A DNA stretch of 64,000 nt from Nocardia sp. BSTN01. Lineage in GTDB: Bacteria; Actinomycetota; Actinomycetes; Mycobacteriales; Mycobacteriaceae. The stretch spans positions 62,001 to 126,000 of the forward strand of contig NZ_JADKYP010000003.1 of assembly GCF_015354405.1 (NCBI RefSeq). The letters run 5' to 3'. Below are positions 1-64,000 of this stretch, piece by piece. Under the pieces are notes generated by a model. The model was not told the DNA's origin and made no database searches. It saw nothing but the letters and a program-made list of their open reading frames with translations. Numbering within the stretch: position 1 is the stretch's first letter; every line of letters begins with the position of its first letter. The position numbers and the translations under genes are program-made.

Positions 1-743
1 CGCTGCACGGTGACAACATCGCGTCGCGGTCGGAGAACACCCCGTTCTACGACGGTCCCTCCCTGATCGAGCACCTGGAGTCGGTGCCGGTCGATGCCGA
101 CAGCACCGGCCGTCATCAGGTGGGTCTGCGCTTCCCGGTCCAGTACGTGATCCGTCCGCGGACCGCGGAGTACCCGGACTATCGCGGATATGCGGGACAG
201 GTCGCCGCGGGCGTGGTCTCCAGGGGTGACGAGGTCGTGGTGCTGCCCTCCGGCATCCGGACCACGGTCGACCGCATCGACACCGCCGACGGCGAACTGC
301 CCTCCGCTCAGCCGGGTCGCAGTGTGACCCTGCTGCTCACCGACGAGGTCGACATCTCCCGCGGCGACACCATCGTCGCGGCCGCCGACGCGCCCGAACC
401 GATCGATTCGTTCGACGCCACCGTCTGCTGGCTCGGCGACAAGCCGCTGCGGCCCGGTGCCCGCCTGCTGCTCAAGCACGGCACGCGGACCACACAGGCC
501 ATCGTGGGCGCGCTGATCGAGCGGTTCGACGAGCAGAACCTGGCCGCCGACCCGAATCCGGAATCGCTGGCGCTCAACGATATCGGCCGCATCTCGGTAC
601 GCGTCGCGGAGCCGATCGCGGCCGACGACTACCGGGTCAACCGCTACACCGGCAGCTTCCTGCTCATCGACCCGGCGGGCGGTAACACCCTGGCCGCCGG
701 CCTGGTGGGCGACGTGCTGACCTCGGTCGAGGTCGGTAACTGA
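1..743 (+). CDS. cysN: Sulfate adenylyltransferase subunit 1 (CysN), 3' part
   Basis: The gene is cut by the left edge; the reading frame is open from base 3 and ends TGA at 741-743. The first codons read HGDNIASRSENTPFY and SLIEHLE, typical of CysN just after its GTPase domain, and the rest is the two translation-factor-like beta-barrel domains. CysN with CysD makes APS from ATP and sulfate, driven by GTP hydrolysis. The protein stops after the barrels (TSVEVGN), so there is no fused CysC (APS kinase) domain, unlike mycobacterial CysNC. The chelatase gene starts one base after the stop, so both are probably in one sulfate-assimilation operon whose beginning (cysD, cysH, sirA in relatives) lies outside the window. 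Confidence 0.93.
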   Translation, partial: LHGDNIASRSENTPFYDGPSLIEHLESVPVDADSTGRHQVGLRFPVQYVIRPRTAEYPDYRGYAGQVAAGVVSRGDEVVVLPSGIRTTVDRIDTADGELPSAQPGRSVTLLLTDEVDISRGDTIVAAADAPEPIDSFDATVCWLGDKPLRPGARLLLKHGTRTTQAIVGALIERFDEQNLAADPNPESLALNDIGRISVRVAEPIAADDYRVNRYTGSFLLIDPAGGNTLAAGLVGDVLTSVEVGN

Positions 744-744
744 G

Positions 745-1509
745 ATGAATTCGGCCGGTGGGGCATTCGGGAACGGGCGCGCCCCGGCATTCATCGCGGT
801 CGCACACGGGAGCCGTGATCCGCGGTCCGCGGCGACGATGTCGGCCGTGGTCACCGAGATCGCCGAACAGCGTCCTGATGTCGACGTACGACTGGCATTC
901 CTGGATCTGAACACCCCATCGGTGGAACAGGTCATCGATGCCGTTGCGGCACAGGGACATACCGAAGCCATCGTCGTTCCGTTGCTGCTGGGCAGCGCGT
1001 TTCACGCCCGGGTGGACCTGCCCGGCATGCTGGCGGCTGCCCGCCGGCGGCATCCGCTGCTGCGGATCACACAGGCCGATGTGCTCGGAACCGACGCACG
1101 ACTCGTGGCGGCGTTGCGGGATCGAGCGCTCGACGCGGGCGCCGATCGCGACGACGCCGGCCTCGGTATCGCGGTCGCGGCCGTCGGATCCTCGTCCGCC
1201 GCCGCGAACCGCATCACGGCCGAAGTCGCGGCGGCGCTCACGCACGACACCCGCTGGCGGTCCGCGATCTGCTTCGCGACCACCCAGCCATCGCTGGTCC
1301 GAGCGGTGTCGGATCTGCGCAGCCAGGGCGCCCGCCGGGTGATGGTCGCCCCTTGGTTCCTCGCCCCGGGATTGCTCATCGATCGGCTGGCCGACGCCGA
1401 ACCCGGCCTCGTGCACGCGCCCCCGATCGGGCCGCACCGGTTTCTCACGCAGGTCGCACTCGACCGTTATCACGCCGCCGGGCGACTGCCCCTGGAACTC
1501 TCGGCCTGA
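745..1509 (+). CDS. Sirohydrochlorin chelatase-like protein (CbiX/SirB family)
   Basis: 254 residues. The N-terminal motif AVAHGSRDPRS (about residues 18-28) is the metal-binding His signature of CbiX/SirB chelatases, and a second half-domain follows (APWFLAPGLLIDRL). The enzyme likely inserts Fe(II) into sirohydrochlorin to make siroheme, the cofactor of sulfite reductase. It starts at ATG 745, one base after the cysN stop, so translation is probably coupled. In M. tuberculosis a homologue (che1) follows sirA and cysH, which supports iron rather than cobalt insertion. The metal cannot be decided from sequence. Confidence 0.85.
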   Translation: MNSAGGAFGNGRAPAFIAVAHGSRDPRSAATMSAVVTEIAEQRPDVDVRLAFLDLNTPSVEQVIDAVAAQGHTEAIVVPLLLGSAFHARVDLPGMLAAARRRHPLLRITQADVLGTDARLVAALRDRALDAGADRDDAGLGIAVAAVGSSSAAANRITAEVAAALTHDTRWRSAICFATTQPSLVRAVSDLRSQGARRVMVAPWFLAPGLLIDRLADAEPGLVHAPPIGPHRFLTQVALDRYHAAGRLPLELSA

Positions 1510-1554
1510 TTCGGCCCGGCCTCGCGTCCGTCCTGCGGCTGCGGGCGCCGGGGC

Positions 1555-2343
1555 TCACCCCCCGAACCAGCGCTCCAGCACCAGGGCCGCCCCGTCCTCG
1601 CTGATATCGGCGGTCGTTTCGTCGGCGAGCTCGTGGACCGGGGGCACCGCATTCCCCATGGCGACGGAATGCCCTGCCCAGGTGAGCATTTCGATATCGT
1701 TGTACCCGTCGCCGATGGCCAGGGTCTGCTCCAGCGGGATGTCGAGCGCCAGGCGAAGTTGTTCCAGCGCCCAGCCTTTGGACACACCCTGTTTGGAGGC
1801 GACCAGCCACGGCTCGTCCTCGCCGTGCACCCAGCCGGCGCCGGGGAGATCGAGTTCGCCGACCGCGTCGATCATTTCGTCGAGGCTGCCGCCGGGCCAC
1901 CAGCCGTTCAGCCGCGTGGTGGGTTCCAGGCTCAACTCCGCATCGTCGACGAAGCGGAATTCGCCGAGCCGGAAACTGCCGGGGTAGTAGCCGGTGGCCC
2001 AGGTGCCCACGCCCACCTTCTCCACCGACAGCACCATGTCGGGCAGCAGGGCACGCAGTGTCGCGACCGCAGGCTCCGGATCGAAGGTGTGCACAGCCAG
2101 CGGCTCCCAGTTCGAAATGTCGACGTGCACAGCGCCGTTCGAGCACAGCGCCTGGCCCTCCTCGAGCCCCAGCTCCTCCATCACGAGCCGGGTGGCCAGC
2201 AGGGTGCGGCCGGTGGTGATCACCACGTGGGCGCCCGCGTCGACCGCGGCGCGCACCGCCGCACGCACCCGCGGGCTCATGGGTGCGCCCGCCTGCAGGA
2301 TGGTCCCGTCCACATCCAGGGCAATCAGTCGAGGACTGTTCAC
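1555..2343 (-). CDS. HAD-superfamily hydrolase, Cof-type (class IIB)
   Basis: 262 residues, GTG start. Motif I is DVDGT near residues 9-13 (LIALDVDGTIL), motif II lies in VITTGRT, and motif IV is IGDGYNDIEML, followed by AMGNA. This layout is typical of Cof-type IIB phosphatases acting on small phosphorylated metabolites; the substrate cannot be read. The gene is convergent with the chelatase and divergent from the SDR. A weak -10-like GACAAT lies 6 nt before the GTG, which fits a leaderless transcript but is not compelling. Confidence 0.85.
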   Translation of the reverse strand: MNSPRLIALDVDGTILQAGAPMSPRVRAAVRAAVDAGAHVVITTGRTLLATRLVMEELGLEEGQALCSNGAVHVDISNWEPLAVHTFDPEPAVATLRALLPDMVLSVEKVGVGTWATGYYPGSFRLGEFRFVDDAELSLEPTTRLNGWWPGGSLDEMIDAVGELDLPGAGWVHGEDEPWLVASKQGVSKGWALEQLRLALDIPLEQTLAIGDGYNDIEMLTWAGHSVAMGNAVPPVHELADETTADISEDGAALVLERWFGG

Positions 2344-2530
2344 CGAGTCATTGTCACCGATCGTGCATCTGCACTGACAGCCACGCCTCCGTTACCGGGC
2401 GGTATGCCGGTCCGGCCGCTGCATGACGTATCAACTACAAGTCCGAATGCCGCCAGCTTTACCGGCTCCGCGCGACTTGACTGACATCAGCCACGAGATC
2501 ACCTGGCAGACAACGGATATGGAGACGACA

Positions 2531-3292
2531 ATGGACAACCGGTTCGAATCGAAGGTCGTGCTGATCACCGGCGCCGGCAGCGGAATCGGCGCCGCCGTGG
2601 CCCGGCGCGTGGCGGCCGAGGGCGCCGCGGTGGTGCTGGGCTCCCGCGGTAAGGAGGCCGGGGACCGGATCGTCGCGGACATTCGCGCCGAGGGCGGCCG
2701 GGCCGTCTTCGTGCCGACCGATGTCACCGTGGCCGAGGACGTGGAGCGGCTCACCCGCACCGCGATCGACGAATTCGGGCGGCTGGACGCGGCATTCAAT
2801 AACGCCGGGGCGGTCAACTCCTTCGGGCCGGTGCAGGACATCGACGACAACGGCTGGCGCGCGGATCTGGAACTGAATCTCACCGGCGTGTACTTCGGCC
2901 TGCGATACCAGGTCCCGGCACTGCTGGCGTCCGGCGGCGGGGCGATCCTCAACAATGCCTCCAACCTCGGCGTGGTCGGCATGGCCTCGGTCGCGCCGTA
3001 CGTCGCGGCCAAACACGGCGTGGTCGGTCTGACCCGCGCGGTGGCACTGGAGACAGCCGCCGAGGGCGTGCGGGTCAACGCACTGGTCTCGGGCGCGGTG
3101 GATACTCCCGCATTCCGCTCGTCGATGGGTGCCACGCCCGAAGGCGAGGCGGCGGTCGCGGCGCTGCATCCCCTCGGCCGGATCGCCCGCGCGGAGGAGA
3201 TCGCATCTCTGTGCGCCTATCTCCTCTCCGACGAGGCGAGCTTCGTCACCGGCGCGGCGGTCACCGTCGACGGTGGTTTCACTGCCCGCTGA
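2531..3292 (+). CDS. Short-chain dehydrogenase/reductase (classical SDR)
   Basis: 253 residues. The Rossmann motif TGAGSGIG lies near residues 13-20, followed by NNAG and the catalytic Ser with YVAAK. The C-terminal VDGGF is typical of the 3-oxoacyl-ACP-reductase-like group. Acidic residues are absent after the second beta strand (LGSRGKEAG), suggesting NADP(H). Start chosen at ATG 2531 because GGAG lies 6 nt upstream (2521-2524); an in-frame ATG at 2519 lacks a ribosome binding site. Substrate unknown. It runs convergently into the WYL regulator gene, 9 bp away. Confidence 0.88.
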   Translation: MDNRFESKVVLITGAGSGIGAAVARRVAAEGAAVVLGSRGKEAGDRIVADIRAEGGRAVFVPTDVTVAEDVERLTRTAIDEFGRLDAAFNNAGAVNSFGPVQDIDDNGWRADLELNLTGVYFGLRYQVPALLASGGGAILNNASNLGVVGMASVAPYVAAKHGVVGLTRAVALETAAEGVRVNALVSGAVDTPAFRSSMGATPEGEAAVAALHPLGRIARAEEIASLCAYLLSDEASFVTGAAVTVDGGFTAR

Positions 3293-3301
3293 GCCCTCGG
3301 A

Positions 3302-4234
3302 TCAGCGATAGAGCGCGGTGAGTTCGGCCGCCAGCGCGGCCAGCTCGCGCCGAATCGATTCGGGGGCAACGACTTCGAGGCGTCCTCCGAATCCGGCGAG
3401 CTGTTCGGCGATCGCGCGCGGCAGGTGGGCGCTGATCCGCAGCCGCACCCGGCCGTCGTCGACCGGACCGTCCTCGACACAGTGCCGGCCCAGCCGATCA
3501 CGCAGGACCGGCACGATCGCGGTATCGGCGTGCACGATCGCCGACACGTCGCCGCGGCGGCGTTCCATCCGCTCGACGGTTTCCGACCACGCCTGCGCCA
3601 GATCGAAATCCGCCGGGACGACGGTGACGCCGTCCTCGACGGTCACCTCGCTCATGCGATCGACCCGATAGGTCCGGCGCCCGCGGTCGGTTCCGGCTAT
3701 CAGATACCACACCGCGTCCTTGTCGACGACGCCCCACGGCTCGACGACACGTTCGCGACCGGCCGGACCGTAGCGAAAGCGGACAGGTCGTCGCCGGGTG
3801 ACGGCCTGCTGCAGCACCGCGACCTCCGCCGGTTCGGAGTGTGGCTGCCGGCCCCAGCCCACCGGATCGATCAGCGTCGCCGCGGAGGCTGCCAACGCCT
3901 CCTCGCGAAACGTCTCCGGCAAGGCCCGCACCAATTTTCGCAGCGCCGAGCGGGTGGCCGGCGAGCCCGAGGCGGCCGGACCGAGCAGCAGGAACAGCGC
4001 CCGCGCCTCGTCGGCCTTCATTCCGCTGAGATCGGTCCGGGCGCCGCCGACCAGCGCCCAGCCCCCGCCGCGACCGGGCTGCGGATAGACCGGAACCCCG
4101 GCCGACGACAGCGCCTCGAGGTCGCGGCGCGCGGTCGCCACGGAAACCTCGAGTTCCCTGGCGACCTCGGCGGCGGTCACCCGGCCCCTCGCCTGCATCA
4201 GGAGCAGCGTGGCAATCAGACGGTCGGCGCGCAT
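3302..4234 (-). CDS. DeoR-type HTH / WYL-domain transcriptional regulator
   Basis: 310 residues. The N-terminal winged helix (RADRLIATLLLMQARGRVTA, then VARELEVSVATARRDLEAL) is followed by a WYL domain (RFRYGPAGRERVVEPWGVVDKDAVWYLIAG) and a C-terminal WCX region. WYL domains usually sense ligands or nucleic acid. The ATG at 4234 was chosen because the HTH begins there. The gene is divergent from the VOC gene across an 89-bp gap containing a perfect inverted repeat (4253-4277). That repeat lies 19-43 bp upstream of this start, where it would cover the -35 region, so autoregulation and control of the VOC gene are likely. Confidence 0.88.
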   Translation of the reverse strand: MRADRLIATLLLMQARGRVTAAEVARELEVSVATARRDLEALSSAGVPVYPQPGRGGGWALVGGARTDLSGMKADEARALFLLLGPAASGSPATRSALRKLVRALPETFREEALAASAATLIDPVGWGRQPHSEPAEVAVLQQAVTRRRPVRFRYGPAGRERVVEPWGVVDKDAVWYLIAGTDRGRRTYRVDRMSEVTVEDGVTVVPADFDLAQAWSETVERMERRRGDVSAIVHADTAIVPVLRDRLGRHCVEDGPVDDGRVRLRISAHLPRAIAEQLAGFGGRLEVVAPESIRRELAALAAELTALYR

Positions 4235-4252
4235 ACGGCGATTCTGCCGAAC

Positions 4253-4277
4253 AAAGTGCTCATTCGGTGAGCACTTT
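4253..4277. promoter_or_regulatory. Perfect inverted repeat, probable WYL-regulator operator
   Basis: Arms AAAGTGCTC (4253-4261) and GAGCACTTT (4269-4277) are exact reverse complements separated by the 7-bp spacer ATTCGGT. It lies between the divergent WYL regulator and VOC genes and is the only strong dyad in that gap. The VOC gene starts 47 bp to its right. Confidence 0.7.
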
Positions 4278-4323
4278 GAGCGCGAAGATCCTAGGAGACA
4301 CCGCAACGACCGAGGAGAGACCG

Positions 4324-4722
4324 ATGCTGCGAGGAATGACGACCGTGTCCTACTACGCCGACGACCTGGACGCCGCCAAGCGCTGGTACAGCGAATTGCT
4401 GGATACCGCACCGTATTTCGAAGTGCCGGGTTATATCGAGTTCCGCATCGGGGACTACCGGCAGGAACTCGGCATCATCGACCGCCGCTACTGCCCGGAC
4501 CCCGCCCACCGGACCGGTGGCGCGCTGCTGTACTGGCATGTCGACGATCTGGACGCGTCCCTGCGGCGGCTCCGGGAACTCGGCGCCGCCGAACACCAGC
4601 CCGTCACCGAACGCGGTCCGGGCTTCGTCACGGCCTCGGTGGTCGACCCGTTCGGCAACCTGCTCGGCATCATGTCCAACCAGCACTACCTCGACGTCCT
4701 GGATCAGCGCCCGGCATCGTAG
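4324..4722 (+). CDS. VOC-superfamily (glyoxalase/bleomycin-resistance-like) protein
   Basis: 132 residues, one VOC unit with two beta-alpha-beta-beta-beta modules (MTTVSYYADDLDAAKRWYSE; LLYWHVDDLDASLRRLRELG; VVDPFGNLLGIM). Typical members bind a metal or small ligands, and the specific reaction is unknown. Start at ATG 4324, preceded by GAGGAG at 4312-4317. It is divergent from the WYL regulator and probably its target. It could act on a reactive or toxic small molecule that the regulator senses; this is inference. Confidence 0.85.
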   Translation: MLRGMTTVSYYADDLDAAKRWYSELLDTAPYFEVPGYIEFRIGDYRQELGIIDRRYCPDPAHRTGGALLYWHVDDLDASLRRLRELGAAEHQPVTERGPGFVTASVVDPFGNLLGIMSNQHYLDVLDQRPAS

Positions 4723-4766
4723 CCACCGGCCCGGCATCGGCGGGCGAACCCCGTCGGCGCATTGGG

Positions 4767-7085
4767 TCAGTGGCCGAAACCGCCGGCGTGGAAGCCGCCG
4801 CCGAGACCACCGCCCAGTCCACCACCGTGGAAGCCGCCGCCGGGGGTGGCACCCAGGCCGGGGTGGCTCGGCGCGACGACGCCGGGACGGACGGGGGCCG
4901 CCGGGGCGGGGTTGGTCGCGCCGGGGCGGGTCGCGCCGCCGGGAGGTGTGGCCGTGCCGGCCCCGGGCCCCGGGGTGCGGGCCGTTCCCGCGCCGGGGAC
5001 GGTATCGGAAGGCACTGTGCCAGGGCTCGATTGGGCCCCTCCGGCCGGCGCGGAATCGGTGCCGCCACCCACGGGAGCCGACGAACCGGGCTTCGCGTGG
5101 TCCCCCGCCGTACTGTTCGGGTTCGTGCCGTCGCCGGGCGTTCCCGTACCACCGGGGTTCGTTCCGGTGTCGGAGTTCGTGGCGTCACCGGAGTGTGCCG
5201 CGCCCGAGTTCGCGCCTCCCGAGTGCTGAGTATCGGAGTTTTCCGCAGCCGAGTTCTCTGCGCCCGAACTCTCGGTGCCCGCGCTTTCTGCGCCCGAATT
5301 GTGCGTACCACCGGAGTTCGCGGAGTCGCCGTGCGGCCCATGCGATTCGGCGCTGGTCGAACCCGAGCCGTTCGACGACGTACTCGAACCTGCGGCCGGA
5401 TTCGAGTCGGCGTCCGACGTCGCACCCGAGCCCGCACCGCTGTCGGCGGTGCCGCCCGAGTGGCCCGATCCCGGAGTGGATGCGGCATCACCGGAATGCG
5501 AATCTCCCGGCGTCGCACCGGTAGTCGCGGTCGTGTCGCCGATGGGCGCGGGGTTCGTACCGGGCGCGGGCGTGATCGAACCGTCCGGTGTGCCGACGGG
5601 TTTCGGCGCCGGGTTCCCGGACTTCGACGAGTCCCCGTATGTGGAGCCGCCGCCGGGCGGGGTGCCCTGGTCACCGGATTCAGGCTGACCGGGATGTCCC
5701 GCGCCGGGCAGGTTACGGGCCGCGGCGCCGGCGGCCAGGAGCGCCGCCGCACCCGAGTTCACGAACGGCATGGGGTTGGTGAAACGCGCCGGGTCGGAGT
5801 AGGTCCTCGCGCGCGGCGGCACGCAGGGTGTCACGGCACCGTAGTCGCGCAGCGCGTTCTCCACCCGATCGGTCATGGTGCGCGAAAAGTCGTGCGCCGC
5901 ACCGGCGTAGCCGCGCAAACCGGACAGCGAGGTACCCATCAGCGTGTCGGCGCGGGCCGCCAGCGCCGCGAATCCGGCGCCGAATCCCGGGGTCTGCGGC
6001 AGCTCACCGACCTGCTCGCGCAACGCGTCCGCCGGACCGGCGAGCGCGGGGGCGAATTCCATGATCGGGCCGTCGGTCCCGAGCGGGCCACCGCCGATCA
6101 TGGTCGCCGCCGACATCGCCAGTGCGGAGACGACCGCGGCCGAGGACACGACCGCGGCACCCCGGGCATACCGCCCGACAGTGCTGTTGCTCACGGCGAA
6201 CCGGGCCGAGGCGATGGCGGCACCGGTCGCGACCGTATGCGCCGGATCCGGCGGGACGATCACGGGAGGTCCCAATTCGGCCAGCACCTCCGCGACCTCG
6301 ACCGGCCGCGCGGCGCCGCCGACGAGCAACACGCGGTCGATGTCGTCGATGCTCACCCGCGCACTCTTCAGGCAATCGCGCACCACCCGAAGGGAATTGC
6401 GCACATGCCACGTGCGCAGGCGGCGGGTGTCCTCGGCCGGCACCACCTTCGACACCGGGGCCGGCACGTCCGGAGCCAGCGTCCGCGCGTAGCGCGCCAG
6501 GACGGCGCCCAGCGGCCGGCCGCCGTAGACATCGGATCGCAGCGCCGAGCCGAGCACCCCGCGCTGATTCCATTCCGCCTCGGTCCGGACCACCGCGACG
6601 TCCAGACTGTTGGCGCCGAGATCGTAGACGAGCGTGGAACTGCTTGTGCTGACGCCGTATTCGTCGTCGAGCCATTCCACGGCGGCCACCGGTTCGGGCA
6701 TCAGAATCACATCGAAGGCGCCACAGCCATGCAGCGCGTACTGCAGCGAGGCGATCTGCCGGTCGGTGTAGCAGGCGGGATAGGTGAGAACCGGCCCGGC
6801 CTCCGGATCGCTGGCGTCGATCAGGCAGGTGGCCACCGCGGCGACCAGATCGGCCGAGGATCGGATCCGGCCGCCCAGCGTCACCGGCTCGCGCGTGCGG
6901 GTGAGGTCGGCGAAATCCGTGACTACCGGCGCGAATCGAGGCACTCCCCCGACCCGCACCGCTCCGGATCGGTCGACGGTGACCACCGTGCGGCGCACGC
7001 GGACCGCCGGACGGTCGCGATCACCGGCAGTGGCCGCCCACACGGAATTCACTGTGCCGATGCTCATGCCGAAGCCAACCGTCAT
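4767..7085 (-). CDS. Hsp70-like actin-fold membrane protein with long Ser/Gly/Pro-rich tail
   Basis: 772 residues. Residues 1 to about 300 are an Hsp70-type ATPase fold: phosphate-1 loop GFGMSIGTVNSV (5-15), phosphate-2 VYDLGANSLDVAVV (about 153-166), adenosine motif VLLVGGAARPVEV (about 252-264). A transmembrane helix follows (about 309-331, AAVVSSAAVVSALAMSAATM), then a tail of some 440 residues of Ser, Gly, Thr, Pro and Ala with short NSG/ESSG/HSGG repeats (DNA roughly 5150-5480). No substrate-binding domain is present. The Asp of the canonical DLGTTNS loop is Ser here, so ATP hydrolysis is doubtful. Start ATG 7085 was set by comparison with the paralogue at 12341-13537. The tail is presumably exported. 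No known function; an envelope-stress or anchoring role is only inferred. Confidence 0.8.
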   Translation of the reverse strand: MTVGFGMSIGTVNSVWAATAGDRDRPAVRVRRTVVTVDRSGAVRVGGVPRFAPVVTDFADLTRTREPVTLGGRIRSSADLVAAVATCLIDASDPEAGPVLTYPACYTDRQIASLQYALHGCGAFDVILMPEPVAAVEWLDDEYGVSTSSSTLVYDLGANSLDVAVVRTEAEWNQRGVLGSALRSDVYGGRPLGAVLARYARTLAPDVPAPVSKVVPAEDTRRLRTWHVRNSLRVVRDCLKSARVSIDDIDRVLLVGGAARPVEVAEVLAELGPPVIVPPDPAHTVATGAAIASARFAVSNSTVGRYARGAAVVSSAAVVSALAMSAATMIGGGPLGTDGPIMEFAPALAGPADALREQVGELPQTPGFGAGFAALAARADTLMGTSLSGLRGYAGAAHDFSRTMTDRVENALRDYGAVTPCVPPRARTYSDPARFTNPMPFVNSGAAALLAAGAAARNLPGAGHPGQPESGDQGTPPGGGSTYGDSSKSGNPAPKPVGTPDGSITPAPGTNPAPIGDTTATTGATPGDSHSGDAASTPGSGHSGGTADSGAGSGATSDADSNPAAGSSTSSNGSGSTSAESHGPHGDSANSGGTHNSGAESAGTESSGAENSAAENSDTQHSGGANSGAAHSGDATNSDTGTNPGGTGTPGDGTNPNSTAGDHAKPGSSAPVGGGTDSAPAGGAQSSPGTVPSDTVPGAGTARTPGPGAGTATPPGGATRPGATNPAPAAPVRPGVVAPSHPGLGATPGGGFHGGGLGGGLGGGFHAGGFGH

Positions 7086-7441
7086 TGCCATCCCGTCAAC
7101 GCACCGAGACCACGGCCCCAGTGGTTCAACCATGTGGTCGCGGTCGTTTACCAAATAGCGAACACAGGTTAGCTGGTCGGTCTCGATCACGGAAACCGAA
7201 TGGGCGGAAAAGCTTTCACACTCGCCGGTCGATCGCGCAAAAGACCTGATAGACCCTGGTGGACACCAAGATCGGAAGACTGAATTCAGCTACCGCAGGA
7301 GAATAGCTGGCAAAACTGGCCATTTCACAGTTGATCCCACGGAATACCGACCGGTTTTCTATGGAATTGCGGCAATGACATTCACGAGACCGAATTCGAG
7401 GTGGTCATGCCGAATGACTGGATGGTTGCCGACACGACAAT
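7086..7441. other. Non-coding gap upstream of the first Hsp70-like gene
   Basis: About 355 bp, noticeably more AT-rich than its surroundings, between the Hsp70-like start and the fprB terminator. It must hold the Hsp70-like promoter. No open frame with codon bias, no clear -35/-10 pair and no strong dyad was seen. Confidence 0.5.
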
Positions 7442-7467
7442 CGCCCCGATCCGTACGGATCGGGGCG
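7442..7467 (-). terminator. 26-bp perfect palindrome after fprB, probable terminator
   Basis: CGCCCCGATCCG joined through TA to CGGATCGGGGCG gives a perfect 26-bp palindrome starting 20 bp after the fprB stop. As RNA it folds into a GC-rich hairpin with a GUAC loop. No run of U follows on the minus strand, so it is a hairpin-only terminator or, less likely, a protein site. Confidence 0.55.
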
Positions 7468-7486
7468 GTGGGTCGAGATATCCGGC

Positions 7487-9070
7487 TCAGGAGCGAGCGA
7501 GCAGCTTGCGCTTCCACCACGGCTGGGCCGTGGCGCCGCCGCGCACCGCATCGGGGCGGCGGCGCTGGACCAGCCGATCGAAATCGGTGGCGTCGGCGGT
7601 GGGCCGGCGCAGACGGCCGGCGTTGAAGTCGTCGACCAGCTGCCGCACCGTCTGCTGTGCGCAGGACTTGTTGGTGCCGATGAAGCCGGTCGGGCCGCGC
7701 TTGATCCAACCGGTCACGTAGGTTCCCGGAACCACCGCGCCGTCGGCGGATTCGAGCACCCGGCCGTCGGCGTTCGGGATGACACCGGCGCGCTCGTCGA
7801 ACGGCACCCCCGGCACGGCCACGCCGCGGTAACCCACCGAGGCGAGAACCAGTGCGGTGTCCAGTGTCTCGGTCTCCTCCGTCGCGACGGCCCGGGTGAC
7901 ACCGGCCTCGTCGGTGACGAGTTCGTTGCGCACCAGCTCGATTCCGGTCACCCGGTCGGTGCCGACCAGCGCCACCGGCGAGGACAGATAGCGGAAGACG
8001 ATGCGCTTGCGCGCGCCCACCGGACGGTCGGCCACGCTGCGCAGCAACCTCAGCTTCTGATCGACCTTCTGCGGCAGGTCCGGAGTCGAATCCGGCACAT
8101 CACCTTCCACGACGATGTCGAGATCGGAGCCGAGCAGCCCCACGAATTCGGGGACGGTGAAGGCGGATTCGGCGGGGCCGCGGCGACCCACGATCACCAC
8201 TTCCTCGATCTTGCTGTGCCGCAGCGCCTCCAGCGCCGGCGGCGACACCTCGGTGGCATCGAGCAATTCGGGATCCATGGTGAGAATCCGGGCCACGTCG
8301 AGCGCCACATTGCCGTTGCCGACGATCACCGCGCGCCGCTGCGACAGATCGAAACTGCGCTGCGCGTAGTCGGGATGGCCGTTGTACCACGCCACGAACT
8401 CGGTCGCGGACAGGCTGCCGGGCAGGCCCTCGCCGGGAATGCCGAGCTTGCGGTCGGAGGAGGCGCCCACGGCGTAGATCACCGCGTCGAAGTGATCCAG
8501 CAGTTCGGCGTGCGAGATATCGTCGCCCACCGCCACATTCAGGTACGACCCGAATCCGGGCTGCGCGGAGATCACATCGAACAACCGGCTCACCTGCCGG
8601 GTCCGGGTGTGGTCGGGTGCGACACCGTGGCGGGCCAGGCCGTAGGGCACCGGCAGCCGGTCGAACACCGTCACCGTCACGTCCGGCTGGGTGAGCAGTT
8701 CGTCGGCGGCATACATCGCCGAGGGGCCCGAACCCACGATCGCGACGCGCATCGCGCCCCGCTCGGTGTCGACCTCGGCAGGGGGGACCGGCTTGGCCAA
8801 CAGGGGACGCGGGCGGGCCTGCCGATAGAAATCGGCGTTGATCTCGATGAACGGCTTCTGCTCCGCGGTGAGCTTCTTCGAGGAGGTGATGGCGTCCACC
8901 GGGCAGGCCGTGGCACACGCCCCGCAGTCCACGCATGCCGCGGGGTCGACGTACAACATCTCCGCCGTCAGAAAATCCGGTTCGTCGGGCGTGGGATGAA
9001 TGCAATTGACCGGGCACGCGTAGACGCAGGAGGCGTCGCTGCAGCACGACTGGGTGACTACATACGGCAC
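7487..9070 (-). CDS. fprB: Ferredoxin-fused ferredoxin-NADP+ reductase (FprB)
   Basis: 527 residues. The N-terminal 8Fe-type ferredoxin domain (CVYACPVNCIH and CVDCGACATACPV, with extra Cys near residues 8-12) is followed by an adrenodoxin-reductase-like domain: FAD site VAIVGSGPSAMYAADEL and NADPH site IVGNGNVALDVARIL. It moves electrons between NADPH and iron-sulfur partners. Start is GTG 9070, with AAGGG just upstream overlapping the end of the preceding diiron oxygenase gene (14-bp gap), so the two are one operon and FprB may be that enzyme's reductant. The same pair is adjacent in M. tuberculosis (Rv0885-fprB). Confidence 0.93.
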   Translation of the reverse strand: MPYVVTQSCCSDASCVYACPVNCIHPTPDEPDFLTAEMLYVDPAACVDCGACATACPVDAITSSKKLTAEQKPFIEINADFYRQARPRPLLAKPVPPAEVDTERGAMRVAIVGSGPSAMYAADELLTQPDVTVTVFDRLPVPYGLARHGVAPDHTRTRQVSRLFDVISAQPGFGSYLNVAVGDDISHAELLDHFDAVIYAVGASSDRKLGIPGEGLPGSLSATEFVAWYNGHPDYAQRSFDLSQRRAVIVGNGNVALDVARILTMDPELLDATEVSPPALEALRHSKIEEVVIVGRRGPAESAFTVPEFVGLLGSDLDIVVEGDVPDSTPDLPQKVDQKLRLLRSVADRPVGARKRIVFRYLSSPVALVGTDRVTGIELVRNELVTDEAGVTRAVATEETETLDTALVLASVGYRGVAVPGVPFDERAGVIPNADGRVLESADGAVVPGTYVTGWIKRGPTGFIGTNKSCAQQTVRQLVDDFNAGRLRRPTADATDFDRLVQRRRPDAVRGGATAQPWWKRKLLARS

Positions 9071-9084
9071 TGTATGGCTACCCT

Positions 9085-10092
9085 TCAGGCGGCTTTGGTC
9101 TTGGCGCGCTGCGGCTCCGAGCGGTACCGGCTGGCCGGACCGTCGATCTTCAGCAGCTTCCAGACGTTCTTCGAGATCGGGTTCATCAGGCCCAATTCCT
9201 TGGCCAACGCCCGCACGTCGATGAAGTAGTCGGCGAAGGTCTGCTGCGCCTCGGCGGAGCCGTAGAACAGTTCCTTGCGGACGTCCTCCGGGATGTCGAA
9301 CTCCTTGAAGAAGGACTTCGGTGGGGTGGCGATGGACCGGCCGAGAATCCACATCACGATCGGCATGGCCAGCGACAGCACGAACTTCTCGGCCGCATTC
9401 ACCTCGGGCACATGCTTCTTCAGGAATTCGTGCGCGAAGGAGATGTGGCGCGCCTCCTCGGCGACGTGGATCGCCATCACTCCGCGCATGATCGGATGCA
9501 CTTCCTCGCCGGAGCGCAGGATCTGCTTCTGGATGTGGTCGATCGGCTCCTCACCGGCGAGGACCGCCATGAAGAACAGGTTCGGGAACCGGGCGGCGAC
9601 CGGCGCGGCGAAGTAGCGGAGCTTGCGGACCAGCGGGCCCATGCCCGGCACGTCGATGCCGATCCGGTTGACCATCTCCTGGAACATCAGGGTGTGGTTG
9701 TGCTCCTCGATCATCTCGTGGGAGCAGTACCGGAACTCGGGCGAGCCGTTGGGCAGGCTGAAGTTGTGCGTGACCATGCCGCTGATCAGGATCGACTCGA
9801 ACTGCAGGCCGACCTTGGCGACATTGGCCTGGCGGTACTTGCCGAGGGCGATCTTCTGCTCGTCCGACAGCGCCTGATACCAGGGGTGACGCCCCAGCGG
9901 ATCGGCGGATTCCGGAAGAATCCACCGCTTCTCGCCGGCGGTCGCGGCGAAGTCGGGGTTGTCCCAGTCGATGTCGGTGAACGGATCGAAGTGCTTGTTG
10001 ACCGAACCCTCGGACAGCAGGAGCAGCTTCTGGGCGTATTCCATGGCCTCGGCGACCACAGGGTCTACTTCCGGCGTCGCGGCAACGGACAT
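9085..10092 (-). CDS. AurF-like diiron oxygenase
   Basis: 335 residues. Carboxylate/His ligand clusters of an AurF-type diiron centre are visible: EFRYCSHEMIEEHNH, FMAVLAGEEPIDH and HVAEEARHISFAHEFL. Family members oxidise amines or hydroxylate substrates with O2; the substrate here is unknown. ATG 10092 was chosen because the conserved protein starts at MSVAATPE, with GGGAGAGG about 11 nt upstream. An in-frame ATG at 10119 is possible. First gene of the operon with fprB, which probably supplies electrons. An inverted repeat at 10122-10142 sits just upstream. Confidence 0.86.
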   Translation of the reverse strand: MSVAATPEVDPVVAEAMEYAQKLLLLSEGSVNKHFDPFTDIDWDNPDFAATAGEKRWILPESADPLGRHPWYQALSDEQKIALGKYRQANVAKVGLQFESILISGMVTHNFSLPNGSPEFRYCSHEMIEEHNHTLMFQEMVNRIGIDVPGMGPLVRKLRYFAAPVAARFPNLFFMAVLAGEEPIDHIQKQILRSGEEVHPIMRGVMAIHVAEEARHISFAHEFLKKHVPEVNAAEKFVLSLAMPIVMWILGRSIATPPKSFFKEFDIPEDVRKELFYGSAEAQQTFADYFIDVRALAKELGLMNPISKNVWKLLKIDGPASRYRSEPQRAKTKAA

Positions 10093-10121
10093 CCTCGTCA
10101 CAGCCTCTCCCTCTCGCATGG

Positions 10122-10142
10122 GTAACTGTTTCCCATAGTTAC
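10122..10142. promoter_or_regulatory. Inverted repeat upstream of diiron oxygenase, candidate operator
   Basis: GTAACT (10122-10127) and AGTTAC (10137-10142) are exact inverted half-sites separated by 9 bp, 30 bp upstream of the diiron oxygenase start. The spacing fits a TetR-type dimer site. Alternatively it serves the GntR regulator, whose gene lies 230 bp away. Confidence 0.45.
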
Positions 10143-10362
10143 ACCTACAGCGGCGGAGGTCAACACCGGCGACCGGCCCTGCCGGACACGATCGCGCAAC
10201 CCCGCCGATGATCGGCCGTATTCCCAGCTCAGCCGCAACCCAAACAGCATTACCGAGCAGTACTGTGCGGGGCGTCACATCAGTTACGAGGCCGCCACAA
10301 CGCACCGCGAGGGCGGCCCGAACGTGTCCGCACCCACATAGCAATTCATCCCATGTCCCGAG

Positions 10363-10368
10363 TAAGCT
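10363..10368 (+). promoter_or_regulatory. -10 box of leaderless GntR transcript
   Basis: TAAGCT followed by 7 nt and the GTG start at 10376 places the transcription start at or next to the start codon. The same hexamer precedes the PemK-like and nadD genes. Confidence 0.55.
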
Positions 10369-10375
10369 ACAACTT

Positions 10376-11035
10376 GTGTCTAAGACGTATTCAGCCGCTG
10401 AGCGCGCCTACCGGGAGATCAAGGAGCGCATTCTGACCGGCGCGCTGCCCGGTGGAGAGCTGATCAGCGAGGGCGAGATCGCGAACGATCTGGGTACCTC
10501 CCGCACTCCGATCCGGGAGGCATTCCTGCGGTTGGAGACCGAGGGCTGGATGCGGCTGTATCCCAAACGCGGCGCACTGGTGGTCCCGATCCCCTCGCAC
10601 GAGGCCGAGCACGTCGCCCATGCCCGCTATGTCGTGGAGACCGCGGCGGTGCGCGCCCTCACCGCCGACGACCGCCCGCCGCTGCTCGACACACTGCGCG
10701 AATCGCTGACCCGCCAGCGCGAACTCGTCGCGAACCTCGACGCCTCCGACGGACAGGCGCTGTCGCGCTTCGCCACCGAGGACACCGACTTCCATCGCGG
10801 CTATGTGGTCGCGGCGGGCAACCCGCTGCTCACCGGGTTCTACGACTCGCTGCGCGAACGTCAGCGGCGGATGAACAGCGTCGCCCTGCACCGAGCGCCG
10901 ATGAATACCGCCCGCATCGTGGAACAGCATGCGCGGCTGACGGATCTGATCGCCGCCGGAGATACGGGGGCCTTCGATACCGCGCTCGCCGACCATCTGT
11001 CGGGTGTGCACCAGCTCGAACTGAGAGGACTGTGA
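10376..11035 (+). CDS. GntR-family regulator, FadR-type (FCD domain)
   Basis: 219 residues. The GntR winged helix (YREIKERILTGALPGGELIS, then IANDLGTSRTPIREAFLRLE) is followed by an all-helical FCD ligand domain with FHRGYVVAAGNPLL. The GTG start fits the conserved N-terminus and the -10 box 7 nt upstream. The stop overlaps the MFS start (TGATG at 11033-11037), so regulator and transporter are co-translated. The regulator likely senses the compound the transporter moves, probably an organic acid or sugar acid by family habit; not provable here. Confidence 0.88.
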   Translation: MSKTYSAAERAYREIKERILTGALPGGELISEGEIANDLGTSRTPIREAFLRLETEGWMRLYPKRGALVVPIPSHEAEHVAHARYVVETAAVRALTADDRPPLLDTLRESLTRQRELVANLDASDGQALSRFATEDTDFHRGYVVAAGNPLLTGFYDSLRERQRRMNSVALHRAPMNTARIVEQHARLTDLIAAGDTGAFDTALADHLSGVHQLELRGL

Positions 11036-12315
11036 TGACCGCACCGGCCGTCGTCGATTTCCGCCCGGCCCGCGTCGCCACCGCGCCTCGCGTCTGGTGG
11101 GGCGTGGCCGCGGCGATCTTCGCGATCGCCTGGGGCGGAAACGAATTCACCCCGCTGCTGGTGATGTACAAGAACGACGGCCTGCCGGTCACCACCGTGA
11201 ATCTGTTGCTGTTCGAATACGTCCTGGGCATCGTGCCGGCGCTGCTGATCGGCGGACCGCTGTCGGATCGCTACGGCAGACGGCGGCTGATGCGGCCCGC
11301 ACCGCTGATCACCGCGGTGGGATCGACGCTGCTGGCCTTCGGTTCCGGCGTGGTGCCGATGTTGTCGATCGGACGCGTCCTGTGCGGAGTCGGCCTCGGG
11401 CTGGCGATGGCCGTGGGCAGCAGCTGGTTGAAGGAGCTCTCGCAGCCGCCGTTCGGGCCCGCGTCGGCCCCCGGCACCGGGGCACGACGCTCGGCGATGA
11501 GCCTCACCGGCGGTTTCGCCATCGGAGCCGGAGTGGCCGGCGTGCTGGCACAGTGGGCGCCGTGGCCCACCACTTTGGCCTATTTGATCAATGTGGCGCT
11601 GTGCCTGATCGCGGCCGTCTGGGTACTGCGCGCACCGGAAACCGTGGCGCCGCAACCGGTTCGCAAGCCGCTGCGTGACGATCTGCGGATTCCGGCGGCG
11701 GGCCACCGGCGTTTCCGCCGCATCGCACTACCGCTGGCGCTGTGGCTGTTCACCTCGGGTGCGACCGCCTACGCGATTCTGCCGACGCTGGCCGCCGACC
11801 GCATCGCCGCGACGCCCATCGCGTTCTCCGCGTTGATCACGGTGATCACGCTCGGCTGCGGTTTCGCGATCCAGTCGGTGGCGCGGCGGATCGACCTACC
11901 GGGTACCGCGCGGATCGCGGCGCTGTCGCTGGTCCTGACCACGGCCGGCATGGCCGCGTCGGTGTACGCGGCGGCATCGCTGCAGCTGTGGGCCGTCATC
12001 ATCACCGCCGCGGTGCTGGGCCTCGGACTCGGCACCGGCATGGTCGCCGGATTGCAGGAGATCGAGCGGATCGCCCGGCCGGACGATCTCGCCGGGCTGA
12101 CCGCGGTGTTCTACTCGGTGAGCTACCTCGGATTCGGCTCGCCGGCGCTGCTGTCGCTGCTGCACAACGCGCTGCACATCGGCTATCCGGTGATGTTCGC
12201 GGCCGGCGCGGTCATCGCCCTCGGATGTCTTGCGGTGGTACTCAGCAACTATCGCGATCCGGACAGCGCACTCCCCGACGGCACCCGCCGGCAGCGGGTG
12301 CAGTCGCGGGGATAA
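11035..12315 (+). CDS. MFS transporter
   Basis: 426 residues with about 12 hydrophobic segments. The MFS loop motif GPLSDRYGRRRLM lies between helices 2 and 3. The ATG at 11035 overlaps the gntR stop and has GAGAGGA upstream. It ends 25 bp before the convergent second Hsp70-like gene with no clear terminator between. Substrate unknown; the GntR partner suggests regulated uptake or export of a small metabolite. Confidence 0.87.
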   Translation: MTAPAVVDFRPARVATAPRVWWGVAAAIFAIAWGGNEFTPLLVMYKNDGLPVTTVNLLLFEYVLGIVPALLIGGPLSDRYGRRRLMRPAPLITAVGSTLLAFGSGVVPMLSIGRVLCGVGLGLAMAVGSSWLKELSQPPFGPASAPGTGARRSAMSLTGGFAIGAGVAGVLAQWAPWPTTLAYLINVALCLIAAVWVLRAPETVAPQPVRKPLRDDLRIPAAGHRRFRRIALPLALWLFTSGATAYAILPTLAADRIAATPIAFSALITVITLGCGFAIQSVARRIDLPGTARIAALSLVLTTAGMAASVYAAASLQLWAVIITAAVLGLGLGTGMVAGLQEIERIARPDDLAGLTAVFYSVSYLGFGSPALLSLLHNALHIGYPVMFAAGAVIALGCLAVVLSNYRDPDSALPDGTRRQRVQSRG

Positions 12316-12340
12316 TCGTCCGCGTGCGCGGCGGCACACC

Positions 12341-13537
12341 TCAGTGCTGCACGTGCACGATCCCGGCGCCCATGGATTGCGCTCCCGCTTCGTCTCCCAC
12401 CACAGCCGTCGCCGCGAACAGCGCGCCGCCGGCCGCGACCGCGACGGTGACCGCGACCCGGGTCAGGCGGCGGCGCAGCATGCGCGGCGGCTCGGGCCGT
12501 TCCGGCGCCTCGGCGACATCGCCGTCCAGGGCCGATTCGGCGGCGCGGCGCGCGAGAACGGCCGCGCCCTCGGCGATCGTGCGCTCCGGATCCGGGGCGA
12601 CGATCACCGGCCGCGCCAGCGCCGAGGCCAGAACCGCGGCGACTTCGGGCGGGCGGGCGGCGCCGCCGACGACCAGCACACAGTCGATATCGGCCATCGT
12701 GACACGGGCTCGTCCGAGGCATTCGTACACCACATCGAGCGACTCGCGGACGTGCGCGGTGCGCAGTGCCGTGATCGCGGAGTCGGCCACCGACGCCTCA
12801 CCGGCGCGCCAGTCGTCCTGGGCGGCCATCTTCGCGCCGAAGGCGCGGCCACCGAAGGCCGTGGAGCGCAACGGTTCCCCGAGCACCGGACGGGCGGGAG
12901 TGCCGGCGCCGATGCGCACCAGGGTCACGGTCAGCCCGGATCCGCCGAGGTCGTAGACCAGCGCCAAGCCCGGCATCAGCGGCCCGTGCGCCACCGACAG
13001 CCAGGCCGCGGCCGCCACCGGTTCGGCCACCAGGGCGGCATGGGACAACCCGATCGCGTCGAGCGCCGCGCGCAGTTCGAGCACCCGGTCGTCGTCGTAA
13101 CTCACCGGATGTGTCACGGCGACAGCGGTTTCCGGACTGCGAGCGTCGGCGGTGGCCACCACGTGCGCGGACACGTCCGCGACCACGGTGCGTGCCACGG
13201 TCGCCACCAGATCGGCCGCGGACAGTGAACGATGGCGCACGCGCGCGGTGCGTCCGCGCTCGGTCAGATCGGCGAAATCGGTCACGGCACGGCCGTGGCG
13301 CGGGATCCGGCCGACTCGCGCGGCGCCGCTGCTGTCGAAAGTGAGTGTCGTGCGCCAGGTTCCCGGCGCCGTGCGCTGCTGCGGCAGTGCGGATCTCGGG
13401 CCGGAGGCCCGTGCGCGCCGACCGGATTCGCCGGACGCCCCGCGCTTGCGAGCACGTGCGTTCTTTCCGCTCTCAGCAGTATCGATGGCGCACACCGTGT
13501 TGACCGTGCCGATACTCACTCCGAGCCCAACCGTCAT
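12341..13537 (-). CDS. Hsp70-like actin-fold membrane protein, short form
   Basis: 398 residues, paralogue of the protein at 4767-7085 but without the low-complexity tail. It has GVSIGTVNTV near residues 7-15, VYDLGGSGLTVTLV near 194-207 and VLVVGGAARPPEV near 285-297, then a basic stretch and a transmembrane helix (VAVTVAVAAGGALFAATAVV), leaving about 20 residues outside. The phosphate-1 Asp is again Ser and the phosphate-2 Asp is missing, so catalysis is doubtful. ATG 13537 has GAGGGG 7 nt upstream; a GTG lies one codon earlier. Function unknown. Confidence 0.8.
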   Translation of the reverse strand: MTVGLGVSIGTVNTVCAIDTAESGKNARARKRGASGESGRRARASGPRSALPQQRTAPGTWRTTLTFDSSGAARVGRIPRHGRAVTDFADLTERGRTARVRHRSLSAADLVATVARTVVADVSAHVVATADARSPETAVAVTHPVSYDDDRVLELRAALDAIGLSHAALVAEPVAAAAWLSVAHGPLMPGLALVYDLGGSGLTVTLVRIGAGTPARPVLGEPLRSTAFGGRAFGAKMAAQDDWRAGEASVADSAITALRTAHVRESLDVVYECLGRARVTMADIDCVLVVGGAARPPEVAAVLASALARPVIVAPDPERTIAEGAAVLARRAAESALDGDVAEAPERPEPPRMLRRRLTRVAVTVAVAAGGALFAATAVVGDEAGAQSMGAGIVHVQH

Positions 13538-13626
13538 CACAATTCCCCTCGATCGACGAGCGTACGTTCGCTGACATGTCCCGAGCAGGCATCAGGCAAT
13601 CACTGTGCTGAGAACTTGCCAAGCAC

Positions 13627-13644
13627 CGGACAATCAGTTGTCCG
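13627..13644. promoter_or_regulatory. Inverted repeat CGGACAA-N4-TTGTCCG, candidate operator
   Basis: Perfect 7-bp arms around TCAG, 90 bp upstream of the second Hsp70-like start. It could be a dimeric regulator site. No matching dyad was found upstream of the first Hsp70-like gene. Confidence 0.45.
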
Positions 13645-13975
13645 CTCAACCGCCGCACTTCGCGGTGAACCCCTGGACCCCGCAGATATACGCTTTCACC
13701 TGCGGTAACAAATCAGGCAATTCATACGCGCAGTGGACATTTCGCGACACCGACCGACCGGTACGGGTTTGCCGGCAAACGTCCGAATACCCTCGGACAC
13801 CGTATACCGGCGTTCCCGCAACCGTGGGCGCATCCGGCGAAACACTCACTCCCCCACCGCCGCACGAACACCGATGCGCATGGACGAACCCAGGACGGCG
13901 GGTGCGCTCGACAGCGAGCCGGACCGCTACCGATGAATGAGCCCGGCGGATCGAAGGATTCGGTCGCCGAGAACA

Positions 13976-13999
13976 GCCGGCGTCCGTACCACCGCCGGC
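13976..13999 (-). terminator. Hairpin after cysA, possible terminator
   Basis: GCCGGCG (13976-13982) pairs with CGCCGGC (13993-13999) across a 10-nt loop, shortly after the cysA stop. No U-tract follows, so this is tentative. Confidence 0.35.
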
Positions 14000-14007
14000 G
14001 GGCGAGA

Positions 14008-15003
14008 TCAGGCCGCCGGCAGTTCCGGGATGCGGGTGGCGCGGGCGAAGACGGTCTCCCCCTCCGCCAGCCGCAACGCCTCCGCGTCACCGCGCGTGAC
14101 CTGCGCGGTGAACAGATCGCCGGTGGCCGCGTTGCGCAGTTCGAGGCGAACCTCGAAACCCAGGCGGACGACCCGCTCGACGGTCGCGCGGGTGACCCCC
14201 GCCGATTCCGCGGTGCCTTCGTGTTCGGCCAGCGCCATACCGGGATCACGGCCGATGCGAATATCGTGCGGGCGCACCAGATGGCCGTTCAGTTTCGCCA
14301 CCGCACCGAGGAACGACATGACGAATTCGTTGGCGGGACGGTCGTAGACGTCCGCGGGCGTTCCGACCTGTTCGATGCGACCGGCGTTCATCACCGCGAT
14401 CCGGTCGGCGACGTCGAGCGCCTCCTCCTGATCGTGGGTGACCAGCACGGTGGTCACGTGCACTTCCTCGTGCAGGCGGCGCAACCACGTGCGCAGATCA
14501 TGGCGCACCTTGGCGTCCAGAGCGCCGAACGGTTCGTCGAGCAGCAGCACCTGCGGGTCGACGGCCAGTGCCCGCGCCAGCGCCATCCGCTGCCGCTGAC
14601 CACCCGACAGCTGCGCCGGATAGCGATGCTGGAAACCGTCCAGGCCCACGATGCCGAGCAGTTCGTCGACGCGCTTGCGGATTTCGTTCTTCGGCCGCTT
14701 GCGGATCTTCAACCCGAACGCCACGTTGTCGCGCACGGTCATATGTTTGAACGCCGCGTAGTGCTGGAATACGAAGCCGATATCGCGCTTCTGCGGCGAG
14801 ACCCGGGTGACGTCGCGGTCGGCGATGGTCACGATGCCCGAATCCAGCGATTCCAGGCCGGCGATCGAGCGCAGCAGCGTCGACTTCCCGGAACCGGAGG
14901 GACCCAGCAGTGCGGTCAGTTCACCGGAGGGGATGTCCAGGCTGACGTTGTCGAGGGCGGCGAACGAACCGTAACGCTTGTTCGCGTCGGTGACGGTAAT
15001 CAT
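14008..15003 (-). CDS. cysA: Sulfate ABC transporter ATP-binding protein CysA
   Basis: 331 residues. Walker [10 protein letters not shown] (about 35-43), Q-loop VFQHYAAF, signature [15 protein letters not shown], Walker [13 protein letters not shown] and H-loop VTHDQEEAL are all intact, followed by a C-terminal regulatory TOBE-like domain. It powers sulfate/thiosulfate import through CysT and CysW. ATG 15003 overlaps the cysW stop (ATGA), so it is the last gene of the subI-cysT-cysW-cysA operon, as in mycobacteria. Confidence 0.95.
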
Positions 15004-15809
15004 TTGGCAGTGCCCCGCTTGCGTTCGAGGAGGGTCATCAGGATGAGCGTGACGAGCGCCATGGCCATGAGCAGGGTCGCCGCGCAGTAGGCGCCGAAGG
15101 TGTTGTGGTCGTTGATGTAGCGACCGTGCACCAGCAGCGTCAGGGTCTGGGAAATGCCGGGCAGTCCGGACGACACCATGATCACCGCGCCGAATTCGCC
15201 GAGAGCGCGAGCGACGGTGAGCACGATGCCGTAGGTCAGGCCCCACCGGATGGCCGGCAGGGTGATGCGCCAGAAGGTCTGCCAGCGGTTGGCGCCGAGC
15301 GTCGCCGCCGCTTGTTCCTGATCGTCGCCGATCTCGTGCAGGACCGGGACGACCTCGCTGACCACGAAGGGCAGCGTGACGAAGAGGGTGGCGATCACCA
15401 TGCCGGGCAGGCCGAAGATCACCCGGAAACCGAAACTGTCGAGGCCGCCGAACCAGCCGCCGACACCCCACAGCATGATCAGCGATACGCCGACCACCAC
15501 CGGCGACACCGCGAACGGCAGATCGACCACACCCTGAATCAGCGTGCGCCCCCGGAAGTTTCCGCGCACCAGCGCGATGGCGGTGATGACTCCGAAGACC
15601 ACGTTGAGCGGCACCACGATCGCGACGATCAACAGCGAGAGATTGAACGCCGAGATCGCGGCGGGTGTCGTGATGGAATCGAGGAAGGCGCCGATTCCGT
15701 GCTCGAAGCTGCGCCAGAGAATGATCACCAGCGGAGCCACCAGCAGCACGATCAGATACGCGAGCGCGATCACGCGCAGCGAAATCCGGGACGGGGCGGA
15801 CAGTTTCAT
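15000..15809 (-). CDS. cysW: Sulfate ABC transporter permease CysW
   Basis: 269 residues, about six membrane helices. The cytoplasmic coupling loop [22 protein letters not shown] matches the EAA motif of binding-protein-dependent permeases and docks on CysA. It starts inside the end of cysT (ATGA overlap at 15806-15809) and overlaps cysA by 4 bp, so the three genes are translationally coupled. Confidence 0.94.
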
Positions 15810-16720
15810 CGGCTGGCCTGTTCCTTGCGGGCGGTGCGTTCGGAGAAGATGCGCAGGATCAGCAGGGTGGCGAAGGAAATCGCCAGCAGCGCCACCGAAA
15901 CCGCCGCCGCGTTCACCGGACGGTCCACCTCGATCTGCTGCTGGATGTACTGCGACGCCACCTGGGTGCGGCGCGGAATATTGCCGCCGATCAGCACCAC
16001 CGACCCGTATTCACCGATGGCGCGCGCGAAGGCGAGGCCACCGCCGGAGATGATGGCCGGCGCGAGCGACGGCAATACCACACGCCGGAAGATGGTCAGG
16101 TTGTTCGCGCCCAGCGAGGCCGCGGCCTGCTCCACTTCCTTGTCCGCCTCGATCAGCACCGGCTGCACCGAGCGCACGACGAACGGCAAGGTCACGAACG
16201 CCAGCGCCACCACCAGTCCCGGCTGGGTGGCGTTCAGGTGGATACCGACCGGGCTCTGCGGCCCGTAGAGCGACAGCAACACGATGCTCGCCACGATCGT
16301 CGGCAGCGCGAACGGCAGATCGATCAGGGCGTTGACGAAGCTCTTGCCCGGGAAATCGTCGCGCACCAGCACCCACGCCACCACCGTGCCCATGACGACG
16401 TTGATCACGGCGACGACCACCGACACGAGGACCGTCACCCGCAGCGCGTCCAGCGCCGCGGGCGCGGTGACCGCGTCCCAGAAGCCGGACCATCCGTCGT
16501 CGAAGGAGTGGATCGTCAGTGCGGCCAGCGGCAACAAGACGATGATGCTCAGCCACAGCACCGTGATCGCGAGCCCGAGCGAGCCGGCCGAGCCGGTGAG
16601 CCGCGACCGCCAGGCCGGGCCGGCGGACTGCTTCTGCTGCTGCTGCCCGGAAACGCCGGGACCAGGGGTCCCGGCGTCGGTACTACTGCCGATATCGGCC
16701 TTCGTACTGCTGTCAGTCAC
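15806..16720 (-). CDS. cysT: Sulfate ABC transporter permease CysT
   Basis: 304 residues. A polar N-terminus of about 45 residues rich in Ser, Thr and Gln (GQQQQKQ) precedes six membrane helices and the EAA loop [22 protein letters not shown]. It forms the membrane channel with CysW. GTG start at 16720, 36 bp after subI. An internal start is possible because the N-terminal extension is low-complexity, but no better-placed start was seen. Confidence 0.93.
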
Positions 16721-16756
16721 AGTTATCCAGTATTCCGTGCGCTCCGGGCCACCGGA

Positions 16757-17815
16757 TTACTTGGTGGCTTTGTCGTAGAGCACCGCGACGCTGCCGGTGT
16801 TGGGGGTGAACAGATCCTTGTCGACCTGCTTCCACCCGCCCAGATCGGCGATCGTCCACAGCTTCTGCGGCGCCGGGAAATCCTTGCTGTACTGCGCGGC
16901 GACCTGCGGATCGACGGGACGGAAACCGGCCTCCGCCCAGGCCTTCTGACCGGCCTGCGAGTACAGGAAGTCCTTGAACGCGACGGCCGTGGTCGGGTTC
17001 TTGGCGTTCTTCGTCACGGCCACCGGATTCTCGATCTTGAAGGTGGTCGGCGGGATGACGTGTTCGATCGGATCCCCGCTGCGCTCGGAGAAGATCGCCT
17101 CGTTCTCGTAGCTGAGCAGCACGTCACCGGTGCCCTGCAGGAAGGTCTCGGTCGCCTCCCGGCCGGACTTCGGCTGCACCTTGATGTGGTCCTTGGAGAT
17201 CAGCTTGCCCAGGTAGTCCAGGCCCGCCTGCGGATTCTTGCCGCCGGCGCTCTCCGCGGCATAGGGCGCCAGCAGATTCCACTTGGCCGAGCCGGAGCTG
17301 AACGGGTTCGGGGTCACCACCTCGACGCCGGGCTTGAGCAGGTCGTTCCAGTCGTGGATGCCCTTGGGGTTGCCCTTGCGGACCGCGATCACGACAACCG
17401 AACCGAACGGCACGCCCTTGTTGGCGTCGGCATTCCAGTTCGAGTCGACCAGTCCGGCATCCACCAGCCGGGTGATGTCGGGCTCGACCGAGAAGCTGAC
17501 GACGTCGGCCTGTGCTCCGTCCTTCACCTTGCGGGACTGGTCACCGGAGGCGCCGTAGGACTGCTGGATCTGCGCGCCCTTGCCGGCCTCGGTCTTGTTG
17601 AATTCTGCGATCACCTTGTCGTAGCCCGGCTTGGCGACCGAGTAGGCGAACAGCGTCAACTGCCCGCCACCGCTGCTGGCGTTGCCGCCCGCGGTGTCGC
17701 TCGAACCACCACTGCAGGCGGCGGTCAGTCCCACGGCCGCCAGCGCGGTGAGCGCGACGGCGATGCGCCCTCGGCGCACCGAGAACCAGGATCTGCTGGA
17801 CGATCTGCGAGACAT
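16757..17815 (-). CDS. subI: Sulfate-binding lipoprotein SubI
   Basis: 352 residues. An Arg-rich N-terminus and hydrophobic helix end in the lipobox LTAAC (about residues 30-34), then a Sbp-type periplasmic-binding fold (TLFAYSVAKPGYDKVI, PNPFSSGSAKW). It is anchored outside the membrane and delivers sulfate to CysTW. ATG 17815 was chosen for AGGAAAGG 8 nt upstream; an in-frame GTG at 17851 would put that Shine-Dalgarno inside the gene. First full gene of the operon; a leaderless short ORF lies 190 bp upstream. Confidence 0.94.
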   Translation of the reverse strand: MSRRSSSRSWFSVRRGRIAVALTALAAVGLTAACSGGSSDTAGGNASSGGGQLTLFAYSVAKPGYDKVIAEFNKTEAGKGAQIQQSYGASGDQSRKVKDGAQADVVSFSVEPDITRLVDAGLVDSNWNADANKGVPFGSVVVIAVRKGNPKGIHDWNDLLKPGVEVVTPNPFSSGSAKWNLLAPYAAESAGGKNPQAGLDYLGKLISKDHIKVQPKSGREATETFLQGTGDVLLSYENEAIFSERSGDPIEHVIPPTTFKIENPVAVTKNAKNPTTAVAFKDFLYSQAGQKAWAEAGFRPVDPQVAAQYSKDFPAPQKLWTIADLGGWKQVDKDLFTPNTGSVAVLYDKATK

Positions 17816-18004
17816 GGAAGCGACCTTTCCTGCCGCCCGCCACCGGCGCACACTGCTGCCGGGGCGGATGTAACTGTGATTGAGCGGTAGACCTGCCCCG
17901 GTGGATACCGGACAGTGGCGCGTGCGGCAGAGCCGCGGGAAGCGGAGACGCTGCGGAAGAGATGTGCGCCGGTCCGTTGGAGAAGGCGCAGCGTGTCCGA
18001 TCAG

Positions 18005-18097
18005 CTATCGACGACAGTGAATGTCCGCGACGACGAGACAGCCGACCGCGATCAACGCCAATTCATGGCGGACCTGCGGAACAACGCTCGATGACAC
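18005..18097 (-). CDS. Leaderless 30-residue leader peptide upstream of the sulfate transporter operon
   Basis: GTG 18097 to TAG 18005-18007. The peptide starts MSSSVVPQVRHELALIAVG and ends with C, LVVADIH, C, RR, giving two Cys codons (residues 20 and 28) near the stop. A perfect TANNNT box (TAGAGT, 18104-18109) ends exactly 6 nt before the GTG, so the start codon would be the first transcribed base. Leaderless Cys-codon short ORFs upstream of sulfur genes are known cysteine-responsive attenuators in mycobacteria. Between this ORF and subI, CCGGGGC and GCCCCGG (about 17860-17905) can pair. Role here is inference: ribosome progress at Cys codons controls readthrough into subI. Confidence 0.6.
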   Translation of the reverse strand: MSSSVVPQVRHELALIAVGCLVVADIHCRR

Positions 18098-18103
18098 GGG
18101 CAG

Positions 18104-18109
18104 ACTCTA
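18104..18109 (-). promoter_or_regulatory. -10 box of the subI-cysTWA operon
   Basis: TAGAGT on the minus strand, 6 nt before the leader GTG. No good -35 was found 16-18 nt upstream. It would start the transcript at the first base of the leader ORF. Confidence 0.55.
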
Positions 18110-18333
18110 ACAGAGCGCCCGGAACCGCGCGAATCGGTCGAAGAGGAAATCGGCCCGGCCCGGCGAGTCGGCGAAACCCGCCGATGACCAGCGGGAAGTA
18201 TTCATGTTTCGGATTCCTGGCGGTCACCCGACGGCCCCGCAAACGAGATCCGGGGTCCGCGCCGACGGTGGTGAAGACCACAGTCACGCGAACCCCGGGG
18301 TGGGCACGTCCGGCACGAGCCGATCGGGCCGGC

Positions 18334-18600
18334 CTATTCCTCGTCGGCGGACTCGGGCGGGCTCTCGTAGAGGTCGAGCACCCACTCCTCGACGGCGACA
18401 TCCTCACCGTCCTCGTCGGGCTCGTCGGCGCGGAGCCGGTTCTGCAGCCGCACGCCCAGACCGAGCAGTTGCGCGGCGCGCACCATCTCGATCGCCTCGT
18501 CGGCGGTGGTGTAGTGGGTCGCGATCAGTCGGGGGCCGTCCTCGATCTCCAGGAGCTGCTCGAGGTCGACGAATTCCTCATCGGTTGGCATGGGCTGCAC
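18334..18600 (-). CDS. Small acidic conserved-type protein, unknown function
   Basis: 88 residues from GTG 18600 (85 from ATG 18591). Soluble and acidic, with the alternating helix/strand look of a small folded domain (FVDLEQLLEIEDGPRLIATHYTTADEAIEMVRAAQLLGLGVRLQ) and a Glu/Asp-rich tail. GGAGG lies 11 nt before the GTG and 20 nt before the ATG, favouring GTG. Codon usage matches neighbouring genes. It lies downstream of the two small membrane proteins on the same strand. Function not recognised. Confidence 0.65.
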   Translation of the reverse strand: MQPMPTDEEFVDLEQLLEIEDGPRLIATHYTTADEAIEMVRAAQLLGLGVRLQNRLRADEPDEDGEDVAVEEWVLDLYESPPESADEE

Positions 18601-18628
18601 AGTACCTGCAACCTCCGACAGCGGGGGA

Positions 18629-18706
18629 TTATCGCGTCAGCAACCAGGCGACGACGATCAGCACGAGCAGCGCGATCAACGCCAACTGGACCCGTGAGCG
18701 TGGCAT
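18629..18706 (-). CDS. 25-residue single-helix membrane microprotein
   Basis: ATG at 18706-18704 overlaps the stop of the preceding gene (TGATG), the coupling used throughout this genome. The peptide is MPRSRVQLALIALLVL followed by IVVAWLLTR: a basic N-terminus and one hydrophobic helix covering most of the chain, with Arg at the end. Position, overlap and composition support a translated microprotein that may bind the larger membrane protein encoded just upstream. Too short for family assignment. Confidence 0.5.
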   Translation of the reverse strand: MPRSRVQLALIALLVLIVVAWLLTR

Positions 18707-19017
18707 CAGATCGCTTCCTTCGACATCGGACCCGGAGTGTGCATGGAGGCGCCGGCCAGCGCCGGCTCGGGTGGTGCGAGGGTCGCCCCATCGGGCTCGA
18801 TCTCGGATGCGGCGTCGGCGGCCGCGAGATCGGTCTCGGCGGCCGACCGGTCCCGGCCGAGCAGTCGCAGCACGATCCGCAGTCCACGATCGAGCAGGCA
18901 GGCGATCAGGAAACTGACCGGCACCGCCCCGACCAGAACCACGGCGAACTGCGGGATGAACGGCAATCCGGCCACCCACAACTCGAAGCCGTCCCACCAG
19001 CCCGCGACATGATGCAC
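18706..19017 (-). CDS. Small membrane protein, unknown function
   Basis: 103 residues with one strong membrane segment (PQFAVVLVGAVPVSFLIACLL), then a basic stretch (DRGLRIVLRLLGRDR) and an acidic, Pro/Ala-rich cytoplasmic-type tail. GTG 19017 is preferred because TAGGCT ends 7 nt before it; an in-frame GTG two codons earlier (19023) would lie only 1 nt from that box. It is divergent from the trehalase gene. The 25-residue microprotein follows with a 1-nt overlap. Confidence 0.65.
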   Translation of the reverse strand: MHHVAGWWDGFELWVAGLPFIPQFAVVLVGAVPVSFLIACLLDRGLRIVLRLLGRDRSAAETDLAAADAASEIEPDGATLAPPEPALAGASMHTPGPMSKEAI

Positions 19018-19024
19018 GTCCACC

Positions 19025-19030
19025 AGCCTA
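19025..19030 (-). promoter_or_regulatory. -10 box of the small membrane protein gene
   Basis: TAGGCT on the minus strand, 7 nt from GTG 19017, the same hexamer and spacing as at proA. Confidence 0.45.
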
Positions 19031-19128
19031 GTAGGTCACGGGTGCGCCGGCCGCGGGGCATGCCGACCGGCCGATATCGAGCCCCGGCAGTCCCGGCGAA
19101 CGCGACCGGGATCCACCATGATGGCTGT

Positions 19129-21177
19129 ATGGCGTCCTACGACGAACCGATCACCGAACAACCTCTCATCGAGACGCTCGACGACATGTCTCCGCCGCGC
19201 GATGCCCTGGCCGATATCTCCGACGCGGAGATAGGGGCGAACTACCTGCCCATCTCGGCGGGTGTCGTGCACAAGTCGTCGTATCCGCCGATCGACGACT
19301 ACGCCTTCCTCTCCGATTGCGAAACCTGCTGCCTCATCGCACGCAACGGCGCGGTCGAATGGATGTGCCTGCCGCGCCCGGATTCGCCCAGCGTGTTCGG
19401 CGCCATGCTCGATCGCAGCGCCGGGCACTTCCGACTCGGTCCCTACGGCGTGAACGTGCCCGCGGCGCGGCGCTATCTGCCCGGCGGCATGATCGTGGAG
19501 ACGACCTGGCAGACCGACACCGGCTGGGTCATCGTCCGCGACGCGCTGGTCCTGGGCCCCTGGCACAACAACGACCGGCGCAGCCGGACCTACCGCCGCA
19601 CGCCGGAGGACTGGGACGCCGAGCACATCCTGCTGCGCACCGTGAAATGTGTCAGCGGCGTGGTCGAACTGGAGATGAGCTGCGAACCGGCCTTCGACTA
19701 TCACCGGGCGCCCGCGAGCTGGGAATACACCGGTGAGGTCTATGAGCGCGCCACCGCCACCGCCACCTGCTCGCACGACGAATTGCCCTGCGGGGAACTG
19801 GTTCTCACCACGGATATGCGGCTGGGCCTGGAGGGCCGCGAGGCGCGCGCCCGCACCCGCATGCACGAGGGCGATCAGTTGTTCGTGGCGCTGTCCTGGT
19901 CGCCGCTGCCGGCTCCGCGCACCTTCGCCGAGGCGGCGGAGAAGATGTGGCAGACCACCGAATGCTGGCGGCAGTGGATCACTCTCGGCAAGTTCCCGGA
20001 TCATCCGTGGCGTGGCTACCTGCAGCGCAGCGCGCTCACACTCAAGGGCCTGATCTACTCCCCCACCGGCGCCCTGATGGCCGCCGCCACCACCTCCCTT
20101 CCGGAAACGCCCGGCGGCGAACGCAACTGGGACTACCGCTACAGCTGGGTGCGCGACTCCACCTTCGCGCTGTGGGGCCTCTACACGCTGGGCCTGAACC
20201 GGGAGGCCGACGACTTCTTCGCCTTCCTGCACGATGTGGCCGCCGCGAAAGACGGTGAAGCGCAACCACTTCAGGTGATGTACGGCATCGGCGGCGAACG
20301 TGATCTGGACGAGTCCGAGATCCCACATCTGCACGGTTACGACGGCGCCAGGCCGGTCCGCATCGGCAATGGGGCGTATCAGCAACAGCAGCACGACATC
20401 TGGGGCACCATTCTCGATTCGGTGTATCTGCACGTGAAATCGCGGCAGCAGGTGCCGGAGACGTTGTGGCCGATGCTGAAGCGTCAGGTCGAGGCGGCGA
20501 TCGAGAACTGGCGCAAACCCGACCGCGGGATCTGGGAGGTGCGCGGCGAACCGCAGCATTTCACCTCCTCGAAGGTGATGTGCTGGGTCGCGCTGGATCG
20601 CGGCGCGAAACTCGCCGAACTGCACGGCGAGGCCGACTACGCCGAGAAATGGGCCGCACTCGCCGCGGAGATCCACGCCGATGTCCTCACCCACGGCGTG
20701 AACGACAAGGGCATCTTCACCCAGATCTACGGCGGCGACACCCTCGACGCCTCGCTATTGCTGGTCGTCCTCCTGCGTTTCCTGCCGCCCACCGACCCGC
20801 GGGTGCGGGCCACGGTGCTGGCCATCGCCTCCGATCTGACCCAGCACGGTCTGGTGCTGCGCTACCGCACCGACACCACCGACGACGGATTGTCCGGCGC
20901 GGAGGGCACATTCACCATCTGCTCGTTCTGGCTGGTGTCGGCGCTGGTGGAGATCGGCGAGGTACGCCGGGCGCGGCATCTGCTGGAACGACTGCTCGGA
21001 TATGCCAGCCCGCTCAAGCTCTACGCCGAGGAGATCGACCCCTACACCGGGCGGCATCTGGGCAATTTCCCGCAGGCGTTCACCCACCTGGCGTTGATCA
21101 ACGCGGTGATGCACGTGATCCGGGCCGAACACTCCACCGGCGCCGGCGAATTCCATCCGGCTCATCCCGCGGGCTGA
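19129..21177 (+). CDS. Glycoside hydrolase family 15, trehalase-like
   Basis: 682 residues. An N-terminal beta-sandwich (GH15_N) starts near residue 50 (YPPIDDYAFLSDCETCCLIARNG), followed by an (alpha/alpha)6 barrel. The two catalytic Glu are visible: E470 in GIWEVRG and E592 in AEGTFTICSFW; RNWDYRYSWVRDS is the substrate-binding segment. The mycobacterial relative at the same place (Rv2402/MSMEG_4535) hydrolyses alpha,alpha-trehalose, so this is probably a cytosolic trehalase; glucoamylase activity is the alternative. ATG 19129 has CATGAT 6 nt upstream, a weak leaderless signal. Confidence 0.88.
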   Translation: MASYDEPITEQPLIETLDDMSPPRDALADISDAEIGANYLPISAGVVHKSSYPPIDDYAFLSDCETCCLIARNGAVEWMCLPRPDSPSVFGAMLDRSAGHFRLGPYGVNVPAARRYLPGGMIVETTWQTDTGWVIVRDALVLGPWHNNDRRSRTYRRTPEDWDAEHILLRTVKCVSGVVELEMSCEPAFDYHRAPASWEYTGEVYERATATATCSHDELPCGELVLTTDMRLGLEGREARARTRMHEGDQLFVALSWSPLPAPRTFAEAAEKMWQTTECWRQWITLGKFPDHPWRGYLQRSALTLKGLIYSPTGALMAAATTSLPETPGGERNWDYRYSWVRDSTFALWGLYTLGLNREADDFFAFLHDVAAAKDGEAQPLQVMYGIGGERDLDESEIPHLHGYDGARPVRIGNGAYQQQQHDIWGTILDSVYLHVKSRQQVPETLWPMLKRQVEAAIENWRKPDRGIWEVRGEPQHFTSSKVMCWVALDRGAKLAELHGEADYAEKWAALAAEIHADVLTHGVNDKGIFTQIYGGDTLDASLLLVVLLRFLPPTDPRVRATVLAIASDLTQHGLVLRYRTDTTDDGLSGAEGTFTICSFWLVSALVEIGEVRRARHLLERLLGYASPLKLYAEEIDPYTGRHLGNFPQAFTHLALINAVMHVIRAEHSTGAGEFHPAHPAG

Positions 21178-21183
21178 CAGAGA

Positions 21184-21215
21184 GCGGGTGGTCCGGATTT
21201 CTCCGGACCACCCGC
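21184..21215. terminator. Strong bidirectional terminator hairpin
   Basis: GCGGGTGGTCCGG (21184-21196), loop ATTTCT, then its exact complement CCGGACCACCCGC (21203-21215): a perfect 13-bp stem between the convergent trehalase and IniA-like genes. Confidence 0.75.
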
Positions 21216-21239
21216 CACCAAGCCAGTGCACCACCGACG

Positions 21240-23024
21240 CTAGGGCACGTCGGCGTTTTCGCGGATCTCCCGCAACCGCACCATCGACCGCTCGATTTCG
21301 GTGAGACGCCGTTCGCGGCTCTCCGGCGAATTGATCGCCGCCGCCTCCTCGGCCGCGCGCAGCGATTCGTCCACCGACCGCAGCGTCTGGTCCGCCAGAT
21401 CGGTGAAGTGGTCGCGCAGCATGCGCTGCATGGCGCGCAGCCGGTGCCGCGATTCCTTGCCGACCTGGAAGATCACATCGTCCATCAGACGGGCGACCGC
21501 CACCTTGGCCTCGGACTGGCGCCGATCCCGGCGCAGCTTGCGGTCCTCCCACAGCGCGTTGATACCCAGCAGGGCGGCGGCCGCGCCCGAATACCAGTTC
21601 ACCAGCGGCATTTTCAGCAAGCTGGTGAGCAGACCGACCATGAGCAGACCACCGTAGGAACCGCGCATCACGTTCAGCAGCGACGAGGTGAAACTCACCT
21701 TGGCGGTGTCGAGCGGCTCCAGCGAGGCCACGGGTTCGAGCACGTCGCCCGGATCCTCGAGCCGCAGATCGGGCAGCGGCACATCGCGCGAGTCGGCGGG
21801 GAATTTCGCGGTCACCTGCTCAGCCAGTTCCACCGCGCGATAGTGCGCGACGACGAAATTCTCCTCGACCGCCTCACAGATCCGAGAGTCCAGATCGGCG
21901 CCGAATTCGTCCCAGCTGCGGGCCGGATCACGCTTGGTGATCTCCGATTCGGCGTGGCGGACCAGACTGCGCAACCGGTGCCGCAGATCGTGTTCGATAT
22001 CGGCCATCAGTTCCGAACAGCCGTCGGCGAGGGTGACCTGCCAGTTGGCGCTGCGGTGGCGCAGATCGGCGGCCTCGGCGCGCGCGGTGCGCAATTGATC
22101 GGTGATCGCGGTGTAGCGCCGCGGATCACGCAGGGTTTCGGCCTCACTGCGCAAGGCCAGCCCCAGATGGTCGGTGATGGTGCGGATATCGCGCAGCGCC
22201 GCTTCCCGCGCGACCGCGTCGGCGCGGGCGAGGACGTATCCGCGCAGATGGTCGATCAGTTGCGGCACACCGGATTCGATATCGCGGCGGTGATCGTTAC
22301 CGGCCCGCAGATGCAGGTCGGCGGAGATCGGGGCGACCGCGAAACCCAGGCCGGCGGCGTCGAGCAGATCGCGGTTGCGCTGCTGCACCCGGCCCCAATG
22401 GCCGTAGCGATCGATCTTGTTGAGCACGCACACCACGGTCGGGCATACCTGCCGAATCCGCTGCAGCAGGGCGATCTGCTCGGCGGTGTATTCGGCGGCC
22501 GCGTCGCTGACGTAGAGCACGGCGTCGGCCGCCGCGATCAGCGACCAGGTGGTCGGCGCGTCGGCGGGGGCGCCGGGCGCGTCCATCACCACGAAGCCCT
22601 CGGCCAGCAGCGGGCTCGGGTCGGTGAACTCGGCCCGGATCACGCCGGCCGCGCTCAGGGCCGGGCCGGGGTTCAGCGGGTCGACGGGCTGGCGTTCGGT
22701 GCGGCCGCCGGGCAGCGAGCGCACCAGTGTGGCCGTCGCCTCCGGACCGTATTCGGCGATCACCGGAACGCTGACCTGACTGCCGGTCGCGCTCACCGCG
22801 CTGCCCACCAGACCGTTGACCAGCGTGCTCATCCCGTTCTTGGGTTCGCCGACGACCACCAGCCGCACCCGCGGGTCGGCCACCCGAGCCCGGGACATCC
22901 CCAGTCGTGCGGTCAGGTCGGCCCGCCCCGCGGCCCGGGTCAGGTCGAGCAGTTCGTCGAGCTGCGCGAGCAGCGGCGCCATCTCGTCGGGATGTTTGGC
23001 ACCCGGCGACTCCACCGCCGTCAC
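21240..23024 (-). CDS. IniA-type dynamin-like protein with altered P-loop
   Basis: 594 residues, similar in layout to mycobacterial IniA. VADPRVRLVVVG leads into the P-loop GEPKNGMST (59-67), DAPG at 148-151 and NKID at 202-205; a membrane-paddle region MRGSYGGLLMVGLLTSLL and a Glu/Arg-rich C-terminal helix follow. The invariant Walker A lysine is Met65 (codon ATG), so GTP binding or hydrolysis is probably lost or changed. GTG 23024 overlaps the upstream gene's stop (GTGA), giving translational coupling. IniA-type proteins act in membrane remodelling under envelope stress; the role of this variant is unknown. Confidence 0.85.
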   Translation of the reverse strand: MTAVESPGAKHPDEMAPLLAQLDELLDLTRAAGRADLTARLGMSRARVADPRVRLVVVGEPKNGMSTLVNGLVGSAVSATGSQVSVPVIAEYGPEATATLVRSLPGGRTERQPVDPLNPGPALSAAGVIRAEFTDPSPLLAEGFVVMDAPGAPADAPTTWSLIAAADAVLYVSDAAAEYTAEQIALLQRIRQVCPTVVCVLNKIDRYGHWGRVQQRNRDLLDAAGLGFAVAPISADLHLRAGNDHRRDIESGVPQLIDHLRGYVLARADAVAREAALRDIRTITDHLGLALRSEAETLRDPRRYTAITDQLRTARAEAADLRHRSANWQVTLADGCSELMADIEHDLRHRLRSLVRHAESEITKRDPARSWDEFGADLDSRICEAVEENFVVAHYRAVELAEQVTAKFPADSRDVPLPDLRLEDPGDVLEPVASLEPLDTAKVSFTSSLLNVMRGSYGGLLMVGLLTSLLKMPLVNWYSGAAAALLGINALWEDRKLRRDRRQSEAKVAVARLMDDVIFQVGKESRHRLRAMQRMLRDHFTDLADQTLRSVDESLRAAEEAAAINSPESRERRLTEIERSMVRLREIRENADVP

Positions 23025-25438
23025 AGCGGAAGCACGTGGAAATCGACGGGATGGTCCACCGGGTGCTGCGTCTCGGCGAAGGTGGTCTCGTGCAGACCGC
23101 CGGACAGTCCGGCGGCGGACACGGTCGCCAGGCCGTGGCCGGAATCCGACCACAGCGACGTGTCGTACGAATCCGTCACGGCCGCAACCGGTTTCACCGG
23201 AACGTGCGCGTTCGGCGCGGGATCGATGGTGGTCGGTGGTTTGATCACGGTCGGCGGCTCCACAGGTGCGGTGTGCTGCGCGGTCGGCACGGTCGGTTCA
23301 TGTGTCGGAATGGTCTGGTCGTGACTCGGCGACATCGACTGTTGCGTCGGAACCTGTTGCGTCGGAACCGAATCCGGTTCATGGGTCGGCAGCTGGGAAC
23401 CGTGCGTCGGTGCGGTCGAATCGTCGGCGTTGCCGGACGCGGAGGTATCCGTGCCCGAGGAGGTGTCCGGCGCATGCGTCGCGCTATGTCCCGGGGTCGA
23501 CGCGTCCGCGCCGGCGGAGGTCGACGGCCCGGATTCGCTGTCGGTACCGGACGGCGTCGTACCGGGGGTGCGGGTGGGATGACCGGAATCGGTGTCGCGG
23601 GGCACCGTCACAGTCGGCGTGGGCCGGTCGGTGGCATCGTGATCGGCCGAATCCCTGCCGGTCGACGTACCCGGACGAGTGGTGGTGTGCTCACCGCCGG
23701 GCGTGGTCCCCGGCGCGTGCGAGGTGCTCGGCACGGCCGGCGTCTTCGTCGCATCGGTGTCGTGGGTCGTGGTGGTGCCGTGCGACGTGGTGGTCGGCGT
23801 GTGGGTGGCGCTCCGCCCGGCGCCGTCCGACGGATCGTTCGCACCGCCGCTCGGCAGTCCGGCATCGGTATGGCGGGGCCGGTCGTCGAAGAGCGCCGGA
23901 ACGGCCACCGCGGGTGCGGTCAGCGGGGAGGGTCCCGCATGCGTGGTGATCACATTCGCGATCGGGTGGGTGGCGGCCTCGGGCTGAATCGTGGTCTGCA
24001 GCGGCGTCGCCGAGACCGGTTGGACGAATGCCGACGCCGCAGCGGGCGCGACCGGAGCCGGTGCCGCGACGACCGGTGCGGTCGAAACCGGTTGCGGTGC
24101 CGCGACATTCGTCACAGGCGCGGACCCCTGAGCGGTGGAGAACGACGTCGGGCCGGGCGCGGCCGATGCCGCCATCGGTCCGGGCTGCGGCGCGAACGCC
24201 GGCGATCCGGATGCCGCCGCGCCGGGTCCGTTCGTCGCGGCGCCGACAGGTCCCGCCGCGGAAGCAGGATGCGCCGCGCCCGACTGTGCGGCCGATGCGG
24301 TCGCCCCGGGTGCGGGGACAGCCATGCCGTCGGCGGAGGTACCCGCAGCGCGGGTGACATCGGCGACCGGGCCGACGCTCTGCCCTGCCGCAGCCGTGGC
24401 GTCGGGTTGCGTGGGGAAGCCGGGAAATTGGTGCGTGCTATTGCCCAGCCAGTTGCCGTAGTCGTCGAGTTGATGGCCGACGTCCCCCACGGCGAAGTTG
24501 ACCTTCGTCTCGGTCGTGACCCAGATGCCGTCGAAGCCGATGTGGGCGTCCACCTTCATCTCGGTGCCCAGGAAGATCCCCGGACCACCACCGTCCCCGA
24601 CTCCGTCGAAGGCGCCGGTGTGTCCGTGCTGAAGTCCATCGTCGGCCCCGAAACCGTCGGAGCCGAAACCACCGGCGCCGAGACCGTTCATACCCGGCAG
24701 GTGCAGACCGTTGGTGCCGGGCAGTCCGAGGCCGTGGCCGAGCAGCGGCGTAGTCGGATGCGGGTCGGCACCCGACAGGTCGGAGTCGTCGCGCTGCTCG
24801 TCGGTCGTGCGGGCGGCACCGGGCAGGTCGAGTCCGCCCGCACTCGACCCCGGACCCGAATCCTCGGCGCCGAAGCCGAACGGAGCATTCGAGGTGTGCA
24901 ATCCGGGCATCGAAAATCCCTGCCCGCCACCGAATTCCGGTGAATCGAAGACACCGTTGCCGCCGAACCCGTGGTTCGATTCGGGGAACGGGAAATAGGA
25001 GTCGGGCGATTCGCCGCCGGTCGTCCCGGGGAACTCACCGAACGTCAGCGGCGACTGATCGCCCTGGGGGACCTGCAGGCCCGGAAACGCATCCGTGCCG
25101 TGTTGTTCGGGCAGCGCGAGTCCCGGTGCCGGTGCGGCGGGGGCGTGCGGCGTGAAAGTCCCGAGATCCGGCGGGACGGAGTCCGGCGACGGATCCGGAT
25201 AGGTCACCACCGGGCTCGGCACATCGGGATGCGGATCGGCGGTGGACCAGCCGGTGATGTGGCTGTTGTGCGATTCGTTCTCCGGCGCGGGCGACCCGTT
25301 GGAGGCGATCAGCGCACCGCCGGTGACGTACGCACCGGCCCGAGCCACCCGCGCGACACCGGTCGCCACGCGATATGCGGCATCGTTCGCATGATCGCCC
25401 GCGTCCGCATCATCGTCGAAGGGCAGCTCACGCGTCAT
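23021..25438 (-). CDS. Large Pro/Thr/Ser/Ala-rich protein coupled to the IniA-like gene
   Basis: 805 residues, mostly low complexity. An acidic N-terminus (MTRELPFDDDADAGD) and a weakly hydrophobic segment (VARAGAYVTGGALIA) are followed by Gly/Pro/Phe-rich repeats (GLGLPGTNGLHLPGMNGLG), one more ordered stretch around residues 290-345 (MKVDAHIGFDGIWVTTETKV), and a very long Ala/Pro/Thr tail. ATG 25438 has GGAG 5 nt upstream. By position it corresponds to IniB next to IniA, but sequence similarity to IniB is not evident. No signal peptide is clear. Probably a scaffold or surface-associated partner; inference only. Confidence 0.7.
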   Translation of the reverse strand: MTRELPFDDDADAGDHANDAAYRVATGVARVARAGAYVTGGALIASNGSPAPENESHNSHITGWSTADPHPDVPSPVVTYPDPSPDSVPPDLGTFTPHAPAAPAPGLALPEQHGTDAFPGLQVPQGDQSPLTFGEFPGTTGGESPDSYFPFPESNHGFGGNGVFDSPEFGGGQGFSMPGLHTSNAPFGFGAEDSGPGSSAGGLDLPGAARTTDEQRDDSDLSGADPHPTTPLLGHGLGLPGTNGLHLPGMNGLGAGGFGSDGFGADDGLQHGHTGAFDGVGDGGGPGIFLGTEMKVDAHIGFDGIWVTTETKVNFAVGDVGHQLDDYGNWLGNSTHQFPGFPTQPDATAAAGQSVGPVADVTRAAGTSADGMAVPAPGATASAAQSGAAHPASAAGPVGAATNGPGAAASGSPAFAPQPGPMAASAAPGPTSFSTAQGSAPVTNVAAPQPVSTAPVVAAPAPVAPAAASAFVQPVSATPLQTTIQPEAATHPIANVITTHAGPSPLTAPAVAVPALFDDRPRHTDAGLPSGGANDPSDGAGRSATHTPTTTSHGTTTTHDTDATKTPAVPSTSHAPGTTPGGEHTTTRPGTSTGRDSADHDATDRPTPTVTVPRDTDSGHPTRTPGTTPSGTDSESGPSTSAGADASTPGHSATHAPDTSSGTDTSASGNADDSTAPTHGSQLPTHEPDSVPTQQVPTQQSMSPSHDQTIPTHEPTVPTAQHTAPVEPPTVIKPPTTIDPAPNAHVPVKPVAAVTDSYDTSLWSDSGHGLATVSAAGLSGGLHETTFAETQHPVDHPVDFHVLPL

Positions 25439-25506
25439 ACAAACTCCGCTCTCAGCGTTCGGCTGGCGAAACCGAACGGGGTGTTACCGAATCCGGGTCT
25501 TTTTAC

Positions 25507-25557
25507 ACCTTATTTCCGGAAAACTTGACTGTCACATCCTTCAGGTTTCTTTCAGGT
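25507..25557 (-). promoter_or_regulatory. Promoter of the IniA-like operon with 7-4-7 direct repeats
   Basis: On the minus strand, ACCTGAA (25557-25551) and ACCTGAA (25546-25540) repeat with an 11-bp period. Then GTGACA (-35, 25535-25530), a 17-bp spacer and TAAGGT (-10, 25512-25507). The start codon is about 60 nt downstream. Heptamers separated by 4 bp just above -35 are the geometry used by OmpR/PhoB-family activators such as PhoP and RegX3. Confidence 0.65.
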
Positions 25558-25682
25558 GGACAGATGACGGGTCACAGCGGCATCTTCAGAGCTTGCCACC
25601 GGAGGCCGTCTCCGGAAAGCCCCAAGATCAACCGGCCACCGACTCGGTCAACGGTCCAACTGATCTCACGGAACCTTGAAGA

Positions 25683-27524
<1,842 letters not shown>

Positions 27525-27734
27525 GGGACACTCCTACCCGTGAACAAGTCGATAAGTCGCCATGCGGCAGTCTACGTGCGCATACCCGGTGGTCGTGCAC
27601 GCACCGGCGGGCCGGCATCGGCGGCAACGACGCAGTTCCCGGGGCCGACGGCCTCGGTGTGAGCGGCGGCACACCCGATTCACCGCCCGGCACAAGCGAA
27701 TCCGACACCGGATGAGCCGAGCGCGGTTCGCCGT

Positions 27735-27740
27735 TAAGCT
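27735..27740 (+). promoter_or_regulatory. -10 box of the PemK-like gene
   Basis: TAAGCT, 8 nt before ATG 27749, indicating a leaderless or near-leaderless transcript divergent from lepA. Confidence 0.5.
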
Positions 27741-27748
27741 CTGCCGAT

Positions 27749-28342
27749 ATGGCCAGCACATGGAGCTCTCTGGGCAAGCAGTTGGGGACCATCGCCAAGG
27801 AGCAGGGGCCCAGGATCGTCAAGAAGCAGGCGCCGAAACTCGTCGACCGGATGCAGCGCACCTCGATGTGGGATCGCGCCCTCGGCGGCCGTCGAAAGGA
27901 CACGGTCGCGGCGCGGCCCAAGGACACGGTCGCGGTGCGGCCGGCGGCCTCGACTCCGGTCCCCACCCGCGAACGTGCGCGCCAGATCGTCTACTGCCCC
28001 CATCTCGACGGCCGCGCCGATCCGGGCGAGATCGTGTGGACCTGGGTGCCGTTCGAGGAGGATCCGGCCAACGGCAAGGATCGCCCGGTGCTGGTCGTGG
28101 GCCGCGAACGCAAGACCTTGCTGGGTCTGATGCTGTCGTCGAACCCGGCCCGTGGCGCCGAACACAACTGGATCGGAATCGGCTCGGGTCCATGGGATTA
28201 CGAGGGGCGCGACAGCTGGGTCCGGCTGGATCGGGTCCTCGATGTGCCCGAGGCCGGCATCCGGCGCGAGGGGGCTATCCTTCCGCGCAAGACCTTCGAT
28301 CTCGTCGCCCACCGGCTGTGCGCGGAGTACCACTGGGGGTGA
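27749..28342 (+). CDS. PemK/MazF-fold protein, solitary
   Basis: 197 residues. A basic N-terminal region of about 70 residues with a short tandem repeat (KDTVAARP, KDTVAVRP) is followed by a PemK/MazF-like beta-barrel: GEIVWTWVPFEED, KDRPVLVVGRE, LMLSSNP, and a late DSWVRLDRVLDVPE. MazF-type toxins are mRNA endonucleases, but no antitoxin-like ORF lies beside it and the family is conserved at this locus in mycobacteria (near Rv2405), so a housekeeping role is as likely as toxicity. Catalytic competence cannot be judged. Confidence 0.8.
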   Translation: MASTWSSLGKQLGTIAKEQGPRIVKKQAPKLVDRMQRTSMWDRALGGRRKDTVAARPKDTVAVRPAASTPVPTRERARQIVYCPHLDGRADPGEIVWTWVPFEEDPANGKDRPVLVVGRERKTLLGLMLSSNPARGAEHNWIGIGSGPWDYEGRDSWVRLDRVLDVPEAGIRREGAILPRKTFDLVAHRLCAEYHWG

Positions 28343-28519
28343 GCAGCCCGGCAACCGGCGCGCTGACCGGGCGGGGGCACAGCGATTTCACTTCACACCA
28401 CCCCAGCTGGTAACCTCGATCGTCGGCGCGGCGCTACCTGTTTCCATGTAGTGCGCCCAGAGACTTTTCACGAATATCAAGAGCACATCAACTGACGAGA
28501 AGGAATCAGAGGAACAGGC

Positions 28520-28783
28520 GTGGCCAACATCAAGTCCCAGATGAAGCGGATCCGCACCAACGAGGCGGCGCGGGTGCGCAACCAGTCGGTGAAGTCCGCG
28601 CTGCGCACCTCGATCCGCAAGTTCCGCGAGGCCGCCGCGGCGGGCGAGAAGGACAAGGCGCTCGAGCTGATGCGTTCGGCGAGCCGCAGCCTGGACAAGG
28701 CCGCCTCGAAGGGCGTCATCCACGCCAACCAGGCCGCCAACAAGAAGTCCGCCCTCTCGCTGGCTCTCAACAAGCTGGGCTGA
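28520..28783 (+). CDS. rpsT: 30S ribosomal protein S20
   Basis: 87 residues, very basic ([20 protein letters not shown], later [14 protein letters not shown]), matching S20, which binds 16S rRNA early in 30S assembly. GTG start at 28520 with GAGGAAC upstream. Monocistronic: a strong intrinsic terminator follows at 28849-28895. Same neighbourhood as in mycobacteria (rpsT divergent from holA). Confidence 0.97.
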
Positions 28784-28848
28784 TCTCCCGGGTTCCGGCC
28801 GGACCGGAACCGACGCGGCATGTTCTGCCGCACAACAGCATTCGCAAC

Positions 28849-28895
28849 GCCGCCGTGGCAGAGGATCTGCATCGCAGATGACCACGGCGGCTTTT
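28849..28895 (+). terminator. Intrinsic terminator of rpsT
   Basis: GCCGCCGTGG (28849-28858) pairs with CCACGGCGGC (28882-28891). Inside, ATCTGC (28865-28870) pairs with GCAGAT (28874-28879). TTTT follows at 28892-28895. One of the few terminators here with a U-tract. Confidence 0.85.
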
Positions 28896-28927
28896 GTCGT
28901 TGATCCCCGTCGGCTACCGTTGTCCGG

Positions 28928-29998
28928 GTGTGGGGTGGGGAGATTCGCAGAAGTACGGGCCTTGTTCTCGCGGTAGCGGCGGTATCGAGCGCGCTGTCGT
29001 CCGGATGCGGACAGTCGGTACCGGTCGGGCGACCGGTCGCCGCCGCGCAGTCGGCGCCGGCGTCGGCCGCATCCGGCACCGAATCGGCCGGCATGCCCAA
29101 GGCCGCCGCCGTCGGCGCGATCGAACATCTCGATTCCGCGAGCAACCCGGACTGGATGGGCGCGCTGCCCGACAGCACCCCGCTCAGCGCGATGTCCGTC
29201 CCCGGCACTCACGACACCCTGTCGATCCACGGCGGTCAGGCCGGACCGGCTGTGGTCACCCAGGAGAAGTTCGATACCGGGTGCACGGAGCCTACCTGTG
29301 CGTCGGAACGGACCGCGAGCACCCAGCTCGAGGCCGGTATCCGGGCGCTCGACATCCGTGTCCGGCGCGACGAGGCCGGCAACCTCGGCATACAGCACGG
29401 CAGCTTCTATCAGCAGGCCGGGCTCGACGACGTGCTGCGGGTCGCCGAACAATTCCTGGACCGGCACCCGCGCGAGACGATCCTGGTACGGGTGAAGGCC
29501 GAATGCACGAACGAGGACAAGACCTTCCAGTGCGAGGACGCGGGTGGGCTACCGCCCGACCCCCCATTGCTGGACCGGTACCTGAACGCGCACCCTCGGG
29601 TGTGGCGACCGGCGGCGACCGGTCCCGTCGCGATTCCCCGGCTGGGTGACGTGCGCGGCACCATCGTCGTCATCCGCGCCGACGGGATCGACGACCGGGG
29701 CGTGCCGATCGACGCGCAGGATCTGTGGGACAAACCCACTCGCGAGGACAAGTGGGCGGCCGCCGCCACCCACCTCGCGCAGGCCCCGAACGTCGGCACC
29801 CGGGCATTGTCGATGGACTTCCTGTCGGCCTCCGGCGTGCCCGACCCGGCGAAATTTCCCCACCGCTACGCCGAATACGAGAACCAGCACGCACTCGACT
29901 ACCTCCGCTCCCGGCCGGGCGCGGCGACCGGGGTCGTGATGGCCGACTTCCCGGGCCCCGCACTCATCGGCGAGATCATCGCGCACAACCACCGCTGA
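28928..29998 (+). CDS. Lipoprotein with phosphatidylinositol-specific phospholipase C X-domain
   Basis: 356 residues, GTG start. A signal peptide ends in a lipobox-like LSSGC (about residues 23-27), then an Ala/Ser linker. The PI-PLC X fold follows: SVPGTHDT with the first catalytic His, QLEAGIRALDIRVRRD and IQHGSFYQ with the second His. Bacterial members cleave the glycerol-phosphate bond of phosphatidylinositol, relevant because mycobacteriales envelopes contain PI and PIMs. Anchored outside the cell membrane. The transcript starts after the rpsT terminator. Substrate preference is inferred from family only. Confidence 0.86.
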   Translation: MWGGEIRRSTGLVLAVAAVSSALSSGCGQSVPVGRPVAAAQSAPASAASGTESAGMPKAAAVGAIEHLDSASNPDWMGALPDSTPLSAMSVPGTHDTLSIHGGQAGPAVVTQEKFDTGCTEPTCASERTASTQLEAGIRALDIRVRRDEAGNLGIQHGSFYQQAGLDDVLRVAEQFLDRHPRETILVRVKAECTNEDKTFQCEDAGGLPPDPPLLDRYLNAHPRVWRPAATGPVAIPRLGDVRGTIVVIRADGIDDRGVPIDAQDLWDKPTREDKWAAAATHLAQAPNVGTRALSMDFLSASGVPDPAKFPHRYAEYENQHALDYLRSRPGAATGVVMADFPGPALIGEIIAHNHR

Positions 29999-30101
29999 CT
30001 CCGGCCGCACCCTCGGGGTCGGTCGATGCGGCGCGGCGAGCAATCACCACGCGGGGCCGGTCGGCGCCTCGCCCGCTCGGCCCGGTATGTCGGCCCGCGC
30101 C

Positions 30102-31076
30102 TCAGTGCCCGGCGGCGTGCAGGTCCAGGATGTCGGCCAGGGCGTGTTCGAGCGCGTAATCCGTATCGGCCGCACCGCCTTTGACGTCGGCGTTGAGTGC
30201 GGCCACCACCTGCAGGGCGCTGCCGATGGTGGCGGCGGTCCAGCCGCGGGCCTGCGTCTGCGCCTTCTTCACCTTCCAGGGCGGCATGCCGAGCTGGGAG
30301 GCCAGCGCGAACGGGTCGCCGCGACCGGCGGACCCGACCCTCGCGATGGTGTGCACGGAGTCGGCGAGCGCGTCGGCGAGCAGAACGGCCGGGACGCCGC
30401 GATCGGTCGCCCAGCGCAACGCCTCCATGGCCGCGGAGCGGTCACCGGCGACCGCCAGATCGGCGACCTCGAATCCGGTGACCTCGGCGCGACCGGAGTA
30501 GTACCGGCGCACCGCGTCGACATCCACCTTGCCGCCGGTATCGGCGGCCAGCTGGGAACAGGCCGCGGCCAGCTCGCGCAGATCGGACCCGATGGCCTCC
30601 ACCACCGCCTGCACCACATCACCCGAGACGCGGACGCCGGCTGTGCGGAATTCGTTGCGTACGAATTCGTTTCGCTCGTTCGCCTTGCTGATCTTGGCGC
30701 AGGTGTGCACCTCGGCGCCCTGCTTCTGCAGTGCCGGCGCCAGCGCCTTGGCCCGGCCGCCGCCCGAGTGCAGGACCACGAGCACGACTCCCTCGGGCAG
30801 ATCGCCGGCGGCCGCGGTGACCAGCGCCACCGCATCCTTCCCGGCCTCCGCGGCGGCCTCGAGCACGATCACCCGATCCTCCGCGAACAGCGAGGGGCTC
30901 AGCAGTTCGGCCAGTTCGGCGGAGCTGGCATCGCCCGCCCGCAGCCGATCCACCGGCATCGCGTCGGGATCGTTGGTCGCGGCCCGCGCCTGCCCCACGA
31001 TCGAGGCGACCGCCCGTTCGATGAGCAGTTCCTCCTCACCGAGTACCAGATGTAAGGCAGCCAGGTGATCGGTCAC
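30102..31076 (-). CDS. holA: DNA polymerase III subunit delta
   Basis: 324 residues. The N-terminus [16 protein letters not shown] and the AAA+-like HolA fold ([42 protein letters not shown]) match the delta subunit of the clamp loader, which opens the beta clamp. GTG 31076 overlaps the comEC stop (GTGA), so it is the third gene of a comEA-comEC-holA operon. Confidence 0.94.
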
Positions 31077-32740
31077 GGCACGATTCTACGGGTGGCCGGT
31101 GACAGGTTCACCGACCCGTCGCCGGGTGCCGGTGGCGGCGCCGGACCCGCGGGCGTGCGGGTGTGGCGCGCGCCCAGGCGCCCGAGCACCGCGACACCGC
31201 CCCTGACGAGCGCCCCGGCCAGTACCGCACCCCGCACTCCGGCGGGCATCGGCAACGAAATGCCCAGTGCCGCCGCGTGTTCGGCGACGAAGAGCAGCCA
31301 CCACATCGGCGGCTCGGCCAGGTTCAGCACCCAGATCGCCGCCGGTTGCCAGCAGCAGGACAGGGCGGCCGCGCCGACCCCGAGCAGCGTGATCGGTGCG
31401 ACGACGGGTTCGACCAGCACATTCGCCACGATCGCCACCCCGCTCACATGTCCGGTGAGTGCGGCGATGATCGGCGTGGTGACCGCGAAGGCGGCCGCCG
31501 CGACACCGAACGCCTCGGCCGCCAGTGCGGGCCAGCCGCGGTGTTCGAGCCACTGCGACCAGCTCGGCGCCAGCAGGATCAGGCCCGCGGTCGCCAGCAC
31601 GGAGAGGGCGAAGCCGATATCGACCGCCAGCTGCGGTGAGAGCGCGATCAACACGATCACCGCGGCACACAGGGCCGGCAGCGCCTGTTTCCGGCGTCCC
31701 GTCACCATCGCCAGCACCGCGATCGCGCCCATCACCGCCGCCCGCAGTACCGACGGCGACGGCCGCGCCAGCACGACGAATCCGATGAGCGCCAGCGCGG
31801 CGAGTACCGCACCCCAGCGCGGGTCGAGCGTCAGAGCCCGGGCCGCGAGCAGCACACCGGCGAGCACGATGGAGACGTTCGTCCCGGACACGGCGACCAG
31901 ATGCGTGAGATCGACGGCCCGGAAGTCCTCGCGGACGTGATCCGGCAGTCCGGAGATATCCCCGTCGATCAGCCCCGGTAGCACTCCGGCAGCGTCCGGT
32001 GGCAATGCGCGTTCGGCCGCCTCGGACAGATTCCCCCGCACCGCCGCGGCCACCGACTGCCACCACGGCCGGGTCCCGACCCGGATCGGCGGTCCCTGCG
32101 CCCGCAGCACGGCGACCGTCAGATCCCGTCGCCACGGATGATCGAGCCGAGCCCGGACGGTGACGTGCTGCCCCGGCACCAGATCCGACCAGACCCGCTC
32201 CGGCATGATCACCGTCACCGCCGCGTCGCCGTGTACGGATGTTGCGCCGTAACGGAATTCGCGAACCGTCGCGCGCATCGTCCATTGCCGTCCACCGAAG
32301 GAGTGGGCCGGGAGGGGTTTCGGATCTCCGGCCACCATTTCGGCCGTCACCACACTGCCCGCCGCCAGCCGCCCGAGGGGATGGGCGCTCACCCGGTAGG
32401 CCTGCCACGACGCCGCCACCCCGAACCCCGCGGATGCCAGCAGCGCGGCCAGCACCACCCACCATGCCGCTCGATGCGGAGCACGGAATCTGCTCCGTGC
32501 CAGAACGATTCCCGTTCCGGCCAGCGAGAGTCCCAGCCCCGCGCACACCCACGTCCCGGCTCGCCACCCCAGCGTGATCCCCGCGATGGTCACGCCCCAG
32601 CACCCCAGCGCGGCGGGAAGCAGCCGCGCGTCCAACGCAGCGCCACCCGCCACGACCGTCACATGTTCGACGCCGCCGCGGCCGGATTTCGCGACGTGTT
32701 CGTGCCGGAGCCGAGCGTGCGTCGATTCGCCGCGGTTCAC
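31073..32740 (-). CDS. comEC: ComEC-type DNA-uptake channel protein
   Basis: 555 residues, about ten membrane helices. An N-terminal DUF4131/OB-like domain ([17 protein letters not shown]) is followed by the Competence domain with [16 protein letters not shown] and [14 protein letters not shown]. It ends without the metallo-beta-lactamase-like nuclease domain present in Bacillus ComEC, as in mycobacterial homologues. It would carry single-stranded DNA across the membrane; competence in this group is not well shown. GTG 32740 overlaps the comEA stop (GTGA). Confidence 0.9.
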
Positions 32741-34026
32741 AGGGTGACCTGGTCGCGGAGGCGGTTGAGCTTGGCGGGGCCGATGCCGGTGACTTCGGCG
32801 AGTTGGTCGATGCTGGTGAAGCGGCCGTGCCGGTTGCGCCAGCCGATGATGGCCGCGGCGGTGGTGGGGCCCACCCCGGTGAGGGAGTCGAGATCCTGTT
32901 CCGTGGCCGTGTTGAGGTTGATCTTGTGCCCCGGCGGGGAGGCGGCGCCCGACGTCGCGGCGGTATGCGAGGCGCCCGGAACGACCATGCTGCCGAGGCG
33001 CGCCCCGCTCGCGGGACCCGGCTCGCCGACGACGATCTGGTCACCGTCGGCGAGCCGCTGGGCGAGATTCAGCCCGGCGAGGTCCGCACCTTCCCGCGCG
33101 CCGGCCACCGCGACGGCGTCGGCGACCCGTGTTCCGGGTGCGAGATGCAGCAGGCCCGGATGTTCGACCAACCCGATGACGCTGACCACCAGATCGCCCC
33201 CGGGAGCCGGCGACGGCGTCGCCCGGCCGGGCGGATCGGACCGCACGGCCAGTCCCGGGCCGTCCACCGGCGCCGGGAACGCCGAGGTCTCGGCGGCGTC
33301 TGTGCGCACCGCCGGTAGCGGCCCCACCGGTGCTGCCACCGGATCGTCTCGATGCGCGGCGACCGCCGCCACGATCACCGCCGCCACGCCGGCACCGGCC
33401 AGCACCCACACTCCTTTGCGCCCCGGATCCACGCGAACACCCCGGAATCGCTCCGGAACCAGCCGCTGCCAGATCGTCACCGATCCCACCGGTTCGCTGA
33501 GCCACTGCGGAATTCGCGGACTCTCCGGCGCCTCGGCGAACGTCACCGCCGCGCCGGTCGCCGCGAGACCTTCGTTCCGGTCCCGACCGTCACCGTCGGG
33601 TCGGTCGGGGGCTCCCGCGCTCCCGGGATGCGCCGCGGCATTGTCGCGTCTCTGCCGGATACGGCTCGGCGAATACGGCCAAGTCCCGTCGTGGTCGCCG
33701 GACCGCACACCGGCAGCGGCTTCGTCCAGGCCGGCATCCACACCCGCCTGCGTTGCGACCATGGTTCGGCCGCCGTCGGAGCCGCTCACCGGCCCGGTGG
33801 GCGGACCCGGTTCGCCACCGCGCAAGCCGAAATCCCGGCTCCCGGAGGGGCTGCCCGAGGGGTCACCGCGCTGTCCGGCCGAGTCCGCGGGTGACCGGGC
33901 GAGGTCCCACAGCCCGTCGTTGGTCGGATTACCCGGCCCAGGAGCCAGGGTGCCTAGCGTTGCCGGCCTGGGTGATACGTCGTGCAGTCGCTGCCGCAGT
34001 AGTGTCCGATCCTCGTGTCGCGCCAT
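32737..34026 (-). CDS. comEA: ComEA-type DNA-binding membrane protein
   Basis: 429 residues. A long disordered cytoplasmic N-terminus (about 200 residues) precedes a membrane helix (VWVLAGAGVAAVIVAAVAA), then a SLBB domain (SVIGLVEHPGLLHLAPGTRV) and a C-terminal helix-hairpin-helix pair (INLNTATEQDLDSLTGVGPT, IGPAKLNRLRDQV) that binds DNA. ATG 34026 has TACGGT 7 nt upstream, suggesting leaderless transcription of comEA-comEC-holA. Confidence 0.9.
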   Translation of the reverse strand: MARHEDRTLLRQRLHDVSPRPATLGTLAPGPGNPTNDGLWDLARSPADSAGQRGDPSGSPSGSRDFGLRGGEPGPPTGPVSGSDGGRTMVATQAGVDAGLDEAAAGVRSGDHDGTWPYSPSRIRQRRDNAAAHPGSAGAPDRPDGDGRDRNEGLAATGAAVTFAEAPESPRIPQWLSEPVGSVTIWQRLVPERFRGVRVDPGRKGVWVLAGAGVAAVIVAAVAAHRDDPVAAPVGPLPAVRTDAAETSAFPAPVDGPGLAVRSDPPGRATPSPAPGGDLVVSVIGLVEHPGLLHLAPGTRVADAVAVAGAREGADLAGLNLAQRLADGDQIVVGEPGPASGARLGSMVVPGASHTAATSGAASPPGHKINLNTATEQDLDSLTGVGPTTAAAIIGWRNRHGRFTSIDQLAEVTGIGPAKLNRLRDQVTL

Positions 34027-34033
34027 GACGGTG

Positions 34034-34039
34034 ACCGTA
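34034..34039 (-). promoter_or_regulatory. -10 box of comEA-comEC-holA
   Basis: TACGGT on the minus strand, 7 nt before ATG 34026. Confidence 0.5.
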
Positions 34040-34161
34040 TGTGCGCGGCAGACCGTGACTCGGAGCGCGAACTGGGGTTTCGGAATGTCTGGGGACAACT
34101 GCTGAGCTGTGGACAACCTCCGGCGCGGCGACGGAGTTCGTCGGCCGGCGATGGTAGGCGC

Positions 34162-35004
34162 TCAGCCGCAGCCGCCGGGGACCACCAGAACGCCGACCGC
34201 CCCGGTGCCCACGTGCACGCCGAGTGTGGGGCCGAATTCGGCGGTCACGAGCTCGCGCATACCGGGGATGAGTTCGCCGAGCTGTCCGGCGATGGTGGCC
34301 GCCGCGGAGGCGGCACCCAGATGCTGCACGGCCACCGCCGCCCCGTCGTCACCGGCCGCATCGACCGCTGCCGCAACGAGTTTCGCGTACGCCTTGGACC
34401 GGGTGCGCGCCTTCTCCCGCAGCTCCAGTTTGCCGTCGACGATCTGGAGTATCGGCTTGGTCACCAGTTCGGTGCCGAAGAACATGGCCGCGGTGCTGAG
34501 CCGCCCGCCGCGCCGCAGCTGCTCGGTCCGATTGACGACGATGAACGTGCGCGATCGCCCGGCGGCGGCGACCGCGGTGTCGTAGACGACGTCCAGCGTC
34601 GCGCCCGACCGCGCGCGACGAGCGGCGGCGAGGACGGGCAGCCCCGTGCCCAGGCCCGCGCTCAGTGAATCCACCAGTCGCACCCGGTCGGCGGCATCCA
34701 TATCCTGCACGGCCTGGCGACCGGCTTCCCAGGTCGCCGACAGCTGTCGCGAAATATGCACGGCCACCACACCGTCGCCCGCACTGAGTTCCAGAGCGCG
34801 CTCGTAGGCGGCACGCAATTCACCCGGAGAGGCGGACGAGGTCGTCACCGTGGACGTGCCGTAATCGATGTCGCAGTCGTCGACACCCTCGGCGATCGCC
34901 CGATCGTCGACCAGCACATGCAGCGGCACCACCACGATGCCCAATTCCGATACCAGTGCGGCGGGTATGCTCGCCGCCGAATCCGTGACCACCACGACCG
35001 TCAT
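34162..35004 (-). CDS. DegV-family fatty-acid-binding protein
   Basis: 280 residues. It begins VVVVTDSAASIP with the DegV TDSxxD-like motif, later HISRQLSATWEAGRQA, RTEQLRRGGRLS and KPILQIVDGKL. DegV/FakB proteins bind a fatty acid and in Firmicutes hand it to the kinase FakA; no FakA gene is near. It follows octT by 17 bp on the same strand and so is probably the last gene of the nadD-rsfS-gpgP-octT operon, as in M. tuberculosis. Confidence 0.9.
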   Translation of the reverse strand: MTVVVVTDSAASIPAALVSELGIVVVPLHVLVDDRAIAEGVDDCDIDYGTSTVTTSSASPGELRAAYERALELSAGDGVVAVHISRQLSATWEAGRQAVQDMDAADRVRLVDSLSAGLGTGLPVLAAARRARSGATLDVVYDTAVAAAGRSRTFIVVNRTEQLRRGGRLSTAAMFFGTELVTKPILQIVDGKLELREKARTRSKAYAKLVAAAVDAAGDDGAAVAVQHLGAASAAATIAGQLGELIPGMRELVTAEFGPTLGVHVGTGAVGVLVVPGGCG

Positions 35005-35021
35005 CGGCTATCCGAACCGAT

Positions 35022-36263
35022 TCATGCACCGGCCTCGACCGAACGCGCCTCCGACAGCACCTTCACCATGGCTCGCGCGACCGCCGCATGCCCCTCCCAG
35101 CCCCAGTGGATCCCGTCCGGATTCGCCTCGCCCGAGAAGATGTCGTCGCGCACGGCCTCACCCAGATCCACCAGCGGCACACCGGTTTTCGCCGACCACT
35201 CCTGCAGCGCGCGCACCGCGGGGGCACGCCCGGAGTGCACCCTGCCGTAGGCCTCGCAGTCGTGGACGGAGGGCAGCACCGAGACCACCGGCAGATCGGG
35301 CCGCAACTGGGCCAGCGCGTGCCGTGACTGTTCCAGGTAGTCGATGCTCACGTGCGGCGGAAGTGCCACGGGGCGACCGAGTTTCGACAGCCGCGGTTGC
35401 AGCCACTGATATCCGGTGCGCACCTGCCGGCGCAGCACCGGCGGGCGCAGATACCGGATCATTTCGCGCAGCGCCGTGGGCAGCGGCGAGGGCAGCGTGT
35501 CCATGCCGCCCGTGGCCAGGACCACCGCTCCCGCGCGCGGCACCGCGGCCCATACGCGTGGATCGCCGATGAGCGCCCAGTAGGCGTCGCGGCAGGTCCA
35601 GCCGATCCGCGCCACCAACTCGACGTCCCAATCGAGTTCCGCGGCAACGAGATTCGGCCAGATGCGCGGATCGTCGGCGGGCAGCCCGCCCTTCGGCCCG
35701 AAGTACGACAGCGAATCCGCGATCACGACCAGAACAGGGCGCGCCGAAGCCTCGGGTGTGCCGGCCGCATCGCCGATGCTCGGCTGCGCATCCGCGGAGA
35801 CCGCGTCGTCGATTCCCGATACGGCGTCGACGGCCGCGCTCGACACGGTCGGCTCGCCGGGAGTCGCCGCGCCGGAACCGGCGTCGGACTTCCGGTGCAC
35901 GTCGTCGCCACCGGCTACGGTCGCATCCCCGGATACGGCGTCCGTAGCGGTGGCAGGTGTCGTCTCGGAACCGCCGGGCACGCTGTCTTCCCGCGCGTCC
36001 TCGGCCGGTTCCGCAGTCTCCTCTGCCGTCGTGGGCACATCCGCGAGAACGGCCGGCGGACCTGTCGATCCCCCGTCGTCGTCCGCATCACCCGGCTCGG
36101 AGGCGGCGTCGGATTCCCCGGCCGGTTCGACCGGCGCGACCGGACCGCCGAACAGGGCGTCCGGCAGCCGCCGGACGGGCCCTTCGGATGCCTTGCGCAA
36201 CAGTTCGTCGGATACCTGCCGGACCGGTTCGTCCCGGTCGTCGGAGGAGCGTTCAGAGGACAT
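35022..36263 (-). CDS. octT: SGNH-hydrolase-fold diglucosylglycerate octanoyltransferase (OctT-like)
   Basis: 413 residues. The C-terminal 240 residues are the OctT-like SGNH domain: block [11 protein letters not shown] (nucleophile Ser), [15 protein letters not shown], and the final block [19 protein letters not shown] with the Asp-His pair. Mycobacterial OctT octanoylates diglucosylglycerate in methylglucose lipopolysaccharide synthesis, and gpgP is adjacent. The first 170 residues are an acidic, Ala/Thr/Ser/Glu-rich disordered extension absent from the 247-residue mycobacterial enzyme. Start ATG 36263 overlaps gpgP by 11 bp. No later start with a ribosome binding site was found. Confidence 0.85.
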
Positions 36264-37029
36264 CAGGTGCTACCTTCGCCGCCGCATTCCACACATCCAG
36301 CCGCCAACCCGGCTGCTCGATGCCCGGACCGTGGCTGCTCAGCTGCACCCAGCTGGTATTGGCCAATCCGCCCAGGATCGGCCATTTGTGCTCGGGCAGT
36401 TCCAGCAGCGCGGCGGTCAGGGCCGCGATCAGCCCGCCGTGCGCGACCAGGATGATGGTACGGCCGGGCCAGTCCGCACGCTCGGCGAACAGCTCGCGAA
36501 CCACCGGCAGCGCCCGCGCGCCGACCTCGAGTTTGCTCTCCCCGCCCGGCGGAGTGACCGTGGGATCGAGCCGCCATGCCTTGCGCGCGCCCGGATACCG
36601 CGCGTCGACCTCGAGGTGGTCGAGACCTTCCCAGTCGCCGAGGCTGGTCTCCCGCAGCCGTGCATCCCGCACGACCTCGAGTCCACTGTGTTCGGCCAGT
36701 GCGAGTGCGGTGTCGTAGGCGCGGCGCAGATCGGAGGACACGATCGCGACGGCGTCCTGGGAAACCAGCTCGCGCGCAGCGTCTTTCGCCTGACTTCGAC
36801 CCAATTCGCTGAGCTCGGTGTCGATCTGGCCCTGCATGCGGTCGGCGGCATTCCATTCCGTCTGCCCGTGTCGCAGCAGGATCAGCCGGCGCACGCCCGG
36901 ATATTTCGACGCCCGCGAACCCACCGCCGGCGCAACACCTTCGGACGCGTCGCTCACATCGGAGTCGACGGCACGTTCCCCGGACACCTCGGGTTCACGC
37001 GCGGTCCCCCCTTCGGGCCCGCGGTTCAC
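36253..37029 (-). CDS. gpgP: Glucosyl-3-phosphoglycerate phosphatase
   Basis: 258 residues. Histidine phosphatase fold: [12 protein letters not shown] (catalytic RHG), later [14 protein letters not shown] and [14 protein letters not shown]. In mycobacteria GpgP removes phosphate from glucosyl-3-phosphoglycerate to give glucosylglycerate. The N-terminal 45 residues are a charged extension before [17 protein letters not shown] 37029 overlaps the rsfS stop (GTGA). Its product feeds the same pathway as the downstream octT. Confidence 0.9.
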
Positions 37030-37430
37030 TCGGGGTCCCCGCTCCCACTCGCGGGAGCCTGCGCGGGCGCCTCGAGACCAGGCACCTCGACCTGTGGGCA
37101 GTCCTTCCACAACCGTTCCAGCGCATAGAAATTGCGCTCGTCGCTGTGCTGGATGTGCACCACGACATCGACGTAGTCCAGCAGCACCCACCGACCTTCG
37201 CGAGTGCCCTCGCGGCGGACCGGCTTGTGCCCGGCGAGACGCAACTTCTCCTCGACGTTGTCGACGATCGCGTTGACCTGACGCTCGTTCGGCGCGGAGG
37301 CGATGACGAAGCAGTCGGTGATCACCAGCTGATCGGAGACATCGAGGACGACGACGTCGGTCGCCAGCTTCTCGTCGGCGGCCCGCGCGGCGACCTGCGC
37401 CATCTCCACCGCCTGTGCCGATGCCGTCAT
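37026..37430 (-). CDS. rsfS: Ribosomal silencing factor RsfS
   Basis: 134 residues. Core RsfS motifs [36 protein letters not shown] and [16 protein letters not shown] are present, with a Pro/Ala tail. RsfS binds L14 on the 50S subunit and blocks subunit joining under starvation. ATG 37430 overlaps the nadD stop (ATGA), the usual nadD-rsfS pairing. Confidence 0.95.
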
Positions 37431-38068
37431 TGGCTCACCTTCCCGTTCCCTCCCGGCACGTACAGGTGCCGTTTCGATATGTATTGCACGACGCCGTCGG
37501 GAACGAGGTACCACACCGGGCGCCCCTCGGCGGCACGGCGACGGCATTCGCTCGACGAGATCGCCAGGGCCGGGATCTCGATGACGGTGACCGCATCGGC
37601 CGGCTGATTTCGCAGATGTCCCTCGAGGTGGTCGACATTCAATTCGTACCCCGGACGGCTCACCCCGACGAACTTCGCCAGCTCGAACAGTTCCGCCCAA
37701 TCCTGCCATGTCAGGATGCTGGCCAGCGCGTCCGCACCCGTGATGAAGTACAGATCCGCGTCCGGATGTTGATTCTGCAGGTCACGAAGGGTGTCGACGG
37801 TGTAGGTGGCCTTCTCCCGGTCGATGTCGGCACGACTGACCGAGAACCGCGGATTGGACGCGGTGGCGATGACCGTCATCAGATAGCGGTCCTCCGCCGG
37901 CGAAACCTGCCGCGTGGACTTCTGCCACGGCTGCCCGGTGGGTACGAAGATCACTTCATCGAGGTCGAAGCGGTTGGCGACCTCACTGGCGGCAACCAGG
38001 TGCCCGTGATGGATCGGATCGAACGTACCGCCCATCACGCCCAGTTTGCGCCGGCCTGTGTTTTGCAC
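37427..38068 (-). CDS. nadD: Nicotinate-nucleotide adenylyltransferase
   Basis: 213 residues. [18 protein letters not shown] carries the nucleotidyltransferase HxGH motif, [10 protein letters not shown] follows, and [12 protein letters not shown] is the ISSTxxR-type motif near the C-terminus. It makes deamido-NAD+ from NaMN. GTG 38068 is preferred to ATG 38035 because homologues have about 10 residues before MGGTFDP and TAAGCT lies 8 nt upstream. First gene of nadD-rsfS-gpgP-octT-degV. Confidence 0.93.
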
Positions 38069-38076
38069 GAATGCCG

Positions 38077-38082
38077 AGCTTA
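38077..38082 (-). promoter_or_regulatory. -10 box of the nadD operon
   Basis: TAAGCT on the minus strand, 8 nt before GTG 38068. Same hexamer as at the GntR and PemK-like genes. Confidence 0.5.
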
Positions 38083-38117
38083 CTGGGCGGGCTCGGACAG
38101 CGGCGGGCCCGCGGTGC

Positions 38118-38918
38118 TCACCGTGCTCGCCGCGCCGAAAGATACGCCCGGACCATCGCCGCCGGATTGCGTGCCGAGTGCCGGGAACGGGTCGCCGCGT
38201 CGACGAGGTCGCCGTGCAGTTCCTCCCACGGGGGTCTACCCGCGATGGCGGCCGCCCCCGCCTCGTAGGCCCGTGCCGCGGCGCGGTGGCGGTGGCACTG
38301 TCCCAAGCACCGCCCGAGCTGCTCGTACAGCACCGCGATCTCTTCCGGCGGGTAGGGCAGCGCATCGCAGCCGAGGGCAGCGGCGAACAGGGTGGCCGCG
38401 CGGCGATGGTGACCGCTGCGATAGTGGACGCGGGCGGCCAGCAGGGTGTGATGGGCGGCGTCGGCGACGGAGATGCCGGTCCAGCTCTCGGCCGCCGCGA
38501 CCGCCGCGGCCGCCAGGTCGTGTTCCCGTCCCGGCTGATTGGCGACCGCTGTCACCACCAGCGAGGACAGCCGCGCCGACTGCTCGCCGGACAGCACGCC
38601 GGTGCCGACTGCCAAGGCCTGCACCAACATTCGTTCGGCGGCGGCAGGGCTGGTGCCGAGCAGCGCGGTCGCGGCCTCGGTCAATTCCTGCGCTCGTAAG
38701 CGCAGATCGCCCACCGGCGGTTCGGCCGTCTCGCGCGTCGGCTCCGGGCACTCGGGCACCGCTCTTCCCGGGCGCGGCGGCCGGCCGGCCGGCTCGGAGC
38801 CGGGCCGTTCGACATCGGGGGACTCGCCATCCCGGACGCGCGGATGTCGTCGCGCCGTACGGGCGCTCGGCTGGTCGGCGGGGATTTCGTCGGCGAACTC
38901 CCCCGATGGGCACGGCAC
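38118..38918 (-). CDS. Hypothetical protein with TPR-like helical repeats
   Basis: 266 residues. The first 65 are Pro/Arg/Glu-rich and disordered. The rest is helical with Ala-rich pairs resembling tetratricopeptide repeats ([56 protein letters not shown]). Codon bias fits a real gene. GTG start is uncertain; GATCAT lies 6 nt upstream. No family recognised. Confidence 0.6.
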
Positions 38919-38987
38919 GCGCGAATGATCGACGGCCCTGCTTGGAAAGCGCTTAACAGCCGCTGATGATGCGGGGCAAACGGCACG

Positions 38988-39323
38988 CTATCCGGTCGGC
39001 CGCTTGGATTTCGGCAGTTTCGCGACGACCTCGGCGTAGGACTGATCGATCAGTTCGCGCACTTCCGCATCCGATACCGAGCCACCCAGCCGGATGGTGT
39101 TCCAGCCGTATCGCCCGATATAGGCGGAGGCGGTGACGTCGTCGGGATGGATGTGCACCAGTTCGTCGGCTTCGAGCCGGTTACGCCCGCATTTGAGCGT
39201 CACGGTCTCGGGGCTGACGAAGGCGAAGATCTTGTCGCCGACCTTCGCGACGACGTCGCCCTCCCAGGGTTCGTCGCGCCAGGCTCCCGGCTTGGTGAGG
39301 CAGTAACCCAGCAGATCGCTCAT
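38988..39323 (-). CDS. MmcQ/YjbR-family DNA-binding-like protein
   Basis: 111 residues. It begins LLGYCLTKPGAWRDEPWEGD and contains KIFAFVSPETVTLKCG and a closing Gly-W-N motif (YGWNTIRLGG), typical of the YjbR/CyaY-like fold. Family function is unknown. GAGGAGGG immediately upstream of ATG 39323. A second, more divergent member lies at 56888-57298. Confidence 0.85.
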   Translation of the reverse strand: MSDLLGYCLTKPGAWRDEPWEGDVVAKVGDKIFAFVSPETVTLKCGRNRLEADELVHIHPDDVTASAYIGRYGWNTIRLGGSVSDAEVRELIDQSYAEVVAKLPKSKRPTG

Positions 39324-39338
39324 GACCCTCCTCGATGC

Positions 39339-40829
39339 CTAGACCGGAAGCAGCCTGCTCACCACACCGGTCAGCTGGCGCGCCGACCGGCATTCGTGCA
39401 TCTCGACGACCTCGGCGTAGCGGTTGGCCGCCGAATCACCGGTGCCCCACATCTTTTCGGCCTCCGGATTCAACCAGTGCGCGTGCTTGGCCACTTGGAC
39501 GAGTTCGCGCAGCGTATTCAACGCCGGATCCCGATAGTTGGTGCGGGCGTCGCCGAGAATCAGCAGAGAGGTGCGACTGGTCACCACGTCGGGCCAGTCC
39601 TCCGCGAAACCGCGCAGTGCCGCACCGTAATCCGAGTGCCCCTCGAATCCGACCACCTTCGTCTCGGTGAAGATGCGCCGGGTCACCTGGTCCAGCGGCG
39701 TGACCTGATCGAAGATATGGGTCACCTCGTCCACCTGGTCGACGAACGCGAAGATCCGCACCCGCGAGAATTGCTCACGCAGCGAATCCACCAGCAGCAT
39801 AGTGAAACTGGAGAATCCGGCTACCGATCCCGAGATGTCGCACAGCAGCACCAGATCCGGGCGGCCGGGCCGCGGTTTGCGGGTCTGCAGCGTGATCGGC
39901 ACCCCGCCGGTCGACATGGACTTGCGCAGCGTCTTGCGCAGATCGATTTCGCCGCGCCGGGAACGGCGACGGCGAGCGGCCAGGCGGGATGCCAGGACGC
40001 GCGCCAGCCGTTGCGAACCGCGCCGCAGTTCGGCCAGTTCGTTCTCCGAGATGCGCAGGAAGTCGGCATCCTCGGCTTGGCGCTGGACACCGTAGGTCGC
40101 GACTCGCTCGCGGCCCAGCCGTTCGGCCACCCGCCGCCGGGTCTCGGCCTCGACGGTGCCGCGAAACGCCTTGACCCGTTCGCGGGCGGCGCGGCGGGCG
40201 ACTTCGGTGTCGAACTCCGAATTGTTCTGCCCGGCAGCCAATCCCGCGAGGATCTTGCTGATCAGCACCTCGGGCTGCACATCTTTCAGCGTTTGATACG
40301 CCGAGAACGACGGCCCGTTCGCCGACTGGTACTGCCCCATCTGCTCGACCATTTGCGCGGCCAGATTCTGTAACTGCCGGATCTGCTCACCCGTGGGTTC
40401 GGCGGCCAGCATCTCGGCCAGCATCCGCCGCAATTCGAACAGATCGTTTTCGCCGTCGTCGCGCCGCGGCAGTTCGATGTCGTCGGCGCCCGCGCGCTCC
40501 CCCAGCGCGGCCGGGAACCACAGCTCGAACAATCCGTCGAAGGTGGCTCGCTGCGTGGGCCGGCGCAGCAGCGCACAGGCCAGGCCCTCGCGCAGCATCT
40601 CGCGATCCATCAGATCGACCACGGTGAGCACCCGCCCGGCATCCACTGTTTCCGACGGCCCGACCGGGATTCCCCTGGCGCGCAAGGCCTCCACGAAGCC
40701 GACCACATGTCCGGACAGTCCGTGCGGCGCGGTCTGCCCGGGTTGCGGCGCACCCTGCGCCGCGGACGCGGGCCCGCCACGCAACGCCGCGGAGACCAGC
40801 GCGCGGGGGGTGGTGCGCTTACCGGACAC
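39339..40829 (-). CDS. VWA-domain (CoxE-like) protein
   Basis: 496 residues. A helical N-terminal CoxE-like region (HVVGFVEALRARGIPVGPSE), a charged middle with many Arg, then a von Willebrand A domain with MIDAS motif LLCDISGSV and HSDYGAALRGF. Such proteins work with MoxR ATPases as metal-insertion or assembly chaperones. GTG 40829, 3 bp after the MoxR gene, so they form one operon. The target complex is unknown; no CO-dehydrogenase-type gene is near. Confidence 0.88.
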   Translation of the reverse strand: MSGKRTTPRALVSAALRGGPASAAQGAPQPGQTAPHGLSGHVVGFVEALRARGIPVGPSETVDAGRVLTVVDLMDREMLREGLACALLRRPTQRATFDGLFELWFPAALGERAGADDIELPRRDDGENDLFELRRMLAEMLAAEPTGEQIRQLQNLAAQMVEQMGQYQSANGPSFSAYQTLKDVQPEVLISKILAGLAAGQNNSEFDTEVARRAARERVKAFRGTVEAETRRRVAERLGRERVATYGVQRQAEDADFLRISENELAELRRGSQRLARVLASRLAARRRRSRRGEIDLRKTLRKSMSTGGVPITLQTRKPRPGRPDLVLLCDISGSVAGFSSFTMLLVDSLREQFSRVRIFAFVDQVDEVTHIFDQVTPLDQVTRRIFTETKVVGFEGHSDYGAALRGFAEDWPDVVTSRTSLLILGDARTNYRDPALNTLRELVQVAKHAHWLNPEAEKMWGTGDSAANRYAEVVEMHECRSARQLTGVVSRLLPV

Positions 40830-40832
40830 GGC

Positions 40833-41726
40833 TCAGGCCAATTTCAGCTCGGCCAGGGCGCGCTGATGGTCGCTCTGATGTTTGAGCACCACACCGAGTG
40901 TCGCACGCACGGTCTTGTCGTCGAGATCCTTCAGTCCCAGCGCCAGCAGCGTCCGGGCCCAGTCGATGGATTCGGCGACCGAGGGCAACTTCTTCAACTG
41001 CATGCCGCGCAGCACGTGCACCACACGGACCAGTTGGGCGGCCACGGCCGGTTTCAACTCCGGCACCCGGCTGGCGAGGATGCGGCGCTCGAGTTCCTCG
41101 TCCGGGAAGTCGATGTGCAGGTAGAGGCAGCGGCGCTTCAACGCCTCCGACAGTTCGCGGGTCGCGTTCGAGGTGAGTACCACGAACGGGCGGCGGGTCG
41201 CGGTGATCGTGCCGAGTTCGGGGACGGTGACGGCGAAGTCGCTCAGCACCTCCAACATCAGGCCCTCGATCTCGACGTCCGCCTTGTCCGCCTCGTCGAT
41301 CAGCAGCACGGTCGGGTCGGTGCGCCGGATCGCGGTCAGCAGCGGGCGCTGTAACAGGAATTCCTCGCTGAACACATCGGCTTTGGTGTCGGCCCAGGCG
41401 TTACCCGAATCCGGCCCGCCGGAGGTCGCCGACTGGATGCGCAGAATCTGCTTGGCGTGATTCCACTCGTACAGCGCGCGGGCCTCGTCGATTCCCTCGT
41501 AGCACTGCAGGCGAACCAATTCGGCATCGGCGACCTGAGCGACGGCGCGCGACAATTCGGTCTTGCCGACGCCGGCGGGTCCTTCGATCAGCAACGGCTT
41601 GCCGAGCCGGTCGGCCAGGAACACCGAGGTGGCGGTGGCCTTGTCTGCCAGGTAGCCGGTGGTGGCCAGACGGTCGATCACATCGTCGACCGAGGCGAAA
41701 ATCGGCTCGTGCACGGTCGTCTGCAC
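40833..41726 (-). CDS. MoxR-family AAA+ ATPase
   Basis: 297 residues. Walker A GPAGVGKTE (about 49-57), Walker B VLLIDEADKAD, sensor 1 VLTSNATREL, then the lid domain. GTG 41726 has AAGGAGGG 7 nt upstream. Acts as a chaperone motor with the downstream VWA protein. A TACGGT -10-like box lies at 41772-41777, about 45 nt upstream. Confidence 0.93.
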   Translation of the reverse strand: MQTTVHEPIFASVDDVIDRLATTGYLADKATATSVFLADRLGKPLLIEGPAGVGKTELSRAVAQVADAELVRLQCYEGIDEARALYEWNHAKQILRIQSATSGGPDSGNAWADTKADVFSEEFLLQRPLLTAIRRTDPTVLLIDEADKADVEIEGLMLEVLSDFAVTVPELGTITATRRPFVVLTSNATRELSEALKRRCLYLHIDFPDEELERRILASRVPELKPAVAAQLVRVVHVLRGMQLKKLPSVAESIDWARTLLALGLKDLDDKTVRATLGVVLKHQSDHQRALAELKLA

Positions 41727-41873
41727 AGTTGGGCCCTCCTTCGGGAACAGCGCAGCCCACTGCAGGTATGCACCGTAAAGAACAGCTGATCACGACGGTA
41801 CACACCCGCGGGCCGGGTTCGATACTCCGGTGTCGGCGAGACCACAGGCCGCAATGGGTTCAGCCGGGACGGG

Positions 41874-43142
41874 TCAGCTCGGCCGAATCTGGCCGTCGCC
41901 CCAGACGATCCACTTGGTGGAGGTCAGCTCGGGCAGCGCCATCGGACCGCGGGCGTGCAACTTCTGCGTGGAGATGCCGATCTCCGCGCCGAATCCGAAC
42001 TGCTCGCCGTCGGTGAACGCGGTGGAGGCGTTCACCATCACCGCGGCCGCGTCCACCCGGGCCGTGAATTCGCGGGCGGCCTTCAGATCGGCGGTCACGA
42101 TGGCCTCGGTGTGGCCGGTGCCCCACTCGTTGATGTGGTCGACCGCGGCGTCGAGATCGTCGACGACCTTGAGCGCGATATCCAGCGACAGATATTCGTC
42201 GGCCCAGTCCTCCTCGGTCGCGGGAACCAGGCCGGGCAGATCGCCGTGGATGGTGACCTGCGCCTGTTCCAGCGCGCCGATCAGGCGCGGGACGGCGGTC
42301 TCGGCGATCGCGCGATCGATGAGCACCGTCTCGGCGGTATTGCACACGCTGGGCCGGCGGGTCTTGGAGTTCAGCAGGATCGATTCCGCCATCTCGAGAT
42401 CGGCGGCGGCGTGTACGTAGACGTGGCAGTTGCCGGTGCCGGTTTCGATGGTCGGGACCTGCGCGTCGCGCACCACCGCGTTGATCAGTCCGGCGCCACC
42501 GCGCGGGATGACCACGTCCACCAGGCCGCGGGCCTGGATCAGATGGGTGACGCTGGAGCGATCCTCACTCGGCAGCAGCTGGACCGCGTCGGCCGGAAGA
42601 CCCTGAGCCACAAGGGCTTCCCGCATGACCTCGACCAGGGCCGCATTCGACCGGGCCGCCGAGGACGACCCGCGCAGCAGGGCCGCGTTACCGGATTTCA
42701 ACGCCAGGCCGAAGGCGTCGACGGTGACGTTCGGGCGGGCCTCGTAGACCATGCCGACCACGCCCAGCGGCACGCGCACCTGCCGGATCTCGAGTCCGTT
42801 GGCCAGCGTCGAACCGCGCAACACCTCTCCGACCGGATCCGGCAGGCCGGCGACCTGACGCAACCCGGAGGCGATGCCGTCGATGCGCGGCTCGGTCAGC
42901 CGCAGGCGATCCAGCAGCGAGGCCGCGGTTCCGCCCGCCTCCGCGGTCGCGATGTCTTCGGCGTTGGCGGCCAGGACGGCATCCTTCCGCGCGAGCAGCG
43001 CATCGGCCGCGGCATGCAGGGCCGCATCCTTCTGCGCGGTCGTCAGCTGTGCCAGGGTCCGCGACGCCACCCGAGCCCGCCGCGCCGCCTCGTGCACCGC
43101 TTCGCGCACGGTATCCACTTCGCCGACAGTTCCAGCAGTCAT
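41874..43142 (-). CDS. proA: Gamma-glutamyl phosphate reductase
   Basis: 422 residues. Catalytic Cys lies in [10 protein letters not shown]; the ALDH-fold NADPH region [17 protein letters not shown] and [20 protein letters not shown] complete the family signature. It reduces gamma-glutamyl phosphate to glutamate semialdehyde for proline synthesis. ATG 43142 has TAGGCT 7 nt upstream, so it is probably leaderless, and is divergent from the DHA2 transporter. Confidence 0.96.
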
Positions 43143-43149
43143 GGTGAAC

Positions 43150-43155
43150 AGCCTA
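43150..43155 (-). promoter_or_regulatory. -10 box of proA
   Basis: TAGGCT on the minus strand, 7 nt before ATG 43142. Confidence 0.55.
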
Positions 43156-43221
43156 CTGACCGGGTCGCGGACGCCGACGTCGGATAACCGCCGAACGCCC
43201 GCTTCGGGCGACGCCCACCGC

Positions 43222-43227
43222 TACCGT
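43222..43227 (+). promoter_or_regulatory. -10 box of the DHA2 transporter gene
   Basis: TACCGT, exactly 6 nt before ATG 43234, the spacing expected if the A of ATG is the first transcribed base. Confidence 0.55.
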
Positions 43228-43233
43228 GTCCTC

Positions 43234-44826
43234 ATGGTCGCCACCATCCGGTTGTCCTCCGGTTCGGGTCGCTGGGTGCTGCTGGCCACGGTGCTGGGCT
43301 CGGGAATGGCGATGCTGGACGCGACCGTGGTGAATGTGGCGCTCCCCCGCATCGGTGAGGAATTCGGCGCCTCGATGGCGGGTCTGCAGTGGACCGTGAA
43401 CGCGTACACGCTGACGTTGGCCGGACTGATTCTGCTCGGCGGATCGCTGGGTGACCGGTTCGGGCGGCGGCGGATCTTCGTCGTCGGCGTGGTGTGGTTC
43501 GCGTTGGCCTCGGCGATCTGCGGTGCGGCACAGGGCATTCCGATGCTCATCGCCGCCCGCGCGCTGCAGGGGGTGGGCGGTGCGCTGCTGACGCCCGGTT
43601 CGCTGGCCATCATCCAGGCGTCGTTCGCGAAATCGGATCGCGCCCGCGCGGTGGGCGCATGGTCCGGGCTCGGCGGGGTCGCCGGTGCGATCGGCCCCTT
43701 CCTGGGCGGATGGCTGGTCGGCGCGGCCGGGTGGCGCTGGGTGTTCCTGCTGAACATTCCGCTGGCCGCGGTGGTGGTGCTGGTCGCGGTGCGGCATGTG
43801 CCGGAGACCTACGGTTCCGGCGCGGCCGACGGCTCGGCGTCCACCCGTCCGGCTCCCGAATCCGGTGGCCCGCCACATGAGGGGTTCGACGTGCTGGGGG
43901 CGTTCCTCGCCGCACTGTGCCTGGCAGGCATCACCTACGCACTGACGATGGCCCCCGAACACGGGAGCAGCCGGACGGCCGTGGTGGCGACGGCGGTGAT
44001 CGGCGTGCTCGCCGGGGTGGCCTTCGTCGTCGTCGAGCGGCGACGGTCGGCACGGTACGCGGCGCCCGGACACCACGGCGGGCCGCCGCCGATGCTGCCG
44101 GTCGAGATCTTCGCTTCGCGGCAGTTCAGCGCGATCAACGCCGTCACCTTCGTGATGTACGGCGCGATGGGCGTGGTGTTCTTCCTGCTGGTGCTGACCC
44201 TGCAGGTGGTGGCCGGGTTCAGCCCGATGGCGGCCGGGACCGCGATGCTGCCCTCCACCGTGCTGATGCTGCTGTTCTCCGCGCGCTCGGGTGATCTGGC
44301 TCAGCGCATCGGACCGCGCATCCCGATCACCGCGGGTGTCCTGCTGGCGGCCGCCGGGATGCTGCTGATGATGCGGATCGGCCCCGACGCCTCCTATGTC
44401 GCCGATGTGCTGCCCGCCGCGCTCGTCTTCGGTCTGGGCCTCACCCTGGCCGTCGCACCGCTGACCGCGACCGTGCTGGCGACGGCCGACGAACGGCACG
44501 CGGGGGTGGCCAGCGGCGTCAACAACGCCGTCGCCCGAGCGGCCGGATTGCTCGCGGTGGCGGCGATCCCACCGCTCACCGGACTCACCGGCGCCGCTTA
44601 CACCGACCCCGCCGCCTTCGAACGCGGATTCCGCGAGGCCATGCTCATCTGCGCGATCGTCATGGCCGCGGCCGCGGCGCTGACCGTGGTCACGGTCCGC
44701 GACGACGCGCTGCGGGAGGCGAGTCCCGAGGCCACGCCGCAGTGCAAAATCAACTGCCCGGTGGCCGGGCCACCTCTGGAGCCCCGGCACGCCGAATCGA
44801 CGCCCGGCCCGGTCGACCAGGAATAA
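43234..44826 (+). CDS. DHA2-family (14-TM) MFS drug-type exporter
   Basis: 530 residues, about 14 membrane helices. Motifs LDATVVNVALPRIGEEF (helix 1), GGSLGDRFGRRRIF (loop 2-3) and the antiporter motif GGVAGAIGPFLGGWL are all typical of proton-coupled EmrB/QacA exporters. A cytoplasmic Ser/Pro-rich loop follows helix 6. ATG 43234 fits the leaderless -10. Substrate unknown. Confidence 0.92.
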   Translation: MVATIRLSSGSGRWVLLATVLGSGMAMLDATVVNVALPRIGEEFGASMAGLQWTVNAYTLTLAGLILLGGSLGDRFGRRRIFVVGVVWFALASAICGAAQGIPMLIAARALQGVGGALLTPGSLAIIQASFAKSDRARAVGAWSGLGGVAGAIGPFLGGWLVGAAGWRWVFLLNIPLAAVVVLVAVRHVPETYGSGAADGSASTRPAPESGGPPHEGFDVLGAFLAALCLAGITYALTMAPEHGSSRTAVVATAVIGVLAGVAFVVVERRRSARYAAPGHHGGPPPMLPVEIFASRQFSAINAVTFVMYGAMGVVFFLLVLTLQVVAGFSPMAAGTAMLPSTVLMLLFSARSGDLAQRIGPRIPITAGVLLAAAGMLLMMRIGPDASYVADVLPAALVFGLGLTLAVAPLTATVLATADERHAGVASGVNNAVARAAGLLAVAAIPPLTGLTGAAYTDPAAFERGFREAMLICAIVMAAAAALTVVTVRDDALREASPEATPQCKINCPVAGPPLEPRHAESTPGPVDQE

Positions 44827-44908
44827 CCCGCACACACGGAAAGGGCTGTGTCCGAACGATAGTCGTGGCCGCGTTGTCGACACCGCCGGTGAATGATTCG
44901 ATGGTCAC

Positions 44909-45367
44909 ATGGCAGATATCGAGAGGGTGGTGTCGGCGCAGCGCGAAGTCGCCGCGCCGGCCGCGCACATCTTCGAATTGATCGCCGATCCGGCGCAGCA
45001 GCCGCGGTGGGACGGAAACGACAATCTCGACCGGGCGGAGTACGGACAGCGGGTGGGGAGCGTGGGCGAGGTCTTCGCGATGACACTCACCAACGGGAGC
45101 GTGCGTGAGAACCACGTGGTGGAGTTCGAGGAGGGACGCCGGATCGCCTGGCTGCCCGCGGAATCCGGGCAACGCCCGCCGGGGCATCTGTGGCGCTGGG
45201 AGCTCGAACCCGTCGACGAGGGCCGGACCCTCGTGCGGCACACCTACGACTGGACCCGGCTGACCGACGAGGTCCGGCTGCCCCGAGCCCGAGCGACGAC
45301 CTCCGACAAACTTCTCGGGTCCATCGACCGGCTGGCCGCGCTGGCATCGGCGGCGGACCGCGCCTGA
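44909..45367 (+). CDS. SRPBCC-family protein
   Basis: 152 residues with the START/Bet v1-like pattern: VVSAQREVAAPAAHIFELIADP, PRWDGNDNL, HVVEFEEGRRIAWLP, RHTYDWTRL and a long C-terminal helix. Members bind hydrophobic ligands or act as cyclases; function unspecified. Stands alone between the exporter and ribokinase genes, all on one strand. Confidence 0.83.
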   Translation: MADIERVVSAQREVAAPAAHIFELIADPAQQPRWDGNDNLDRAEYGQRVGSVGEVFAMTLTNGSVRENHVVEFEEGRRIAWLPAESGQRPPGHLWRWELEPVDEGRTLVRHTYDWTRLTDEVRLPRARATTSDKLLGSIDRLAALASAADRA

Positions 45368-45404
45368 TCGCGGCGACGTTCGGTCCGTCCGCGCCGCGGC
45401 GGGT

Positions 45405-45410
45405 TACGGT
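45405..45410 (+). promoter_or_regulatory. -10 box of the ribokinase gene
   Basis: TACGGT, 6 nt before ATG 45417, indicating a leaderless transcript. Confidence 0.55.
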
Positions 45411-45416
45411 GCGTGA

Positions 45417-46271
45417 ATGGCACGGATCGCAGTGGTCGGCAGCATCAACATGGATCTGGTGACGCGCACGCCGCGGCGGCCGCAGGCCGGTGAGACCGTC
45501 CTCGGCACCAGCTTCGCCACGGTGCCCGGCGGAAAGGGCGCGAACCAGGCGATCGCCGCCCGGCGCGCCGGCGCGGCGGTCGATTTCGTCGGCGCGATCG
45601 GCACCGACGTCTTCGGCGCCGAACTGCGGAAAGTGCTCGAGGACAACGAGGTCGGGACCGCCGGACTGCGCACCGTCGAGGGGTCCAGCGGAACTGCCAC
45701 CATCGTGGTCGACGAGTCCGGCGAGAATACGATCATCGTGGTCGGTGGAGCCAATGCGGAGCTCTCGGGCCTGACCGACGGGGACCGCGCCCTCATCGCC
45801 GACGCGGATATCATGCTGTGCCAGTTGGAGATTCCGGTGGACACCGTGCTCGGTGCCGCCCGCTGCGCCCGCGATCACGGCACTCTCGTACTGCTCAATC
45901 CGTCCCCCGCGCGATCCCTGCCACCGCAGCTGTGGGAGGCGGTAGACATCGCGGTCGTCAACGAGGGCGAAGCGGCACATTGGGTTTCGGAACTCCGGGC
46001 GGTCCCGCACGTGCTCATCACCCGTGGCGGCGACGGCGCGACCTATCGCGGACCCGCGGGCGAGCTGACCCGGCCCGGTGTCCGGGTCGACGTGGTCGAC
46101 ACGACCGGCGCCGGGGACACGTTCACCGGCGCACTCGCCGCACACTGGCACGAGGGCCCCGCCACCGCTCTGGCCTGGGCCTGCACCGCCGGCGCCCTGG
46201 CCACCACCGTCGTCGGCGCCACCGCGTCCATTCCCACCGCCGCGGCGATAGAGCGGGCGCTCACCGGATAA
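45417..46271 (+). CDS. rbsK: PfkB-family ribokinase
   Basis: 284 residues. N-terminal GSINMDLVTRTPRRPQAGET and GGKGANQAIAARRAG, and the C-terminal DTTGAGDTFTGALA with the catalytic Asp and anion hole, match ribokinase closely. It phosphorylates D-ribose (or a related sugar or nucleoside) with ATP. No ribose transporter or repressor gene is adjacent, so substrate assignment relies on motifs only. Confidence 0.88.
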   Translation: MARIAVVGSINMDLVTRTPRRPQAGETVLGTSFATVPGGKGANQAIAARRAGAAVDFVGAIGTDVFGAELRKVLEDNEVGTAGLRTVEGSSGTATIVVDESGENTIIVVGGANAELSGLTDGDRALIADADIMLCQLEIPVDTVLGAARCARDHGTLVLLNPSPARSLPPQLWEAVDIAVVNEGEAAHWVSELRAVPHVLITRGGDGATYRGPAGELTRPGVRVDVVDTTGAGDTFTGALAAHWHEGPATALAWACTAGALATTVVGATASIPTAAAIERALTG

Positions 46272-46383
46272 CGCACCGGTGGCGGCGGGGCTGTTCGGAG
46301 CCCGAGTCCGGCCGTCGTGCGCACACACCGGCCCACGACGTCGTATCCACCGCCGCTGCGCACGACCGGTATGCGCGACGGAA

Positions 46384-46950
46384 CTACGGCGCGGCGGTAT
46401 GGCGAGCGACGAGTTCCGACATCTGGGCGCCCACCCGTTCCAGCGGCGCCATCGAACGGGTCGCCAGGGACAGGATCACCGCCCCCTCGAGCGCCGCGAC
46501 CACCGTGGTGGCCAGCGATATCGCGAGATCCGGTGCGATGTCCTCGGTTTCGAGGCGTTCGGCGAGAATGGTCTCCCATTCGGTGAAGGTCGCCCCGGCG
46601 GCGTCGGCGGCCTCGGGCGCCTCCGACCGGCCCAGCGCCGCCGCGACGATCGGACATCCGGCGGTGAAGTCGCTGGCCGCGAGTTTCTCGCGCCAGAGGG
46701 CCGGGAAGGCGCCGACACACGACGCCACGTCGGCCCCGGCGGTGATCGTGCGCAGCAGGGTGCTGTAGGCGGCGCCGGCCGCGCGGGTCGCCTCGGCGAT
46801 CAGTTCCGATTTGCCGCCGGGGAAGTTGAGATACACCGAGCGGCGCGAGATGCCGCTGTGGTCGAGCAGCTGCGCGATACCGGTGCCGGCCACACCGTTG
46901 CTGCGCATCAGATCCACGGCGCTGTCGATGAGCCGGTCGCGGGCTCCCAT
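46384..46950 (-). CDS. TetR-family repressor
   Basis: 188 residues. HTH: GIAQLLDHSGISRRSVYLNFPGGKSELI, with a C-terminal ligand domain of the YxaF/LmrA type (CPIVAAALGRSE). ATG 46950 was chosen for AGGAAAGG upstream; an ATG eight codons earlier would include it. Divergent from the flavin-enzyme fusion, with two ACCGATCGGT palindromes between, so it probably represses both genes. Confidence 0.9.
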   Translation of the reverse strand: MGARDRLIDSAVDLMRSNGVAGTGIAQLLDHSGISRRSVYLNFPGGKSELIAEATRAAGAAYSTLLRTITAGADVASCVGAFPALWREKLAASDFTAGCPIVAAALGRSEAPEAADAAGATFTEWETILAERLETEDIAPDLAISLATTVVAALEGAVILSLATRSMAPLERVGAQMSELVARHTAAP

Positions 46951-47001
46951 GATGCGACCCCTTTCCTCACGCACCTTGTCCGGTCCAGCCTACCGTTGCT
47001 C

Positions 47002-47017
47002 TAGACCGATCGGTGTA
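47002..47017. promoter_or_regulatory. TetR operator O1 (imperfect)
   Basis: TAgACCGATCGGTgTA, a palindrome with one mismatched pair. Core ACCGATCGGT is identical to O2; centre-to-centre distance 29 bp. Confidence 0.7.
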
Positions 47018-47029
47018 CTACTCTGCCGA

Positions 47030-47047
47030 GTATACCGATCGGTATAC
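47030..47047. promoter_or_regulatory. TetR operator O2 (perfect)
   Basis: GTATACCGATCGGTATAC, a perfect 18-bp palindrome 32 bp upstream of the flavin-enzyme start. Confidence 0.78.
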
Positions 47048-47079
47048 CTCATTTCCGAGCCGCGCCCTGGAGGATAGGC

Positions 47080-48765
47080 ATGACCGGACTGCACGACCCC
47101 CTTCCCCTGCCCTGTGGCCAGGTGCTTCCCAACCGGATCATGAAGTCGGCGCTCAGCGAGGGGCTCGGCACCGCGGCGCATGCTCCCGACGACCGGCTGG
47201 TCCGGTTGTATCGCCGCTGGGGGGCCGGCGGCTTCGGCCTGATCGTCACCGGCAACGTGATGATCGATCGCACCCAGCTCGGCGAGCCGGGCAATGTGGT
47301 CGTCGACGACGATCGCGATCTCGCGGCCCTGACCCGCTGGGCGAAGGCCGCCAAGGACGGCGGCACCTCGATCTGGATGCAGCTGAATCATCCCGGCCGC
47401 CAAGCCAATCCGCTGGCCACACGGCAGCGGCCGGTGGCGCCCTCGGCGATCGCGTCGGGAGTGCCGGGGCTGCCCACGCCGCGCGCGCTCACCGAAGCCG
47501 AAATCCACGATCTGGTCCGGCGCTTCGCCGACGCGGCGCGCATCGCGGAATCGGCCGGCTTCGACGGGGTGCAGATCCACGGCGCCCACGGCTACCTGGT
47601 GTCGCAGTTCCTGTCGCCGCTGGCCAATCAGCGCACCGACGACTGGGGCGGCGACGCGCCACGCCGGGCGCGCTTCCTGCTCGAGGTGGTCGGCGCCATT
47701 CGCGCGGCGGTCCAGCCGGGCTTCGCGGTGGCCGTCAAACTGAATTCGGCGGATTTCCAGCGCGGCGGTTTCACCGAGGACGAATCGCGCGCGGTGGTGC
47801 GGCAATTGGCCCGGCAGCCGCTCGATCTGATCGAAATCAGCGGCGGCAGTTACGAATCTCCGGCGATGATGGGCCGGTCCCGCGACGCGGCGAGTACCCG
47901 GGCGCGGGAGGCCTACTTCCTCGAGTACGCGGAGACGGTGCGCCGGCTCGCGGCCGCGGTGCCGCTGGCGGTCACCGGCGGCTTCCGCAGCCGCACGGCG
48001 ATGGCCGGTGCGGTCGATTCCGGCGCCTGCGATGTCGCCGGACTGGGCCGTCCCACCACGGTGTACCCCACCGCCGCCGCCGATCTGCTCACCGGCGGTA
48101 CGGAAGAGCTTCGGCCGCCGTCGATTTCGCTCGGCCTGCGCGGCCGCATCGCCCGCAGCGGCACCCTTCGGGCCGTCGACGGGGCCCTGGATCTGCAATG
48201 GCATACCGATCAGCTGCATCGCCTCGGCGCCGGGCTCGATCCGGATCCGGCTCGCTCACCGTGGTCGACGGCGCTGACCATGCTGCGCCGCAACGGGCTC
48301 GACGCCTTCCGGTCCCGGCGCGGAACGGCCGGTGGCGACCGGAAGTCGACGAAGTTCCGGGTCGAGCGCGCCGTCGGCCGCTACCTGGTCAATCCCGGAT
48401 TCGCCGCACTGGACCGGGTCGGTGTGCGGTCCACCTTCGCGACCGAACTGGAGACCGTCGGCCGCAAATCCGGTCAGCCACGGCGGGTTCCGGTATCGGT
48501 CCTGTTCGACGACGACGGCGCCTGGATCATCTGCCAGCACGGCATGCGGTCGGGCTGGGGCAACAATGTACGCGCCAACCCCTCGGTGCGATTGCGGCAC
48601 AACGGAGTCTGGCGCGCGGCCACGGCCGAGCTGCGCCCCGACGACGACGTGGTCGCGCGGGCCCGCGCCTTCGCCCCGCATCCGGCGCTCGCACCGCTGA
48701 CCGCCGCCGGATTCGCCGCCCTGCAGACCGATCCGATCTCCGTGCGGGTCACCTTCACCGACTAG
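47080..48765 (+). CDS. Old yellow enzyme fused to F420-dependent (DDN-type) reductase
   Basis: 561 residues, two enzymes in one chain. Residues 1-370 are an FMN-binding old-yellow-enzyme barrel (LPNRIMKSALSEGL, HGAHGYLVSQFLSPLANQRT, then DDWGG). Residues about 425-560 are a deazaflavin-dependent nitroreductase-type split barrel (RYLVNPGFAALDRVGVRSTF, ETVGRKSGQPRRVPV, GWGNNVRANPSV). The first would reduce activated alkenes with NAD(P)H, the second quinones or nitro compounds with F420H2. GGAGG lies upstream of ATG 47080. The frame is open throughout, so fusion is real unless the assembly is wrong. Controlled by the divergent TetR gene. Confidence 0.87.
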   Translation: MTGLHDPLPLPCGQVLPNRIMKSALSEGLGTAAHAPDDRLVRLYRRWGAGGFGLIVTGNVMIDRTQLGEPGNVVVDDDRDLAALTRWAKAAKDGGTSIWMQLNHPGRQANPLATRQRPVAPSAIASGVPGLPTPRALTEAEIHDLVRRFADAARIAESAGFDGVQIHGAHGYLVSQFLSPLANQRTDDWGGDAPRRARFLLEVVGAIRAAVQPGFAVAVKLNSADFQRGGFTEDESRAVVRQLARQPLDLIEISGGSYESPAMMGRSRDAASTRAREAYFLEYAETVRRLAAAVPLAVTGGFRSRTAMAGAVDSGACDVAGLGRPTTVYPTAAADLLTGGTEELRPPSISLGLRGRIARSGTLRAVDGALDLQWHTDQLHRLGAGLDPDPARSPWSTALTMLRRNGLDAFRSRRGTAGGDRKSTKFRVERAVGRYLVNPGFAALDRVGVRSTFATELETVGRKSGQPRRVPVSVLFDDDGAWIICQHGMRSGWGNNVRANPSVRLRHNGVWRAATAELRPDDDVVARARAFAPHPALAPLTAAGFAALQTDPISVRVTFTD

Positions 48766-48773
48766 GAACCCCG

Positions 48774-48809
48774 CGGCGGCCGGTTCGCGTCACCGCGCGC
48801 CGGCCGCCG
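48774..48809. terminator. Bidirectional hairpin terminator
   Basis: CGGCGGCCGG (48774-48783) pairs with CCGGCCGCCG (48800-48809); CGCG-CGCG can pair inside the loop. Lies between the convergent fusion gene and hsaC. No U-tract. Confidence 0.55.
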
Positions 48810-48827
48810 GGCAGTGCTGACGGCCGC

Positions 48828-49706
48828 TCAGCCGCGCGCCCATTCGTGACCCCAGTAGCTGTCGGCCGTCATCTCCTCCGCGACGTAGCCCTCGCCCACG
48901 AGCGTTCCCTCGCAACCGAATTCGAGGTCCCAGCCGCCCGGGGTGCGGACGTAGAAGGAGATCATCTTGTCGTTGGTGTGGCGGCCGAGTGTCGAGGACA
49001 GGTGGTAGCCCGCCTTCGTCACCCGGTCGAGCGCCCGGCCGACATCGTCGAGCGCGTCGACCTCCACCATCACGTGCACGATGCCGGGACCGTCGCCGCG
49101 GCCGCCGGGAATCAGCGCCAGGCTGTGGTGGCGGGGATTGACACCCATGAACCGGATCCAGATCGGATGGTCGGGCGGACCGACCCGGAACGAACCGCGC
49201 GAGGCGAAGTCCAGCACCTCGGTGTAGAACTGCCGCGCCGCCTCGATATCGGGCACCGGCAGCACGACGTGGCCGAGCCCCAGATCACCGGAGACGAAAC
49301 GGTTACCGTACTTGCCGACCACCGGACTGTGGTCGAGCAGAGGGCCGTGGAAGACCTCGATGGTGAATCCGGCGGGATCGGTGAAGCTGATCGCCTCCTC
49401 GACGTGCCGCGCGGCGGATTCGGCCAAGGACAGCTCGGTGACCTCGATTCCGGCCGCGGCGAGGGTTTCGCGCACCAGCGTCAGCGAACGCCGGTCGGCG
49501 ACCTGCCAGCCGAGGGCGATCACCTCGTCGCGATCGCCCGGAACCAATTCCAGGCGGTAGGTGTGCTCATCCGTCCGCAGGTAGATCGATTCGGGGTTGG
49601 GCCCCGACCCTTCGGCGAATCCGATGGTGTCGAAGGCGAATTCACGCCATTCGGCGACATCGGCGATCTGCGCCCGGACATATCCGAGCGAGCTGACGGC
49701 GGCCAT
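48828..49706 (-). CDS. hsaC: Extradiol ring-cleavage dioxygenase, HsaC-like
   Basis: 292 residues, two VOC-type domains. Probable Fe(II) ligands are H146 (GLGHVVLP), H211 (IVHVMVE) and E262 (DLEFG). Type I extradiol dioxygenases of this size cleave biphenyl-diols or, in mycobacteriales, the 3,4-DHSA catechol from steroid A-ring. The kshA/kshB neighbours favour the steroid substrate. ATG 49706 has AAGGAG 5-6 nt upstream; the frame continues upstream but into kshB. Last gene of the hsaB-kshA-(small)-kshB-hsaC operon. Confidence 0.88.
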   Translation of the reverse strand: MAAVSSLGYVRAQIADVAEWREFAFDTIGFAEGSGPNPESIYLRTDEHTYRLELVPGDRDEVIALGWQVADRRSLTLVRETLAAAGIEVTELSLAESAARHVEEAISFTDPAGFTIEVFHGPLLDHSPVVGKYGNRFVSGDLGLGHVVLPVPDIEAARQFYTEVLDFASRGSFRVGPPDHPIWIRFMGVNPRHHSLALIPGGRGDGPGIVHVMVEVDALDDVGRALDRVTKAGYHLSSTLGRHTNDKMISFYVRTPGGWDLEFGCEGTLVGEGYVAEEMTADSYWGHEWARG

Positions 49707-49734
49707 GTGCACTCCTTGCAAGGGATCGGGTGGT

Positions 49735-50910
49735 TCAGGAATAACTGATCGAAACGTCGTCGGTGACCGGTACCGCCTGACAGGCCAGCACATAGCCCTC
49801 GGCGAGATCCTCCTCCTCGAGGACCTCGTTGCGGCGCATGGACACCTCGCCGGACACCACCCGGCACACGCAGGCGCTGCATGCGCCCTCGCGGCACGAA
49901 TACGGCGCCTCGAGGCCCGCGGCCAGCAATGTGTCCAACAGGACCTGGCGGCGCGGCCAGGCCATCCGGTGATTCTCGCCGTCCAGTTCCACCTCGACGT
50001 GCGCCGAGTCGGCGAGATCGGCAGGGTCGGCGGGGTCGCTCACCGGAGCCGCCGCCTCGAACGGATTGCCGGTCAAGGAGACGAACTTCTCCATGTGCAC
50101 GCGCCGGCGGTCGGCGCCGTGCGCGGCCATCGCGGCGCCGACGGCATCCATGAACGGCCCCGGACCACAGACGAACGTCTCACGGTCAGCCCAGTGGCGC
50201 ACCAGCGCGGACAGTTGCGGCACGCTGGGCAGGCCCTGCACCGATTCCAGCCAGTGCAGCACCTGCAGCCGATCCGGATGCGCCGCAGCGAGTTCGGCGA
50301 GTTCCGCGGCGAAGATCACCGACGATTCGTCGCGATTGGCGTAGATCAGGGAGCAGTGCCCGCTGCCCCGCGCCAGCGCCGATTTCAGGATCGACAACAC
50401 CGGAGTGATGCCGCTACCCCCGGCGAACAGCAGCAGATCCGTATCCAGCGAGGCCGGGGTGAACAGTCCGGCGGGCGGCAGCACCTGCAAACTCTCCCCG
50501 GCGACGGCGTTGTCGCACAACCAGTTCGACGCATATCCGGCCGCCGTGCGTTTGACGGTGACCTTCAGCGGACCGTCCTCGTGCGGTGCGCTCGACAGCG
50601 AATAGCACCGGCTCACCGAACCGGTCAGTTCGCTGGGGATGCGCACAGTGAGGAATTGCCCGGGCCGATAGCCGAACCGCTCGGCGTGTTCGGGCCGCGG
50701 CGCCAATTCGAGCGAGACCGCGTCCGCGGTTTCGCGCACCACCCGGACGATCTCGACGACAACCGGATCGGCCGGCGCCCCGGCGGCCGCCGCGACGCCG
50801 TCCGCGGATTCGCCGCCGGTTGCCGAGTCACGCGGGCCGGCATCCTCGCGCGACGTGCGCGGTTCACGCACGTCGAGTTCGATCGCCGTATCCATCGAGC
50901 ACCACCACAT
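49735..50910 (-). CDS. kshB: 3-ketosteroid 9-alpha-hydroxylase reductase (KshB-like)
   Basis: 391 residues. FAD site RCYSLSS (101-107), NAD site GGSGITP (164-170), CGPGPFM (248-254), then a plant-type [2Fe-2S] domain with Cys339, 344, 347 and 377. It passes electrons from NADH to the Rieske oxygenase KshA. A disordered N-terminus of about 45 residues precedes the FAD domain; start could be ATG 50910 or ATG 50895, neither with a strong Shine-Dalgarno. Could also serve another Rieske oxygenase (Hmp-like), but kshA is 290 bp away in the same operon. Confidence 0.88.
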   Translation of the reverse strand: MWWCSMDTAIELDVREPRTSREDAGPRDSATGGESADGVAAAAGAPADPVVVEIVRVVRETADAVSLELAPRPEHAERFGYRPGQFLTVRIPSELTGSVSRCYSLSSAPHEDGPLKVTVKRTAAGYASNWLCDNAVAGESLQVLPPAGLFTPASLDTDLLLFAGGSGITPVLSILKSALARGSGHCSLIYANRDESSVIFAAELAELAAAHPDRLQVLHWLESVQGLPSVPQLSALVRHWADRETFVCGPGPFMDAVGAAMAAHGADRRRVHMEKFVSLTGNPFEAAAPVSDPADPADLADSAHVEVELDGENHRMAWPRRQVLLDTLLAAGLEAPYSCREGACSACVCRVVSGEVSMRRNEVLEEEDLAEGYVLACQAVPVTDDVSISYS

Positions 50911-50944
50911 CCATTTCTCTGCCGTTCATTCAGCTTCCTGCGCG

Positions 50945-51184
50945 TCAGGCCACGGTCCGGCCGCGGGTGCGCACATCGACATCGCGGGTACTCACGCTCA
51001 CCTGCCCCGACGCCACCGCAGCATCGATGCTGTCGCGCAGGGCGGCGCAGGTGTGCGCACCCGGCGCCGACAGTTCGGTACACGCGCGCATCGCCGACCG
51101 GCTCCACTGCACGCTCGTATGCTGTGGGCTGAACTTCTCCACCAGCACGCATGTTCCGCAGGATCGGCACGAAACCTCGTCCAT
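50945..51184 (-). CDS. Small Cys-motif protein between kshA and kshB
   Basis: 79 residues. The N-terminus reads MDEVSCRSCGTCVLVEKF: a CxxCxxC cluster (Cys6, Cys9, Cys12), with further Cys near residues 31 and 41 (MRACTEL, AHTCAALRD). ATG 51184 lies 11 bp after the kshA stop, with GAGAG upstream. The cluster could bind zinc or an iron-sulfur centre. It is placed between oxygenase and reductase genes of the same enzyme, which suggests a maturation or electron-transfer helper. No family recognised. Confidence 0.65.
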   Translation of the reverse strand: MDEVSCRSCGTCVLVEKFSPQHTSVQWSRSAMRACTELSAPGAHTCAALRDSIDAAVASGQVSVSTRDVDVRTRGRTVA

Positions 51185-51195
51185 CGCGATGACTC

Positions 51196-52338
51196 TCAGC
51201 CCGCCACGGCCTGCTCGGCCCGCTTGGCGAGGTTCTCCGCGACCTCTGCCTCCCAGGCGGTGACCGCGCGAGTGGTGTCGACCTCGAATTCGAAGCGCGC
51301 GGTCATCTCCTCCGAGATGTCGGCGACGTCGGTGTAGAACTGCTCGTACCAGCGACGCAGCTGATAGACCGGCCCGTCCTCCTCGCACAGCAGCGGATTG
51401 TTGATGCGCGACTTGCGTTTCCAGATCGCCGCATCCTGTTCGAACCCCTTGCCGAGACCGCCGACGAAGGCCGCCGCGATCTGCTCGGCCTGCTCCGCCG
51501 ACACGCCGTCCGGCTTCTTCGCGATGGCGCCGTACTGCAGGACGAACCGGTTCTCGGTGATCGGATAGTGGCAGTTGATCAGGTAGCCCTCGACCGTGAG
51601 TCCGGCACTCTCGCTGCGCAGATAGTCGATCATGTAGGAGGGACCGTAGTACGACGCCTCCGAATGCAGAGTGTTCTTGCCGCCCAACGCCTTCGCGGTC
51701 GCGCCCATCATGTCCTCGCGCGAGATCGAGGTCATGTACTGGCTGGCGATATGACCCTCGAACACGTTGTTGAAGAAGGTCGGGAAGCCGTAGTGCACGT
51801 AGAAGAAGTGCGCCATGTCGACGACGTTGTCGACCACCTCGCGGCAGTTGGCCTCGACGATCATCGAGTTCCAGGTCCAGTCGGTCCAGCCGTCGTCGTA
51901 GGCGGCGTCGACGCGCGGGATGGTGATGTCGGCGGGCGGCTGCTTACCCTCGGGATCGTTCCAGACGAACAGTTGCTTGTTCTGCTCCAGCGTCGGCCAC
52001 GCCTTGGTGCGCGCCAGCGGGGGCACCCTGCGCGCGTACGGAATTCCGGTGCACTTGCCCTTCCCGTTCCACCGCCAGTCGTGGAAGGGACAGGCCAGCG
52101 AATCGCCCTTGACGGTGCCGTCGGCGAGATTGCCGCCCATATGCGGGCAGTAGGCGTTGAGGACGTTGAGCGTGCCGTCCTCGCCGGCGAAGACGACCAG
52201 TTCGGTGCCGAAGGCGGCGACGGTGTGCGGCTTGCCGTCGCGGAAGGAGTCCGCCAGGCCCAGGCAGTGCCAGCCGCGGGCGAACCGGGTGGGCGGTGCG
52301 CCGGCGTCGATGACCCGCACTTCGCTGTCGCTGTTCAT
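51196..52338 (-). CDS. kshA: 3-ketosteroid 9-alpha-hydroxylase oxygenase (KshA)
   Basis: 380 residues. Rieske [2Fe-2S] ligands C64, H66, C83, H86 (YCPHMGGN, ACPFHDW). Mononuclear iron ligands H177 and H182 with bridging D174 in NVVDMAHFFYVHYGF. Closely follows the KshA pattern: it hydroxylates C9 of 3-ketosteroids, which opens ring B after 1,2-dehydrogenation. GGAGG lies a few bases before ATG 52338. A 200-bp gap separates it from hsaB, holding a CGATCGCGATCG palindrome but no clear promoter. Confidence 0.93.
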   Translation of the reverse strand: MNSDSEVRVIDAGAPPTRFARGWHCLGLADSFRDGKPHTVAAFGTELVVFAGEDGTLNVLNAYCPHMGGNLADGTVKGDSLACPFHDWRWNGKGKCTGIPYARRVPPLARTKAWPTLEQNKQLFVWNDPEGKQPPADITIPRVDAAYDDGWTDWTWNSMIVEANCREVVDNVVDMAHFFYVHYGFPTFFNNVFEGHIASQYMTSISREDMMGATAKALGGKNTLHSEASYYGPSYMIDYLRSESAGLTVEGYLINCHYPITENRFVLQYGAIAKKPDGVSAEQAEQIAAAFVGGLGKGFEQDAAIWKRKSRINNPLLCEEDGPVYQLRRWYEQFYTDVADISEEMTARFEFEVDTTRAVTAWEAEVAENLAKRAEQAVAG

Positions 52339-52535
52339 GATTCCTCCGTCTCGATTGCGTTCGGCCTCGATCGCGATCGGCCTCGACTACCCGCCGGCCC
52401 AACCCGCCCCGGGTGATGACTCGATGCTCGCCATCGGAACGGGGGTCCGGCATGCGAAGTCCCACTGGCCGGGAGATCCGCTCCGCTTATCGGCAGCGAC
52501 GGCACGCCTCGGCGGCGCGGGCGGGTACGCACGCG

Positions 52536-53036
52536 TCAGTGCCCGTGCAGACGCTCGAACGAGGAACGGTAGAACAGCAGCGGCGCCTGGTCGGAATGTT
52601 CGGCCAGCGCGGTGACCCGGGCGATCACGATGGTGTGGTCGCCGCCGTCGACCTCGCGATCCAGCTCACAGTCGATACTGGCCAGCGCGCCGCTCAGGCG
52701 CGGCGCCCCGTTTCCGGACACCTCCCAGTCCACGCTGGCGAATTTGTCGGTGCCGCGGCGGGCCAGCGCGCGGCAGATCTCGTCCTGGTCGTGGGCCAGG
52801 ATGTTCACGCAGAATCGCCCCACCTCACGGATACGGGGCCACGACGTCGAGGTCCGCGCGGGGAAGAAGCAGACTCGGGGCGGGTCGAGGGACAACGACG
52901 AGAAGGACTGGCAGCTGAACCCGACCGGCTCGTCGCCGGACAGGGCGGTGATCACCGTGACCCCGGAGCAGAACCTGCTCAGCACGGATTTGAAGGTCGC
53001 CTCCGAGATCTCGTCCACCTGTACTACCGGCTCCAC
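52536..53036 (-). CDS. hsaB: Flavin reductase, HsaB-like
   Basis: 166 residues. DIM6/NTAB-type flavin reductase fold: FKSVLSRFCSGVTVITAL, FSCQSFSSLSLDPPRV, FCVNILAHDQDEICRALA, LLFYRSSFERL. HsaB supplies FMNH2 to the monooxygenase HsaA, whose candidate gene lies 9 kb away. Two GTG codons are possible: the one at 53042 is part of the Shine-Dalgarno (AAGGAGTG), so GTG 53036, 5 nt after AAGGAG, is chosen. Divergent from an IclR regulator. First gene of the kshA/kshB/hsaC operon. Confidence 0.85.
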   Translation of the reverse strand: MEPVVQVDEISEATFKSVLSRFCSGVTVITALSGDEPVGFSCQSFSSLSLDPPRVCFFPARTSTSWPRIREVGRFCVNILAHDQDEICRALARRGTDKFASVDWEVSGNGAPRLSGALASIDCELDREVDGGDHTIVIARVTALAEHSDQAPLLFYRSSFERLHGH

Positions 53037-53157
53037 GGCCACTCCTTGTTTCGGACAGACATATAGCTGTAAGTCATGACACCAGGTCGGGGGGAGCCCA
53101 CGTCAACAGCCAGGTCCGGTGAACGGGAGAGATTTCGGTAGCACTTACGTAGTTCCA

Positions 53158-53172
53158 CCGATTCGCGATCGG
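53158..53172. promoter_or_regulatory. Inverted repeat between hsaB and the IclR gene
   Basis: CCGAT-TCGCG-ATCGG with outer CCA/TGG-like flanks, in the 233-bp divergent promoter region. Candidate IclR or TetR (KstR-like) site; weak because arms are only 5 bp. Confidence 0.35.
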
Positions 53173-53269
53173 CGTGGTGGCAGCCACTGTGATAGGTGAC
53201 ACAAATGCCGAAACCGAACATGCCTAGTCGACATACTTCTAGTCTGCATATGAGCCAACGGAGGTACAT

Positions 53270-54112
53270 ATGACCGTCACCGTGCTGCCCTCCGCGGAAC
53301 GCACCACCCCCGCCACGCATCACGCGACGACGGGCGCCAGGGCTCATCGAGCCGGCGCGCCGATTCCGGTGTCGATGATCGAGCGGATGACGCTGATCCT
53401 GGACGCCTTCGACGCGAACACCCCGACGCTGACACTGCTGGAACTGGTCGAGCGGACCGGACTTCCGCGCTCGACGGTCCATCGCATCCTGGATCAGATG
53501 ATCCGGCTGCGCTGGCTGGCGCACTCCGCCGGGGGCTACCGCCTCGGCATGCGCACGCTGGAACTGGGCGGACTGACCGCGGACCACAACGAGATTCGCG
53601 ACGCGGTGAGCCCCCTGCTGCACGAGTTGTCGCAGCGTACGGGCATGGTGGGCCACCTGGCCGTGCTCGACGGTCGCGAGGTCGTCTACCTGGACAAGGC
53701 CGGCGGCCGCTTCGGCGCGGCACTGCCGACCCGGCTCGGCGGCCGGATGCCCGCGCACGCAACGGCTTTGGGCAAGGCGATGCTGGCGGCGCTGGAACCC
53801 ACCATCGCCGAGGCCGCGTTCCGCGGCCGGCTGCCCCGGCTCACTCCGCGCACTCTGGCCGAACCCGATGCGCTGCACCGCGAACTCGGGCAGATCCGGT
53901 TGCGCCAAGGCGTGGCGATCGACCGCGAGGAGGCCATGGTCGGCATCGCCTGCGTGGCCGCGCCGCTGCGTGGCCGCGGCGCCCCGCCGGCCGCGCTCTC
54001 GCTGTCGGGACGGGCCGAGGCGATGAGTTACGACCGGCTGGCCCGGGTCGTGCTCGAGGTCGTACACGAGGCCGGGCGGGCACTGTTTCCGCACCGTACC
54101 CGCTGGCGCTGA
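53270..54112 (+). CDS. IclR-family transcriptional regulator
   Basis: 280 residues. Winged helix: LTLLELVERTGLPRSTVHRILDQM; C-terminal IclR effector domain with GMVGHLAVLDGREVVYLDKA and RMPAHATALGKAMLAAL. GGAGG 5 nt before ATG 53270. Divergent from the hsaB-kshA-kshB-hsaC operon, so likely its regulator, sensing a ring-cleavage intermediate. KstR-type (TetR) control is usual for steroid genes, so IclR control here would be a variation. Confidence 0.9.
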   Translation: MTVTVLPSAERTTPATHHATTGARAHRAGAPIPVSMIERMTLILDAFDANTPTLTLLELVERTGLPRSTVHRILDQMIRLRWLAHSAGGYRLGMRTLELGGLTADHNEIRDAVSPLLHELSQRTGMVGHLAVLDGREVVYLDKAGGRFGAALPTRLGGRMPAHATALGKAMLAALEPTIAEAAFRGRLPRLTPRTLAEPDALHRELGQIRLRQGVAIDREEAMVGIACVAAPLRGRGAPPAALSLSGRAEAMSYDRLARVVLEVVHEAGRALFPHRTRWR

Positions 54113-54138
54113 TTTCGGATCCGCATATGACTGGGCGG

Positions 54139-54144
54139 TATAGT
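54139..54144 (+). promoter_or_regulatory. -10 box of the PadR gene
   Basis: TATAGT, exactly 6 nt before ATG 54151, indicating a leaderless transcript. Confidence 0.55.
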
Positions 54145-54150
54145 TCGGCG

Positions 54151-54777
54151 ATGACATCTGGCACCGATCTGCCGACCACCTCGTGGGCCGTGCTCGGGAT
54201 GCTTTCGCATGCGGACGAATTGTCCGGCTACGACCTGAAGAAGTGGGCGGACTGGAGTTTGCAGTTCTTCTACTGGAGCCCGTCGTTCAGCCAGATCTAC
54301 GCCGAACTCAAACGCCTCGAGAAGCACGGATACGTCACCTCGCGCACCGTGACCTCCGAGGACGGCGTGCGCGGCAAACGGATGTACGCGATCACCACCA
54401 GCGGCCGGGATGCCGTGGCGCACTGGGTCAATCATTCACCTGTGGAGGCGCCGGTACTGAAACACAGTGTCCTGCTGCGGGCCTGGCTCGGACATCTGGC
54501 CGAGCCGGAGCGGCTGCGCGAAATCCTCACCGCGCATATCGATTACGCGGAGAAGATGCGCCGCCGCGCCGCCGCCGACGCCGAGGGTTCCGACGCCAAC
54601 CCGGATTGGGCCTTCCCCAGCGCGGTGTTGCGCTGGTGCATCCGGCACTACGAGGCGGAGCGCCAACTGGCCGAGGATCTGCTCGACGATCTGGAGGCGT
54701 TGAACAAGCGCGGGCGGCTGCCCCGCAATCGCGAGGCGCCGCTCGCACCGCCGAAGTCGAAGGCTCGTCCGCGATAG
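54151..54777 (+). CDS. PadR-family transcriptional regulator
   Basis: 208 residues. PadR HTH: WAVLGMLSHADELSGYDLKK, SFSQIYAELKRLEKHGYVTS and GKRMYAITTSGRDAVAHWV, with a C-terminal helical dimer domain. ATG 54151 is chosen over ATG 54127 because TATAGT lies 6 nt before it and neither has a Shine-Dalgarno. PadR members often respond to phenolic compounds. Its target is not obvious; the neighbouring catabolic genes are candidates. Confidence 0.88.
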   Translation: MTSGTDLPTTSWAVLGMLSHADELSGYDLKKWADWSLQFFYWSPSFSQIYAELKRLEKHGYVTSRTVTSEDGVRGKRMYAITTSGRDAVAHWVNHSPVEAPVLKHSVLLRAWLGHLAEPERLREILTAHIDYAEKMRRRAAADAEGSDANPDWAFPSAVLRWCIRHYEAERQLAEDLLDDLEALNKRGRLPRNREAPLAPPKSKARPR

Positions 54778-54803
54778 CGCACAGGACCGGCGCGGATCCG
54801 TCG

Positions 54804-55466
54804 CTACACTCGCCGGATCCGGGCCAGCCAGGCGGCGGTATCCACGGTCCCGTTCTCGACCACGTTCAGTCCGGCGACCTGATCGGCGACCACCGGGGTG
54901 ACCCGGCCACGATAGGACGCGGGTCGCAGATCCTCCACTTCCCAACCCGCACCGAATGATTCACGCAACAGCCGATCACTGATGCGCGGCCCGAAACCCG
55001 GGTCGGTATCGGAGAGCGCCAGCACATGCACCAGACCACCCGGAGCACACAAGGTGTGCAGCGACCGGACATAGTCGGCGCGGGTGCCGGGATCCTCGCG
55101 GAAGATGTGGAACAGGGCGCTGTCGACGATCGTGTCGAAGACGCCGAGTTCGGCGGCCGCCGTGGGATCGGCGCCGAGCCGGACCGCATCCGCTACCCGG
55201 AAGCGCGCCGCGGGCACTCCCTTCGCGGCCGCGTTGCGCCGCGCGTATTCGACGGCGCTCGGCGACAGGTCGATCCCCAGCACCTCGTAGCCCAGGGCGG
55301 TGAGGGCGATGGTGTGCTCCCCCGCACCCGTTCCGACGTCGAGCACCCGCCCTCGGATCAACCCCTGGCGCTCCACTTCCACGATCGCCGGCTGCGGCTC
55401 ACCGATCACCCAGGGGGCGGTGTCGTCGTCGTAGACGGTGTTCCAGAACTCTGCGGCCTGTGTCAT
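54804..55466 (-). CDS. Class I SAM-dependent methyltransferase
   Basis: 220 residues. Motif I VLDVGTGAGEHTIAL, motif II GIDLSPSAVEYAR, and FDTIVDSALFHIF identify a class I fold. ATG 55466 is preferred (MTQAAEFWNTVY) over an ATG nine codons upstream. Substrate unknown; resembles small-molecule or thiol methyltransferases. Convergent with padR. Confidence 0.85.
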   Translation of the reverse strand: MTQAAEFWNTVYDDDTAPWVIGEPQPAIVEVERQGLIRGRVLDVGTGAGEHTIALTALGYEVLGIDLSPSAVEYARRNAAAKGVPAARFRVADAVRLGADPTAAAELGVFDTIVDSALFHIFREDPGTRADYVRSLHTLCAPGGLVHVLALSDTDPGFGPRISDRLLRESFGAGWEVEDLRPASYRGRVTPVVADQVAGLNVVENGTVDTAAWLARIRRV

Positions 55467-55613
55467 GACTCCAGCGTGCATCCTCAACCGCACTCGAGGT
55501 CAACGCCGGCGCCCGGGCCCCGGAATTCGTCGTCCCCAAAATCTCACTGAGCGGAACCCTTCCTAGCGAGGAGCGTTTCGGAATATTTCTATTAGGCATA
55601 CAGGAGGTGCACG

Positions 55614-56855
55614 ATGACCGGTGAACTCGATTCCATCCAGAACGCACTCGACGCCCTGGCCGCCGGCCGGCCCGTCGTGGTGGTCGACGACGAGGATCGG
55701 GAGAACGAAGGCGATCTCGTCCTGGCCGCGGAATTCGCGACCGCGCAGACCATCGGATTCCTGATCCGCCACACCAGCGGCGTGCTGTGCGTGCCGATGC
55801 CCGGCGCCGACCTCGACCGGCTCTCGCTACCCCCGATGACGGCGGTCAACGAGGACCCCAAGGGCACCGCCTACACCGTATCGGTCGACGCGGCCGCCGG
55901 CGTCAGCACGGGTATCTCGGCGGCCGACCGCGCACACACCATGCGACTGCTGGCCGATCCGCGCACCACCCCGGCCGACCTCACCCGCCCCGGGCACGTC
56001 TTCCCGCTGCGCGCGCATCCGCGCGGCGTACTGGGCCGGGCCGGGCACACCGAGGCGACCGTCGACCTGCTGCGCGCGGCCGGATTGCGGCCGGCGGGGG
56101 TGATCGCGGAAGTCGTCAACGACGACGGGTCGATGGCACGGTTGCCGCAGCTGCTGGTCTTCGCACGCGAGCACGGGCTGCCGATCATCTCCATCGCCGA
56201 CCTCATCGAATATCGAAAGCATCGCGAGCACACCGTCACCCGGCTCGCGCAGACTCGGCTGCCCACGCGCTACGGCGATTTCCAGGTCTTCGGCTACCGC
56301 GACGCCGACTCCGGCACCGAGCCGGTCGAACATCTCGCGCTGGTCTTCGGCGATCCGTCCGGAACCGAGGTCCTGGCCCGGCTGCATTCGGAATGCCTGA
56401 CCGGCGACGCCTTCGGCTCGCTGCGCTGCGATTGCGGTGAACAGCTCGACGCCGCACTGCGGGCGGTGGCCGCCGAGGGCCGCGGTGTGGTGGTGTATCT
56501 GCGGGGGCAGGAGGGGCGCGGCATCGGCCTGCTGAACAAATTGCGCGCCTACGAACTACAGGACGCCGGCGCCGACACCGTGGACGCGAATCTGCGCCTC
56601 GGGCTGCCGATCGATGCCCGCCGCTACGGCGCGGGCGCGCAGATCCTGAGCGATCTGGGTGTCGAATCGGTGCGGTTGCTGAGCAACAATCCGGATAAGC
56701 AGGCGGGCCTGCAGGCACACGGCATCGCGGTCACGCGCCGGATTCCGCTGCAGACCGACCCGACCGAGCACAACGTCCGCTACCTGCGCACCAAGCGGGA
56801 GCGGATGCGACACCAACTGGCCGGGCTCGACGTCGCCTCCGCTGCGGCGAACTGA
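55614..56855 (+). CDS. ribBA: Bifunctional DHBP synthase / GTP cyclohydrolase II
   Basis: 413 residues. RibB half: [19 protein letters not shown] and acidic site residues. RibA half: zinc ligands in [20 protein letters not shown] and [20 protein letters not shown]. Both enzymes start riboflavin synthesis. AGGAGG precedes ATG 55614. No other rib gene is near and no FMN riboswitch was seen upstream, so it may be an extra copy supporting the flavin-dependent enzymes around it. A comparable arrangement (ribA1 beside a flavin oxidoreductase) occurs in M. tuberculosis. Confidence 0.94.
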
Positions 56856-56887
56856 AAATCCTTGTGCCGCAACAGAAACAAAGAGTT

Positions 56888-57298
56888 TCAGAGCCGATGT
56901 TCGGCCAGCCAGCGCCGGGCCCGCGTCGCCGAGGCGCGCGAGAGCCAGGCGTCCTGGACGACCTCGCGCAGTTCGTCGAGATCGAGTTCACCGATGTGGG
57001 CGCCACGCAGCAGTACCGATAGATGCCCGTCGAAATGAGCGGTGGTGAAGAACGGCGAATCCGGATCCTGAACGAGCGCACGCTTCTCCGATTCCGACGG
57101 CACCCAGAAGACGATCACATCGGGATACCGTTCGCCGGTGTCCGGATCGACGGCGTCCGGGCGTGGAGTGCGGAAGAAGATGAACGACTTGGCCCCGACC
57201 TGATAGACCGGATTGCCGCTCGATCCCCGCACCACCGTGACGTGCGGCATCGCGAGGGCGAGCTCGTCCACGTCCTCGATCCGCGCCCGGCGCGCCAT
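56888..57298 (-). CDS. MmcQ/YjbR-family protein
   Basis: 136 residues: IEDVDELALAMPHVTVVRGS, KSFIFFRTPRPDAVDP, DVIVFWVPSESEKRAL and FFTTAHFDGHLSVLLRG follow the YjbR pattern seen in actinobacterial YjbR/MmcQ proteins. Unknown function. Lies 6 bp after the LLM gene on the same strand, so it is co-transcribed. Confidence 0.82.
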   Translation of the reverse strand: MARRARIEDVDELALAMPHVTVVRGSSGNPVYQVGAKSFIFFRTPRPDAVDPDTGERYPDVIVFWVPSESEKRALVQDPDSPFFTTAHFDGHLSVLLRGAHIGELDLDELREVVQDAWLSRASATRARRWLAEHRL

Positions 57299-57304
57299 CC
57301 TCGC

Positions 57305-58216
57305 TCAGTCCGCCAGCTGGGTGAGCAGCTTGCGGGTGCGCTCGGCGGCCTGCCCGCCGACGAACGGGGCGGCCACGAATTCCGTGGCGCCGGCAGCGAA
57401 TACCTTCTCGATGCGGGCGGCGACCTGCTCCTCGGTGCCGATGATCGCCAGATCGGCCGGCCCCTCGGCGCCCTCGCGATCCATCATGGCCCGATAGGAT
57501 GGCAGCGAACCGTAGGCGGCGAAGACGGTGGCGGCCTTCTCCCGGCCGCGATCCACATCGTCGGTGACCAGCACGGGCAGCGAGCAGACCACCCGCGGGG
57601 CGGGGCGGCCGGCCTCGGCGGCCGCCGCGGTGATGGTGGGTGCGATGTGGTCGGCGATGGTCGCGGGACCCGTCATCCACAGCACCGTGCCGTCGGTGCG
57701 CCGCGCCGCCAGTTTCAGCAACTGGGTTCCCAGGGCGGCCACGAGCACCGGGATCCGGCCGGTCTCGCCGGCGGTCAGGCCGAGGTTCGCGCTCAGGGTC
57801 TCGCCCTGGTACGACACCGGCTGTCCGTCGAGCAGCGGCCCCAGAATCGACAGGTACTCCTTCATATGCCGGGCCGGGCGACCGAAGTCGTAGCCGAACA
57901 TGTTCTCGATGACGATCTGGTGCGACAGTCCGATCCCCAGGGTGAGCCGGCCGCGGCCGACGGCGAGCGCGGTGGTGGCCGCCTGCTGGGCCAGGGCCCC
58001 CGGGTGCCGCGGATAGGTCGGCACCACCGACGTGCCGAGTTCGATGTTGGGCACCTTGCTGCCGGCGACGGCGAGGGCGGTCAGCGCGTCGAGACCGAAG
58101 ATGTGCGACAGCCACGCCGATTCGAAACCCTCGCCGGCCACCTGCTGCAGTTCGTCGGTCAGGCGCACCAGCGCATCCGGTCCGGTCTGTTCGCTGAGCA
58201 TGATGCCGATCCGCAC
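57305..58216 (-). CDS. F420-dependent LLM-class oxidoreductase
   Basis: 303 residues, TIM-barrel of the luciferase-like family: IGIMLSEQTGPDALVRLTDE, VPNIELGTSVVPTYPRHPGA, GRGRLTLGIGLSHQIV. This layout suits the actinobacterial F420-type oxidoreductases more than FMN luciferases. GTG 58216 with AGGAGG upstream. Divergent from the AfsR/LuxR-type regulator. Substrate unknown. Confidence 0.86.
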   Translation of the reverse strand: MRIGIMLSEQTGPDALVRLTDELQQVAGEGFESAWLSHIFGLDALTALAVAGSKVPNIELGTSVVPTYPRHPGALAQQAATTALAVGRGRLTLGIGLSHQIVIENMFGYDFGRPARHMKEYLSILGPLLDGQPVSYQGETLSANLGLTAGETGRIPVLVAALGTQLLKLAARRTDGTVLWMTGPATIADHIAPTITAAAAEAGRPAPRVVCSLPVLVTDDVDRGREKAATVFAAYGSLPSYRAMMDREGAEGPADLAIIGTEEQVAARIEKVFAAGATEFVAAPFVGGQAAERTRKLLTQLAD

Positions 58217-58371
58217 GGGGGCCTCCTGGGGACGAGGGGTCTGGGGGTACGCGGCCCCGAGGGACCGCGGTGCGAGTCTCTGTTCGCGGTCTCAGCCTAT
58301 TCCCGTTCTCACCGTCCGCGGGCACGCGGGACCGACATCGCCGATGTGGTCCGAACGCGTTTCGATCACGA

Positions 58372-58377
58372 TAGGGT
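58372..58377 (+). promoter_or_regulatory. -10 box of the AfsR/LuxR-type regulator gene
   Basis: TAGGGT, 8 nt before ATG 58386. Confidence 0.45.
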
Positions 58378-58385
58378 TGGCGATC

Positions 58386-60668
58386 ATGGCGCGGCGTGTC
58401 ACCGGGAATCTTCCCGCCGAGGTCACCAGTTTCGTCGGCCGCCGCGACGAACTGGCTACCGCGAAACGGCTGCTGCCCGCGACCCGGGTGCTGACTCTGC
58501 TCGGCCCGGGTGGCGTGGGCAAGACGCGGCTGTCTCGGCAGGTCGGCGCGGCGATGGCGCGCGCCTTCCCGGACGGGGTGTGGCTGGTCGAACTGGCCGA
58601 TGTGCACGATCCCGATCTGGTCACCCTGAGCGTGGCCGAGGCGTTGGATCTGCGCGACGACACCACCGCGCCGCTCGACCGGCTCACCGAGTTCCTCGCC
58701 AGCAAACGTCTCCTGCTGATCCTGGACAACTGCGAACATCTCATCGACGCGTGCGCGGCGCTGGTCGCCCATCTCGTCGCCGCCACCCCCGAGGTGCGGG
58801 TGCTGGCGACCAGCCGCGAGGTACTGGGCATACCCGGTGAACAGGTGATGCCGATTCCGCCGCTGTCGGTCGCCGACGTCGACAGCGATGCGATGCGACT
58901 GCTGGTGGAGCGGGCCACCGCGGCGAATCCGGATTTCACCTTCTCCCCCGCCAATCGCGACACCCTCGCCGCGATCTGCCAGCGCCTCGACGGCATCCCG
59001 CTGGCGCTGGAACTGGCGGCGTTGCGGTTCCGGGTCTTCACGCCCGAGCAGATTCGCGACCGGCTCGACGACACCATGGACCTGCTCAGCGCCGGACCCC
59101 GCACCGCGCCGCAGCGCCAGCAGACCATCGAGGGCGCGATTCGCTGGAGCTACGAACTGTGCACGCCCGCGGAACAGCGGCTGTGGCAACAGTTGTCGGT
59201 GTTCGCCGGTGGTTTCGACATCGAGGCCGCAGAGGCGGTGTGCCGGCTGCCACCGGGCCCGCAGGGATTGCTCGACGCGCTGACCGGCCTGGTCGACAAG
59301 TCGGTGCTGCGGTTGCGGTACGACGCTGTGGCGCCGCGTTATTCGATGTTGGAGCCGATCCGGCAATTCGGCCACGACCGCCTCGTCGAACACGGTGGCG
59401 AACGCCGGGTGCGGGCCCGCCACCGCGACCACTACCGCGGGCTGGCCCTGCGCGGGCAGACCGCGTACTGGAGTTCCGACGACCTGGCGTGGTTTCGTGA
59501 ATTGGCCCGCGAGCACGCCAATCTGCGTTCGGCCCTGCAGTTCTCGATGCTCGACGCACCGCAGCTGGCGATGGAGACCGCGACCGTGCTGCGGCCGTTC
59601 TGGGAGCACTACCGGTTCCTGTCCGAGGGGTATCGGTGGCTGACCGACGCCCTGGCCCGGAATCCGGAACCGAGCTGGGAGCGAGCGCGGGCGCTGTCGT
59701 CGGCGGCCTCGCTGGCGGCACTGCTGTCGGATCGGGAGTCGGCGGCGCGGCTGGCGAGCGAATGCGTCACCGTGGCCACCGATCTGGGCGCCACCGATAT
59801 TCTCGCCGAGGCGGAACTGGATGCGGCACTGATCGATTTCACCGACGCCGACACCGCCGGTGCGTTGCGCCGCTCCGAGGAGGCGATCCGGCTGGCCCGC
59901 GCCCACGACCATCACGCCACCGAAATGGACAGTCTCGCTTTCGGTTTCATGTGCGCAACCCTGCTCGAGGAGCCGCGATCGAGCACCATGGCGCAGGAAT
60001 TCCATGCGGTGACCGAGCGCTACGGGCCGCATATGCTGGGCGGGCTGGCGTTGTGGACGCTCGGAATCGATCGCTGGCGACTCGGGGATCAGGACGCCGC
60101 CGACGAGTACTTCGGACGCGCGATCGAGGAGTTCGCGCTGTTCGACCGATGTGTGTGGCTGGCGTCTGGATTCGACGGTATGGCGTGGTCGGCCGCCGCC
60201 CGCGGTGAGATGGAGCGGTCGGCCCGGCTGATGGGTGCGGCCGAGACGCTGCAGCGCAGTACGGTGCGGCTGGCCCATACGATCACCACCGCGGTGGGTG
60301 AAAAGGTGCGCGACGAGGTCCGCAACGTACTGGGCGACAGCGGTTTCCGAACCGCCTACGACACCGGTGCGGCGATGACGCTCCCGGCGGCGATCGATTT
60401 CGCGCTGGGCCGCGGGCCCGCTCCCGAGGACCCGACCGCCCCGCCCGCACGCCCCACGCCCGTCGACACCGCGGCGCTGTCGCTGCTCACCCGCCGGGAG
60501 AAGGATGTGGCCCGGCTGGTCGCCGCCGGGCACAGCAACAAACGCATCGCGGCCGATCTGGTGATCTCGGTGCGCACGGCCGAGACCCATGTCGAGCACA
60601 TCCTGACCAAACTCGGCTTCACCTCCCGTACCCAGATCGCGGGCTGGGCCCGCGACCACGGACTGTAA
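58386..60668 (+). CDS. NB-ARC/STAND-type ATPase with C-terminal LuxR helix-turn-helix
   Basis: 760 residues. N-terminal NLPAEVTSFVGRRDEL leads into Walker A GPGGVGKT (40-47), Walker B-like LLLILDNCEHLID and TSREVLGIPGEQV, then a winged-helix and helical TPR-like region. The last 65 residues are a LuxR HTH: LTRREKDVARLVAAGHSNKRIAADLVISVRTAETHVEHI. A signal-gated activator whose ligand is unknown. ATG 58386 is preferred to farther upstream starts because the conserved NLPAEVTSF follows it directly. Divergent from the LLM gene and convergent with hsaD. Confidence 0.9.
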   Translation: MARRVTGNLPAEVTSFVGRRDELATAKRLLPATRVLTLLGPGGVGKTRLSRQVGAAMARAFPDGVWLVELADVHDPDLVTLSVAEALDLRDDTTAPLDRLTEFLASKRLLLILDNCEHLIDACAALVAHLVAATPEVRVLATSREVLGIPGEQVMPIPPLSVADVDSDAMRLLVERATAANPDFTFSPANRDTLAAICQRLDGIPLALELAALRFRVFTPEQIRDRLDDTMDLLSAGPRTAPQRQQTIEGAIRWSYELCTPAEQRLWQQLSVFAGGFDIEAAEAVCRLPPGPQGLLDALTGLVDKSVLRLRYDAVAPRYSMLEPIRQFGHDRLVEHGGERRVRARHRDHYRGLALRGQTAYWSSDDLAWFRELAREHANLRSALQFSMLDAPQLAMETATVLRPFWEHYRFLSEGYRWLTDALARNPEPSWERARALSSAASLAALLSDRESAARLASECVTVATDLGATDILAEAELDAALIDFTDADTAGALRRSEEAIRLARAHDHHATEMDSLAFGFMCATLLEEPRSSTMAQEFHAVTERYGPHMLGGLALWTLGIDRWRLGDQDAADEYFGRAIEEFALFDRCVWLASGFDGMAWSAAARGEMERSARLMGAAETLQRSTVRLAHTITTAVGEKVRDEVRNVLGDSGFRTAYDTGAAMTLPAAIDFALGRGPAPEDPTAPPARPTPVDTAALSLLTRREKDVARLVAAGHSNKRIAADLVISVRTAETHVEHILTKLGFTSRTQIAGWARDHGL

Positions 60669-60718
60669 CCGGTACGCATTTCCGCGGGCACAGGATCAGC
60701 GGGAACGAGCCGGAAACG

Positions 60719-60759
60719 GCGGTGGCCGCCGCACCCTCGTGAGGTGCGGCGGCCACCGC
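60719..60759. terminator. Strong bidirectional hairpin terminator
   Basis: GCGGTGGCCGCCGCACC (60719-60735), loop CTCGTGA, then the exact complement (60743-60759): a perfect 17-bp stem between the convergent regulator and hsaD. Confidence 0.7.
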
Positions 60760-60787
60760 GCGTCGGCGCGAAAAGATCGGCGCGCGT

Positions 60788-61642
60788 TCACAAACCGTTG
60801 TGCAGGAAGTCGATCACCGCGCGTTCGAACGCGTCCTTGCGCTCGACCTGAACCCAATGTCCACAGCGCGAGAAGATTCGCAGATCGGCGCGCGGCAGCT
60901 GGCGGGCCGGCAGCAGGGCGCCCTCGACCGGTGTCACCCGGTCGTCGCGGCCCCACAGCATCAGCACGTCGTGCTGGATCGCCCGCAGCCGGGCCCACAG
61001 CGGAACCGGATCGGCGAAGGCCGGGTTGTAGAAGGTGGCGTAGGCGTCGGCGAGCGCCTTGGTCTGGCGCGGATCCGAGGCGGCGGCGGTGCGAGCCGCG
61101 ATCAGTTCCTCGGTGAGCACCGCCTGATCGAAGACCATCGTCTTCAACCAGTCGACGGCCCGCTCCGGGGTGGGATCGGCGTTGAAGTCCAGCAGGCGCC
61201 GAATCCCTTCCGACGGTTCGGGTCCCAGAATGTTGACGCCCACACCGCCCGGCGCCATCAGCACCAGCCGGTCCGCACGATCGGGATGTTCGGCGGCCAG
61301 CAGGGTCGCCACCGCCCCGCCCATCGAATTGCCGAGCAGATGAGCGCTGCCGATGCCGAGTTCGTCCAGCAGACCGAGGACCGCGTCGACGGCGATTCGC
61401 AGATAGTTGCGGTCGTAGGTTTCGGGCCGTTCGCTGGCGCCGAACCCGGGCTGGTCGAGTACCAGGCAGCGGAAGTGCGGAGCCAGCGCCTCGAGATTCG
61501 CGCCGAAATTGGCCCAGCCCGAGACGCCGGCGCCGGAACCGTGCAACAGCACCAGCGGCGCACCGGAACCCGCCTCGTGATAGCGCAGTTTCACGCCGTC
61601 GACGGTGACCCAGCGGGTGGTGTCCTCGGCCGTCAAACCCAT
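60788..61642 (-). CDS. hsaD: Meta-cleavage product hydrolase, HsaD-like
   Basis: 284 residues, alpha/beta hydrolase. Nucleophile S106 in GNSMGG, D234 in WGRDDRVTP, H262 in RCGHWVQ; oxyanion region LLHGSGAGVSGWANF. GNSMGG with this layout is typical of carbon-carbon bond hydrolases (BphD, HsaD), which cut the meta-cleavage product made by HsaC. The stop of hsaA and start of hsaD overlap (TGATG at 61644-61640). Confidence 0.88.
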   Translation of the reverse strand: MGLTAEDTTRWVTVDGVKLRYHEAGSGAPLVLLHGSGAGVSGWANFGANLEALAPHFRCLVLDQPGFGASERPETYDRNYLRIAVDAVLGLLDELGIGSAHLLGNSMGGAVATLLAAEHPDRADRLVLMAPGGVGVNILGPEPSEGIRRLLDFNADPTPERAVDWLKTMVFDQAVLTEELIAARTAAASDPRQTKALADAYATFYNPAFADPVPLWARLRAIQHDVLMLWGRDDRVTPVEGALLPARQLPRADLRIFSRCGHWVQVERKDAFERAVIDFLHNGL

Positions 61643-62805
61643 CAGACCATCCGTTCTGTGACCTCGACGCCCATCTCACCCTGACCGTACATCGCCAGCG
61701 CGCGCTCGACGTCGTTGATCACATGCGCGTTGCCGGCGTGCGCGTCGCGCCAGTTGCGTTCGATCACATTGGGTTTGCGAATCGAGTGGCCGCCGGAGTT
61801 CTCGAACAGCAGATCGATCGCGTAGATCGCGCGTTCGGTGCCGCGCACCTGGTCGCGGCGGGTCCGCAGGCGCAGCTCGTACGGAATCTCCTCGCCCGCT
61901 TCGGCGTAACGCAGCTGCTCGCTGATATTGCGTTCCTGCTGCAGGATGGCGGCGTCGATCTCGGAGGCCGCCCGTGCGATCCGCACCTGCGCGAACGGAT
62001 CATCGGCCACCTTCTGCCCGCCGTAGGACAGCCGGACCCGCTCGCGCTGACGTTGCAGATGCGATTCGTAGGCGCCCTGCGCGGCACCGATGATCGGCGC
62101 GGTGATGGTGTTGGAGAACACGCTGGCGAACGAGATGCGGTACAGCGCAGCGGTGTTCACCTCCTGGCCGGGACCCACCAGCGCGGACTGATCGGCGGCG
62201 CTGTAGGCGCGATAGGCGGGGATGAACGCCTTGTCGACGATGATGTCGTTACTTCCGGTGCCCGACAGGCCCGACACGTGCCAGACATCCTCGATGCGGT
62301 AGTCGATACGCGGAACCAGCACCGTCAGGTAATCGGCTCCCCCCTTGTCGTTGGGCACCACCGCGCCGAGGAAGGCCCAGTCGGCGTGGTCGCACCCGGA
62401 GGAGAAGCTCCATCGGCCGCTCATCTCGAAGCCGCCGTCGACGGGAGTCAGCTTGCCGGTGGGCGCATACGACGAGGAGACCAGGGTGTCGGGATCCTCA
62501 CCCCACACATCCTGCTGGGCCCGCGGGTCGAACAACGCCAGCTGCCACGGATGCGCACCCAGCACGGACGACACCCACGCCGTCGACGGGCAGACGGTCG
62601 CGATCGAGCGAATCACCTCGTAGAAGGCGACCGGCGACTCCTCCGCACCACCGAAGCGGCTCGGCTGCAACATCCGGAACACGCCCGCCTCGGTCAGCTC
62701 GCGGATCGTCTCGGCGGGCACCCGCCGCTCCTGCTCGGCCGTCACCGCCCGTTCCCCGATCGCCGGGAGCAGGTCCCGCACCCGATCGAGCACCTTGTTC
62801 GCCAT
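61642..62805 (-). CDS. hsaA: Flavin-dependent monooxygenase, acyl-CoA-dehydrogenase fold, HsaA-like
   Basis: 387 residues. Acyl-CoA-dehydrogenase fold of the HsaA/HpaH group: FRMLQPSRFGGAEESPVAFY, GRWSFSSGCDHADWAFLGAV, WHVSGLSGTGSNDI, and the C-terminal FENSGGHSIRKPNVIERNWRD. HsaA hydroxylates 3-HSA to 3,4-DHSA using FMNH2 from HsaB. ATG 62805 has GGGAGGAA 8 nt upstream; the frame continues 39 codons further without coding character. Operon with hsaD; hsaC and hsaB lie 9-13 kb away. Confidence 0.88.
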   Translation of the reverse strand: MANKVLDRVRDLLPAIGERAVTAEQERRVPAETIRELTEAGVFRMLQPSRFGGAEESPVAFYEVIRSIATVCPSTAWVSSVLGAHPWQLALFDPRAQQDVWGEDPDTLVSSSYAPTGKLTPVDGGFEMSGRWSFSSGCDHADWAFLGAVVPNDKGGADYLTVLVPRIDYRIEDVWHVSGLSGTGSNDIIVDKAFIPAYRAYSAADQSALVGPGQEVNTAALYRISFASVFSNTITAPIIGAAQGAYESHLQRQRERVRLSYGGQKVADDPFAQVRIARAASEIDAAILQQERNISEQLRYAEAGEEIPYELRLRTRRDQVRGTERAIYAIDLLFENSGGHSIRKPNVIERNWRDAHAGNAHVINDVERALAMYGQGEMGVEVTERMV

Positions 62806-63038
62806 TGCCGGTGTTCCTCCCTGCCTCTGCGCTGTCACGCACTGGGTCGATGCCTCGACGGTAGGGGCGGGCGGGAGTACCAGGCCCGAGAAGTCCCGAT
62901 CATCGGAATGATTACCGCTCACTCAGCGAAACGCCGCGACCGCTGACCGGGACTTCGCGCGGGCACCCCGCGATCCACTCGTCATGGTGTGTGAACGGCG
63001 TCACGTTCGTGGGTGGCGCACGCGAGGAGGAAGAGTCG

Positions 63039-64000
63039 ATGCGGGTCCTGATCACCGGAGTCACCACACCCACCGGTCGCGCGGTGGCGCGCATGCTGGC
63101 GGCCGCCGGGCACGACGTCGTCGGAGCGGACCGGGTTCGGCACCGGTATGTGGATCCGCGGATCGAGGTGCATATCGCCGATGCGGGCAGTGCCGGCGCC
63201 TACCGCGGCATCGTCGACGGCTGCGACGTGGTGCTGGACGTTTCGGACGGTCCGGTCGCGGCGGTGGCCGCCGCGGCGCAGGAAGCCGGCGCCCGGCTGG
63301 TTGTGCTCGCCTCGCCCGAGCGGGAAGATCTGGCGCGCACGGCCATCGCGGCCACCGGCGCGCGGGCGTTGCTGGTTCGCCCCGCCTCGGTGGCCGGCCG
63401 GCGTACCGAGGGCAGTCGCCCCGTGGTCCGGACCCTGCTGAATGCGGGCGGCTCGCAGCGCATTCCGCTGGTGCACACCGACGATGTGGAACGCTTCCTG
63501 GTGCTCGCCGCGACCTCCGATCGCACCGGCGTGGTGGATCTCGTTGCGCCCGAGCTCGTTTCCGGCTCGCAGGCGCGGGCGATGCTACGGAAGGCCGGTC
63601 TGCGGATTCCGCCTCGCGTCCCGCGCTCCGGCGGCGTTCGCCTTCCCGATCTCGATCCCGCCGCCGCTCAGGGCGATGGGGATTTCCGCTACGGCTGGAC
63701 CGGTCCCGAAGTGGTCGAGGACATCGCGCGCGGGCTGGTCGGCCGCCGCCCGCACGGCACCGGCTTCCGCGCCCGCCGCGGCGCGATCCCGTTGACCGAC
63801 TATGTGATTCCCGCGCGCGCGAAGACGTCCGACGGGCATCCGCTGGAGGTGGCCGCCCCCGAGGGGCTGGAGGGCGAATTCGACGACCGCGTCGATCCGC
63901 GCATCCCGGTGCACACCGCCACCAACACCTCCGAGGCGCTGCCCGGTCCGATGAGCCCGCTCACCATCGACCTGCAGGCCGGGGCGATCCGGCTCGCCAA
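63039..64000 (+). CDS. NAD-epimerase-like / PEP-utilizer-like protein, 5' part
   Basis: First 320 codons; runs off the right edge with no stop. The N-terminus MRVLITGVTTPTGRAVARML is an NAD(P)-binding Rossmann fold of the extended-SDR type, with VTTPTGRA replacing the usual GxxGxxG. About residues 295-315 read TATNTSEALPGPMSPLTIDL, a sequence typical of the PEP-synthase/rifampin-phosphotransferase-like family. The mycobacterial Rv2047c (854 residues) combines the same parts. AGGAGG lies 9 nt before ATG 63039. Function unknown. Confidence 0.8.
   Translation, partial: MRVLITGVTTPTGRAVARMLAAAGHDVVGADRVRHRYVDPRIEVHIADAGSAGAYRGIVDGCDVVLDVSDGPVAAVAAAAQEAGARLVVLASPEREDLARTAIAATGARALLVRPASVAGRRTEGSRPVVRTLLNAGGSQRIPLVHTDDVERFLVLAATSDRTGVVDLVAPELVSGSQARAMLRKAGLRIPPRVPRSGGVRLPDLDPAAAQGDGDFRYGWTGPEVVEDIARGLVGRRPHGTGFRARRGAIPLTDYVIPARAKTSDGHPLEVAAPEGLEGEFDDRVDPRIPVHTATNTSEALPGPMSPLTIDLQAGAIRLA

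Follow-up and report, generated by a model that had tools for sequence, protein, structure and literature searches.

A short open reading frame (sORF) lies upstream of the sulfate transporter operon subI-cysTWA on the minus strand of the window, the 64,000-nucleotide stretch of Nocardia sp. BSTN01 DNA that was analysed (Table 1). Its translation is VSSSVVPQVRHELALIAVGCLVVADIHCRR, with Cys at codons 20 and 28 and a C-terminal CRR. The frame opens with a GTG at 18097-18095, separated from the TAGAGT box by the spacer CTGCCC, and closes with a TAG at 18007-18005, which leaves 189 nt to the ATG of subI (17815). The preliminary description of this DNA had reported a TAGAGT 6 nt before the GTG of a 30-codon frame with Cys at codons 20 and 28 and a CRR end, about 190 bp upstream of the sulfate transporter operon, and these particulars were confirmed; the strand, which it did not give, is the minus strand throughout. 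Beyond the sORF, two small proteins of 88 and 105 aa are encoded on the same strand (18334-18600 and 18706-19023), and Pfam gave no match to either at 0.01. The 105-aa protein has a relative upstream in 10/10 SubI loci tested, including the seven without the leader.

Table 1. Features of the leader and the sulfate transporter operon, in window coordinates.
Feature	Position	Strand	Basis
-10 box TAGAGT (TANNNT), 6 nt before GTG	18104..18109	-	sequence; TAnnnT at 6 or 7 nt in 118/118 distinct upstreams
sORF of 30 aa, apparently leaderless; Cys leader peptide of the Ms4533A family	18005..18097	-	NF042937 match
Small hairpin within sORF, CGCCA/TGGCG	18056..18070	-	outer pair standard in 103/108 distinct ORFs
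Cys20 codon TGT, not conserved as Cys	18038..18040	-	Cys in 36/108 distinct ORFs
Cys28 codon TGT, conserved; probable regulatory codon	18014..18016	-	TGT in 108/108 distinct ORFs
UTR hairpin H1, arms 17998-17987 and 17955-17944	17944..17998	-	own-species pairing beats all 2000 permutations, n = 72
UTR hairpin H3, arms 17918-17910 and 17899-17892	17892..17918	-	own-species pairing beats all 2000 permutations, n = 53
UTR hairpin H4, immediately before the subI Shine-Dalgarno	17837..17867	-	beats all 2000 permutations, n = 72; window fold
subI Shine-Dalgarno GGAAAGG	17824..17830	-	sequence
subI, sulfate-binding protein	16757..17815	-	TIGR00971, 183.4 bits, cut-off 155.5
cysT, sulfate permease	15806..16720	-	TIGR02139, 272.9 bits, cut-off 246.1
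cysW, sulfate permease	15000..15809	-	TIGR02140, 332.3 bits, cut-off 329.1
cysA, ABC ATPase with TOBE domain	14008..15003	-	Pfam PF00005 and PF12857; named by position

Start, family and distribution of the leader

The core pattern LA[LM][IVL]A[VI] matched 163 of the 176 loci compared. The 13 unmatched loci were eight SubI loci (including L067) and five family hits. Of these hits, L135, L136 and L140 are Cys leaders whose core is altered, L171 matches closely and L176 is apparently spurious. The start was fixed 12 codons before the peptide core, where the codon is GTG in 152 rows and ATG in 11 (163/163). A TAnnnT box stands 6 nt before this fixed start in 116 of the 163 rows and 7 nt before it in 47, and among the 118 distinct upstream sequences the counts are 79 and 39, against a background further upstream of 0.20 per offset on average and 5 at most. 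A -10 box 6 or 7 nt ahead in 118/118 distinct upstreams is compatible with a transcript that would begin at the start codon. When the box was used to choose the start, a few TTG starts at 9 nt appeared; these were rejected, as each directly followed a GTG that stands at 6 nt. The preliminary description had proposed a leaderless Cys leader ORF ahead of subI-cysTWA, for which a conserved GTG or ATG was to be sought in relatives; this is apparently what the locus contains, the start, the frame, the -10 box and the terminal CR all being kept.

The sORF matched the NCBIfam family NF042937 (leader_Ms4533A, 'Ms4533A family Cys-rich leader peptide'), scoring 52 bits where the cut-off is 31 (E = 5.9e-14), and a profile search of the genome matched this one place only. 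By this profile match, the sORF represents the Ms4533A cysteine leader family in Nocardia. The family name, to judge from its form, seems to be derived from MSMEG_4533, which passages of two papers term a sulfate-binding protein (PMC10433963, PMC5445863). A position directly ahead of a sulfate-binding protein gene, the feature that the family name implies, is also what was found here, with subI as the next gene downstream. Because of the NF042937 match and the identity of MSMEG_4533, neither the sORF nor its target is new; the sORF is real and conserved, and belongs to an already named leader family. The suggestion that a sulfate transporter target might mark a distinct variant therefore does not hold. 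A SubI-like lipoprotein start was found downstream of the leader in 160/163 rows with a simple pattern, and translation of the next gene at six non-Nocardia loci gave a SubI-like lipoprotein, as judged by eye. The accessions NF042938 and NF042935, also considered as candidates, proved to be unrelated families, and Rfam at gathering scores gave no match over the window.

When loci were fetched by the SubI protein alone, the leader was present in 72/80 (the best 80 of 237; by title 78 Nocardia, one Rhodococcus and one Skermania). These SubI proteins include those of N. kruczakiae, N. aobensis and N. cerradoensis, which are 99% identical to the one in the window. Of the remaining eight loci, L067 lacks sequence upstream of subI; in the other seven (L104-L106 and L109-L112, from N. 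carnea, N. fusca, N. testacea, N. sienata, N. grenadensis, N. speluncae and N. rhamnosiphila) the leader was not found. At L104, subI lies close behind small genes. The NF042937 profile found the leader in 64/71 genomes of the same genus (own genome included) and in 66/119 genomes in all. In a sample of 397 genomes from the order it gave matches in 48, of which 43 exceeded the cut-off.

Cysteine codon choice and peptide conservation

Positions within the peptide are given as idx, the codon count from the first L of LALIAVG, so that Cys28 is idx 15. Distinct ORFs were counted since some genomes had been fetched twice, and the codon comparisons were made without a tree on sequences that are related, so that Fisher p-values for them are not true probabilities. 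The two cysteines differ in their conservation. The codon of the terminal Cys, UGU, is almost perfectly preserved among relatives, and the other cysteine is not: position 20 is Cys in only 36 of the 108 distinct ORFs, with Asn in 33, Asp in 16 and other residues in the remainder. The earlier notion that both Cys codons matter is therefore not supported. In 53/108 distinct ORFs there is a single Cys codon only.

The terminal Cys runs of the 108 ORFs contain 126 TGT codons and one TGC, whereas the other Cys codons of the same ORFs are 4 TGT to 40 TGC, and in the next gene downstream the first Cys is TGT in 5 cases and TGC in 101. The coding background of the window, taken from 26 ORFs chosen mechanically by GC3, is 24 TGT among 113 Cys codons. 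Outside the 108, the Mycobacterium-like locus L136 has a Cys run of TGT TGT TGC. UGU is read by the tRNA of UGC through wobble, perhaps more slowly.

The genome encodes further Cys leaders. A leader of the Ms4527A family, RRHVDFKRVCSASC, lies at G000:C130:57825-57887, on the same contig and about 4.1 kb before position 1 of the window, so that the Ms4527A and Ms4533A leaders are about 22 kb apart. An NF042934 leader is found at G000:C124:18417-18467, and a weak NF042934 match, below the cut-off, at G000:C10:7568-7624. In 28 distinct Ms4527A ORFs from 34 loci scanned (L184-L217), the Cys at position 13 is TGT in all 27 that have it, whereas the earlier ones are mixed (position 9, TGT 9 and TGC 19; position 12, TGT 8 and TGC 14). 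The NF042934 sample comprised 24 distinct leaders from 30 loci, with a position limit that left out the final Cys of some. Those without a run of at least three Cys have TGT at the last Cys (15/15), as do 3 further leaders, but the nine polycysteine leaders mix TGC and TGT, and the UGU preference fails there. UGU at the key Cys is therefore a strong tendency across families, not a law.

Conservation of the peptide is centred on LALIAVG..VAD, and several residues are kept through more than one codon (four each for Ala at idx 4 and Ala at idx 11, two for Asp at idx 12). In the 108-ORF set, conservation at idx 0-5 arises partly by construction, as rows were chosen by LA[LM][IVL]A[VI]. The pN/pS figures were taken from SubI-selected loci only (61 distinct ORFs of 72 loci). 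They gave 0.25 for the whole sORF, with 0.32 at idx -11..-5, 0.07 at idx -4..6 and 0.27 at idx 7..13. The low pN/pS across the sORF indicates that the peptide, and not the Cys codon alone, is under purifying selection. Selection on the RNA may act as well at the CGCCA/TGGCG hairpin, since its outer pair is kept in CG (97), GC (5) and AT (1) versions, which probably reflect few independent changes.

Among the matches listed in a literature search, no paper dealt with the Ms4533A leader of Nocardia, and none with a preference for UGU in the Cys leaders of actinobacteria. The UGU choice and the selection on the peptide are possibly novel.

The untranslated region between the leader and subI

Pairing in the untranslated region (UTR) was assessed for 15 pairs of regions with a permutation test, in which own-species pairing was set against 2000 permutations. 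The test used 72 of 80 deduplicated Nocardia sequences (from 139 rows) in which the anchors were recognisable, and smaller sets of 53 for H3 and 58 for pairing between the H3 3' side and the H4 5' side. The resulting counts are not true probabilities, as the sequences are related and no tree was used. The hairpins H1, H3 and H4 pair better within than between species in Nocardia. RNAalifold on the 80 aligned Nocardia sequences returned essentially the small hairpin within the sORF only.

The preliminary description had pointed to complementary CCGGGGC and GCCCCGG sequences between the sORF and the operon. Both are present (17901-17895 and 17865-17859, minus strand) and would link H3, by its 3' side, with the 5' side of H4, but their pairing as a switch received no support, because permuted pairings of these regions were as good or better in 1996/2000 cases (n = 58). 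Pairing of the Cys region also gave no own-species excess with the Shine-Dalgarno (1953/2000 permutations as good or better) or with H4 (916/2000). Four other pairs gave lower counts, which among 15 tests are no more than suggestive: the final 45 nt of the sORF with the 5' region of H1 (1/2000), the Cys region with the same region (25/2000), the 5' region of H1 with the 3' region of H4 (47/2000), and the sORF end with the Shine-Dalgarno (93/2000).

Ribosome footprints were placed on the 80 sequences in a thermodynamic folding model. A footprint at the Cys codon left the computed exposure of the subI Shine-Dalgarno unchanged (mean -0.001, p = 0.46), and comparison with a footprint at the stop codon gave a difference of +0.032 (p = 0.13). 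The feature of a classical transcription attenuator, an intrinsic terminator before the operon, was not found: a consensus scan returned none in 17750-18250. The H1 loop of many Nocardia leaders (e.g., L007 and L019) carries a conserved stretch, TAGAC(T)TGGCGCGC, which contains a TANNNT and could be a second, internal promoter. The stretch is not kept in the window near 17975.

Proposed regulation by the leader and comparison with known cysteine leaders

A prediction of 2005 placed leader peptides containing Cys runs upstream of cys operons in mycobacteria (passages of PMC1262725), a report of 2015 described conserved uORFs that are rich in Cys and occupied by ribosomes (PMC4633059, in part), and cysteine-responsive attenuation in M. 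smegmatis was described by Canestrari et al. 2020, as cited in passages of PMC9031893 and PMC13236596. To judge from its name, Ms4533A is likely to be among the M. smegmatis loci of that study. The Nocardia sORF resembles those polycysteine leaders, as presented in the citing passages, in being an apparently leaderless Cys short ORF that heads a sulfur operon. The Cys codons of the M. smegmatis leaders are described as contiguous (PMC9031893, in the passages concerned), whereas in the Nocardia sORF Cys20 and Cys28 are separated and only Cys28 is conserved.

With the Ms4533A family the sORF shares the curated score, a sulfate-binding protein gene as target, the TANNNT directly before the start and the terminal Cys-Arg. 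The Nocardia leaders have one terminal Cys (xCR, xCRR), while most of those in the g31 genomes, taken for Mycobacterium, have two (CCR); the UTR measures 150-227 nt (median 195) in 80 Nocardia sequences and 114-130 nt in the g31 loci measured. The Ms4527A leader (NF042936), which lies ahead of nirA in mycobacteria according to a passage of PMC4633059, is likewise a Cys leader ORF of the same genome with TGT at its key Cys, but differs in its peptide and in its target. A more distant parallel is uORFC-8-2, upstream of cysS in Rhodobacterales, a uORF with Cys codons that passages of PMC8632094 propose as a ribosome-mediated attenuator. UGC is dominant there and a U-tract terminator follows, whereas the Nocardia sORF has UGU and no terminator was found.

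The best explanation, and in our judgement a very probable one by analogy, is an Ms4533A leader in which stalling at UGU under Cys-tRNA shortage would raise expression of subI-cysTWA. The sORF would be translated from an apparently leaderless mRNA that runs on into the operon. When Cys-tRNA is scarce, the ribosome would pause once the C-terminal UGU occupies its A site, and the pause would lead to higher expression of the sulfate transporter genes, either by exposing the subI ribosome binding site or by preventing Rho-dependent termination. Translation of the sORF, cysteine as the signal and an increase in expression upon stalling are inferred from the related M. smegmatis leaders. Against the model count the unchanged computed exposure of the Shine-Dalgarno, the Cys region's lack of an own-species excess in pairing with the Shine-Dalgarno or H4, the absence of an intrinsic terminator from the scanned interval, the 53 ORFs with one Cys codon, the seven SubI loci in which the leader was not found, and the TGC that closes the Cys run of L136. 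Attenuation, the function proposed in the preliminary description, is upheld as the most likely one, largely by analogy with the M. smegmatis leaders.

Rho-dependent control is a fair rival, and transcription attenuation as a whole appears somewhat less probable than not. The stalled or translating ribosome would here shield the UTR from Rho or alter H1, H3 and H4, and RNA polymerase would continue into subI. The own-species pairing of the three hairpins is consistent with such a scheme, as is the lack of support for the model of Shine-Dalgarno exposure, and passages of PMC1262725 suggest Rho-dependent termination, as a weak prediction, for mycobacterial cys leaders. Against it count the lack of an intrinsic terminator in the scanned interval and the mechanism in M. 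smegmatis, which is called translational at second hand in a passage of PMC13236596.

The leader could also act in part as an arrest peptide, with the nascent chain HxLALIAVGxxxVAD[IV]xC contributing to ribosome arrest at the terminal UGU. One Cys codon would then suffice, and sensing would be specific to codon and peptide. We consider this possible but rather doubtful. Purifying selection well upstream of the Cys (idx -4..6), residues such as Ala at idx 4 and 11 and Asp at idx 12 kept through several codons, and the many ORFs with one Cys only are in its favour, and such a contribution would account for the conserved core as well as for the lone Cys. However, part of the conservation may stem from the hairpin within the sORF, and the core is altered in L135, L136 and L140.

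A free small peptide acting in trans, with its place before subI reflecting mere co-expression, would also agree with the amino-acid conservation. It is nevertheless improbable, given the nearly constant SubI-like lipoprotein start downstream, the invariant synonymous choice at the Cys codon, which points to decoding rather than to the product, and the similar codon choice in Ms4527A leaders. Only its shortness speaks for a chance ORF, and the curated family match and the conserved frame and -10 box make that reading negligible.

In the preferred reading, stalling at the terminal UGU of an Ms4533A leader, the cysteine control described in mycobacteria would be extended to Nocardia and its relatives, where a single UGU codon and the peptide have been retained in evolution and the number of cysteines has not. 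A broader proposal, which we hold tentatively and regard as the less likely outcome, is that actinobacterial cysteine leaders of the Ms4533A type sense through a single wobble-read UGU instead of a tract, with the conserved nascent chain as an aid. Should the preference for UGU be functional, a change of UGU to UGC should weaken control while leaving the peptide unchanged, which bears on how cysteine may be sensed through a single Cys codon.
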